This document shows positions 1 to 47,367 of a stretch of 47,367 nucleotides of DNA, in pieces. Both the position numbers and the translations under genes were made by a program. Origin of the DNA: an uncultured Prevotellaceae bacterium (lineage in GTDB: Bacteria > Bacteroidota > Bacteroidia > Bacteroidales > Bacteroidaceae); the NCBI GenBank assembly GCA_946406555.1, contig CAMJLB010000005.1:1-47367 (forward strand), written 5' to 3'. The notes beneath the pieces were generated by a model. That model searched no databases. It saw only the letters and a program-made list of their open reading frames with translations, and had not been told where the DNA came from. How positions within the stretch are numbered: position 1 is the first letter of the stretch; each line of letters opens with the position of its first letter.

Positions 1-547
1 GATAGCTGCCGTCGCGGGTGTCGACCTGGATGAGGTCGCCCTCGTTGATGAACAGAGGAACGCGTACCTCGACGCCAGTCTCTAACGTAGCAGGCTTCAG
101 CGTGTTCGTAGCGGTGTCGCCCTTCACGCCCGGCTCAGAGTGGATCACGCGGAGGTTGGTCTTCACCGGCATCTCAGCGTAGAGGATGGTGCCGTCGGTC
201 GTGTCGCTCACCACTTCCACGATGTCGCTCTCCTTCATGAACTCATGGCCGATGACGAGCTCGTTGTCGATGGGAATCTGCTCGAAGGTCTCCTGGTTCA
301 TAAAGATGCGTCCCGACTGGTCCTCGTAGAGGTACTGGTAGGGGCGGCGCTCGATGACGACGTCCTCGAGTTTCTCACCGATGTTGAAGCGGCGCTCCAG
401 CACGCGGCCGTCGCTCACGTTCTTCAGCTTGATGATCATGATGGTGTTACCCTTGCCCGGCTTGCGATGCTGAAAGTCGATGCAAACCCAAATAGCACCG
501 TCCATGCGAATGGCGGTGCCCTTCTTAATGTCTTGTGAATTAATCAT
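1..547 (-). CDS. efp: Elongation factor P (3' end truncated by window edge)
   Basis: Reverse-strand translation MINSQDIKKGTAIRMDGAIWVCIDFQHRKPGKGNTIMIIKLKNVSDGRVLERRFN... is EF-P-like; ATG at 547 (minus). Confidence 0.93.
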   Translation of the reverse strand, partial: MINSQDIKKGTAIRMDGAIWVCIDFQHRKPGKGNTIMIIKLKNVSDGRVLERRFNIGEKLEDVVIERRPYQYLYEDQSGRIFMNQETFEQIPIDNELVIGHEFMKESDIVEVVSDTTDGTILYAEMPVKTNLRVIHSEPGVKGDTATNTLKPATLETGVEVRVPLFINEGDLIQVDTRDGSY

Positions 548-599
548 ATAAAATATAAAAAAGATGTGATATTTTGCGATTCGTCTGCTATTTCGGCTG

Positions 600-607
600 C
601 AAAGGTA
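600..607 (-). promoter_or_regulatory. Bacteroidetes -7 box (TACCTTTG) upstream of efp
   Basis: caaaggta on + strand, i.e. TACCTTTG on minus; matches TAnnTTTG. Confidence 0.55.
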
Positions 608-680
608 AGCATTTTCTCGAAAAAAACATAAAAAAGCCGCTAATTTTTAGCAATTTCTTGCGTAATTCAATAATAATTAC

Positions 681-688
681 TAATTTTG
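681..688 (+). promoter_or_regulatory. -7 box TAATTTTG upstream of rpmH
   Basis: Matches TAnnTTTG, about 47 nt before rpmH ATG. Confidence 0.55.
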
Positions 689-735
689 CAGCCCGAAATT
701 AAGATAAAAAGTACTAATAATAAAGATTCATTGCA

Positions 736-891
736 ATGAAAAGAACATTTCAACCCCACAATCGCCGCCGCGTGAACAAGCATGGTTTCCGCGAGCGCAT
801 GGCTACCAAGAACGGCCGCCGCGTGCTGGCTTCGCGCCGCGCCAAGGGCCGCAAGAAGCTCACCGTTAGCGACGAGCGTCACGGAAAGTAA
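736..891 (+). CDS. rpmH: 50S ribosomal protein L34
   Basis: [51 protein letters not shown]; too short for the supplied ORF track but unmistakable. Confidence 0.97.
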
Positions 892-921
892 GGCTTCCCA
901 TCTTGGCTTGCCAAGACGATG

Positions 922-958
922 AACGAGGGCACAACCGCGAGGTCGTGCCTCGTTTTTT
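922..958 (+). terminator. Rho-independent terminator after rpmH
   Basis: aacgagg(g)cac ... gtgcctcgtt stem followed by TTTTTTG. Confidence 0.7.
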
Positions 959-1036
959 GTTTTCGGCTAATGGAAAAATTTGACAATCGCTCGTCTGTTT
1001 ATGAAAAGAAGTTTCGTTTATTTCAGAAAAACTTCG

Positions 1037-1044
1037 TAACTTTG
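1037..1044 (+). promoter_or_regulatory. -7 box TAACTTTG upstream of the PASTA-rluD-ddl gene run
   Basis: Matches TAnnTTTG; ATG follows at 1066. Confidence 0.55.
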
Positions 1045-1065
1045 CGGCACAAATAGCATAGGAAT

Positions 1066-1728
1066 ATGACAGTAAAAGACTTTTTCGGCAAACTGTTCAG
1101 CCCCTATCTGCTGGGCCATCTCGCCGCCATGGCACTGGTGGTCGTGGCGCTGTTTCTCGGACTGAAGCTGGGGCTCGACGTCTATACCCGCCATGGCAAG
1201 GGCATACCCGTGCCCAACATCACCGGCATGGACTATCGCGACGCGCTGGCACTGCTCGACCAGGACGGCCTGCTGATAGCCGCCAACGACACGGGCTACA
1301 ATAAGCGCATGCCTGCCAACTGCGTGCTGACGCAGACGCCCGGCGCAGGCACCAAGGTGAAGGAGGGCCGCACCATCTACGTGACCGTCAATTCGGCATC
1401 GTCGCCAAAGGTGGCACTGCCCGACCTGATAGACAACAGCAGCTACCGTGAGGCCCAGGCACGCCTGATAGCCATCGGCTTCAGGCTCCTCGACCCCGTT
1501 CGAATCGACGGCGAGCGCGACTGGGTCTACGACATTCGCAGTGGCGGGCGCAGCCTGCAGGCGGGCGACATGGTGTCGATAGAATCGCCGCTGACGCTCG
1601 TCGTGGGAAACGGCCTCTACGAGGAAGAGGCAGACGAGAGCCTGACGGAAGACTCCACCATGGCCGACCCTCTGGGCGAGATGGAGAAGGGACCTGATAC
1701 CGATGATTTAGAAGAAGTGATGCCATGA
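1066..1728 (+). CDS. PASTA domain-containing membrane protein
   Basis: N-terminal TM segment, then PASTA-like repeats (VPNITGMDYRDALALLDQDGL...; LPDLIDNSSYREAQARLIAIGF...). Confidence 0.88.
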   Translation: MTVKDFFGKLFSPYLLGHLAAMALVVVALFLGLKLGLDVYTRHGKGIPVPNITGMDYRDALALLDQDGLLIAANDTGYNKRMPANCVLTQTPGAGTKVKEGRTIYVTVNSASSPKVALPDLIDNSSYREAQARLIAIGFRLLDPVRIDGERDWVYDIRSGGRSLQAGDMVSIESPLTLVVGNGLYEEEADESLTEDSTMADPLGEMEKGPDTDDLEEVMP

Positions 1729-2825
1729 ACGAAGATTCGCTTTTCGAGCTGATGGAAGACCCCGACCTCTCCGACGGCTCTGCCTATCCTGACGAGGCTG
1801 CGATGGATGCCACCGGCCAGCTCTACGAGCACTTCCGCATAGAAGTGGACCGGGGGCAGGTGCCCCTGCGCATAGACAAATATCTGGCCGAGCACATGCA
1901 GCACCAGACGCGCAACCGCATTCAGGCCGCCGCCGAGGCTGGCTTCATACAGGTGGGCGGGCGGCCCGTGAAGAGCAACTACAAGGTGCGCCCGGGCGAC
2001 GTGGTGACGCTGATGCTCGACCGTCCGCATTTCGACACCACCATCGTGCCCGAAGAGCTGCCGCTCGACGTGCGCTATGAAGACGACGACCTGATGGTGG
2101 TCTACAAGCCGGCAGGCATGGTCGTGCACCCTGGCTGCGGCAACTTCCACGGGACGCTGGTGCATGCCATCGCATGGCATCTGCGCAACCTGCCCTCATA
2201 CGACCCCAACGACCCGCAGGTGGGGCTGGTGCACCGCATAGACAAAGACACCAGCGGACTGCTTGTGGTGGCGAAGACGCCGGCGGCCAAGACCAGCCTG
2301 GGCAAGCAGTTCTTCGACCACGACACCCACCGCAGCTACATCGCGCTGGTATGGGGAAACTTCGTCGACGACGAAGGCCGGATAGAGGGCAACATAGGCC
2401 GCGACCCGAAAGACCGGCTGCGCATGGCCGTGTTTCCACCGGGGAGCGAGACGGGCAAGCCGGCCGTGACCCACTACCGCGTGCTGGAGCGATATGGCTA
2501 CACCACACTGGTGGAGTGCCGGCTGGAGACAGGGCGCACCCACCAGATCAGGGCACACATGAAGCACATTGGCCATCCGCTCTTCGCCGATGAGCGCTAT
2601 GGCGGCTGCGAGATGCTGCGAGGCGAGCGCACGGCCAGCTACAAAGCCTACATACAGAACTGCTTCAAGCTTTGTCCGCGACAGGTGCTGCATGCACAGA
2701 CGCTGGGCTTCCGACATCCCGTCACCGGAGAACAGATGGACTTCACCAGCACGCTGCCCGACGACATGCAGGCACTTATTGATAAATGGAGAAACTATCT
2801 AAAAGGAAATAATAATACACAATGA
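1725..2825 (+). CDS. RluA/RluD family 23S rRNA pseudouridine synthase
   Basis: S4-like N-terminus and VGLVHRIDKDTSGLLVVAKT motif; 4-nt ATGA overlap with upstream gene. Confidence 0.93.
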   Translation: MNEDSLFELMEDPDLSDGSAYPDEAAMDATGQLYEHFRIEVDRGQVPLRIDKYLAEHMQHQTRNRIQAAAEAGFIQVGGRPVKSNYKVRPGDVVTLMLDRPHFDTTIVPEELPLDVRYEDDDLMVVYKPAGMVVHPGCGNFHGTLVHAIAWHLRNLPSYDPNDPQVGLVHRIDKDTSGLLVVAKTPAAKTSLGKQFFDHDTHRSYIALVWGNFVDDEGRIEGNIGRDPKDRLRMAVFPPGSETGKPAVTHYRVLERYGYTTLVECRLETGRTHQIRAHMKHIGHPLFADERYGGCEMLRGERTASYKAYIQNCFKLCPRQVLHAQTLGFRHPVTGEQMDFTSTLPDDMQALIDKWRNYLKGNNNTQ

Positions 2826-3811
2826 ATCAACAAAAACGCACAATCGCCATCGTATGTGGTGGCGACTCTTCGGAGCACGACGTATCGTTGCGCTCGGCAC
2901 GTGGCCTTTATTCGTTTTTCGACAAAGAGCGGTACGACGTGTATATCGTCGACATGAAAGGCACCGACTGGCAGGTAGAACTGCCCGGCGGCATCACGTC
3001 GCGCATCAACATGAACGACTTCTCGTTTCAGTATGAAGGGAAGACGCAGCTCTTCGACTATGCCTACATCACCATTCACGGCACACCGGGCGAGAACGGC
3101 ATACTGCAGGGATACTTCGACCTGATACACATGCCCTACAGCACCAGCGGCGTGCTCGTCGAGGCCATGACGTTCAACAAGTTCGTGCTCAACCAGTATC
3201 TGCGCGGCTATGGCGTCCGTGTGGCCGAGAGCGTGCTCGTGCGACGTGGCCAGGAGCAGCTCATCAGCAAGAAAGACATCATCGAAAAGCTGGGCATGCC
3301 CTGTTTCGTGAAGCCCGCCAACGATGGCTCCAGCTTCGGCGTGAGCAAGGTGAAAAAGCCCGACCAGCTCGCCGCCGCACTGCGGGTGGCCATGATGGAG
3401 AGCGATGAGGTGATGGTCGAGGCCTTTCTCGAGGGCACCGAGATCACCGTCGGCTGCTATAAGACGAAGGACAAGGAGGTGGTATTCCCCGTGACCGAGG
3501 TGGTGACGAAGAACGAGTTCTTCGACTACGATGCCAAGTACAACGGGCAGGTGGAGGAGATCACTCCCGCCCGCATTCCCGCCGAGCAGGCCGAGCGTGC
3601 GCAGAAGCTCACGTCGGCCATCTACGACATCCTGCATTGTAATGGCATCATCCGCATCGACTACATCATCTCCCCCCAGGGCGACATCACCATGCTCGAA
3701 ATCAACACCACGCCGGGCATGACTGCCACCAGCTTCATTCCCCAGCAGGTGCGTGCCGCAGGACTCGACATCAAAGACGTGCTCACAGATATTGTGGAAA
3801 ACCAACTTTAG
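2822..3811 (+). CDS. ddl: D-alanine--D-alanine ligase
   Basis: IAIVCGGDSSEHDVSLRSA..., HGTPGENGILQGYFDL, EINTTPGMT; ATG-grasp ligase motifs. Confidence 0.95.
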   Translation: MNQQKRTIAIVCGGDSSEHDVSLRSARGLYSFFDKERYDVYIVDMKGTDWQVELPGGITSRINMNDFSFQYEGKTQLFDYAYITIHGTPGENGILQGYFDLIHMPYSTSGVLVEAMTFNKFVLNQYLRGYGVRVAESVLVRRGQEQLISKKDIIEKLGMPCFVKPANDGSSFGVSKVKKPDQLAAALRVAMMESDEVMVEAFLEGTEITVGCYKTKDKEVVFPVTEVVTKNEFFDYDAKYNGQVEEITPARIPAEQAERAQKLTSAIYDILHCNGIIRIDYIISPQGDITMLEINTTPGMTATSFIPQQVRAAGLDIKDVLTDIVENQL

Positions 3812-3813
3812 TG

Positions 3814-3842
3814 TATAGAGAATAATGAATAGTTATGATTAG
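3814..3842 (+). repeat. Left arm of inverted repeat flanking the four-helix-bundle gene
   Basis: TATAGAGAATAATGAATAGTTATGATTAG; 26/29 identical to the reverse complement of 4213-4241, with a perfect 17-bp core. Confidence 0.9.
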
Positions 3843-4203
3843 GCCAGAGAGTCCGTTGCAAGTGAAATCGGAATTGTATTCTGCGAGAATTGTCAAATTA
3901 TACCACTATTTGACTAATACGAAACACGAAAAGACAATGGCTTTACAAATATACCGATGTGGAACAAGTATTGGAGCCAATATCGCTGAAAGCAGATATG
4001 CACAGAGCGGCGCCGACTTTGTAAGCAAGCTGAGTATAGCATTGAAGGAGGCTTCTGAGACGAAGTTTTGGCTTGGAAATCTTTTTGCTGCAGGTTTGAT
4101 AGACAAACGGGGCTATGAGTCGATGTTGGCAGACAATACGGAACTCATGAAAATGTTGATATCCTCTATCAAGACGATGAAGAAAAAAATGGGAATATTA
4201 TAA
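3835..4203 (+). CDS. Four-helix bundle protein / 23S rRNA-intervening sequence protein family
   Basis: IYRCGTSIGANIAESRYAQSGADFVSKLSIALKEASETKFWLGNL is the signature of the IVP/S23 family. The exact start is uncertain; the annotated ATG lies inside an inverted repeat. Confidence 0.88.
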   Translation: MIRPESPLQVKSELYSARIVKLYHYLTNTKHEKTMALQIYRCGTSIGANIAESRYAQSGADFVSKLSIALKEASETKFWLGNLFAAGLIDKRGYESMLADNTELMKMLISSIKTMKKKMGIL

Positions 4204-4212
4204 TAGTCTTTT

Positions 4213-4241
4213 CTAATCATAACTATTCACTTTTCACTATA
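4213..4241 (-). repeat. Right arm of inverted repeat flanking the four-helix-bundle gene
   Basis: CTAATCATAACTATTCACTTTTCACTATA, complementary to 3814-3842. Confidence 0.9.
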
Positions 4242-4252
4242 AACTATAAACT

Positions 4253-5434
4253 ATGAATGAGTTCGATGACATTCGCCCCTACGAGGCCGAAGAGATGGCG
4301 CAGGCCTTCGACGGGCTGCTTGCCGACCGGCAGTTCAATGCGATTATGAAAGGCTTTGCGCCCTGGCTGCCCCGGAGCCTGCGCAACGGGCTGCTCCGGC
4401 TGGCCTTCATCGGCGTGAAGACACCACTCGACTTCCAGCTGAGGTTCATGAAGCCGGTGGTGAAATACATCATACGCAAACATACCGACGGCACGGCCTT
4501 CGACGACCGCGCACTGCGGGCCTGCGGCGACTACCGTGCGCCCCGCTACACCTTCGTGAGCAATCATCGCGACATCGTGCTCGACTCGGCATTCCTCGAT
4601 GTGATGCTCGTGGAGAACGGCTACCCCACCACGGTGGAAATAGGCATTGGCGACAACCTGCTCATCTATCCCTGGATAAAGCGGCTGGTGCGCATGAACA
4701 AGTCGTTCACCGTGCATCGGGGCCTTTCGCCGAAGGAGATGCTGCGCAGCAGTCAGCTCATGAGCCGCTACATACACTATGCCGTGAACACGAAGAAGGA
4801 GAATATATGGATAGCTCAGCGCGAAGGCCGGGCCAAAGACTCCGACGACCGCACGCAGGAGTCGGTGCTGAAGATGCTCGCCATGGGCGGTGGCGAGCAG
4901 GTGGGCGCGCTGGAGTCGTTGAAGCAGCTGAATATCGTGCCGCTCGCCATCAGCTACGAATACGACCCCTGCGACTATCTGAAGGCGAAGGAGTTCCAGA
5001 TGAAGCGCGACAACCCGGCCTTCAAGAAAAGCAGACAGGACGACCTCGACAACATGCGCACGGGCATCCTGGGATACAAGGGACGTGTGGCCTATCACTG
5101 CGCCGCTCCCATCAACACCTGGATAGACGAGTTGGCTGCATTGCCGAAAAACGAGTTCTACCATGAGCTGAGCCGCCGTATAGACAGCCAGATACACCGT
5201 AACTACTGCCTCTATCCCGGCAATTATATCGCGATGGACATGCTCAGTGGCAACCGCGACCATGCCGACCACTACACCGAGAAAGACCTGAAAGCCTTCA
5301 ACAGCTATCTGGAAGGACAGATGGCCAAGATCGACATGCCCAATAAGGACGAGGCCTTCTTGCATGAGCGAATGCTCACCATGTATGCCAACCCTTGCCG
5401 TAACTATCTGGCAGCACATGCCAATGATCAATAA
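4253..5434 (+). CDS. 1-acyl-sn-glycerol-3-phosphate acyltransferase-like (PlsC superfamily) protein
   Basis: YTFVSNHRDIVLDSAFLDVML (HxxxxD-type acyltransferase motif). Confidence 0.8.
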   Translation: MNEFDDIRPYEAEEMAQAFDGLLADRQFNAIMKGFAPWLPRSLRNGLLRLAFIGVKTPLDFQLRFMKPVVKYIIRKHTDGTAFDDRALRACGDYRAPRYTFVSNHRDIVLDSAFLDVMLVENGYPTTVEIGIGDNLLIYPWIKRLVRMNKSFTVHRGLSPKEMLRSSQLMSRYIHYAVNTKKENIWIAQREGRAKDSDDRTQESVLKMLAMGGGEQVGALESLKQLNIVPLAISYEYDPCDYLKAKEFQMKRDNPAFKKSRQDDLDNMRTGILGYKGRVAYHCAAPINTWIDELAALPKNEFYHELSRRIDSQIHRNYCLYPGNYIAMDMLSGNRDHADHYTEKDLKAFNSYLEGQMAKIDMPNKDEAFLHERMLTMYANPCRNYLAAHANDQ

Positions 5435-5440
5435 TCGACG

Positions 5441-6115
5441 ATGCACATGAAGACGAAAAACATTGCCTTGGCCTTGATGGGCGTCGCCCTGACGGCGTGC
5501 AGCCAAGATGCCTACGAAAAAGGACAGGGCGATTACTCGCTGACGCAGGCCGACATGGTAGAGGCTCATGTGGACGGCTGGCGGCAGATAGACTATGTGG
5601 TGACCGATGACGCCGTGAGGCTCGACCTGGAAAGGCCGATTTCGCTTTCCTGGGTGACTAAGGCCGACACCGTCTACCGGGCCTTCTTATATTATAATAA
5701 GGTGGAGGACGGGACGGTCGTCAGTCCCGTGGCGTGCAGCCTGGTGAGCGTGCCAAGCATCGTGCCGCTCGACAGCGTGAAGCATGGCGTGAAGACTGAC
5801 CCCGTGAGGCTGGAAAGCGTGTGGCTGCCACGAACCCGCCGCTACATCAATGCCGGCATCTATTTAAAGATAGGGAAAACCGACGACAAGGATGCCGTAC
5901 ACCACCTGGGGGTGGTGGCCGAAAAGACCGTCGTCCACGCCGACGGCAGGCAGACGCTCTGCCTGCGGTTCTATCACGACCAGGGCGGCATGCCCGAATA
6001 CTACTCGCAGCGCGTCTTCTTCAGCATTCCCCTGCAGGGCATCAAGGCCGATAGCGTAAGTCTGGCCATTGCCACAGACAAGGGCGAGGTGGTGAAGACG
6101 TTTGGCCTGAGGTAG
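5441..6115 (+). CDS. NigD-like lipoprotein
   Basis: Lipobox LTACS; overall resembles Bacteroidales NigD-like proteins (start may be 5447). Confidence 0.55.
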   Translation: MHMKTKNIALALMGVALTACSQDAYEKGQGDYSLTQADMVEAHVDGWRQIDYVVTDDAVRLDLERPISLSWVTKADTVYRAFLYYNKVEDGTVVSPVACSLVSVPSIVPLDSVKHGVKTDPVRLESVWLPRTRRYINAGIYLKIGKTDDKDAVHHLGVVAEKTVVHADGRQTLCLRFYHDQGGMPEYYSQRVFFSIPLQGIKADSVSLAIATDKGEVVKTFGLR

Positions 6116-6124
6116 CGTGCGGCG

Positions 6125-6850
6125 CTATTCGAACAGCTCCTTCAACACCTCTACCGACCTCAGCTGCGGAAAGTCGGGCAGGTGCAGACGGTAGTAGCGC
6201 AAGGCCACGTCGAGCAGCTGCGCCCGTTGCTGGCGGTTCATGCGAAAGAGATGCATCGTGGCGAAGTCCATGCGCATCAGCGTCTGCATCATCGCGGCCT
6301 CGGCAGGCAGCAGCAGGTCGCGATGGGATGGGGGAGCGGTGCAGAATGTGCCGGCACGAAGGTCGAAGTAGCTTCCCGCTTCGTAGCCGTCGAGATTGGG
6401 ATAGAAACCTAAGAAGCGGCTCAGGTGGATGAGAAAGGCCAGATGGAAATTGGCATACTGCGACGGGCGCCCATCGAGCCACTCGATGGCCGAGCAGAGA
6501 TAAGCAAACAATGGGTCGTTCTGCTGTTCGCCCTTCAGCGCATGATACAGAAACTCGGCCACGAACATGCTGATGGCCAGTTTCGACGGGCTGGTCTGAA
6601 TGCTCGACAGGGGCTGCAAGATGCCGGCGTCGGTAAGCTTCTGGAATTGAAGCGAAGGCCGGTAGTCGTAGGCTACGGTAAGCGGGGTGAGCGGCTGGAA
6701 GTACTGCTTCTTCAAACGGCCCTTCGCCGACTTGGGGAGCGGCACCATAAACGTGAGACGGCCATGGTCCCGGGTGAACATGTCGACTACCAGCTTTTGC
6801 TCGCCATATTTGAAGGAATGTAGCACGATGGCTTCCGTTTTTGCTATCAT
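6125..6850 (-). CDS. recO: DNA repair protein RecO
   Basis: MIAKTEAIVLHSFKYGEQKLVVDMFTRDHGRLTFMV...; start chosen at the internal Met rather than the longer ORF start. Confidence 0.9.
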   Translation of the reverse strand: MIAKTEAIVLHSFKYGEQKLVVDMFTRDHGRLTFMVPLPKSAKGRLKKQYFQPLTPLTVAYDYRPSLQFQKLTDAGILQPLSSIQTSPSKLAISMFVAEFLYHALKGEQQNDPLFAYLCSAIEWLDGRPSQYANFHLAFLIHLSRFLGFYPNLDGYEAGSYFDLRAGTFCTAPPSHRDLLLPAEAAMMQTLMRMDFATMHLFRMNRQQRAQLLDVALRYYRLHLPDFPQLRSVEVLKELFE

Positions 6851-6856
6851 AATGTG

Positions 6857-6864
6857 CAAAATTA
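6857..6864 (-). promoter_or_regulatory. -7 box TAATTTTG for recO
   Basis: caaaatta on + strand; ends 6 nt before the recO ATG. Confidence 0.5.
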
Positions 6865-6928
6865 CAAAAAAACAGCGGTAGAACAGCATTTTTTCTGCGG
6901 AAAATTTGGAGGAATGAGAAAAAAGCAG

Positions 6929-6936
6929 TAATTTTG
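6929..6936 (+). promoter_or_regulatory. -7 box TAATTTTG for tRNA-Glu
   Basis: TAnnTTTG match 20 nt before the tRNA 5' end. Confidence 0.6.
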
Positions 6937-6956
6937 CACCGCTTTTATGAAGGCTT

Positions 6957-7028
6957 GGTCCCTTCGTCTATCGGTTAGGACGAGAGATTTTCATTCTCTA
7001 AAGAGGAGTTCGACTCTCCTAGGGACTA
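6957..7028 (+). tRNA. tRNA-Glu (anticodon TTC)
   Basis: GGTCCCT...AGGGACTA acceptor stem, anticodon arm AGAGA-TTTTCAT-TCTCT, T-arm GAGGAGTTCGACTCTCC. Confidence 0.95.
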
Positions 7029-7103
7029 CAAAATATAAATCTGCCATCTGCGCAGCGATGCGCTACTAATATAAGGAAAGGGTGGCAGAGGGTTCAAGGG
7101 AGA

Positions 7104-7124
7104 GCGGCGTTGCCGCTTTTTTAG
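7104..7124 (+). terminator. Intrinsic terminator or attenuator between tRNA-Glu and rpsT
   Basis: AGCGGC-gtt-GCCGCT followed by a T tract. Confidence 0.75.
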
Positions 7125-7205
7125 AATCAGCCCAGGGCTGCTGAAAGGCGCAAGACCCATAGGCTTTATGAAAACTATTATTAAAACATTAAAACATTAA
7201 AAACA

Positions 7206-7457
7206 ATGGCAAATCACAAATCATCGGTGAAGAGAATTCGCCAGGACAAGAAAAAGGCACTGCACAACAAGTATTATGCCAAGACCATGCGTAATGCTGT
7301 TCGCAAGCTGCGCGCTATGACCAACCGCGAAGAGGCAGTGGCCCTCTATCCCAAAGTGCAGAAGATGCTCGACAAGCTCGCTAAGACGCACGTCATTCAC
7401 AAGAACAAGGCTGCAAACCTGAAGTCGAGCCTCAGCAAGCATGTCAACAAGCTGTAA
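7206..7457 (+). CDS. rpsT: 30S ribosomal protein S20
   Basis: [36 protein letters not shown]... Confidence 0.96.
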
Positions 7458-7565
7458 TCAGCGAGAAATAGAATCTTTTTTCAATAACAGCACTGAGGCA
7501 GGTCGTTGTCCGTTAAGGGCAGCGACCTGTTTCTGGTTTTCAGCAAGCACACCGAGCTTAGAAGC

Positions 7566-8360
7566 ATGGAAGAACTGGTTATTTCGAGTGTACAAAATCC
7601 GAAAATAAAACGGCTGCTGGCACTGCAGCAGAAGTCGCAGCAGCGTCGGCGCGAAGGCTGCTTCGTGGTTGAGGGGCGCCGCGAACTGCAGCACTGCATC
7701 GAGGCAGGATACGAAGTGGAGAGCATCTTCAGGAGTGAACAGTTTATAGTGGATAGTGAAGAGTTCGCTCAACGCTACACCGTCACGCCTGCCGTCTACG
7801 AACGCATGGCCTACCGGGGCTCTACCGAAGGCGTGGTGGCCATAGTCAAGGCAAAAGAACACAGGCTTGCCGACCTCGCGCTGCCCGAACACCCGCTCAT
7901 CGTGGTGCTCGAGAGCGTAGAGAAGCCTGGCAACCTGGGAGCTGTGCTGCGTTCGGCCGATGCCGCCAAGGCCGATGCCGTGGTCGTGTGCGACCCGCTC
8001 ACCGACCTCTATAATCCCAATCTTATTCGCTCGAGCATCGGCGCCATCTTCACCGTGCCCACCGTGGCCACCAGCAGCGACGAGTGCATAGCCTTCCTGA
8101 AACAGCACCACATACAGATTCTCACTGCCCAGCTGCAAGACTCACGTCTTTATTACGACACGCCCATGACCGGGGCCACGGCCATCGTCATGGGAACCGA
8201 ATCCACCGGACTTACCAACCAGTGGCGGCAGGCGGCCGACGCGCATATCCGCATTCCCATGCTTGGCAGGCTCGACTCGCTCAATGTGTCGGTATCGGCG
8301 GCCATACTCCTCTTCGAGGCGGTAAGGCAACGGCAGGAAGCGGGAAGTAAAGAAACCTAA
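7566..8360 (+). CDS. TrmH/SpoU family RNA 2'-O-methyltransferase
   Basis: VVLESVEKPGNLGAVLRSADAAKADAVVVC and IVMGTESTGLTNQW, IPMLGRLDSLNVSVSAAILLFE motifs. Confidence 0.92.
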   Translation: MEELVISSVQNPKIKRLLALQQKSQQRRREGCFVVEGRRELQHCIEAGYEVESIFRSEQFIVDSEEFAQRYTVTPAVYERMAYRGSTEGVVAIVKAKEHRLADLALPEHPLIVVLESVEKPGNLGAVLRSADAAKADAVVVCDPLTDLYNPNLIRSSIGAIFTVPTVATSSDECIAFLKQHHIQILTAQLQDSRLYYDTPMTGATAIVMGTESTGLTNQWRQAADAHIRIPMLGRLDSLNVSVSAAILLFEAVRQRQEAGSKET

Positions 8361-8426
8361 CCGTCAATAAATCATAAAAATATAAAATTATTCAGCTTTT
8401 CATTACGTACTTAGCATAAATATAAG

Positions 8427-8434
8427 TAATTTTG
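8427..8434 (+). promoter_or_regulatory. -7 box TAATTTTG upstream of pnp
   Basis: TAnnTTTG match, 37 nt before ATG. Confidence 0.6.
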
Positions 8435-8471
8435 CACGATTTTTATTTTTTAAGATGTTTTTATACAAAAG

Positions 8472-10901
8472 ATGAACGTAATTACAAAGACCCTTCAATT
8501 GGCTGATGGAAGGACCATCACCATTGAAACCGGGAAAGTGGCAAAACAGACCGACGGCTCCGTGGTTCTCCGTATGAACAACACCGTACTCCTGGCCACC
8601 GTTTGTGCCGCAAAAGATGCAGTTCCCGGAACCGATTTCATGCCTTTGCAGGTAGACTATCGTGAACAGTACTCAGCCGCAGGCCGTTTCCCCGGCGGAT
8701 TCACCAAGCGCGAAGGCAAAGCCTCTGACAACGAAATCCTGACATCGCGACTCGTGGACCGCGTTCTCCGTCCACTCTTCCCCAGTAACTATCACGCAGA
8801 AGTATTCGTAAATGTGATGCTGCTCAGTGCCGATGGCGTTGACCAGCCCGATGCACTTGCCGGATTTGCTGCCTCGGCTGCACTGGCTTGCTCGGATATA
8901 CCCTTCGAGTGCCCCATCTCGGAAGTTCGTGTGGCTCGTGTCGATGGGAAGTATGTCATCGACCCCACCTTTGAACAGATGAAGCATGCCGACATGGACA
9001 TCATGGTGGGTGCCTCGGCAGAGAACATCATGATGGTGGAAGGCGAGATGAAAGAGGTGTCGGAGCAAGACCTGCTCGGCGCACTGAAGGCTGCCATGGA
9101 GGCTATCAAGCCCATGTGCGAGCTGCAGGCAGAGCTCTCGAAGGAGCTGGGCAAGGACGTGAAGCGCGAATACAACCACGAGGTCAACGACGAGGCACTG
9201 CGCGAGCGCATGAACAAAGAGCTGTATCAGCCCGCCTACGACATCACCAGGCAGGCACTGCCCAAGCAGGACCGCGCCGATGCCTTCGAGAAGCTGCTCA
9301 GCGACTTCAAGGAGAAGTTCTTCGCCGAGCGTGCCGCCGTGTCCGAGGCTTCTCCCTCGGAAGCCGAAATCAGCGACGAGGAATACGATGCCATGATGGA
9401 CCGCTACTACCACGACGTGGAGCGAGATGCCATGCGCCGCTGCATCCTCGACGAAGGCATTCGTCTCGATGGACGCAAAACCACCGACATTCGCCCCATC
9501 TGGTGCGAGGTGAGCCCGCTGCCCATGCCTCACGGAAGTGCTATCTTCACCCGTGGCGAGACGCAGAGCCTCTCTACCTGCACCCTGGGCACCAAGCTCG
9601 ACGAGAAGCTTGTCGACGACGTGCTTGAGCGCGGCTACATGAAATTCCTGCTCCACTATAACTTCCCCCCGTTCTGCACTGGCGAGGCCAAGGCACAGCG
9701 TGGCGTCGGCCGTCGCGAGATTGGCCACGGACATCTGGCTTGGCGCGGACTGAAGGGGCAGATTCCCGAGGATTTCCCCTACACCGTGCGTCTGGTGTCG
9801 CAGATTCTCGAGTCAAATGGCTCCAGCTCGATGGCTACCGTCTGCGCCGGCACACTGGCACTGATGGATGCCGGCGTACCCATGAAGAAGCCCGTCAGCG
9901 GCATCGCCATGGGCCTTATCAAGAATCCCGGTGAGGATAAGTATGCCGTGCTGAGCGACATCCTCGGCGACGAGGACCACCTGGGCGACATGGACTTCAA
10001 GACCACCGGCACGAAAGACGGTCTGACCGCCACGCAGATGGATATCAAGTGCGACGGCCTCTCGTTCGACATTCTGGAGAAGGCTCTCATGCAGGCCAAG
10101 GCTGGCCGTGAGCACATACTGCAGTGCCTCACCGACACCATCGCCGAGCCGCGTGCCGACTTCAAGCCACAGGTTCCTCGTATCGTGCAGATCGAGATTC
10201 CGAAGGAGTTCATCGGTGCCGTCATTGGCCCTGGTGGCAAGATTATCCAGCAGATGCAGGAAGACACCAAGACCACTATCACCATCGACGAAGAAGAGGG
10301 TGTGGGCAAGGTGCAGGTGGCAGGTCCCGACAAGGAGGCCATCGACGCTGCCCTGGCCAAGATCAAGGCCATCGTGGCCATTCCCGAGGTGGGCGAGGTC
10401 TACGACGGCGTGGTGCGCTCGATCATGCCTTACGGCTGCTTTGTCGAAATCATGCCGGGCAAGGATGGTCTGCTCCACATCAGCGAGATTGACTGGAAGC
10501 GCCTTGAGACCGTCGAGGAGGCTGGCATCAAGGAGGGTGACCACATTCAGGTGAAGCTGCTCGAGATCGACCCGAAGACGGGCAAGTATAAGCTCTCTCA
10601 CCGCGTGCTCATCGAGAAGCCCGAGGGCTATCAGGAGCGTCCGGCACGCCGTGAGCGTGGTGAGCGTCCCGAGCGTGGCGAGCGCAGGCCCCGTCCTGAG
10701 CGTGGCGAGCGTCCTGAGCGTGGTGAGCGTCCTGAGCGTGGTGAACGCAGGCCCCGTCCTGAGCGTGGCGAGCGTCCGGCACGTCAGCAGAGCGATTTCG
10801 CTGAGAAGTTGCAGCAGCGCCTCGGCGATGAGTACCACGATCCTGAGACCAACCGCGAGCCGCGCGACTTCAGCGATGCCCTCGACCACATGGACTTCTA
10901 A
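8472..10901 (+). CDS. pnp: Polyribonucleotide nucleotidyltransferase (PNPase) with Arg/Glu/Gly/Pro repeat tail
   Basis: RNase PH domains, KH ([24 protein letters not shown]) and S1 ([31 protein letters not shown]). Confidence 0.97.
10634..10788 (+). repeat. In-frame tandem repeats in the pnp 3' end
   Basis: Iterated cgtcctgagcgtggcgag-type units encoding [18 protein letters not shown]. Confidence 0.85.
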
Positions 10902-10939
10902 CGCAGAAAAAAGACAACCTCTATAGCAAACGGAGCCTC

Positions 10940-10972
10940 TCTTTTCGTCAGTTGCGCGGCCTGTCAGGCCGC
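10940..10972 (+). repeat. Dispersed palindromic repeat, copy 1
   Basis: TCTTTTCGTCAGTTGCGCGGCCTGTCAGGCCGC; palindrome GCGGCCTG-T-CAGGCCGC. Confidence 0.85.
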
Positions 10973-11014
10973 CCACGCCAAGCAAAAGGAAAGACACTTT
11001 TCCCGTTTACTATC

Positions 11015-11074
11015 ACAACTGGAACAGCTTTTTGCCGGCAGGTCTTCTGCCACGCGAAAAGCTGTTTCAGTTGT
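11015..11074 (+). terminator. Long stem-loop downstream of pnp (possible terminator)
   Basis: acaactggaacagctttt (11015-11032) pairs with aaaagctgtttcagttgt (11057-11074), 17/18 plus one G-U; inner GGCAG-gtctt-CTGCC stem. Confidence 0.7.
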
Positions 11075-11208
11075 TCTTGTCTTCATCAGAATAATTGCTG
11101 AGGAAGACCGCTTCGCCAACAGGAGTAACTCTTCCGCCTTTCTACTGTTTTTTTTCGAATTTTCTGCCAGTTCCTATTGAATTGTTTGTTGTTCTCGCAT
11201 TTTTTCTT

Positions 11209-11216
11209 TACCTTTG
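11209..11216 (+). promoter_or_regulatory. Bacteroidetes promoter upstream of the GH gene (TTTG, about 20 bp, TACCTTTG)
   Basis: TTTG near 11185 and TACCTTTG at 11209-11216. Confidence 0.65.
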
Positions 11217-11249
11217 TCGCCAGAAAACAATCTAAAACAATATCAAATA

Positions 11250-14200
11250 ATGAAGAAGACACGTTTATTTATGTTGGCTTCCCTGCTGCTCTTGTCATCG
11301 GCGCAGCTCAGTGCCGCCAACACCAAGACTACCGTGACACAGGTCACGGCCACCGTCAGCGTGACGACCGATGTGGATTACGTCGTCACTGGTGCAACGC
11401 CTTTTGCCGATGCCGGCATCGTGAACTTGCAGAATACCGACCATGCGGTGCTCATCCTGCAGGCAGTGAAACCCTCGAAGGCCCTTGGACTGCTTGCCGA
11501 CCATGTGCAGATCAACGGCGAGAAGGCCGTCAACGGCACCAACTGTCAGGTGAAGATGTATAACCGTGGCTGCATCGTGCTGCCCTACGGCACGGCCACC
11601 AAGCCACTTACCGTCTACTCCGGACAGAACTACCAGGGTACGGCCGTCAACGACTTCGGGCTGGAGAACAGCGGCGGCTTCATGAACACGCTCACCGATG
11701 CCAAGCTGAACAACAAGATACGCTCGTTCAAGCTGAAGCGTGGCTACATGGTCACCTTCTCTACATTGCCGGGTGGCAGGGGCTACAGCCGTTGCTTCAT
11801 TGCCGCCAATGCCGACCTGGAGTTTGCCACCCTGCCGGCTGTGCTCGACCAGACCATCTCCAGCTACCGTGTGTTCAAGTGGTACGACTTCAGTAAGGCA
11901 GGCATTGCCAACGACACCCGCAAAGAGGTGTGCGACGCCACCAACGTGCAGGGCTGCTACTCTTTCGGGCTGGGCGAGGACCGGGGCATCGACACCGAGT
12001 GCGTGCCTCACCATATCTATGAAGACTGGCCTTCGGCAGCGGCCTGTGGCAGCGTGACCTATTCGCCCCACCTGAAGACCAACAACGAGCCGGGCAACTC
12101 GGCCGACGACCACCCGCAGAGCGTGGAGACCATCCTCAACAACTGGGAGAACCTCATGGCCACCGGCATGCGTCTCTGCTCGCCGTCGAGCCACGACGGT
12201 TCGCTGAATCATCTGCGTGCCTTCCTCGACAGCATCGACGCCCGAGGCTGGCGTTGCGACATTCTCGACATGCACTGCTACTGGCCCGAGGGCAGCTTTG
12301 GCAACCTCCAAGGCTGGTACAACAGCTACAAACGCCCCATCTGGATTTCTGAATGGGTGTGGGGCGCTTCCTGGAACAGCAATGGCGCCTTTGCCAACGG
12401 CGTGACCGAGGCGCAGAATGCCGCAGCAGTGCAGCGCATCGTGAACAACCTGAACTCATGGAGCTATGTGGAGAGGTACTTCTACTGGAACAGTGAGCGC
12501 GACCCCTCGCGCATCTATAAGAACGGGGCTCTCACCGAGACAGGACGCTGGTATGCGCAGCAGAACCCCGGGCTGGGCTTCCAGAACGTGCAGCACACGC
12601 CGAAGACTCCTGCCCAGAAAGATCCATCGGCCTTCACCGTGAGCTATAACAAGACGACCAGGAAAGCCACGCTGAAGTGGCGCGACGGCAATGGCGAGTG
12701 GAACAAGGCCATGGTCGTGGAGCGCAGTACCGACGGCGGCAAGACCTGGGAGGATTATTACACCCCACGGCAGACTGAGACCGCCTCAAACTACTCGTAT
12801 ACCGACGAGAACTCGCTCGACGGATACAGCTACCGCATACACATTACCGACCTGAACAGCCGCGACCGCTATTCTTCGGTACAGACCTGCGTCATAGAAG
12901 ATGCCACCACGGGCGATGCCGTCACCGTAGACGGGAAGTCGATGTATATCGGTGGCAACCAGATTCTCAATGCCAACTTCGACCTGGGGCTGCAAGGCTG
13001 GACCAACGGCACCGGTCAGCCCATCGGCGCACCTTGCTTCCAGGTGTGCGACTACGATGCCGTGAGCGGACCCTACCTCATGTCGTGGACTTCGATGCTC
13101 GCCTCGCAAGAAGGCTCGCTCATGCAGTCGTTCGACCTCCTGCCCAACACCCAGTATTATTTCGCCTTCTATCTGCGCAATGCCGGTGGCAACACCGTGA
13201 AGCTGGAACTGGCCGATGGCACCCAGGTCATGACGACGGCGAAGACCACCCCCTGGCAGATGCAGGCTGCCAAGTTCAATTCGGGCAACAATGCCAAGGC
13301 TACCTTCCGTGCCAGTCAGATAGACCGTGCCCGTTTCGACGGGTTCATGCTCTGCCGCCTCTTCGACTCTCGCGACGAGGCCATTGCCGATGCCATGGCC
13401 TATCAGCGGCAGAAGGCCGAGGCCGCCATTGCCTATAACACGGCGGAACCGGCGCTGAATGCCGAGCTGCAGGCCGTGCTCACGGCTACCACCGGCAACA
13501 GCGAGGCCGAGCTGAACAACCTGCAGGCTGCCACCGACCAGCTGCACGCCGCCCTGCGGCAGTTGCCACAGCTGCAGCAGCTCGTGGCCAAGGCTCAGGC
13601 TTACGTGGCGCTGGGCCTGCCCGATACCGAGGAGCTGGAGGCTGCCGTCACGACGACGGCCACGCTGTCGCAGGCCTCGCAGCTGTCCGGCCTTATTCAG
13701 AAGCTGGAGCAGGAACTGGCCAAGCTGCCGCAGTTCGAACTCATGGCGGGGGCTGTCAACAATCCCAGCTTCACCTCGTCGGGCTCGGGCTGGAACGTGA
13801 AGACCGGCACCTACCAGGGTGGCGACCAGCGGCAGAACACCGTGCTGGGAAAGACCTGCTGGAATGCTTGGTGGAACACCGCCGACCAGGCCCAGACGCT
13901 GGGCATCAGCCAGCAGCTCACCGCCGTGCCCGAAGGCATCTATTACCTCTCGGCCCAGGCCACTACCGAGCACTATTGTCTTTCCGACCAGCATGCCTTC
14001 ATGCACGATGAGGCCGGCCAGCGCGTAGAATCGCCCTGGCTTGCCTACGACCGCTTCGACTATCCCGACGTGGCCCAAGCCGATGCCTGGCAGACGCTCA
14101 CCACCATGCCCCTCTATTTTGCCGAGGGCAGCAACCTCACCATCGGTTTCGAAAGCTCTAAGCAGCATGCGCAGACCGGCGCATGGGTTCGCCCGGGCAG

Positions 14201-14888
14201 CAACAAGAACAATGCCAACAGCGACAACCGCGAGGGCTGGTGGTGTGCCACGGGCTTCCAGCTCTACCGCCTGCCGATCTGCCGTCTCACCAACGACGTG
14301 CCTAACTACTGGCGCACCATCATACTGCCCCAGGACTATAAGCCAGGCAAGGGCGTGCAGCTCTACGAGGTGGCCGGCATGACCAGCGAGAACGGACGCG
14401 ACTACGTGTGCCTGTCGCCTGTCGAGAGCCAGACGGCCGGCGTGCCTTGCGTATGCTTCAGCGAGGGGCAGCAGACCGACTTCTTCGTCAGTGGTGAGGC
14501 CGTCACCTCGCCGGTGGTAGGCGAGAACTCGCTCACGGGCAACTTCTCGGTAGACTATAACATCACGAAGATTCCCGCTTCGAAGATCGGTTCGCTGGTG
14601 CTCATCGATGGTGAGTGGAAGGAGCTGACGGCCGACGAGATGCCTTATGCCATGAAGAAGGGCACGGCCTATATCTCGGGTGGTCGCAAGCGTCTCACGG
14701 TGCTTCCTTCGTGGGAAGGTGCCAAGCTGCCCATCGAAGGCGTCTCGGTAGGCATCGCCGCCACCCGTCAGGCCGACAGCACCGCTCCCGTGCAGCGCTT
14801 CACCCTTGGCGGTCGCCCAGCCGGTACGGCACAGCGGGGCATCGTCGTAGAGAAGCAGGGCGACAGCGTCAGGAAGCTTCAGCGATGA
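11250..14888 (+). CDS. Secreted multidomain glycosyl hydrolase, GH128/Asl1-like catalytic domain
   Basis: Signal peptide MKKTRLFMLASLLLLSSAQLSA; KTNNEPGN and IWISEWVWG carry the two clan GH-A type glutamates; FnIII-like and carbohydrate-binding-like downstream regions; short Bacteroidetes C-terminal motif RFTLGGRPAGTAQRGIVVEKQG. Confidence 0.75.
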   Translation: MKKTRLFMLASLLLLSSAQLSAANTKTTVTQVTATVSVTTDVDYVVTGATPFADAGIVNLQNTDHAVLILQAVKPSKALGLLADHVQINGEKAVNGTNCQVKMYNRGCIVLPYGTATKPLTVYSGQNYQGTAVNDFGLENSGGFMNTLTDAKLNNKIRSFKLKRGYMVTFSTLPGGRGYSRCFIAANADLEFATLPAVLDQTISSYRVFKWYDFSKAGIANDTRKEVCDATNVQGCYSFGLGEDRGIDTECVPHHIYEDWPSAAACGSVTYSPHLKTNNEPGNSADDHPQSVETILNNWENLMATGMRLCSPSSHDGSLNHLRAFLDSIDARGWRCDILDMHCYWPEGSFGNLQGWYNSYKRPIWISEWVWGASWNSNGAFANGVTEAQNAAAVQRIVNNLNSWSYVERYFYWNSERDPSRIYKNGALTETGRWYAQQNPGLGFQNVQHTPKTPAQKDPSAFTVSYNKTTRKATLKWRDGNGEWNKAMVVERSTDGGKTWEDYYTPRQTETASNYSYTDENSLDGYSYRIHITDLNSRDRYSSVQTCVIEDATTGDAVTVDGKSMYIGGNQILNANFDLGLQGWTNGTGQPIGAPCFQVCDYDAVSGPYLMSWTSMLASQEGSLMQSFDLLPNTQYYFAFYLRNAGGNTVKLELADGTQVMTTAKTTPWQMQAAKFNSGNNAKATFRASQIDRARFDGFMLCRLFDSRDEAIADAMAYQRQKAEAAIAYNTAEPALNAELQAVLTATTGNSEAELNNLQAATDQLHAALRQLPQLQQLVAKAQAYVALGLPDTEELEAAVTTTATLSQASQLSGLIQKLEQELAKLPQFELMAGAVNNPSFTSSGSGWNVKTGTYQGGDQRQNTVLGKTCWNAWWNTADQAQTLGISQQLTAVPEGIYYLSAQATTEHYCLSDQHAFMHDEAGQRVESPWLAYDRFDYPDVAQADAWQTLTTMPLYFAEGSNLTIGFESSKQHAQTGAWVRPGSNKNNANSDNREGWWCATGFQLYRLPICRLTNDVPNYWRTIILPQDYKPGKGVQLYEVAGMTSENGRDYVCLSPVESQTAGVPCVCFSEGQQTDFFVSGEAVTSPVVGENSLTGNFSVDYNITKIPASKIGSLVLIDGEWKELTADEMPYAMKKGTAYISGGRKRLTVLPSWEGAKLPIEGVSVGIAATRQADSTAPVQRFTLGGRPAGTAQRGIVVEKQGDSVRKLQR

Positions 14889-14914
14889 TAAGTAGATGAA
14901 TAAAAAATAGTTTT

Positions 14915-15008
14915 ATCATTGAACACGAAGACACGAAGACACAAAGACACAAAGGGCTACGCATACGAGGCTATATCTTTGTGTCTTCGTGTCTTCGTGT
15001 TCAATTAT
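14915..15008. terminator. 29-bp stem-loop between convergent genes (putative bidirectional terminator)
   Basis: attgaacacgaagacacgaagacacaaag is perfectly complementary to ctttgtgtcttcgtgtcttcgtgttcaat. Confidence 0.8.
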
Positions 15009-15049
15009 AATATCCGTGAAATCCGCTTAATCGTGGTATAGTCGGTCGT

Positions 15050-17521
15050 CTATTCGTGCACCTTGCCGTAGGTGGGATACAGATACCAGTTGGTGGCATT
15101 GTAGTGGTTGGTGGCCCATGCATCGAAGGCATTGCCGTTGGCCAGGGCGTGCGAGCCGTCGAAGGCCTCGCTGATGCTGGTGCCCTCCAACGGATACTTG
15201 AAGCCGTTTGCCGGCACGCAGAGCGCCCAGGGAATGTTGTTGTTGTAGAGCCCCTTCCGCCCGGTGGCATAGTCGGCCAGCACCTCGTCGGTCTTCCAGG
15301 GCAGTGTGTGCACTTCCCAGAACGCGCCATTATAGCTCTCCAGGATAAACACGTCGAGGCAGTCTTGCGTGAAGCGTTTTGCGGCCTCGTCGTTGTTCAG
15401 CTTCAGCTCGAACACCATTGTGCGCGGCTCCTCGTTGTTCACGCCGACGAGTTTCTGGCTGTTGCGCTCGGTGGTGTTGATGTATATGTTGTTCACCATG
15501 CCGTTCACCTGTTCCTTTCTCATGGCCCAGTGTGCATTTTCGAAGAGGTTCAGCACCACGCAGTTCTTGCTGCCCTCGCTCTTCATGTCGTCGGGTATCG
15601 TCGGCTCGTCGTTCTTTATCACGCGGTAGCTCTCGGGCAGCCCGCTGTTGATGCCGTCTCTTCCCTTGGTCGTCACGGGCGCAGCCAGGTCGGTGGGCTT
15701 CACGCCGGTGAGCCTGATGGCGGCGGCAATCTGCTTGGTGGTGCCCACGGCGTCGAGCGACACGGTCAGCCTGACGGTGCGCCCGCACAGTTCGGGGTGC
15801 ACGGTGATTACCGCGTCGTTGTAGTCGTAGTCGCCGAAGTCTGGGAAATTGTCTTCAAACAGATATTTGTATCCCATTGGGGTCTCCGTGGGTTTGCTCA
15901 GCCGCTTCTTCTGCTGCGCCTCGTCGTTGTTGTAGCCCGGTCCGGTGGTGGCGCCTGCCGGAATGCTGATGAAGGCCGGTGCCGATGCCTCGCTCACGTA
16001 TTTGTATTCCGATGCCCTGACGATGCTGAGCATCGAGCGCGCATCGTCGCGTATGATCAGCTGCCCGTTCTGGTCGTAGCTTTCGGCATAGTTCCAGTCT
16101 AAGTAGATGCAGCCGCGGTCGGTATAATGCTTGGCCAGCCAGACGCGGTCGGTGTTGGTATACTCGTTGTTCTTGTCCTGGTTGACGTATATCTTCCCCA
16201 CGAAGTAGATGCGGTTGGCCTTGATGATGGCAAAGTCGCTCGTGCGCATCGAGCCGAAGAAGCAGGTGTTGTCTACATACAGGTGGTTGGCCTGCAGCAT
16301 GCTCTTGTTGTATAGGTAGTTGTTGTTCTGGCCGAAGCGTGCCTTGCCCTCCACGTCCATGCGGCTGTTCTCCAGGAGTGTGAGCTGCCCTATGGCGGCA
16401 TCGCCGGTAAACTGCCAGTAGCCGCCGTTCACCATGGCCGCGCTGCCCAGGCTGGGGCGGTTGCCGCCGGCCGTGATGGTGCCGTAGTTGATGATCATGG
16501 GCTTGCCCGTGGCTGGCGGGTTGGTCAGCGTGGTGAGGTTGATGCTGCCGCAGTTGTATAGGTTGCTGCCATTGAGCGAGAGCTCTCCGCCGGCGATGTC
16601 TCCCGCATTATAGCAGAGCGACCCCTGGCTCGTGCTGAGCGTGGCGTTGCTGGCTATCTTGATGCTGCCGCCCGGCAGCACCACAAAGCGCCCGCCGTTT
16701 ATCGCCGTGCTTCCTTCCACCGCCAGTTCGCCGCCATTGGCCACCACCATCGTCACATTGTTCAGTATGTTGCCGTTCAGCCTTGCCGTTCCTTCTATGT
16801 AGAGCACGGCATCGTTCACCGCGCCGCTCTGTGCCTGCATGCCGAAGCGCTTCCCCAGCTCGGTGCCGGCCTCCACGCGGTAGTGCCGCCCGTCGCCCTT
16901 GCCTGTTGAGGCTGTGCTCATCAAGGTGCCCTCCTGCGGCAGGTCGGCATCGCTCACGGCGGCATACTGCTGCATCTCCTCCAGACTGATGTGCTGCATG
17001 TTGGCTGTTTCCCCCTTTATGTCGGTGGTGGGGTTCAGGTAGTCGTCCTGCGAGTGATGGTAGTCGGGCTGCTGAGGGTCGCTGCCGGCTTGTGCCTCCG
17101 TTCCCCCGAAGCTCAGCTCTATCTGTTTGTTCACCGTATTGATGGGCTGCACCACACGGTGCCCCAGTTCGTCGAAGATGCCGACGTAGAGCAGCGACTG
17201 GCCTATGGGGTAGCTGTAGGCGGCATGCAGTTGCTGTCCGCTCGTCACCGTGTCGGTGTAGAGGTACACGTTGGAACCCACCGTGGCCGGGTTCTTCGTG
17301 TAGATGCCCACCTTGTAGCGTTGCCCGCTCTCGCCGCCCACGCTGATGTGGGCCTCGGCCTTTTCCATCGTGGCCCACGTCTGCCACTCGTCGATATAGT
17401 CTACCGGGAATTTCTTGGTCACCACCTCTTTATATACCTCGGGGTCGAACATTTCCTTGTTGCACCCTGCGGCCAGGAGGCCCAGCAGTGGCAGTGCCCA
17501 AATGGTGTGTCGTTTCATCAT
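15050..17521 (-). CDS. LruC/DUF4842 domain-containing surface lipoprotein with beta-solenoid-like centre
   Basis: Lipobox LAAGC; YLFEDNFPDFGDYDYNDAVITV signature; repetitive Gly/Asn-rich middle. Confidence 0.75.
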   Translation of the reverse strand: MMKRHTIWALPLLGLLAAGCNKEMFDPEVYKEVVTKKFPVDYIDEWQTWATMEKAEAHISVGGESGQRYKVGIYTKNPATVGSNVYLYTDTVTSGQQLHAAYSYPIGQSLLYVGIFDELGHRVVQPINTVNKQIELSFGGTEAQAGSDPQQPDYHHSQDDYLNPTTDIKGETANMQHISLEEMQQYAAVSDADLPQEGTLMSTASTGKGDGRHYRVEAGTELGKRFGMQAQSGAVNDAVLYIEGTARLNGNILNNVTMVVANGGELAVEGSTAINGGRFVVLPGGSIKIASNATLSTSQGSLCYNAGDIAGGELSLNGSNLYNCGSINLTTLTNPPATGKPMIINYGTITAGGNRPSLGSAAMVNGGYWQFTGDAAIGQLTLLENSRMDVEGKARFGQNNNYLYNKSMLQANHLYVDNTCFFGSMRTSDFAIIKANRIYFVGKIYVNQDKNNEYTNTDRVWLAKHYTDRGCIYLDWNYAESYDQNGQLIIRDDARSMLSIVRASEYKYVSEASAPAFISIPAGATTGPGYNNDEAQQKKRLSKPTETPMGYKYLFEDNFPDFGDYDYNDAVITVHPELCGRTVRLTVSLDAVGTTKQIAAAIRLTGVKPTDLAAPVTTKGRDGINSGLPESYRVIKNDEPTIPDDMKSEGSKNCVVLNLFENAHWAMRKEQVNGMVNNIYINTTERNSQKLVGVNNEEPRTMVFELKLNNDEAAKRFTQDCLDVFILESYNGAFWEVHTLPWKTDEVLADYATGRKGLYNNNIPWALCVPANGFKYPLEGTSISEAFDGSHALANGNAFDAWATNHYNATNWYLYPTYGKVHE

Positions 17522-17555
17522 CTTTGTCCTGTTTTGGTATCTTACATTTACGATG

Positions 17556-17563
17556 CAAATTTA
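17556..17563 (-). promoter_or_regulatory. -7 box TAAATTTG for the minus-strand LruC lipoprotein gene
   Basis: caaattta on + strand. Confidence 0.5.
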
Positions 17564-17691
17564 TGTATTTTTTTTCATCTTGCCATCTGTTCGGTATTGT
17601 TTTATTTTTCATTTTGTATATTATGTTTAAAAATATTCGGTGTTTAACAGATTTTAACTACTGATTGGCTATAACATATTTCAATTTTTTT

Positions 17692-17699
17692 TAAATTTG
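17692..17699 (+). promoter_or_regulatory. -7 box TAAATTTG for the plus-strand lipoprotein gene
   Basis: TAnnTTTG match. Confidence 0.5.
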
Positions 17700-17772
17700 C
17701 AAGCGGAATTAAATTTTTTTGAAGCGCGATAATCCGGACTATTCGAATTGTTTATAATTTATATTTATGTTT

Positions 17773-19935
17773 ATGAAAAAGTATTTGATGGGTGCAGCGG
17801 CCCTTGCTTTGTTGGCTACCAGCTGCACAAAAGACCTTTACGAAGGCGAAACCAACTCTAAGCCGGTACAGTCGGTAGAGCAACAGTACAACGATGCTTT
17901 CGTGCGCGTGTTTGGCCAGCCCGATGCCAACCAGACGTGGGGCTTTGGCAATCCTGCCGGGGCGCGTATGACCCGTAGCATGACCTCTCCCGAGGTGCAG
18001 GGCATTGTGCAGCCTTACAACGAGGCTTGGGTGGCCAACTACCTGACAACGGCCAAGGAGCCAGATCAGACCAACACGTCGGATAACTACGACAACAGTA
18101 CCTATGCCATCAATTATGGAGCGGGAGGCCCTAACAGCATTGATTGGGAAAATGCTGAACAGGTGGCCGAGCGCGAAAAATTCTTTGCCATGTCGTTTGA
18201 GGAGCAGATAGCCTATGCCTTGGCTAACCATCCCAGTTGGATAGTGTATAAAGCCGATGAGACCTATGTCACCAACTTCAAGATTACCGGCACATACAAT
18301 GGCGATATTAGTGTGGCAGGTTCTGAGGGCATTACCGACAGTGGCACGCTGAGCCATGCCGAGCGCACCATTGTCGTTACCGGCACCTGGAATATGACCG
18401 TAGACCAGCGCATTGGCAGCCTGGGCAAGATTATCATTGCCAAAGGCGGCACGGTGAACGTGGTGAGTGGCAAGACCTTAAACATGGTCAACCAGGCTCG
18501 CTTGGTGGTGCTCCCTGGCGGCAAGCTGACGGGCGAAGGCAAGGTTGAGGTGAATAATGGCAACGCCGCAGGACAGGAGAACTATAATGGTGGTACCATC
18601 GACGTGGCCGTGTTCAACAATAACTTCGGCAAGTTCTATAACTACGGTAAGTTCCTCGTCAACGAATATCAGGGTGGTGCAAAGGAGAGCAATTTCTACA
18701 ACCACAGCCTGGTGGCTGTCGACCACTTTGGCGGCAGCACTGCCAATGCCCGCATTTTCAACAACTGCCAGTTCTATGTGAAGAACAATGCCCGCATTCG
18801 CAATTACGAGGGTGTGATGGGTTCTGCCCTGATTGTCGGTGGCCAGCTCATGTTCAGCAGCAGCGAGGACGGTACCACTACGCCTACTTATGTGGGCCTT
18901 GCCGCTGGTGCTCTTGTGCAGGCCGGTACGCTCTACAACAATGGCACGTCTTGGGTTGGCCCCACAGAGGGAGGCTATGCCGTGTTGAGCATCGGTAAGT
19001 TCGATTATATGAACTGGCAGCAGGATGCTCCCCAGGATGGTGGCTACTTTGCCAACAACATCTATCTCGTGGCCGACGATCTGAGCAATGTTCCCGATGG
19101 CAACGGCTATCATCAGACCGATCCCAGCGATGCCTACAACCACTCGCTCTCCATCGCCGAGTATAAGTTTAAGAATATCGTGGCAAACGCCGTGGGTAAT
19201 GGCAACGTGACCATTGCCGAAAAGGGCTACTACGAGGTGATTCCCGCCGACAACGACTTCGTGCTTGGTGAGGCTGGCTGCACACCGGGCTTCAAGATTA
19301 AAAAGGACGACGACCCCAACCCCGAGGTGCTTCCCTCACTGCACGTGATGGCCGAGGATCTGAGCGCATCGGAGGCCAGCGACTTCGATTTCAACGATGT
19401 GGTGATGGACGTGTTCTATGTCGACGCAACCACCGTGAGAATCGAGCTGCTCGCCGCTGGCGGCACGCTGCCCCTGCGCATCAACGAGGATAACAACTGG
19501 GAGGTACACACGCTCTTCCAGGTGCCCGTCACCTGCATGGTCAACACCGGTACGAAGCATCACGTGGCCCGTGCCCCCTACACCCAGTATGAGCTGAAAG
19601 ACTATGTGCCCCTCACCCTCACCGGCAAGACTTGGAGCAAGGATCAGGACGAGTTTGCCGCTCAGGTGCGCGACCAGATAAAGCTCGAGGTGCAGAAGGA
19701 AGACCCCATGACTGGCGAGCAGAAGTGGTATGAGATTACCGCTACCCAGGGCGAGCCTGCCGGCAAGATTGCCACGCCGGTGAACATCTACATGGAGCAG
19801 AACGAATGGTACAAGTATCAGCAGGTAGCCTGGGCACAGTATCGCTGGGCATGGGAGAAGCAGAACATTGGCAGCCTCTTTGGCCAGTGGGTGAGCGACC
19901 CAAGCGTGAAGTGGTACACTGTCAAGGAAGACTGA
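17773..19935 (+). CDS. LruC/DUF4842-like surface lipoprotein, divergent paralog of the 15050-17521 product
   Basis: Lipobox LLATSC; SDFDFNDVVMDV; RLVVLPGGKL and NWEVHTLF shared with the neighbouring lipoprotein (RFVVLPGGSI, FWEVHTLP). Confidence 0.7.
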   Translation: MKKYLMGAAALALLATSCTKDLYEGETNSKPVQSVEQQYNDAFVRVFGQPDANQTWGFGNPAGARMTRSMTSPEVQGIVQPYNEAWVANYLTTAKEPDQTNTSDNYDNSTYAINYGAGGPNSIDWENAEQVAEREKFFAMSFEEQIAYALANHPSWIVYKADETYVTNFKITGTYNGDISVAGSEGITDSGTLSHAERTIVVTGTWNMTVDQRIGSLGKIIIAKGGTVNVVSGKTLNMVNQARLVVLPGGKLTGEGKVEVNNGNAAGQENYNGGTIDVAVFNNNFGKFYNYGKFLVNEYQGGAKESNFYNHSLVAVDHFGGSTANARIFNNCQFYVKNNARIRNYEGVMGSALIVGGQLMFSSSEDGTTTPTYVGLAAGALVQAGTLYNNGTSWVGPTEGGYAVLSIGKFDYMNWQQDAPQDGGYFANNIYLVADDLSNVPDGNGYHQTDPSDAYNHSLSIAEYKFKNIVANAVGNGNVTIAEKGYYEVIPADNDFVLGEAGCTPGFKIKKDDDPNPEVLPSLHVMAEDLSASEASDFDFNDVVMDVFYVDATTVRIELLAAGGTLPLRINEDNNWEVHTLFQVPVTCMVNTGTKHHVARAPYTQYELKDYVPLTLTGKTWSKDQDEFAAQVRDQIKLEVQKEDPMTGEQKWYEITATQGEPAGKIATPVNIYMEQNEWYKYQQVAWAQYRWAWEKQNIGSLFGQWVSDPSVKWYTVKED

Positions 19936-19978
19936 TTGACAATTCATCAAATACTATTTTTTCAGATTGTTTAGTTGA

Positions 19979-20010
19979 GGGGTGTCCGTGTGAACGGATG
20001 CCCCTTTCTT
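19979..20010 (+). terminator. Intrinsic terminator after the lipoprotein gene
   Basis: GGGGTGTCCG-tgtgaa-CGGATGCCCC followed by TTTCTT. Confidence 0.75.
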
Positions 20011-20261
20011 ATGCCCTCCTTTGCCCTCCTTCGCCTTTCTTTCCCCCTCGCCTTTCCTTCTTCGCCCTCCTGCTTGCATAAAGATACAGGCCGTTTTTTC
20101 GATAATCAAGACATTTCATTTTTTCATTCTGGCTCGCCGGGAACGCCGGCGGGCATGCCTCGCAGGGTGGCCGAAGGCTCGTGGCAATGCCGTTCAGTAC
20201 GTTTTGCACGGTCGCCCGCAGTCACCGGCGTCGCCGTTTAGGCTCCGTTGGGGCTCAAAGT

Positions 20262-20340
20262 AGCCTCGATTGCATCGCGATTCAGGCTGAATTGCATCGC
20301 AATCGAGGCTGTATTGCACCCTCATTCAGCCTGAATTGCA
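20262..20340. repeat. Nested inverted and direct repeats in the long intergenic region
   Basis: agcctcgattgc (20262-20273) inverted to gcaatcgaggct (20299-20310); attcaggctgaattgca (20280-20296) repeated 16/17 at 20324-20340. Confidence 0.75.
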
Positions 20341-20785
20341 ACGTTGCTTTTTATTTGATTTTTAATGTGTTGATATTCAGTACGTTGTGAACATCGCTGA
20401 GAATCGGAAATTCCCAATAATCTTTTTTCTGATTCGAAATTTTAAAAATACAGCGCTGTTCAGCTCTCTGTCGTTGTATAAATATTCTGCTTTTTCTGGA
20501 TTTATAATCATAAAACCTTTTATTTCTCTTTATAAACAATAAGTGTACAGTTTTTCGTCACAGAGGTCAATAGTTCTTTATTGTCATTTTCGTTAGTCAT
20601 GATACCTGCAAATTAATTTGGACATGTAGTACTTTTTTCCCCTTTTTGTTTGTAAATATAATTTGTTTTGGAATTGTAAACATCAGAAAGACAGTTGTTT
20701 GCGAAGTAAAAAGTCGAAAGTTGAAATGTTTTGTACATAGTGTAATTATTAACGATAATTAAGAATAAGTTTTTCGATTTTTTCG

Positions 20786-20793
20786 TATATTTG
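20786..20793 (+). promoter_or_regulatory. -7 box TATATTTG upstream of the hybrid regulator
   Basis: TAnnTTTG match 30 nt before ATG. Confidence 0.5.
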
Positions 20794-20823
20794 TAACCAA
20801 AATCACCAATAATCCTTAACCGT

Positions 20824-23667
20824 TTGCATGAAATGGGATTTGGACAGCTTTTGAACCGCTTTACCAGTGCAATGCTTATATGCATTCTCTTGGTAGCCTG
20901 TAGCAGTCATTCTTCTACAGATGCGCTGGCTTTTTCTCCACAAAAGCGCGATTCCATCGAGCGTCGGCTGTCTGGTGTCCACGACAACGACTCGCTCATG
21001 CAGCTTATCAACGACTACCGCAAGTCGGGCGATGCGCTGGGCCAGATTGTGGGACTGCGCCATCTGGGGCAGCTCTGCCGCGATCAGAGCCAGTTTCAGT
21101 GGGCCATCAAGCATCATCAGGAAGGGCTCGACCTCGCTCGCGAAGTGCGCGACACCGACGAAATCATCAAGGCGCTGAACAACCTGGGCACCAACCACCG
21201 GCGCTTAGGCACGCTGACCGAGGCCGCTGAGTGCCATCTGCAAGCCTATCAGCTTTGTTTGGAGTTAGGCGACGGCGGGCTCGACAAGAGCGTGGTGGCC
21301 CTCAACGGACTGGGCAATGTCTACCTCACCATGGGCAACTATCAGGTGGCCGACAGCCTGTTCAGAATCTCGCTCAAGGGCGAGCAGGATTTGGGCAACG
21401 TGCGGGGGCAGGCCATCAACATGGCCAACCTGGGCAGCATCAAGGAGGCGCAAGGGCAGACAGACTCGGCATGGACCTATTACCGCGAGTCGCTCAGGCT
21501 CAACGAGCTGTGCCAGTGCCGGCTGGGGCTTTCGCTCTGCCATAACCATTTCGGACGGCTGTACGAGCGGGAAGGCAATCTCGACATGGCCCTGCAGGAG
21601 TATCAGACCGCATTCGACATACTCACCGGTAGTTCCGACGAGTGGCACCGGCTGGAATCGGGACTCAACATCGTGCGACTACTTATAAATAAGGGGGAAC
21701 TCGACGAGGCGGGACAATGGCTCGAAAGAGGCGAAAAAGCCGTGCAGCGCACTGGTTCGCTGGAGCATCAAGCCAGCATTCAGCATCTGTACTGCGAGTA
21801 CTTTAAGAAACGCGGCGAGGCATGGAAGGCACTCGACCACTATATCGTGGGCGAAGAGCTGCGCGACAGCCTGATAGGCTTGAAAAAGGTGATGCAGATA
21901 CAGAACGCACGCCTGAAGGTGGAGCGCGAGCGCCGCATGGCCGAGGTGAAGCTGGCCGAGGAGAAGCTGCAGCTGGAGCGCGACACGCGCGATGTGATGC
22001 GGCTCGTCTTCGCACTGCTCTTCTTGCTGGCCGTGGCCGTGGCCTGCGGCCTTTGGTATGTGCTCCACGTGAGAACCGTGAAACAACGCCTGCTGAGAAA
22101 GACCGCCATGGCACGCGAGCAGTTCTTCACCAACGTCACCCACGAGTTCCGCACGCCCCTCACCGTCATCCTCGGTCTGGGCCACCAGCTGCAAGACGAC
22201 AGCATCGAAGACCTGAGCAAGGTGCGGTCGGCGGCAAAGATGATCGTCAGACAGGGCGACGCCTTGCTCGAGCTCATCAACCAGCTGCTCGAGGTGTCGA
22301 AGGTGCGATCGGCACTGGGCGAGGCCAACTGGCGGCGCGGCAACCTGGTAAGTTTCGTCGCCATGGTCATAGATAACTGTCAGCCGCTGGCCGAGGCCAA
22401 GCGCATAGAACTGACCTACAACCACTCGCTCACGGCCATCTACATGGACTTCGTGCCCGATTACATCGTGAAAATCGTGGCCAACCTCGTGGGCAATGCC
22501 ATCAAGTTCACACCCTCGTATGGCAAGGTCTGCGTCACGCTCGAGCAGACCGCCGGCAACCGGGTGAAGCTGCAGGTCGACGACACCGGCTGCGGCATCG
22601 CTCCCGAGTCTCTGCCGCAGATATTCGATGCCTTCTATCAGGAGCACCCCCATACGGGAAACCTCGGCACGGGCATAGGGCTGTCGCTCGTGCAGATGTT
22701 GACACAGGCCATGCACGGGCAGGTGACCGCCGAGAGCATACTCGGGCAGGGCAGCACCTTCACCGTGGTGCTGCCCAAGAAGGGGCCGCAGCAGGCCAGG
22801 CCGCTGGAAGAGATGAGCACCACCGGCCTCATGATAGATGCAGCAGGAGGCGCGCTGACCGAAGCCGCCGAGCCGCTGCCACTGCCGCAGGCAGCGGTCA
22901 CGGCAAAGACTGCAGACACCATTCTCATCGTAGAAGACCATCAGGACATTGCAAGATACATAGGCATGCATCTTACCCGCTACAACCTTATTTATGCGCG
23001 CAGCGGAGCCGAGGCACTGGAAAAGGCCACCGAGACCATGCCGCACCTGGTGGTGACCGACCTGATGATGCCAGGAGAGGTAGACGGGCTCGAGCTATGC
23101 CGGCGACTGCGAGGCTCGGAGCTGCTGAACCACATCCCCATCATCGTGATTACTGCAAAAACCAGCGACGAGGCGCGAGTGAGCTGCCTTAGGGCAGGAG
23201 CCGATGCCTATCTGGTGAAACCGTTCAATGCCGACGAACTCATCGTGCGGGTCGAGAAGCTGCTGGAGCGACAGCAGCTCATGCGCACCAAGTTCGTAGG
23301 CCCCCTCGACGACGAACAGTCCGACAAACCGTTATCGGTGCAAGACCGGCAGTTCATGAACAAACTCATCGACAGCATCTACCTGCTCATGAAGCAGGGC
23401 GATGCCGATGTGGAATCGCTGGCCGAACGCATGGCCATGACAAAGCCGCAGCTCAACCGCAGGCTCATGGCCATCACCGGGCAGAACACTTCTTCGTATA
23501 TGATGCGTGTCAGGCTGTCGAGAGCCAAGCGCCTGCTGAAGGCCGACGTGCTCATGCCTATCGGCGACGTGGCGCAGCGCTGCGGATTCGACGATGTCAC
23601 CTACTTCAGTCGTATCTTCAAGCAGACCTTCGACATGACACCATCGCAATATCGTAAACAAAGCTAA
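20824..23667 (+). CDS. Hybrid two-component regulator: lipobox/TPR sensor, TM, histidine kinase, receiver, AraC-type HTH
   Basis: TPR repeats; REQFFTNVTHEFRTPLTVILGLGH; TILIVEDHQDIARYI...VVTDLMMPG; C-terminal AraC domain GDVAQRCGFDDVTYFSRIFKQTFDMTPSQYRK. Confidence 0.92.
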   Translation: MHEMGFGQLLNRFTSAMLICILLVACSSHSSTDALAFSPQKRDSIERRLSGVHDNDSLMQLINDYRKSGDALGQIVGLRHLGQLCRDQSQFQWAIKHHQEGLDLAREVRDTDEIIKALNNLGTNHRRLGTLTEAAECHLQAYQLCLELGDGGLDKSVVALNGLGNVYLTMGNYQVADSLFRISLKGEQDLGNVRGQAINMANLGSIKEAQGQTDSAWTYYRESLRLNELCQCRLGLSLCHNHFGRLYEREGNLDMALQEYQTAFDILTGSSDEWHRLESGLNIVRLLINKGELDEAGQWLERGEKAVQRTGSLEHQASIQHLYCEYFKKRGEAWKALDHYIVGEELRDSLIGLKKVMQIQNARLKVERERRMAEVKLAEEKLQLERDTRDVMRLVFALLFLLAVAVACGLWYVLHVRTVKQRLLRKTAMAREQFFTNVTHEFRTPLTVILGLGHQLQDDSIEDLSKVRSAAKMIVRQGDALLELINQLLEVSKVRSALGEANWRRGNLVSFVAMVIDNCQPLAEAKRIELTYNHSLTAIYMDFVPDYIVKIVANLVGNAIKFTPSYGKVCVTLEQTAGNRVKLQVDDTGCGIAPESLPQIFDAFYQEHPHTGNLGTGIGLSLVQMLTQAMHGQVTAESILGQGSTFTVVLPKKGPQQARPLEEMSTTGLMIDAAGGALTEAAEPLPLPQAAVTAKTADTILIVEDHQDIARYIGMHLTRYNLIYARSGAEALEKATETMPHLVVTDLMMPGEVDGLELCRRLRGSELLNHIPIIVITAKTSDEARVSCLRAGADAYLVKPFNADELIVRVEKLLERQQLMRTKFVGPLDDEQSDKPLSVQDRQFMNKLIDSIYLLMKQGDADVESLAERMAMTKPQLNRRLMAITGQNTSSYMMRVRLSRAKRLLKADVLMPIGDVAQRCGFDDVTYFSRIFKQTFDMTPSQYRKQS

Positions 23668-23691
23668 AAAACATTTAAAAAGAGAACTACT

Positions 23692-23901
23692 ATGCACATC
23701 GGAACCAGAATCAAGGAAATCATGGAGCAGAAGCACCGCTCCGTGGTGTGGGTGGCCCGACAGATAGACTGCGAGCGCACCAACGTCTACAACATCTTCG
23801 CACGGCAGGACATCAACACCAGCCTGCTGCGACAGCTGAGCATCATTCTCGACCACGACTTCTTCAAGGAACTCTCGAAGGATACGTTCAAGAAAAATTG
23901 A
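23692..23901 (+). CDS. Small XRE-like helix-turn-helix protein
   Basis: MHIGTRIKEIMEQKHRSVVWVARQIDCERTNVYNIFARQDINTSLLRQLSIILDHDFFKEL. Confidence 0.75.
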   Translation: MHIGTRIKEIMEQKHRSVVWVARQIDCERTNVYNIFARQDINTSLLRQLSIILDHDFFKELSKDTFKKN

Positions 23902-23933
23902 GCCAAAACAGCACGTTTCTCAATTTTATTGTG

Positions 23934-23941
23934 TATCTTTG
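23934..23941 (+). promoter_or_regulatory. -7 box TATCTTTG for coaD
   Basis: Ends 8 nt before the coaD ATG. Confidence 0.5.
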
Positions 23942-23949
23942 CTCCCGAA

Positions 23950-24405
23950 ATGAAGAAGACAGGCATTTTCGTGGGCAGTTTCGACCCCTTTACCATTGGC
24001 CACCATTCGGTGGTGCGTCGTGTCCTGCCACTCTTCGACCGACTGGTCATAGGAGTGGTAGGCGACAACGTGCACAAACCCTACATGCTGCCAGCCGAAG
24101 AGCGCATGCAGGCCATCAGGCAGCTCTATGCCGGCGAGCCCGCCGTAGAGGTGAAGTCCTACTATGGCCTGGCCGTCGACTTTGCGCGCGCCGAGGGCGC
24201 ACGCTTCATCGTGAAGGGCGTGCGCTCGGTGAAGGACTTCGAGTATGAACGCGAGCAGGCCGACGTGAACCGGCTCATCACAAAGGGCGAGGTGGAGACG
24301 ATTCTCATCTATGCCGAACCGCAATTTTCGTCGGTTTCATCGACCATGGTGCGCGAGCTGCAGCACTTCGGGCAAGATGTATCGGCACTCCTTCCACCTC
24401 TATGA
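23950..24405 (+). CDS. coaD: Phosphopantetheine adenylyltransferase
   Basis: MKKTGIFVGSFDPFTIGHHSVVRRVLPLFDRLVIGVVGDN; ends with SSVSSTMVRELQHFGQDVSALLPP. Confidence 0.95.
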   Translation: MKKTGIFVGSFDPFTIGHHSVVRRVLPLFDRLVIGVVGDNVHKPYMLPAEERMQAIRQLYAGEPAVEVKSYYGLAVDFARAEGARFIVKGVRSVKDFEYEREQADVNRLITKGEVETILIYAEPQFSSVSSTMVRELQHFGQDVSALLPPL

Positions 24406-24420
24406 ACCACCATCCGTCAT

Positions 24421-24483
24421 TCTTATGAAGAACGCCATCACTCTTATGAAGAACGCCATCACTCTTATGAAGAACGCCATCAC
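24421..24483 (+). repeat. Three perfect 21-bp tandem repeats
   Basis: (tcttatgaagaacgccatcac)x3, in-frame MKNAITL heptapeptide. Confidence 0.95.
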
Positions 24484-24516
24484 TCTTTTCGTCTATTGTG
24501 CGGCCTGCCAGGCCGC
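24484..24516 (+). repeat. Dispersed palindromic repeat, copy 2
   Basis: TCTTTTCGTCTATTGTGCGGCCTGCCAGGCCGC. Confidence 0.85.
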
Positions 24517-24559
24517 CACTGCCAAATAAGCAACCAATCTCCTCTATAATAATTCCGCA

Positions 24560-24970
24560 ATGATTACCTATAGCACCGAAAACGTGAAAATGCCCGCCAT
24601 CCGACGGCGCGACACCAGTGCCTGGATCAGGCGCGTGGCCCAGTCATACGGCAAGCGCGTGGGCGAGGTGGGCTACCTCTTCTGCGACGACGAGCATATC
24701 CTCCAGGTGAACCGCGAATACCTGCAGCACGACTATTATACCGATATCATCACCTTCGACTACTGCGAGGGCGACGTGCTCAATGGCGACCTCGTCATCT
24801 CGCTCGACACCGTCCGCTCCAATGCCGAGCTGTTTCATAAGCCCTACGACGAAGAGCTCCACCGGGTCATCATTCACGGCATACTCCATCTCTGCGGACA
24901 GAACGACAAAGGCCCCGGCGAGCGGGAGCTGATGGAGCAGGCCGAGAACAAGGCGCTGGCCATGAGATGA
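24560..24970 (+). CDS. ybeY: Endoribonuclease YbeY (rRNA maturation)
   Basis: HRVIIHGILHLCGQNDKGPGE zinc motif. Confidence 0.93.
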   Translation: MITYSTENVKMPAIRRRDTSAWIRRVAQSYGKRVGEVGYLFCDDEHILQVNREYLQHDYYTDIITFDYCEGDVLNGDLVISLDTVRSNAELFHKPYDEELHRVIIHGILHLCGQNDKGPGERELMEQAENKALAMR

Positions 24971-25043
24971 CGCCGCACTGAGGGCGATACGAACGAATAT
25001 ACTACAATACTGCTAATTTTTTCTACGATTTCATCGATTATCT

Positions 25044-25979
25044 ATGCGAAGAGTAATTGGAATAGGAGAGACTGTTCTCGACATTATCTTCAAGGGCAAG
25101 CAGCCCATTCAGGCCGTGCCGGGAGGGTCGGCCTTCAACTGTGTGGTATCGCTGGGACGTGCCGGCGTGCCGGCGGCCTTCATCAGCGAGACGGGCAACG
25201 ACCGCGTGGGGCAGTGGGTAAAGTCGTTTCTCGAGGAAAACGGCGTCGATGCGCGCAACGTGTGCATCTTTCCCGACTCAAAATCGCCCATTTCATTGGC
25301 GTTTCTCGACGAACATAACAATGCTGAGTACCTTTTTTATAAAGACCACCCCCACGACCAGCTCGACTTCCTCTATCCCGAGGTGCAGCCCGACGACGTG
25401 GTGGTCTTCGGCTCCTTCTTTGCCATCAACCCCGTGGTGCGGCCACAGGTGGCAGGTTTCCTCGACTATGCTCGGCAGCATGGGGCCATACTCTACTACG
25501 ACCTGAACTACCGGGCATCGCACAAGGACGAGCTGCTGCGCGTCACGCCAAACATCATCGAGAACCTCGAGTTTGCCGATTTCGTGAGAGGCAGCAACGA
25601 AGACTTCGAGATCATGTACAAAAAGAAAGATGCCGATTCGGTCTACCGCTCCGAGATATCATTCTACAGCAAGAAGTTCATCTATACCCGCGGGCCGCTG
25701 CCTGTCGAGGTAAGAGGCGAAGGCGGCTTTGCCAAGCAATATCCGGTGAAGGATACCGGCAAGCCCGTGGTGAGCACCATCGGTGCAGGCGACAATTTCA
25801 ATGCAGGCTTCCTCTATGGCCTCTTGCGCTATGGCATCACGCGCCAGGACATCGACCGTGGACTCACCGAGCAGCAATGGGACAGCCTCGTCGACAGCGG
25901 ACTGGCCTTCTCGGCCAATGTCTGCAGCAGCATCAGCAACTACATCGACGACCAGTTCGGGCAGCAGATGCGATTCTGA
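25044..25979 (+). CDS. PfkB family carbohydrate kinase (fructokinase-like)
   Basis: GIGETVLDIIFKG, GGSAFNCVVSLGRAG, STIGAGDNFNAGFLYGL. Confidence 0.9.
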   Translation: MRRVIGIGETVLDIIFKGKQPIQAVPGGSAFNCVVSLGRAGVPAAFISETGNDRVGQWVKSFLEENGVDARNVCIFPDSKSPISLAFLDEHNNAEYLFYKDHPHDQLDFLYPEVQPDDVVVFGSFFAINPVVRPQVAGFLDYARQHGAILYYDLNYRASHKDELLRVTPNIIENLEFADFVRGSNEDFEIMYKKKDADSVYRSEISFYSKKFIYTRGPLPVEVRGEGGFAKQYPVKDTGKPVVSTIGAGDNFNAGFLYGLLRYGITRQDIDRGLTEQQWDSLVDSGLAFSANVCSSISNYIDDQFGQQMRF

Positions 25980-26007
25980 CCGCAAAACAGCAAATTCAAT
26001 ATAAGCA

Positions 26008-27240
26008 ATGAAAGAGATTACAAAAAACATTTTCTATGTGGGCGTCAACGACCGCAATAAGACGCTCTTCGAGGGCTTGTGGCCCCTGCCCAACGGAGTG
26101 AGCTACAACAGTTACATCATCGCCGACGAGAAGGTTTGCCTCATCGACACCGTAGAGGTAGATTTCTTCATGCCCTATCTCGAGAACATTCGCGAGGTGA
26201 TAGGCCAGCGGCCCATCGACTATGTGGTGGTCAACCACATGGAGCCCGACCATAGTGGTTCGCTTGCGCTGCTGCGCCAGTTCTATCCCGACATTCAGAT
26301 CATCGGCAACAAGAAGACGTTCGACATGATGAGTGGCTTCTATCATCTCACCACGGGTCTGAAAGAGGTGAAAAACGGTGATTCCATCGACCTCGGCTCC
26401 TATCAGCTGCAGTTCGTGCTCACGCCCATGGTGCACTGGCCCGAGACCATGATGACCCTCTGCGCACCCAACACTCCGCTCGGCCGAAAGACGCTTGCAA
26501 GGCAAGAACCCTCAACTGTAAACGTCCTCTTCAGCGGCGATGCCTTCGGCTGTTTTGGCGCACTGAACGGTGCCTACGTCGACGAGCAGATGAACTGCGA
26601 CACCTTCTGGCTCGAGATGACACGCTACTACTCTAACATCGTGGGCAAATATGGCACGCCTGTGCAGATGGCGCTGAAGAAGCTCGCCGGTGTGAAGGTC
26701 GACTACATCTGTTCTACCCACGGCCCCGTGTGGCACGAGCATGTAGAGAAGGTCATCGGCATCTACGACCGCCTGTCGCGCTATGAGGCCGAGCCAGGAC
26801 TCGTCATCTGCTACGGAACCATGTATGGCAACACCGAGCGCGCCGCCGAGGTCATCGCGCGGGCTGCCGCCCAGGCCGGGCTGAAGAACATCGTGATGTA
26901 CAACGTGTCGCAGACGCACCACTCTTATATCATACGAGACCTCTTCCGCTACCGTGGCCTCATCGTGGGCGCACCTACCTACAACACCGGACTGTACCAC
27001 GAGATGAACGTGCTGCTCGACGAGCTCTCGCAGAAAGACATCAAAGGCCGCCTCTTCGGATGGTTCGGCTCCTACAGCTGGGCATCGAAGGCCGTGGGCG
27101 AGATTGCCCGATGGAATGAGGAAAAACTGCACTACGAACAGGTGGGAACACCCGTAGAGATAAAGCAGGCCCTGAATGCCGACACGCTGGCACAGTGTGA
27201 GGCGCTGGGACGCGAGATGGCCGAAAAGCTGATGGCTTGA
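26008..27240 (+). CDS. FprA-type flavodiiron protein
   Basis: Metallo-beta-lactamase-like VVNHMEPDHSGSL and C-terminal flavodoxin LVICYGTMYGNTERAAE. Confidence 0.93.
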   Translation: MKEITKNIFYVGVNDRNKTLFEGLWPLPNGVSYNSYIIADEKVCLIDTVEVDFFMPYLENIREVIGQRPIDYVVVNHMEPDHSGSLALLRQFYPDIQIIGNKKTFDMMSGFYHLTTGLKEVKNGDSIDLGSYQLQFVLTPMVHWPETMMTLCAPNTPLGRKTLARQEPSTVNVLFSGDAFGCFGALNGAYVDEQMNCDTFWLEMTRYYSNIVGKYGTPVQMALKKLAGVKVDYICSTHGPVWHEHVEKVIGIYDRLSRYEAEPGLVICYGTMYGNTERAAEVIARAAAQAGLKNIVMYNVSQTHHSYIIRDLFRYRGLIVGAPTYNTGLYHEMNVLLDELSQKDIKGRLFGWFGSYSWASKAVGEIARWNEEKLHYEQVGTPVEIKQALNADTLAQCEALGREMAEKLMA

Positions 27241-27287
27241 CAGCGCTGCACGAAAACACCTGATAGTTGCGAATCTGCCCACCGCAC

Positions 27288-28592
27288 ATGGAAAAGCTTC
27301 TGCACTATACTTGGAAACACAAGATGTGGCCCGTCGGTGAGCTTCTTACCACCGACGGGCGCACTGTGGAAATAATCGACCCCGGGCTCTACAACCGCAG
27401 CGACCAGGGGCCAGACTTCTTCAATGCCAAGGTGCGCATAGGTGGAACGCTCTGGGTGGGCAATGTGGAGCTCCACCAGAAGTCGAGCGACTGGTATCTG
27501 CACCACCACGACCGCGATGCTGCCTACAACAACGTGGTGCTGCATGTGGTAGGGGAGGCCGATGCCGATGTGCTCACGCAGGACCAGCATTACCTGCCGC
27601 AACTCGTGCTGAAAGTGCCGGAAAGCGTCAGGCAGAACTATCAGGCCTTGCTCAGCACCGACCACTACCCGCCCTGTTATAAGGTCATTCCCCACCTTCC
27701 GGCCCTGCTGCAACACTCCTGGATGGCCGCCTTGCAGACGGAACGACTGGAACAGAAGACGCTGGCCATTGAGCGACGGGCACAGCGGTGCAATGGCTCG
27801 TGGGAAGATGCCTACTTCGTCACCCTGGCCCGCAACTACGGCTTCGGCGTAAACAGCGATGCCTTCGAGGAGTGGGCCTTCAACGTGCCGCTCAGTGCCG
27901 TAGGCAAGCATCGCGACGACCTGTTCCAGATTGAGGCCATCTTCATGGGCCAGGCAGGACTGCTCGGCGAAGAGACCGTGCACGAGAAGTACAGGGCGGC
28001 GGCGCTCAGCGAGGGCTACTACCAGCGGCTGCGGAACGAATATCTCTATCTGGCCCATAAGTTCTCGATGAAACCGATGGATTTTAAACTCTGGCGATTC
28101 CTCAGGCTGCGACCACAGAACTTCCCGTACATCAGGATTGCCCAGCTGGCCAACCTCTATCATGAACGGCGGGCGGGGCTGAGCGTGCTTTTGGAATGTA
28201 AGACCATCGACGAGTTGGCCAAGCTGCTGCAGACTCACGTCACTCCCTATTGGGAGACCCACTACACCTTCGGCGCAGAGAGCGCGAGAAGCGCCAAGCA
28301 TCTTTCGCCTTCATCGCTCGAACTGCTCATGATCAATACGGCCATACCCATGCTCTTTGCCGTGGGAAGGCACCGCCGCAACGAGGAACTGTGCGACCGC
28401 GCCTTCGATATGATGGAGCAGATAAAGACCGAGAAGAACCATATCGTGACCATGTGGAAAGAGTGCGGACTCGACGCAAGGTCGGCAGCCGACTCGCAGG
28501 CGCTCATTCAGCTGAAAAAAGAATATTGCGACAAGAAAGACTGTCTGCGATGCAGATTCGGATATGAATATTTAAAAAGCCCACAACAATGA
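27288..28592 (+). CDS. DUF2851 family protein
   Basis: MEKLLHYTWKHKMWPVGELLTTDGRTVEIIDPGLYNRSDQGPDFFNAKVRIGG..., typical of the conserved Bacteroidetes DUF2851 family. Confidence 0.85.
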   Translation: MEKLLHYTWKHKMWPVGELLTTDGRTVEIIDPGLYNRSDQGPDFFNAKVRIGGTLWVGNVELHQKSSDWYLHHHDRDAAYNNVVLHVVGEADADVLTQDQHYLPQLVLKVPESVRQNYQALLSTDHYPPCYKVIPHLPALLQHSWMAALQTERLEQKTLAIERRAQRCNGSWEDAYFVTLARNYGFGVNSDAFEEWAFNVPLSAVGKHRDDLFQIEAIFMGQAGLLGEETVHEKYRAAALSEGYYQRLRNEYLYLAHKFSMKPMDFKLWRFLRLRPQNFPYIRIAQLANLYHERRAGLSVLLECKTIDELAKLLQTHVTPYWETHYTFGAESARSAKHLSPSSLELLMINTAIPMLFAVGRHRRNEELCDRAFDMMEQIKTEKNHIVTMWKECGLDARSAADSQALIQLKKEYCDKKDCLRCRFGYEYLKSPQQ

Positions 28593-28990
28593 AATATATC
28601 TTTGAGACACGCATGCAAGTGCGCGATTATGAGTGCGACATCGAGGGTATCGTCAACAATGCCCAGTATGTTCACTATTGTGAGCACACGCGCCACCTCT
28701 TCCTGAAGTCGCTGGGACTCAGCTTTGCCGAGATGCACCGGAAGGGCGTCGATGCCGTCGTGGCACGCATGCAGCTGCAATACAAGGCACCGCTGAGGCC
28801 CGACGACGAATTCCTCTCAAGGCTGAACATCACCAAGGAGGGCATCAAGTATGTGTTTCACCAAGACATCTTCCGTGCCAGCGACGAGCTGCTCTGCTTC
28901 AGGGGGAAGATTGAGCTGGTCTGTCTGGTCAACGGACGGCTGGCCGTAAGCGAGGATTATGACCGTGCCTTCGAGAAATATGTCCGCTGA
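28589..28990 (+). CDS. Acyl-CoA thioesterase (4HBT hotdog fold)
   Basis: VRDYECDIEGIVNNAQYVHYCEHTRHLFL; ATGA overlap with upstream gene. Confidence 0.88.
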   Translation: MKYIFETRMQVRDYECDIEGIVNNAQYVHYCEHTRHLFLKSLGLSFAEMHRKGVDAVVARMQLQYKAPLRPDDEFLSRLNITKEGIKYVFHQDIFRASDELLCFRGKIELVCLVNGRLAVSEDYDRAFEKYVR

Positions 28991-30104
28991 GACGCTCTAT
29001 ACCCTGGCACTCACCCGCGTGGCGGGATTCAACTTCCAGATGGCGCTGCAGCTCTACAGGGAGCTTGGCAGCGCAACGTCGGTGTATGAGCATCGCCACG
29101 ACATCAAGGAGGTGCTGCCCGACTGTCCCGACCGGCTGGCCGCCATGCTGAAAGACTGGTCGCTGCCCCTGGCGCGTGCCGAGCAGGAGATGGCCTTCAT
29201 GGAGAAGCATCGTATAAGGCCGTTGCTGCTCTCGCAGCCCGGCTATCCGCAACGGCTGGCAGAGTGCGTCGATGCGCCCATCGTGCTCTTCTATATGGGG
29301 TCGGCCGACTTGAACCAGCGACGGGTGCTCAACATCATCGGCACACGCCGCATCACCGCCTACGGACAAGACATTATCCGCCATTTCATCGGCGATTTGC
29401 GCTCTTTGTGCCCTCAGGCGCTCATCGTGAGCGGACTGGCCTACGGTGTCGACATCTGTGCCCATCGCCATGCGCTCCAGCAAGGCTTCGAGACAGTGGG
29501 CGTGCTGGCCCATGGCCTCGACGAACTCTATCCGCCCCACCATCGCGACACGGCCAAGGAGATGCTGAGGCAGGGCGGGTTGCTCACCGAGTATATGAGC
29601 GAGACGCGGCCCGACAAGATGAACTTCGTGCGCCGCAACCGCATCGTGGCCGGCATGAGCGATGCCACCATTCTCATAGAGAGTGCTGCCAAGGGCGGAG
29701 GGCTCATCACCTGCCGCATCGCCCAGGACTACGACCGACATGTCTTTGCCTTCCCCGGGGCGGTGGGGGCTCCCTATAGCGAAGGTTGCAACCGGCTGAT
29801 AAGAGACAACGGGGCTGCCCTCATCACGTCGGCCGAAGACTTCGTGCAGGCCATGGGCTGGCACACCGACCAGCAGCTACTGCGGGCCAAGACTGAGGGA
29901 ATAGAGCGTTCGCTCTTTCCAGACCTTTCTGCCGAAGAGCAGACAATAGTGAAAATTCTCGATGAAATGGGCGATTTTCAGCTCAACCAGCTGACGGTGA
30001 AGGCCAATATCCCCATTGCGCAGCTCACTGCCCTGCTCTTCCAGCTCGAGATGAAAGGTGTGGTGCAGCCTCTCGCCGGTGGCACCTACCATCTGCTGAA
30101 ATGA
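28980..30104 (+). CDS. dprA: DNA-processing protein DprA
   Basis: RVLNIIGTRRITAYGQDII, IVSGLAYGVDICAHRHAL, RNRIVAGMSDATILIESAAKGGGLIT. Confidence 0.93.
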   Translation: MSAETLYTLALTRVAGFNFQMALQLYRELGSATSVYEHRHDIKEVLPDCPDRLAAMLKDWSLPLARAEQEMAFMEKHRIRPLLLSQPGYPQRLAECVDAPIVLFYMGSADLNQRRVLNIIGTRRITAYGQDIIRHFIGDLRSLCPQALIVSGLAYGVDICAHRHALQQGFETVGVLAHGLDELYPPHHRDTAKEMLRQGGLLTEYMSETRPDKMNFVRRNRIVAGMSDATILIESAAKGGGLITCRIAQDYDRHVFAFPGAVGAPYSEGCNRLIRDNGAALITSAEDFVQAMGWHTDQQLLRAKTEGIERSLFPDLSAEEQTIVKILDEMGDFQLNQLTVKANIPIAQLTALLFQLEMKGVVQPLAGGTYHLLK

Positions 30105-30192
30105 AGCCGATACCTGTGTGAGAAATTCAGCTTCCGTTGCAGCGCAATACAATTTTTTTGTCATTGTTTTTTGCGCTTTAGGAAAAAATATG

Positions 30193-30200
30193 TACTTTTG
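30193..30200 (+). promoter_or_regulatory. -7 box TACTTTTG upstream of the hybrid kinase
   Basis: TAnnTTTG match 22 nt before ATG. Confidence 0.6.
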
Positions 30201-30221
30201 CATGAATTATTAGGTAAAGTT

Positions 30222-33200
30222 ATGACAAAATCCCTCCGTGCCATCCTTTTTGTGCTGGCTCTTTTTCTATCGTGTGCAGAAGCCGTAGAGGCGCAGACCG
30301 ACTACCGTCAGCGTCAGCTGACGATGGACGACGGTCTTCCGTCGAACTCTGTTCGTGCCGTGCTGCAAGACGGTCGCGGCTTCCTCTGGATAGGCACCGA
30401 CAAAGGGCTGTGCCGCTACGATGGCGTGGTGCTGCAAGACTATCCCGTGAAGGAGAATGCCGCCTCGCAGAACGTGGCGGCCCTGCAGGGCGACGGCACG
30501 CGCGGACTCTTTGTGGGCATAGGCCACAGCGTGCTTTACCTGGACTTCGTGACCGAGAAGTTCGAGACGCTGCCCATGGAGATAGCGCGGCCGGTGACGA
30601 GCCTGGCCGCCGACAGAGACAGCAACCTTTGGGTGGGCACCCAGGGGCAGGGGGTGCTGAGATACAATCTGGCCGACCGTCAGGCAAAGGTTTACACGAT
30701 GGGCGACAGTGCCGCCACGGTGTCGATGGTCTATGCCGATGCCGACAACCAGGTATGGGCCTTGTCGGCACCCGAGGAGTCGAAGGTGTGGCGGCTGAAC
30801 AAGTCGAAGGACGTGTTTCAGCCCGTGGCCCTGAAGAGCGACCAACCCTACGGGGCCGTGACCATGCTGCAGACGGCGAACGGGCAGCGCTGGCTGGGCA
30901 CCTGGGAGCACGGCCTGATGCGCATGGCCGACGATGGCACGCTGGAGCCGATGCCGGCCCCGCAGTCGGGCAACTGCCTGCATATACACACGCTGAGCAG
31001 ATACGACGACCAACAGTTGCTCGTGGGCTGCGACGACGGTCTGTGGCTTTTCAACATGGCCGATCGCACGTTCCAGCTCTATCAGCCCCAGCATTTTATA
31101 TATGCCGCCACGCTGGACCGTGAGGGAGGCCTCTGGCTTGGCACGAAATATGGCGGCATCACCTATGTGTCGCCCATCGTCCACCGTTTCGATGCCACCC
31201 CGGGCGGCATCGCCACCCGTTTCTGCGAAGACCGCCACGGCCGCATCTGGGTGGCCAGCGACGATATGGGCGTGATGTGCTTCCAGCGTGGCAAGCGTCT
31301 CGCCGCCTATCCCGGTCAGCAGCAGCTGCAGCAGATCAGTGCCCATGCGCTGTGCATGGACGGCGACGAGCTGTGGATAGGCACCTTCACTGATGGCGTG
31401 TACGTGCTGAACACGAACACGGGCAGCCTGCGCCACTATGCCCCGTCGGCAACCCCCTTCTCTCTGCCCGAGGCCCATGCCAGCGCCCTGCTGCGCGACA
31501 GCCGGGGGCGCATGTATGTGGCCACGCCCGGGGCGCTGTGCCGCTACGACCGCCAGAACGACCGCTTTGAGCGTATCATGCAGATAGGTGCCCTGCCCGT
31601 CGACATGGACGAGGGGGCCGACGGCAGCCTCTGGATTGCCACCCAGGGCGAAGGGCTCTACCGCTATGGCGCCAACGGCGCGTCGAAGCACTACCGTCAT
31701 AGCCCTGTCGACGATGCCACGCTCACCGACGACCTGGTGAACTGTGCCCTCTTCGACGAGGCTGGCACGCTGTGGGTGGCCACCCAGGGCGGCCTGTGCC
31801 GCTACGATGCGAAGGCCGACAACTTCCGGCGCATCAAGCTCGACGTGCCCAAGCAGGCCGTGGCGAGCATCGTCGAAGACCAGGGCGTGCTATGGCTTGC
31901 CGGCGACTGCGGCGTGCTGAAATACAGCCCGGGCAAAGACCTGCAGCGTTTCACCCGCCACGATGGCCTGGTGAGCGAGCAGTTCCAGCCCAGTTCGTGT
32001 CTCAAGGCCAGCGACGGCTGCATCTACTTCGGCACCATCAGGGGCTTCAATTCGTTCTATCCCTATCAGATCAGGGTGAACCAGCAGCAGCCGCCCGTGT
32101 TCATCACGCGGCTCGACGTGTATAACTTTCCCGTGGAGGTAGGCTCGTGGCGACTGCCCGTGGCGCTGCCCAGCGTCGACAAGGTAGACCTGTGGTACAA
32201 CGACCGCGTGGTGTCGCTGGCCTTTGCCTCGCTCAGCTTCTGCTCGCCCGAAAAGAATATCTATGCCTATATACTGGAGGGCTTCGACAAGGAGTGGCAG
32301 TATGTGGGCCATAACCATAAGGCCACCTATACCAACCTGCCCGTAGGCACCTATACCTTCCGCGTGCGTGCCACCAACAACGACGGCCTGTGGGGCCAGA
32401 ACGAGGCGCGGCTCACCATCGTGGTGCACCCGCCCTTCTGGTGGAGCCTGCCGGCCAAGGTGTTCTATGTGGTGCTGGCCATCGTCATGCTGTGGCTGCT
32501 CATGCGCTGGCGGCTGCTGCTGGCCGGGCGCAAGCACCGCAAGGAGATGGCACTGCTGAGCGAGGCCAAGGAGGAAGAGGTGCGCAATGCCCGCATGGAG
32601 TTCTTCACGATGATAGCCCATGAGATACGCACGCCCGTATCGCTCATCATCGGTCCTGTGGAGCAGCTGAAGGGGTCGTTGAGCGACGCTCAACGCTCCA
32701 CCCTCCTCGAAACCATCGACCGCAACGCCCACCGGCTGCTGGAACTGGTCAACCAGTTGCTCGACTTCCGCAAGGTGGAGCATGGCGGCATGGACGGGCA
32801 CTTTGCCTTGCACGACATACCGGAGCTGATGGCCTCGGTGGCCAAAAACTTCCGACCCGTGACCGAGCAGAAAGGCCACCAGCTGCACGTGGCGTGCGAG
32901 CCGGCGTCGTTCAAGGCCGTGGCCGACCGCGAGGCCATCGTGAAGCTGACGAGCAACCTGCTCTCGAATGCCGACAAATACACCACCAGCCGCATAGAGC
33001 TGCGCTGCCAGTTGCAGCCCGACGGCAAGCACTGGCTGATAGAGGTGGAAGACGATGGCCGTGGCATCAGTGCCAGCGACCAGCGCCACATCTTCGACCC
33101 CTTCTTCCAGACGAAGGGCAGCAAGCCCGGCACGGGCATCGGCCTGAGCATCGTGAAACGCATCGCCCAGCTGCACCACGGGCAGGTGAGCATCAGCTCC

Positions 33201-33824
33201 GAGGTGGGCAAAGGCACCATCTTCCGTGTAGAGATGCCGATAGCGCAGCCCGCCTTCGCAGCAAACGTCGCCGACGGACCGGACACGAAGGCCAAGGCAA
33301 AAGAAACACTTCCTGGCAAAGAGCCGAAGGACGGCGTGACGGGAACCGGTGCCGGCACCGCGAAACCGCAGGGCGCAGTGGCCGAGGCTCCGCAGACGGC
33401 ACCGGCCGTCGTCAGCAGGCCCACGCTGCTCATCGTCGACGACAACGAAGAGATGCTCACCTTCCTCGTGACCACCTTCATGGACCACTACGAGGTGCTC
33501 TCGGCCAGCGATGGTGCCGAGGCACTGAAGCTGCTCGAAGAGTCGCTCGTGGTGAGAGAGCAGGGCGTGCCCACCTCGACCATCGACCTGATCATCAGCG
33601 ACTGGATGATGACCACCATGGATGGCCCCGAGCTGTGCAGCCGTCTGCGCCAGAATGCAGCCACCGAGCATATACCCTTTGTGCTGCTCACGGCCAAGAC
33701 CGACAGCCAGTCGAAGGTGCTGGCCATGCAGGCCGGCGTCGATGCCTATATAGAGAAGCCGTTCCCCGTGAAGTATCTGGAGGCCTGCCTGCAAAATCTG
33801 CTGCGGCGAAGGGCCAAAAACTAA
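30222..33824 (+). CDS. Hybrid histidine kinase: beta-propeller/Y_Y_Y sensor, HisKA, HATPase, receiver; no AraC domain
   Basis: QLTMDDGLPSNSVRAVLQDGRGFLWIGTDKGLCRYDG propeller repeats; FFTMIAHEIRTPVSLIIGPVEQL; receiver TLLIVDDNEEMLTFLV; ends right after the receiver (IEKPFPVKYLEACLQNLLRRRAKN). Confidence 0.92.
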   Translation: MTKSLRAILFVLALFLSCAEAVEAQTDYRQRQLTMDDGLPSNSVRAVLQDGRGFLWIGTDKGLCRYDGVVLQDYPVKENAASQNVAALQGDGTRGLFVGIGHSVLYLDFVTEKFETLPMEIARPVTSLAADRDSNLWVGTQGQGVLRYNLADRQAKVYTMGDSAATVSMVYADADNQVWALSAPEESKVWRLNKSKDVFQPVALKSDQPYGAVTMLQTANGQRWLGTWEHGLMRMADDGTLEPMPAPQSGNCLHIHTLSRYDDQQLLVGCDDGLWLFNMADRTFQLYQPQHFIYAATLDREGGLWLGTKYGGITYVSPIVHRFDATPGGIATRFCEDRHGRIWVASDDMGVMCFQRGKRLAAYPGQQQLQQISAHALCMDGDELWIGTFTDGVYVLNTNTGSLRHYAPSATPFSLPEAHASALLRDSRGRMYVATPGALCRYDRQNDRFERIMQIGALPVDMDEGADGSLWIATQGEGLYRYGANGASKHYRHSPVDDATLTDDLVNCALFDEAGTLWVATQGGLCRYDAKADNFRRIKLDVPKQAVASIVEDQGVLWLAGDCGVLKYSPGKDLQRFTRHDGLVSEQFQPSSCLKASDGCIYFGTIRGFNSFYPYQIRVNQQQPPVFITRLDVYNFPVEVGSWRLPVALPSVDKVDLWYNDRVVSLAFASLSFCSPEKNIYAYILEGFDKEWQYVGHNHKATYTNLPVGTYTFRVRATNNDGLWGQNEARLTIVVHPPFWWSLPAKVFYVVLAIVMLWLLMRWRLLLAGRKHRKEMALLSEAKEEEVRNARMEFFTMIAHEIRTPVSLIIGPVEQLKGSLSDAQRSTLLETIDRNAHRLLELVNQLLDFRKVEHGGMDGHFALHDIPELMASVAKNFRPVTEQKGHQLHVACEPASFKAVADREAIVKLTSNLLSNADKYTTSRIELRCQLQPDGKHWLIEVEDDGRGISASDQRHIFDPFFQTKGSKPGTGIGLSIVKRIAQLHHGQVSISSEVGKGTIFRVEMPIAQPAFAANVADGPDTKAKAKETLPGKEPKDGVTGTGAGTAKPQGAVAEAPQTAPAVVSRPTLLIVDDNEEMLTFLVTTFMDHYEVLSASDGAEALKLLEESLVVREQGVPTSTIDLIISDWMMTTMDGPELCSRLRQNAATEHIPFVLLTAKTDSQSKVLAMQAGVDAYIEKPFPVKYLEACLQNLLRRRAKN

Positions 33825-33905
33825 AAACAACTTAAAAACAGCCTCTTTATAATATATTTTATTTAATAAAGCTGACGAAATGGCCGCTTTTTGAGGAATT
33901 TGGCG

Positions 33906-33913
33906 TAAATTTG
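33906..33913 (+). promoter_or_regulatory. -7 box TAAATTTG upstream of the DUF6242-like gene
   Basis: TAnnTTTG match. Confidence 0.5.
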
Positions 33914-33935
33914 CAGCCAAAAACAATTTGTTCTG

Positions 33936-35273
33936 ATGAGGAAGAAGAGTATTTTCCAGATATTTGGCCTGTGTGTGGCGGTGGCCGCGCTCTTTTCGTC
34001 GTGCCTGAATAGCGACGAAAGCTCCGTCACGCTCTATGGCGATGCAGCCATCAGCAGCTTCTCGCTGGGCACGCTAAACCAATACCAATACGTGCAGCGC
34101 CCCTCTACCGGCAAGCGCGACTCGCTGGCGAAGATAGCCCTTGCGGGCACGAGCTTCAAGATGTCGATAGACCAGCTGAAGCACGAGATATATAATCTGG
34201 ACTCGCTGCCCTACGGCACCGACGTGAAGAAGGTGGTGTGTACGGTGGCCTCGAAAAACAGCGGCGGCATCGCCCTGGTGGGCATCGACGGCACGCAAGG
34301 CTGGTATGTGGCCACCGACAGCATCGACTTCAGCGTGCCCCGCACCTTCCGCATCTTCTCTTCCAATGGCTCGCATCAGCGCGACTATAAGGTGTGGCTG
34401 AACGTGAAGAAAGACTCGTCGCAGACCTTCGGGTGGAAGCAGACGGCCAGCGAACCCCTGCTGGCCTCGATGGCGGCAGGCATGAAAGCACTGTGGCTGA
34501 AGGGCCGCCTCGTGGTGTTTGGCCCTACCGAGGGCGTCACCCACGCCGTGGCATCGGTCGATGGCAAGAGCTGGAGACAGCTCGGCCAGAACATCAACAC
34601 CCCGTTCAGTGCCGATGCCTGGCAGAACGTGGTGCTTAAAGGCGGCTACGTCTACATGCTCAGCGGCAGCACGCTGCTGCGCTCGGAAGATGCCGAGACG
34701 TGGGAGCAGGTAGACACCCGGGCCAGTCTGAAGCGGCTCTTCGGGGCCGGCACCCGTGAGCTGTTTGCCATTGGCACCAACGACAGCATCATGGCTTCTA
34801 CCGACGGTGGCGCCACCTGGGCCACTGAGCAGCTCGACGAGTCGACGGCCTATCTGCCCACGCAGGGCATGGCCAGCCTCTGCTTCAGCTATGCGCAGAG
34901 CGACCAGACCGACTACGTGCTCCTGGTGGGCAACGACGGCAAGGCCATGCGCAGCTGGCGCAAGCTGAGCACCTATAACACCGAAAAGCCCGAAGGCCGA
35001 TGGGTATACATGCCGGTAGACGCTGCCAATGGGATGCAGTTGCCCGTGCAGACGCAGCTCTCGCTCGTGAACTATGCCGGCAAGGTGCTTGCCATTGCCA
35101 GCAATGCGCTCGTCTACCAGACGCGCGACCAGGGCATATCGTGGCAGACGGTCGCTTCGTATCAGCTGCCGTCGAATGTCGCGGGAAGCCTCTTTGCCAT
35201 GACCGCCGACGATGTCAACAACCTATGGGTGGTCAGCAATGCTGGCTGGGTGTTGCAGGGAAAGCTGCGCTGA
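33936..35273 (+). CDS. DUF6242-like lipoprotein
   Basis: Lipobox FSSC; SVTLYGDAAISSFSLGTLNQY and BNR/propeller-like SxDGxxW repeats. Confidence 0.7.
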   Translation: MRKKSIFQIFGLCVAVAALFSSCLNSDESSVTLYGDAAISSFSLGTLNQYQYVQRPSTGKRDSLAKIALAGTSFKMSIDQLKHEIYNLDSLPYGTDVKKVVCTVASKNSGGIALVGIDGTQGWYVATDSIDFSVPRTFRIFSSNGSHQRDYKVWLNVKKDSSQTFGWKQTASEPLLASMAAGMKALWLKGRLVVFGPTEGVTHAVASVDGKSWRQLGQNINTPFSADAWQNVVLKGGYVYMLSGSTLLRSEDAETWEQVDTRASLKRLFGAGTRELFAIGTNDSIMASTDGGATWATEQLDESTAYLPTQGMASLCFSYAQSDQTDYVLLVGNDGKAMRSWRKLSTYNTEKPEGRWVYMPVDAANGMQLPVQTQLSLVNYAGKVLAIASNALVYQTRDQGISWQTVASYQLPSNVAGSLFAMTADDVNNLWVVSNAGWVLQGKLR

Positions 35274-35308
35274 CGCTCCCCCTCCTATATATATAATAAG
35301 GTGTAAGC

Positions 35309-35983
35309 ATGAAGCAGATACTCGCCCTCGTAGCACTGTTACTGGCAGGCTCGCCGTGCCTGCATGCGCAGCAAGAGCCGGAATACCGGTTGGAGCTGGG
35401 TGCCGGCGCAGGCTTGGTGTCGTATGTGGGCGACCTGAACGGCAGTCTTATCCGCGGACTGCAGCCCATGGGCACGTTTGTGGCGAAGTATAAGCCCAAC
35501 CCGCGCATGGCGTGGGACCTGTTCATAGGCTTCGGACAGCTGAAGGGGTCGTCGAAGAATGCCGATACCTGGCTGCCCGAGCTGACAGAGCATCCCATCG
35601 AGTTCAAGCGTGGGCTCACCGATGTGGCCTTTCGCTATGAATGCAACTTCTGGCCATACGGCACAGGCCGCGAGTACCGGGGTGCCCGGCAGTTCACCCC
35701 GTTTATCACCATCGGCTTGGGCCTGAGCTTTGCCGGTTCGGCGGCGGGCGGGCAGATTCCCCTGGGCGTGGGCGTGAAGTACAAGTTGGCCACGCGCTGG
35801 AACATGGCCTTGGAGTGGACCATGCACATTACCGGCAGCGACGAACTCGATGGCACGCGCGACCCCTACGGCATCAAGAGCAGCGGCATGTTTAAGAACA
35901 CCGACTGCTATGGCGTGCTGGGCCTGACGCTTACCTATGACCTGTGGCAGAAATGCCCCACCTGCAATAACGATAAGGACTAA
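35309..35983 (+). CDS. DUF6089/PorG-like outer membrane beta-barrel protein
   Basis: Signal peptide; [22 protein letters not shown]; lies directly upstream of uppS-bamA. Confidence 0.75.
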
Positions 35984-36002
35984 TAATAAAGCATTAAGCA
36001 GT

Positions 36003-36776
36003 ATGGATTATGCATTAGATATGAGCCGCATTCCCGAGCACGTCGCCATCATCATGGACGGCAACGGCCGCTGGGCCATGGAGCGCGGCAAGGAGCGCAC
36101 CGAAGGTCATAAGGCCGGCGTAGACACCGTGCGGCGCATCACCTCGGAGTGTGTCAGGCTGGGGGTGAAGTACCTTACGCTCTACACCTTTTCTACCGAG
36201 AACTGGAACCGCCCCGCCGACGAGATCGCGGCCCTCATGGGCCTGGTGCTCTCGTCGCTCGAAGACGAGATCTTCCAGAAGAACAACGTGCGCTTCCGTG
36301 TCATTGGCGACATGAAGCGGCTGCCCGAGCCTGTGCAGAAGAAGCTATGGGAGACCATGGAGCATACCGCCGAGAACGATGCCATGACCATGGTCGTGGC
36401 GCTGAGCTACTCGAGCCGGTGGGAGATAACCGATGCTGTGCGCGAGATGGTGAGGGGCATCCTGCAAGACTACGCCACGGGATATACCGAGGAAGAGATA
36501 TGCAACCGCATCACCGAAGACACCATCAGCGAGCACCTGAACACCTACTTCATGCCCGACCCCGACCTGCTCATACGCACCGGCGGCGAGCTGCGCATCA
36601 GCAACTACCTGCTCTGGCAGATTGCCTATAGCGAGCTTTACTTCTGCGACACCTACTGGCCCGACTTCGACGAGGCCGAACTGCATAAGGCCATTGCCAG
36701 CTACCAGGGCAGACAGCGCCGCTTTGGAAAGACCGAGGCACAGGTGGAAGAGGCTGAGGGCCAAACAGATAAATGA
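36003..36776 (+). CDS. uppS: Isoprenyl transferase (undecaprenyl diphosphate synthase)
   Basis: [55 protein letters not shown]. Confidence 0.95.
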
Positions 36777-36786
36777 TAAACGAGAA

Positions 36787-39474
36787 ATGACAAAATCAGC
36801 AAATAATATGCGCAACGGGCGAAAATCATTGATGAAGGATCTGTGGATGAAGGTGATCGTATTGGCGCTTGTCGTCTGCCATCTGCCGTTCCGTCATGCC
36901 GTGGCGCAGGAAATATCTTACGCCGGCACACCGCGCCATTGCGAGATTGGCGGCCTGGCCGTAGAGGGCGTCGAAGGCTACGAAGACTTCGTCATCCTCG
37001 GCTTGTCGGGACTGGCCGTGGGCCAGGAAATCGACGTGCCTGGCAGCGAGATCACCCAGGCCGTGAAACGCTACTGGAAGCATGGCCTCTTTTCGAAGGT
37101 GAAAATCACGGCCGACAGCATCATCGGGTCGAAGGTCTACCTTACCGTCCACCTGGCCCTGCGCCCGAAAATCACGCAGATAAACTATACCGGCGTGAAG
37201 AAGAACGAACGCGAAGACCTGGAAAACAAGCTCGGCATGGCCAAGGGCATGAGCCTTACCAAGAACCTGATAGACCGCGCGCGCATTCTGGCCAAGAAGT
37301 ATTTCGACGACAAGGGCTTCAAGAATGCCGAGGTGAACATCACCCAGCGCGACGACGTGACGGGCAAGAACCAGGTGGTGCTCGATGTAGACATCGACAA
37401 AAAGTCGAAGATGCGCGTGCGCAAAATCATCTTCGACGGCAACAAACAGCTCACCGACAGCAAGATCAAAGGCCGCATCTGGGAAAAAGGCTCCTTCGGC
37501 AAAATCAGCGAGGCGGGCAAGTTCTACTCCATGTTCAGGGCCAAGAAGTTCACTCCCGAGCGATATGCCGAGGCAAAGCAGAAGCTGATAGAGAAATACA
37601 ACGAGCTGGGATTCCGCGATGCCGCCATCGAGGTCGATTCTGTCTATACCGTCGACGACAAGCACGTGAATGTGTATGTGAAGATCGACGAGGGCAACAA
37701 GTATTTCCTGCGCAACGTCAGCTGGGTGGGCAACACCGTGCTGCCCACCGACAACCTGGACCGCGTGCTGGGAATGGCCACGGGCGACGTGTACAACCAG
37801 AAACAGCTGAACAAACGACTCAAGGAAGACGAGGATGCCGTGGCCAACTACTATTATAACAATGGCTACGTGTTCTCGAGCGTAGAGCCTACCGAGGTGA
37901 ACATCGTGGGCGACTCGGTAGACCTCGAGGTGCGCATCACCGAGGGTCCGCAGGCCCACCTGAGCAATGTGCGCATCTTCGGCAACGACCGCCTCTACGA
38001 AGAGGTGGTGCGCCGCGAACTGCGCACCAAGCCCGGTGACCTCTTCTCGAAAGACGCTCTCATGCGCTCGGCTCGCGAAATCGCTTCGATGGGATACTTC
38101 GATGCCGAGAGCGTCAGCCCCGACGTGAAGCCCAACTACGACGACGGAACGGTAGACGTGAACTGGAACCTCGTGCAGAAGTCGAACGACCAGCTGGAGC
38201 TGTCGCTCGGCTGGGGACAGACCGGCATCATCGGCCGCGTGGGCATCAAGTTCAACAATTTCTCCATGCGCAACCTCTTGGGCAAGAACAAGCTGCACCG
38301 GGGCTTCCTCCCCGCTGGCGACGGCGAGCAGATAGGCCTGAACTTCCAGACCAACGGCCGCTACTACAGTCAGGTGTCGGCAAGCTACAGCACAGGGTGG
38401 TTTGGGGGCAAGCGCCCCAATGCGCTCAGCGTGTCGGCATTCTATTCGAAGCAGAGCGACGTGTCGAGCACCTACTACAACAATTCGTGGATGAACTCCA
38501 TGTATGGCTACTATGGCGGCTACGGCACCTACAACAACTACTATTACAACAACTACGAGTCGTATCTCGACGACGATAAGTATGTCAAGCTGCTGGGCTT
38601 CTCCATCGGCTGGGGTAAGCGTCTGCGTTGGCCCGACGACTATTTCCAGCTCTCGGCCACGCTGGCCTATCAGCGCTACATGCTGAAGGACTGGCGCTAC
38701 TTCCTCATCTCGAATGGTAACTGCAACAACCTCAACCTGGGCTTGTCGCTCACACGTACCTCGACCGACAATCCGCTGTTCCCGCGCAGTGGCTCCGAGT
38801 TCACCTTCTCGGTCACCGTCACGCCCCCTTGGTCGCTCTTCGACGGGAAAGACTATGCCAACCTGGCCACGTCTACGACCTACAACAACAACCGCGAGCA
38901 GTACGACAGCGAGCAGCGCGAGAAATATAAGTGGATAGAATACCACAAGTGGAAGCTGAAGACCCGCACCTTCACGCCGCTCACCAAAGGGCAGAAGTGC
39001 TTTGTGCTCATGACAAGGGTCGAGATGGGCATACTGGGCTCCTACAACAGCAACAAGAAGTCGCCATTCGAAACCTACTATATGGGTGGCGACGGCATGA
39101 GCGGCTACAGCACCAGCTATGCCGAGGAGACCGTAGGCCTGCGTGGATACGAGAACGGCTCGCTCACGCCTTACGGGCAGAACGGCTATGCCTACGACCG
39201 CTTCTCCCTCGAGCTGCGCTATCCCTTCATGCTGGGCAATACCACCATCTATGGCCTGGGCTTTGCCGAGGCGGGCAATGCATGGTCGGAGGTGAAGGAT
39301 TTCAACCCCTTCGACATGAAGAAGTCGGCCGGCTTCGGCGTGCGCATCTTCCTGCCTATGGTCGGCCTGATGGGTATCGACTGGGCCTACGGCTTCGACA
39401 AGGTCTACTCGGGAACGGCTCAGGAAAGCAAGGGTGGCAGCAACTTCCATTTCGTGCTCGGACAGGAGTTCTAA
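36787..39474 (+). CDS. bamA: Outer membrane protein assembly factor BamA (Omp85 with POTRA domains)
   Basis: POTRA repeats, LGWGQTGIIGRVGIKFNNFSMRNL, C-terminal barrel ending FHFVLGQEF; start may be one of several nearby Met codons. Confidence 0.93.
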   Translation: MTKSANNMRNGRKSLMKDLWMKVIVLALVVCHLPFRHAVAQEISYAGTPRHCEIGGLAVEGVEGYEDFVILGLSGLAVGQEIDVPGSEITQAVKRYWKHGLFSKVKITADSIIGSKVYLTVHLALRPKITQINYTGVKKNEREDLENKLGMAKGMSLTKNLIDRARILAKKYFDDKGFKNAEVNITQRDDVTGKNQVVLDVDIDKKSKMRVRKIIFDGNKQLTDSKIKGRIWEKGSFGKISEAGKFYSMFRAKKFTPERYAEAKQKLIEKYNELGFRDAAIEVDSVYTVDDKHVNVYVKIDEGNKYFLRNVSWVGNTVLPTDNLDRVLGMATGDVYNQKQLNKRLKEDEDAVANYYYNNGYVFSSVEPTEVNIVGDSVDLEVRITEGPQAHLSNVRIFGNDRLYEEVVRRELRTKPGDLFSKDALMRSAREIASMGYFDAESVSPDVKPNYDDGTVDVNWNLVQKSNDQLELSLGWGQTGIIGRVGIKFNNFSMRNLLGKNKLHRGFLPAGDGEQIGLNFQTNGRYYSQVSASYSTGWFGGKRPNALSVSAFYSKQSDVSSTYYNNSWMNSMYGYYGGYGTYNNYYYNNYESYLDDDKYVKLLGFSIGWGKRLRWPDDYFQLSATLAYQRYMLKDWRYFLISNGNCNNLNLGLSLTRTSTDNPLFPRSGSEFTFSVTVTPPWSLFDGKDYANLATSTTYNNNREQYDSEQREKYKWIEYHKWKLKTRTFTPLTKGQKCFVLMTRVEMGILGSYNSNKKSPFETYYMGGDGMSGYSTSYAEETVGLRGYENGSLTPYGQNGYAYDRFSLELRYPFMLGNTTIYGLGFAEAGNAWSEVKDFNPFDMKKSAGFGVRIFLPMVGLMGIDWAYGFDKVYSGTAQESKGGSNFHFVLGQEF

Positions 39475-39508
39475 TGAATTGATAATTGAGAATTGAAAAT
39501 TGAGAATT

Positions 39509-40024
39509 ATGATTAGAAAAGCTTTTTTGACCATTGTCATGTTGGTGGCAGCGATGACGATGAATGCGCAGAAATTTGCATTGGTCGACATGGACTACAT
39601 CTTCAAGAACATCCCTGCCTACGAGCGGGCCAACGAGCAGCTCTCGCAGGTGTCGCGCAAGTGGCAGGCTGAGGTCGACGCCCTCTCTACCGAGGCGCAG
39701 ACCATGTACAAGAACTACCAGAACGAGGTGGTGTTCCTCTCCAAGGAGCAGAAGCAGGCCAAGCAGGATGCCATCATGAAGAAGGAGAAAGAGGCCAGCG
39801 ACCTGAAGCGGAAGTACTTCGGACCCGACGGCGAGCTCTTCAAGAAGCGCACGGCGCTCATGAGTCCCATTCAGGATGAGGTCTACAATGCCGTGAAGGA
39901 CATTGCCGACCTGCGTGGCTATCAGCTCGTCATCGACCGCGCCAGCGACACCGGCATCATCTTTGGTTCGCCTAAGATCGACATCAGCAACGAGGTGCTC
40001 CAGAAGCTGGGGTATGCTAATTGA
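39509..40024 (+). CDS. OmpH/Skp family periplasmic chaperone (paralog 1)
   Basis: KFALVDMDYIFKNIPAYERANEQLSQVSRKWQAEVDALSTEAQTMY. Confidence 0.9.
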   Translation: MIRKAFLTIVMLVAAMTMNAQKFALVDMDYIFKNIPAYERANEQLSQVSRKWQAEVDALSTEAQTMYKNYQNEVVFLSKEQKQAKQDAIMKKEKEASDLKRKYFGPDGELFKKRTALMSPIQDEVYNAVKDIADLRGYQLVIDRASDTGIIFGSPKIDISNEVLQKLGYAN

Positions 40025-40029
40025 TTCTT

Positions 40030-40155
40030 GCGGAATCCCGGAATCACGGAATGCCGGAATCCCGAAAAAGATGCGGAATCCCGGAATCACGGAATGCCGG
40101 AATCCCGAAAAGATGCGGAATCCCGGAATCCCGGAATGCCGAAATCCCGAAAAAT
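40030..40155 (+). repeat. Three 41-43-bp tandem repeats with internal 9-bp periodicity
   Basis: GCGGAATCCCGGAATCACGGAATGCCGGAATCCCGAAAAAGAT iterated at 40030, 40073 and 40115. Confidence 0.95.
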
Positions 40156-40186
40156 AAAAACAAAAAAAATAAAAAAGAAAAAGACA

Positions 40187-40690
40187 ATGAAAAAATTTAT
40201 CCTTTGCGCCATCTGCGCAATCTGCGGCCTCTCGGCCCAGGCCCAGGCCAAGTTCGGCCACGTGAACACCCAGGAAATCGTTCAGGCCATGCCTGAGTTT
40301 ACCACTGCCCGTACAGAGATCGAGGCTCTCACCCAGCAGTACGAGGCCGACCTGAAGTCGATGCAGGACGAGCTGCAGAAGAAGGGCGAGGCCTTCGACA
40401 AGGAGCAGGCTTCGCTGCCCGACAACATCAAACAGCGTCGTCAGCAGGAGTTGCAGGAAATGTACCAGAAGATTCAGCAGAGCTTCCAGGACAACCAGCA
40501 GGCATTGCAGAAGGCCCAGCAGGAGAAGATGCAGGCCATCACCGCCAAGGTGCTCGATGCCATCAAGACCATCGGCCAGGAGGGAGGCTATGTCTATATC
40601 ATGGAGATGGGTGCCGGCATCCCCTACATCTCTACGACGCTCTCCACCGATGTCACCGCTCAGGTGAAGGCAAAGCTGGGACTGAAGTAA
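40187..40690 (+). CDS. OmpH/Skp family periplasmic chaperone (paralog 2)
   Basis: MKKFILCAICAICGLSAQAQAKFGHVNTQEIVQAMPEFTTARTEIEALTQQYEADLKSMQDEL. Confidence 0.92.
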   Translation: MKKFILCAICAICGLSAQAQAKFGHVNTQEIVQAMPEFTTARTEIEALTQQYEADLKSMQDELQKKGEAFDKEQASLPDNIKQRRQQELQEMYQKIQQSFQDNQQALQKAQQEKMQAITAKVLDAIKTIGQEGGYVYIMEMGAGIPYISTTLSTDVTAQVKAKLGLK

Positions 40691-40703
40691 AACCGCTGCT
40701 GCC

Positions 40704-41234
40704 ATGAAACGACTGCTACTTTCACTCGCACTCTTGTTGTCGCTCTCGGCCTTTGCACAGGAAGACAGCACCTCCCTGCAGACGGTGCAGCCCATCTTTG
40801 GCTATCTCAGCTATAGTCAGACGCTGCAGGCCATGCCCGACTACGCCATCGTGCAGCAGAAGATGGCCGACCTGCGGGCTGCCTACGAGACCGAACTGAA
40901 ACGGGTCGAGGAGGAGTTCAACAAGAAGTATGAGGCATTTCTCGATGGGCAGCGCGACTTTCCACGCACCATCCTGCTCAAGCGGCAGACCGAGTTGCAG
41001 CAGCTCATGCAGCAGAATCTGGAATTCAAGGCACAGGGGCAGGCTGACCTGCAGAAGGCCGAGGAAGAGGCTATGATGCCGCTGCGTGCAAAGCTCAACG
41101 AGGCGCTGGCCGTCATCGCGCGAGAGCATGGTCTGGCCATCGTCATCAATACCGATGCCAATGCCTGTCCGTTTATCGACCCCATGCTGGGGGTCGACGT
41201 GCAGCAGACCGTCGTCTCTCTATTAAGCAAGTAG
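40704..41234 (+). CDS. OmpH/Skp family periplasmic chaperone (paralog 3)
   Basis: FGYLSYSQTLQAMPDYAIVQQKMADLRAAYETELKRVEEEFNKKYEAFLDGQ. Confidence 0.9.
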   Translation: MKRLLLSLALLLSLSAFAQEDSTSLQTVQPIFGYLSYSQTLQAMPDYAIVQQKMADLRAAYETELKRVEEEFNKKYEAFLDGQRDFPRTILLKRQTELQQLMQQNLEFKAQGQADLQKAEEEAMMPLRAKLNEALAVIAREHGLAIVINTDANACPFIDPMLGVDVQQTVVSLLSK

Positions 41235-41262
41235 TCCTGTCTCCGCAGGGCTCCGGAAAAGA

Positions 41263-41303
41263 CAACGAGCGTTCCATCAACAGTTGTTGTGGGGCGCTCG
41301 TTG
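41263..41303 (+). terminator. Stem-loop between ompH cluster and murI
   Basis: CAACGAGCGTTCC pairs with GGGGCGCTCGTTG (two G-U), but the following T run is weak. Confidence 0.5.
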
Positions 41304-41341
41304 AATAATTAGGTTTAATGCCATTTTTGCAAATTCTGATC

Positions 41342-42199
41342 ATGACAACATCGAATCCATCCCTTTCTTCACCCATCGGCGTGTTCGACAGCGGCTATGG
41401 CGGTCTGACCATCCTGCACGGCATCCGCCAGTTGCTGCCCGAGTACGACTACCTCTATCTGGGCGACAATGCCCGTGCGCCTTATGGCCCTCGCTCGTTC
41501 GACGTGGTCTACGAGTTCACCCGTCAGGCCGTGCGTTACCTGTTCGACCAGGGATGCCCGCTGGTCATCCTGGGCTGCAACACTGCCTCGGCCAAGGCCT
41601 TGCGCACCATTCAGCAGCACGACCTGCCGCAGTGGGATGCCTCGCGGCGTGTGCTGGGCATCATCAGGCCTACCGCCGAGGTCATAGGCACCCTTACCCA
41701 GACGCGCCACGTGGGCGTGCTGGCCACCGAGGGCACCATCAAGAGCCAGAGCTACAATCTCGAGATACAGAAGCTATGGCCCGACATCGTCGTCTCGGGC
41801 GTGGCCTGCCCCTTCTGGGTGCCCCTCGTGGAATACCATGAAGCCGACTCGCCCGGTGCCGACTATTTCGTGAAGAAACGCATCGACCAGCTCATGCGCC
41901 AAGACAGTGCCATCGATGCCGTCATCCTGGGCTGCACCCACTATCCGCTGCTCATGTCCAAGATTGTGAAATATATGCCACGGGGCGTGCAGATCGTCAC
42001 GCAGGGCGAGTACGTGGGCGGTTCGCTGCAAGACTATCTGCAGCGGCACCCCGACATGGAACAGCGGCTCAGCCGGGGAGCGACGGCCCGCTATCTCACC
42101 ACCGAGAACCCCGACACCTTCAGAGAGCAGGCCCAATTGTTCTTGCACGAGCAGGTCTGCGTAGAGAGCGTCACCCTCGGCAACACCCTAACTGTCTGA
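41342..42199 (+). CDS. murI: Glutamate racemase
   Basis: PIGVFDSGYGGLTILHGIRQLLPEYDYLYLGDNARAPYG, VILGCNTASAKAL, VILGCTHYPLL. Confidence 0.96.
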   Translation: MTTSNPSLSSPIGVFDSGYGGLTILHGIRQLLPEYDYLYLGDNARAPYGPRSFDVVYEFTRQAVRYLFDQGCPLVILGCNTASAKALRTIQQHDLPQWDASRRVLGIIRPTAEVIGTLTQTRHVGVLATEGTIKSQSYNLEIQKLWPDIVVSGVACPFWVPLVEYHEADSPGADYFVKKRIDQLMRQDSAIDAVILGCTHYPLLMSKIVKYMPRGVQIVTQGEYVGGSLQDYLQRHPDMEQRLSRGATARYLTTENPDTFREQAQLFLHEQVCVESVTLGNTLTV

Positions 42200-42291
42200 C
42201 GCCATTCTCCTTTCCGCTTTGCAGTCTTGCAAAAACCATGTAAAACCAGAAAAGCAAAGAAAAACCTTCTAATTATACTAAACGTCGCAAT

Positions 42292-42324
42292 AATTTTCGT
42301 TAGTTGAGCGGCCTGTCAGGCCGC
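42292..42324 (+). repeat. Dispersed palindromic repeat, copy 3
   Basis: AATTTTCGTTAGTTGAGCGGCCTGTCAGGCCGC. Confidence 0.85.
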
Positions 42325-42384
42325 AGAAAATAGGCTTAATTATATTTTCTTTGCAAAATATTTGCAGGAATGGCAAAAAATGTT

Positions 42385-42392
42385 TACCTTTG
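42385..42392 (+). promoter_or_regulatory. Promoter of rimP-nusA-infB (TTTG, 20 bp, TACCTTTG)
   Basis: TTTG at 42361-42364 and TACCTTTG at 42385-42392. Confidence 0.7.
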
Positions 42393-42405
42393 CACCGTTC
42401 AGTGG

Positions 42406-42434
42406 AATGAGGGGCTTGACAAGAGCCCCTCATT
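42406..42434 (+). promoter_or_regulatory. 5'-leader hairpin (terminator-like) upstream of rimP
   Basis: AATGAGGGGCT-tgacaag-AGCCCCTCATT, perfect 11-bp stem followed by TCTGTTT. Confidence 0.75.
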
Positions 42435-42454
42435 TCTGTTTAAATCACAGTTGA

Positions 42455-42919
42455 ATGATTACAAAAGAGACATTAAAATCACTGGTGGAAGAGTGGCTCA
42501 AGCAGGGCGACTACTTCCTTGTAGACATTGAGATGGATGGCGACCGCATCGTCATCGAGATAGACCAGGCCGATGGCGTGTGGATAGAAGACTGCGCCTC
42601 GCTGAGCCGCTACCTGCAGGAGCAGCTGGGCGACGAGCTTGGCGACTATGAGCTTGAGGTGGGGTCGGCAGGCATCGGCCAGCCTTTCAAGGTGGAGCAG
42701 CAGTACCAGAACCACATTGGCGACGAGGTGGAAGTGCTGCAGGCCGATGGCAAGAAGCTCACCGGCGTGCTCAAGACCGTGGAAGGCCGCCAGTTTGTGG
42801 TTGCCACGAAAGAGAAGCAGGTGCCCGAGGGCAAGAAGCGCCCCGTGCTGGTAGACGTAGACCGTCAGTTCTCCATGGACGAGGTGAAGAGCACCAAATA
42901 CCTGCTGAACTTCAAGTAA
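42455..42919 (+). CDS. rimP: Ribosome maturation factor RimP
   Basis: Position before nusA and LELEVGSAGIGQPFKVEQQYQNHIGDEVEV RimP motif. Confidence 0.92.
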   Translation: MITKETLKSLVEEWLKQGDYFLVDIEMDGDRIVIEIDQADGVWIEDCASLSRYLQEQLGDELGDYELEVGSAGIGQPFKVEQQYQNHIGDEVEVLQADGKKLTGVLKTVEGRQFVVATKEKQVPEGKKRPVLVDVDRQFSMDEVKSTKYLLNFK

Positions 42920-42958
42920 TTGCAAAATCGAAAACAGAAAAAATACTAAATAAAGATA

Positions 42959-44221
42959 ATGGCAACAAAGAAAGACGCGAAAGGCCCCTCGATGTTCGAG
43001 ACCTTTCAGGAGTTTAAGGAGACCAAGAACATTGACCGCACCACCCTCGTGAGCGTGCTCGAAGAGAGCTTCCGCAACGTGCTGGCCAAGCTGTTCGGCA
43101 GCGACGAGAACTTCGACGTGATTGTGAACCCCGACAAGGGCGACTTCGAGATTCACCGCAACCGCATCGTGGTGGCCGATGGCGACGTGAAGGACGAAAA
43201 CAAGGAGATAGAACTGAAGGAGGCACAGAAGATAGAGCCCGACTATGAGGTGGGCGAGGAAGTGAGCGAGCCGGTAGACTTCACCAAGTTCGGCCGTCGC
43301 GCTATACTGAACCTGCGCCAGACCCTGGCTTCGAAGATCCTTGAGCTCGACCACGATGCCCTCTACCAGAAGTACAAGGACAAGGTAGGCACCATCGTCT
43401 CGGCCGAGGTCTACCAGATGTGGAAGCGCGAGGTGCTCCTCATGGATGATGAGGGCAACGAGCTGCATCTGCCCAAGAACGAGCAGATTCCCGCCGACAC
43501 CTACCGCAAGGGCGAGACCGTGCGCGCCTTGGTGAAGGAGGTGCAGAACGAGAACAACAACCCCCGCATCATTCTTTCCCGCACCAATCCCGACTTCCTG
43601 AAGCGGCTGCTCGAGGCCGAGGTGCCCGAGATTGGCGACGGACTGATTGCCATTCGCCGTGTGGCCCGCATGCCGGGCGAACGTGCCAAGGTGGCCGTGG
43701 AGAGCTTCGACGACCGCATCGACCCCGTGGGAGCCTGCGTGGGCGTGAAAGGTTCGCGTGTGCATGGCATCGTGCGCGAGCTGCAGAACGAGAACATCGA
43801 CGTGATCAATTATTCTAGCAATGTGCAGCTCTTCATTCAGCGCGCACTCTCGCCGGCCAAGGTCACCAGCATCACCCTCGATCCCGATAACCATAAGGCC
43901 GAAGTCTATCTGCAGCCCGAAGAGGTGAGCCTCGCCATCGGCAAGGGTGGCATGAACATCAAGCTGGCCTCGATGCTCACCGAGTTTACCATCGATGTGT
44001 TCCGTGTGGTGCCGGAAGGCGGCGACAACGACGAGGACATCTACCTCGACGAGTTCAGCGACGAAATCGACCAGTGGGTCATCGATGCCATCAAGGCCAT
44101 CGGCCTCGACACGGCAAAGGCCGTAATCAATGCACCCCGCGATATGCTTATAGAAAAGGCCGACCTCGAGGAAGAGACCGTAGACCATCTGCTCGAGGTG
44201 CTGAAGGCAGAATTCGAATAG
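42959..44221 (+). CDS. nusA: Transcription termination/antitermination factor NusA
   Basis: S1 and KH domains: PGERAKVAVESFDDRIDPVGACVGVKGSRVHGIVRELQNENIDVI. Confidence 0.96.
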   Translation: MATKKDAKGPSMFETFQEFKETKNIDRTTLVSVLEESFRNVLAKLFGSDENFDVIVNPDKGDFEIHRNRIVVADGDVKDENKEIELKEAQKIEPDYEVGEEVSEPVDFTKFGRRAILNLRQTLASKILELDHDALYQKYKDKVGTIVSAEVYQMWKREVLLMDDEGNELHLPKNEQIPADTYRKGETVRALVKEVQNENNNPRIILSRTNPDFLKRLLEAEVPEIGDGLIAIRRVARMPGERAKVAVESFDDRIDPVGACVGVKGSRVHGIVRELQNENIDVINYSSNVQLFIQRALSPAKVTSITLDPDNHKAEVYLQPEEVSLAIGKGGMNIKLASMLTEFTIDVFRVVPEGGDNDEDIYLDEFSDEIDQWVIDAIKAIGLDTAKAVINAPRDMLIEKADLEEETVDHLLEVLKAEFE

Positions 44222-44335
44222 ATTGAAGATTGAAGGTTGAACATTAGACATTAGCTTCATGCTGATGAGTTTCAGTCTTCACATCGGATAGATCGCTCAA
44301 TAATAATTTCAATTTTCAATTTTCAATTTGAAAGA

Positions 44336-47300
44336 ATGGGAATAAGACTAAACAAAGTATTAACGGAACTGAACATAGGACTTCAAACGGCAGTTGATTT
44401 CCTAAAAAACAAGAAGAGTCTGGGTCAGATTCGCGAGGACGTGACGCCGAACACCAAAATCAGTGACCAACAGTATGAGGCACTGGTGGGCGAGTTCAAT
44501 GGCGACAAGGCGGTGAAGACGCAGGCTGCCTCCCTCTTCCCTAAGAAAGAGAAGAAGAAGGTGGAGATGGCCAAGACCAAGACCGAGGAGAAGATGGCAC
44601 AGCGGCAACAGTTTAAGCCGCTGGGCAAGATAGACCTGGACAGCCTGGGCAAGCCCAAGCCTGTGCAGCAAGCAGAACCCTCGGAGCGTAAGCAACCCAC
44701 GGCTGCTGCCCCCAAGGACAGTAAGCCGCAAACCGAGCCGAAGGCTGCTGCCGAGAGCCAGGCAAAGAAAAATGAGAAGATCCCTGCAGAGAGCGCAAAG
44801 ACCGAGGTACCCTCTGTCGACGACAATGCTGTAGAAGTAGCCCCAGTCGCACCCCAGCCAGCTGCCAAACCTGCAGAAGAACATAAGCCTGCAGAAGAGC
44901 CGAAGGACGCTGAAAAGCAGAAGCCTGCAACCGATGAAACCGCCGGTCAGAAGCAGCAAAAAGCCGCCGAGGTGCAGAAGCCTGCACCTGAAGATGGCGA
45001 TGATGACGACGATGAAACCGACGAAAATGGCAATGAGCAGCCGGCTGCTGCCACATCGGGCCCCGAGATATACACGCTGAAAAGCGAGGCCCGGCTGGCA
45101 CCGAAGGTGAACGTGCTGGGCAAGATAGACCTTTCGACCATTAACCAGAGCACGAGGCCCAAGAAAAAGTCGAAGGAGGAGAAACGCAAGCAGCGTGAAG
45201 AGAAGGCTGCCCAGCAGCGCGGGCAGCAGGGCGGTGGCCAGCAGAGTGGCGAGAAGCGTAAGCGTGAGCGCATACGTGGCGGAAAGGTCGACATCGAGGC
45301 CGCTGCCAAGCAGCAGACCCAACAGCTGGGCGGCGGTCAGCAGGGCGGCGGAAAGAAGAAGAACAAGGGTGGAAACCAGAACTTCACCGATGCCGCTCCC
45401 GGACAGCGCCGGGGGGCCGAAGGCCAGCAGCAGGGCGGCAAGAACAAGAAGAACAAGCAGAAGCAGCCCGTGAAGCCTGTGGAGGTCAACGAGGAGGACG
45501 TGGCACGCCAGGTAAAGGAGACGCTGGCTCGCCTCACATCGAAGACCAACCTGAACAAGAAGGGAGCCAAGTACCGCAAGGAGAAGCGCGATGCCGTGGC
45601 CGAGCGCCTCTCTGAGGAGATGGCTGCCGAGGCAGCACAGAGCAAGGTGCTGAAGCTCACCGAGTTCGTCACCGTGAGCGAGCTGGCCACGATGATGAAC
45701 GTGCCCGTGGTGAAGGTCATCAGTACCTGTATGGCCATTGGCATCATGGCATCGATCAACCAGCGCCTCGAGGCCGAGACAATCAATATCGTGGCCGAGG
45801 AGTTCGGCTATACCACCGAGTATGTGTCGGCCGAGGTGCAGAACGCCATACAGGAAGAGGCCGACGACGAGAACGACCTGCTGCCACGTGCACCCATCGT
45901 GACCGTGATGGGCCATGTGGACCACGGTAAGACGTCGCTGCTCGACTACATACGCAAGACCAACGTGATTGCAGGCGAGGCCGGCGGCATCACCCAGCAC
46001 ATCGGTGCCTACAACGTGACGCTGCCCGACGGCCGGCAGATCACCTTCCTCGACACGCCCGGTCACGAGGCATTTACTGCCATGCGTGCCCGTGGTGCCC
46101 AGGTCACCGATATAGCCATCATCATCGTGGCTGCCGACGACTCGGTGATGCCCACCACCAAGGAGGCCATCGCCCATGCACAGGCTGCCAACGTGCCCAT
46201 GGTGTTTGCCATCAACAAGATTGACAAGCCCGGCGCCAACCCCGACAAGATTCGCGAAGACCTGGCCAACATGAACCTGCTCGTCGAGGAGTGGGGCGGC
46301 AAGTACCAGTGTCAGGAAATATCGGCCAAGAAGGGCGTCGGCGTAGAGGAGCTGCTCGAAAAAGTGCTGCTCGAGGCCGAGATGCTCGACCTGAAGGCCA
46401 ATCCCAACCGCAAGGCTACCGGCTCCATCATCGAGTCGAGTCTTGACAAGGGTAGGGGATATGTCTCTACCGTGCTCGTGTCGAACGGCACGCTGAAGGT
46501 GGGCGACGTGGTCATTGCAGGCACCTCGCATGGCAAGATCAAGGCTATGTTCAACGAGCGCAACGAGCGCATACAGGAGGCACGGCCTGCACAGCCCGCC
46601 ATCATCCTGGGGCTCGACGGAGCACCCACTGCCGGTGATGCCTTCCATGTGATGGATACCGAGCAGGAGGCTCGCGAGATAGCCAACAAGCGACTGCAGC
46701 TGGCACGCGAGCAGGGACTGCGCACGCAGACCCGACTGACGCTCTCCGACATCTCGCACCGCATCGCACTGGGCGAGTTCAAGGAACTCAACCTCATTGT
46801 CAAGGGCGATACCGACGGTTCCATCGAGGCTCTTTCAGACTCGTTCATCAAGCTCTCTACGGAGAAGATCAAGGTCAACGTCATTCACAAGGCCGTGGGC
46901 CAGATCTCGGAGAACGACGTCACGCTGGCCGGTGCCTCCGATGCCATCATCATCGGCTTCCAGGTGCGCCCCTCGTCGGCTGCACGCAAGCTGGCCGAAA
47001 ACGAGGGCGTGGAGATCAACACCTATTCTATTATCTACGATGCCATCGAAGACGTGCGCTCTACCATGGAGGGCATGCTCGACAAGATCATCAAGGAAGA
47101 GGTGACGGCACAGATAGAGGTGCGCGAGGTCTACAAGATTTCGAAGGTGGGCACCGTGGCCGGTGCCATGGTCGTAGAGGGCAAGGTGCACCGCAGCGAC
47201 AAGGCGCGCCTGGTGCGCGACGGCATCGTCGTCTTCACCGGTGCCATCAATGCCCTGAAGCGCTACAAGGACGATGTGAAGGAGGTGCCCACCAACTTCG

Positions 47301-47367
47301 AGTGCGGCATCTCGCTCGTCAACTTCAACGACATTCAGCAGGGCGACATCATCGAGACCTTCCAGGA
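44336..47367 (+). CDS. infB: Translation initiation factor IF-2 (3' end truncated by window edge)
   Basis: [30 protein letters not shown] start; G-domain [43 protein letters not shown]. Confidence 0.97.

Follow-up and report, generated by a model that had tools for sequence, protein, structure and literature searches.

A 4HB gene enclosed by inverted heptamer arrays between ddl and its neighbour in a Prevotella-like genome, a candidate gene-bearing member of a dispersing hairpin family

The 428-bp unit found between ddl and the following gene on contig C5 of a Prevotella-like genome (G000; 2.97 Mb in 179 contigs, 84.6 % complete) is probably, in our judgement, the gene-bearing case of a dispersing two-part family, composed of a 23S rRNA-intervening-sequence protein (also S23 or IVP, hereafter called 4HB protein) and of heptamer-hairpin substrates that would be spread in trans. 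The whole stretch of contig C5 that was analysed, 47,367 nucleotides, is called the window. The observed basis of this reading is the architecture of the unit, its association with the protein family as a whole, the covariation of its arms, empty and occupied sites in relatives, gene-free copies, the co-occurrence of arrays and 4HB genes, purifying selection and an Avd-like fold. An earlier note on this DNA had described the inverted repeat and the enclosed gene, but overlooked that the arms are heptamer arrays, that such an arrangement is the general one among 4HB genes and that most of the genomic copies are gene-free.

The left arm (3809..3842, forward strand) consists of degenerate tandem heptamers (AGTGTAT AGAGAAT AATGAAT AGTTATG ATTAG), begins within the ddl stop codon and has TTATGATTAG as its inner edge. 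The right arm (4213..4246, reverse strand; reverse complement TAGTTTATAGTGAAAAGTGAATAGTTATGATTAG) is the left arm inverted, the two 34-nt arms being 88 % complementary, and the right-side period-7 array in its full extent (4217..4252, reverse strand) abuts the ATG of the downstream gene at 4253. The shorter repeats reported previously, 3814-3842 and 4213-4241 with 26 of 29 positions matching, were correctly described, and their 17-nt core, TGAATAGTTATGATTAG, is indeed identical on both sides; chance matches to this core in the window numbered 0 in 100 shuffles. The arms enclose an ORF of 122 amino acids (3835..4203, forward strand), the assignment of which to the 23S rRNA-intervening-sequence protein family was borne out by PF05635 (1.6e-20, 73.7 bits with a curated cut-off of 33.8) and TIGR02436 (4e-25, 88.2 bits with a curated cut-off of 24), as well as by an AlphaFold model. 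As had been noted, the unit is more AT-rich than the flanking genes, with a GC content of 0.376 compared with 0.57-0.58 in the 1-kb flanks. The Rfam search of the window gave no rRNA, and the unit sits between two protein genes.

Both of these neighbours are intact, as they had appeared to be in the earlier note. Upstream, ddl (2822..3811, forward strand) gives a full-length match to D-alanine-D-alanine ligase, and the downstream ORF (4253..5434, forward strand) is full length and conserved beside ddl in relatives, but its description as an acyltransferase, a name used below as a label, found no match in a Pfam search. The ATG at 3835 does lie in the left arm, as predicted, but it is not a conserved start codon: in the closest relative, L174, with a protein 74 % identical, the frame from the arm ATG closes and the real start is downstream, and related elements likewise have their start downstream, so that a conserved start within the arm was rejected. 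Since the arm ATG is not kept as the start in L174, the conserved TATGATTA edge is a nucleotide feature.

The 4HB loci compared were gathered from 149 relatives, 80 public genome loci, extra copies in multi-copy genomes and twelve plasmids. Inverted arms (score ≥16) were present at 85 % of the 129 4HB genes with flanking sequence, from Bacteroidota, Bacillota, Cyanobacteria, Spirochaetota, Chloroflexota and others, compared with 2.7 % of 148 other ORFs from the same loci and 4.2 % of swapped arm pairs. Self-identity within an arm was 0.67 at lag 7 and 0.27-0.38 at lags 3-6 and 8-13. The unit, loosely A-R-T-K-R-A-N, pointed inward in 100 of 110 arms and varied widely by locus (AGTGAAT, AATTGAG, AATTAGT and AGGTGAA, and AATTCGC in Nostoc). 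The inner-edge classes TATGATTA and TTGCTACCG track 4HB clades, in a tree of modest support (about 120 columns), and behave as cognate pairs would.

All 12 plasmid 4HB genes had heptamer arrays on both sides, with weak pairing in L262 and L251. These plasmids came from cyanobacteria (Nostoc, Dolichospermum, Planktothrix, Euhalothece, Gloeocapsa and Pseudanabaena) and from Treponema, Candidatus Chlorohelix, Monoglobus and Bernardetia (Spirochaetota, Chloroflexota, Bacillota and Bacteroidota, respectively). Several armed plasmid 4HB genes (L255, L256, L257, L259, L261 and L262) sit inside defence-type operons: some adjoin DISARM drmD and BREX pglX, others are placed between hsdS and hsdR or between genes for DUF1156 and Swt1-HEPN, and cas1 is a further gene found near them.

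At a given locus the arms match in register, with an identity of 0.87 compared with 0.61 when slid by one unit (±7). Because the alignment has some part in selecting this register, shuffling of the unit order was added, and 46 of 85 arms exceeded 95 % of their own unit-order shuffles. Over 28 nt at the 16 loci with the TATGATTA edge, identity between the arms of one locus was 0.82, above all 2000 permutations, compared with 0.535 across loci. The unit thus differs between loci and agrees within a locus, so that the stem changes in sequence but keeps, or copies, its complementarity. Folding predicts that the arms form a closed stem in the window transcript (z = -2.66), and, together with the maintained complementarity, this prediction favours the earlier proposal that the transcript could fold as a stem around the ORF.

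Within the genus, 76 intact ddl-acyltransferase gaps were counted. In 20 of them the gap is empty and shorter than 30 bp, the downstream gene starting -4 to 28 bp after ddl; four (the window, G041, G169 and G030) contain a 4HB element, and about fifteen contain solo arms in one orientation, often ending at the downstream ATG. A single clade of the four ddl-site 4HB genes was rejected (AU test, p = 0.0035), by which vertical orthology of these genes was ruled out, and the heptamers differ among the arms of the four occupied sites; filling, or refilling, of the site therefore took place more than once. The empty sites at the ddl gap are too diverged for a target-site duplication to be defined. 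The search for empty sites that the earlier note had recommended therefore returned both empty and occupied ones, and these, with the solo-arm remnants and the gene-free copies described below, support its suggestion that the unit may be a mobile or formerly mobile cassette. In three relatives (L168, L264 and L273) the same gap is occupied by a different, GC-rich hairpin element of the CCCTCCCCAAGGGAGGG type, suggesting the possibility that the gap is a general landing site.

AT-rich period-7 arrays numbered 30 in an 847-kb sample of G000, compared with 0-8 for periods 4-6 and 8-13, which served as the null; a reversed-pattern control was dropped from this role because other heptamer phases satisfy the reversed pattern. 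By extrapolation, there are about 100 arrays per genome. Both gene-free hairpins and solo arrays that share the arms and the inner edge of the unit are dispersed over the genome. The exact arm core recurs as gene-free hairpins at contigs C50 and C69, contigs C149 and C62 carry related gene-free hairpins, and G041 and G072 also have hairpins in which these arms enclose no gene. Ten inverted heptamer pairs were identified in the 847 kb; in nine the loop does not exceed 90 nt or the arms are nearly palindromic, and the sole loop of coding size contains the 4HB gene. Beside the gene at the C69 hairpin and the gene at a second hairpin, nearly all relatives are without such a hairpin. For two of the gene-free hairpins, alignment of the downstream gene with relatives reaches as far as the arm, and no target duplication can be read because the upstream gene is not syntenic. 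The earlier note had named, as an outcome that would count against it, arms belonging to a generic intergenic repeat with neither covariation nor presence/absence polymorphism; the arms are indeed members of an intergenic repeat family that is dispersed, but both the covariation and the polymorphism exist.

Two further arrays lie in the window. A solo left-type array of AATTGAG/AATTGAA units (39478..39515, forward strand), located between an outer-membrane (BamA-like) gene and an OmpH/Skp-like gene (MIRKAFLT...), terminates in TTATGATTA, and the OmpH/Skp-like gene apparently starts at the ATG of this edge (39509). A gene-free, inward-pointing pair of GATTGAA-type and TTTCAAT-type arrays (44220..44333) occupies the gap between nusA-like and infB-like genes of an essential operon, these names having been read from the translations. 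A heptamer-like run (AGTGAAC AGTTTAT AGTGGAT AGTGAAG) at 7734-7761 is in frame within an RNA methyltransferase-like ORF (7506-8360) and is possibly due to chance or to an array absorbed into coding sequence.

Other repeats were observed besides these. A decayed 4HB fragment on contig C36 (L002:1400-1650) has decayed heptamers of the TTTGCTACCGC edge class, which is evidence that another type of element has turned over. A second dispersed palindrome family of this genome, 40-115 nt long and of the form CAATTCAGCCTG...CAGGCTGAATTG, is unrelated to the heptamer arrays (L225:15042-15156, L233:17173-17263, L223:12770-12864 and others). Near-perfect GC-rich inverted repeats of 40-46 nt with a common loop of about 40 nt (GATTAGCTCTG...; L220:14882-15000 and L222:1247-1378) are MITE-like.

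The number of arrays per genome correlated with the 4HB copy number (Spearman 0.53, n = 149; 0.63 with one genome per family), a correlation that base composition could confound and of which, by estimate, only a small part should be due to the arms around the 4HB copies. The median was 120 arrays in genomes with a 4HB gene and 5 in genomes without. Many arrays were also present in G018 (330) and G085 (513) despite no detected 4HB gene, both assemblies being incomplete.

In all comparisons in which dS could be estimated, dN/dS of the 4HB gene was 0.02-0.16, indicating that the protein is maintained by purifying selection. Avd, the partner of the reverse transcriptase in diversity-generating retroelements (DGR), is a pentamer which binds nucleic acid and the reverse transcriptase. 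The AlphaFold model of the 122-amino-acid protein (pLDDT 96) has four helices, and in Foldseek it matched BT_0352 (2RLD; TM 0.83-0.86) and XCC0516 (2GSC) and, more weakly (TM about 0.6-0.73, with 15-20 % sequence identity), Avd alone (4DWL) and in complex with the DGR reverse transcriptase (8UB7 and others). Given the binding properties of Avd, the predicted fold makes a role as a structure-binding cofactor plausible for the 4HB protein.

The element family would then comprise convergent inverted 7-nt arrays around a 4HB gene or, far more often, around only a short loop, with the 4HB protein most likely being its trans-acting factor. The protein may bind the heptamer hairpin in its folded form, be it RNA or single-stranded DNA, and would help in trans to spread gene-bearing and gene-free copies into short intergenic gaps of operons; the copying enzyme would be encoded elsewhere or belong to the host. 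Closure of the transcript into a stem, which is probably cut out by RNase III, as in rRNA intervening sequences, would explain why copies are tolerated in operons. Several points count against a dispersing family: de novo insertions were not seen, a target-site duplication could not be read, G000 (84.6 % complete) gave neither a reverse transcriptase nor a Y1 transposase, some genomes with no detected 4HB gene have many arrays, base composition may confound the correlation of arrays with 4HB genes, and a regulatory role is an alternative for the solo arrays that end at start codons.

The resemblance to rRNA intervening sequences (IVS) proved closer than had been claimed. In the 23S IVS of Coxiella burnetii an S23p ORF is combined with a terminal stem of 28 bp; tandem GACAGAT heptamers occur at this stem, adjoining the start of the ORF and at the site of RNase III cleavage (PMC4990558). 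Both inserts encode the same protein family, measure about 430 nt, form a stem from terminal inverted repeats and contain tandem heptamers. The unit described here thus has the stem-closing inverted repeats and the S23p/IVP ORF of a 23S IVS, but lies between protein genes, and since it is outside rRNA it is IVS-like without being an IVS. Its arms, unlike those of the Coxiella insert, belong to a large dispersed repeat family, and its ORF is under strong purifying selection, whereas S23p in Coxiella was inferred to be unexpressed and degrading (PMC4990558).

Excision of the Coxiella insert by RNase III in vitro (PMC4990558) fits an alternative explanation, which we consider unlikely, that the unit is a module for RNA processing or regulation which itself moves little. 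RNase III would cut the stem, the 4HB protein would bind it and regulate the cutting or its own synthesis, and copies would result from rare duplication and from recombination between arrays. The covarying arms and the predicted closing stem agree with such a module, as do the insertions within operons after stop codons and the solo arrays right at start codons. The presence/absence polymorphism, the decayed and gene-free copies, the approximately 100 arrays per genome and the 4HB genes of more than one clade at one site look like dispersal instead, and MacGregor saw no functional pattern among the genes that follow heptamer arrays (PMC4679880).

Heptamer repeats have been described before. 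TAACTGA repeats occur in Beggiatoaceae, cyanobacteria and Bacteroidetes, and in Beggiatoaceae they lie upstream of start codons (PMC4679880); GGGAATC heptamers are known in Xanthomonas, where they form convergent inverted pairs, and GGGGA(C/T)T in Nostoc (PMC4692102). Like the arrays studied here, these are intergenic 7-nt tandem repeats, and Xanthomonas also encodes a 4HB protein, XCC0516 (2GSC); 4HB/S23 genes go unmentioned in both papers. The Beggiatoaceae repeats are in keeping with a further and distinctly improbable explanation, namely that the arrays are intergenic repeats of a general kind driven by slippage, such as sites of translation control, with the 4HB genes as passenger or client. 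Arrays are abundant and mostly gene-free, and solo arrays end in ATG, as this would predict. Slippage, however, does not explain an inverted second arm in register, nor does such a repeat agree with the 4HB gene as the only coding-size insert among the ten inverted pairs in 847 kb, with control ORFs lacking arms, with array numbers that follow 4HB numbers or with inner-edge classes that follow 4HB clades.

The dispersing two-part family also resembles REP/RAYT systems, in which many short intergenic hairpins are mostly gene-free, a few flank a conserved gene and the repeat type tracks the protein clade. The protein here nevertheless belongs to the 4HB family and is no Y1/HUH transposase, and in place of GTAG-tagged palindromes there are arrays of heptamers. 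Profile searches of the 84.6 %-complete G000 genome found no Y1 transposase (PF01797, Y1_Tnp) and no reverse transcriptase (PF00078, RVT_1), by which RAYT and reverse-transcriptase explanations were ruled out for this genome. With Avd of DGR the 4HB protein shares the four-helix fold, but, apart from the undetected reverse transcriptase, there is nothing retroelement-like in the 428-bp unit. It is very doubtful that the unit is a decayed insertion sequence or MITE with its transposase elsewhere and the 4HB gene as cargo. Terminal inverted repeats, presence/absence and non-autonomous copies would be expected of one, but the arm sequence changes by locus, unlike the fixed ends that transposases recognise: no fixed end is common to all copies, and short inner edges recur within clades only. 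One protein family is found inside the arms across phyla, and the ORF is under purifying selection; a target duplication could not be defined at the diverged empty sites. A vertically inherited gene with fortuitous repeats is refuted by the swapped-arm, other-ORF and shuffle controls, with the ddl-site polymorphism and the arm covariation also against it, and is given practically no weight.

The architecture is general among 4HB genes and had apparently gone undescribed, the link between heptamers and 4HB genes being made here. No paper tying 4HB/S23 genes to heptamer arrays outside rRNA was found in a literature search that left most subscription papers uncovered, and priority is uncertain. 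The recurrence around 4HB genes in many phyla, together with scattered gene-free copies, points to an unrecognised spreading element related to the inserts that fragment some rRNAs. More tentatively, IVP/S23 4HB proteins may drive dispersing elements across phyla without a transposase of their own, on convergent heptamer-array hairpins, with heptamer repeats (cyanobacterial short tandem repeats, TAACTGA and perhaps GGGAATC) and rRNA intervening sequences as their footprints; this is put forward as a possibility in which we have limited confidence. What orphan S23/IVP proteins do, how rRNA intervening sequences arose and where bacterial heptamer repeats come from have been three separate puzzles. 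The sequence evidence joins the protein gene, the heptamer hairpin arms and the gene-free hairpins as one family in several phyla, and provides a plausible route by which such inserts may have entered rRNA genes.
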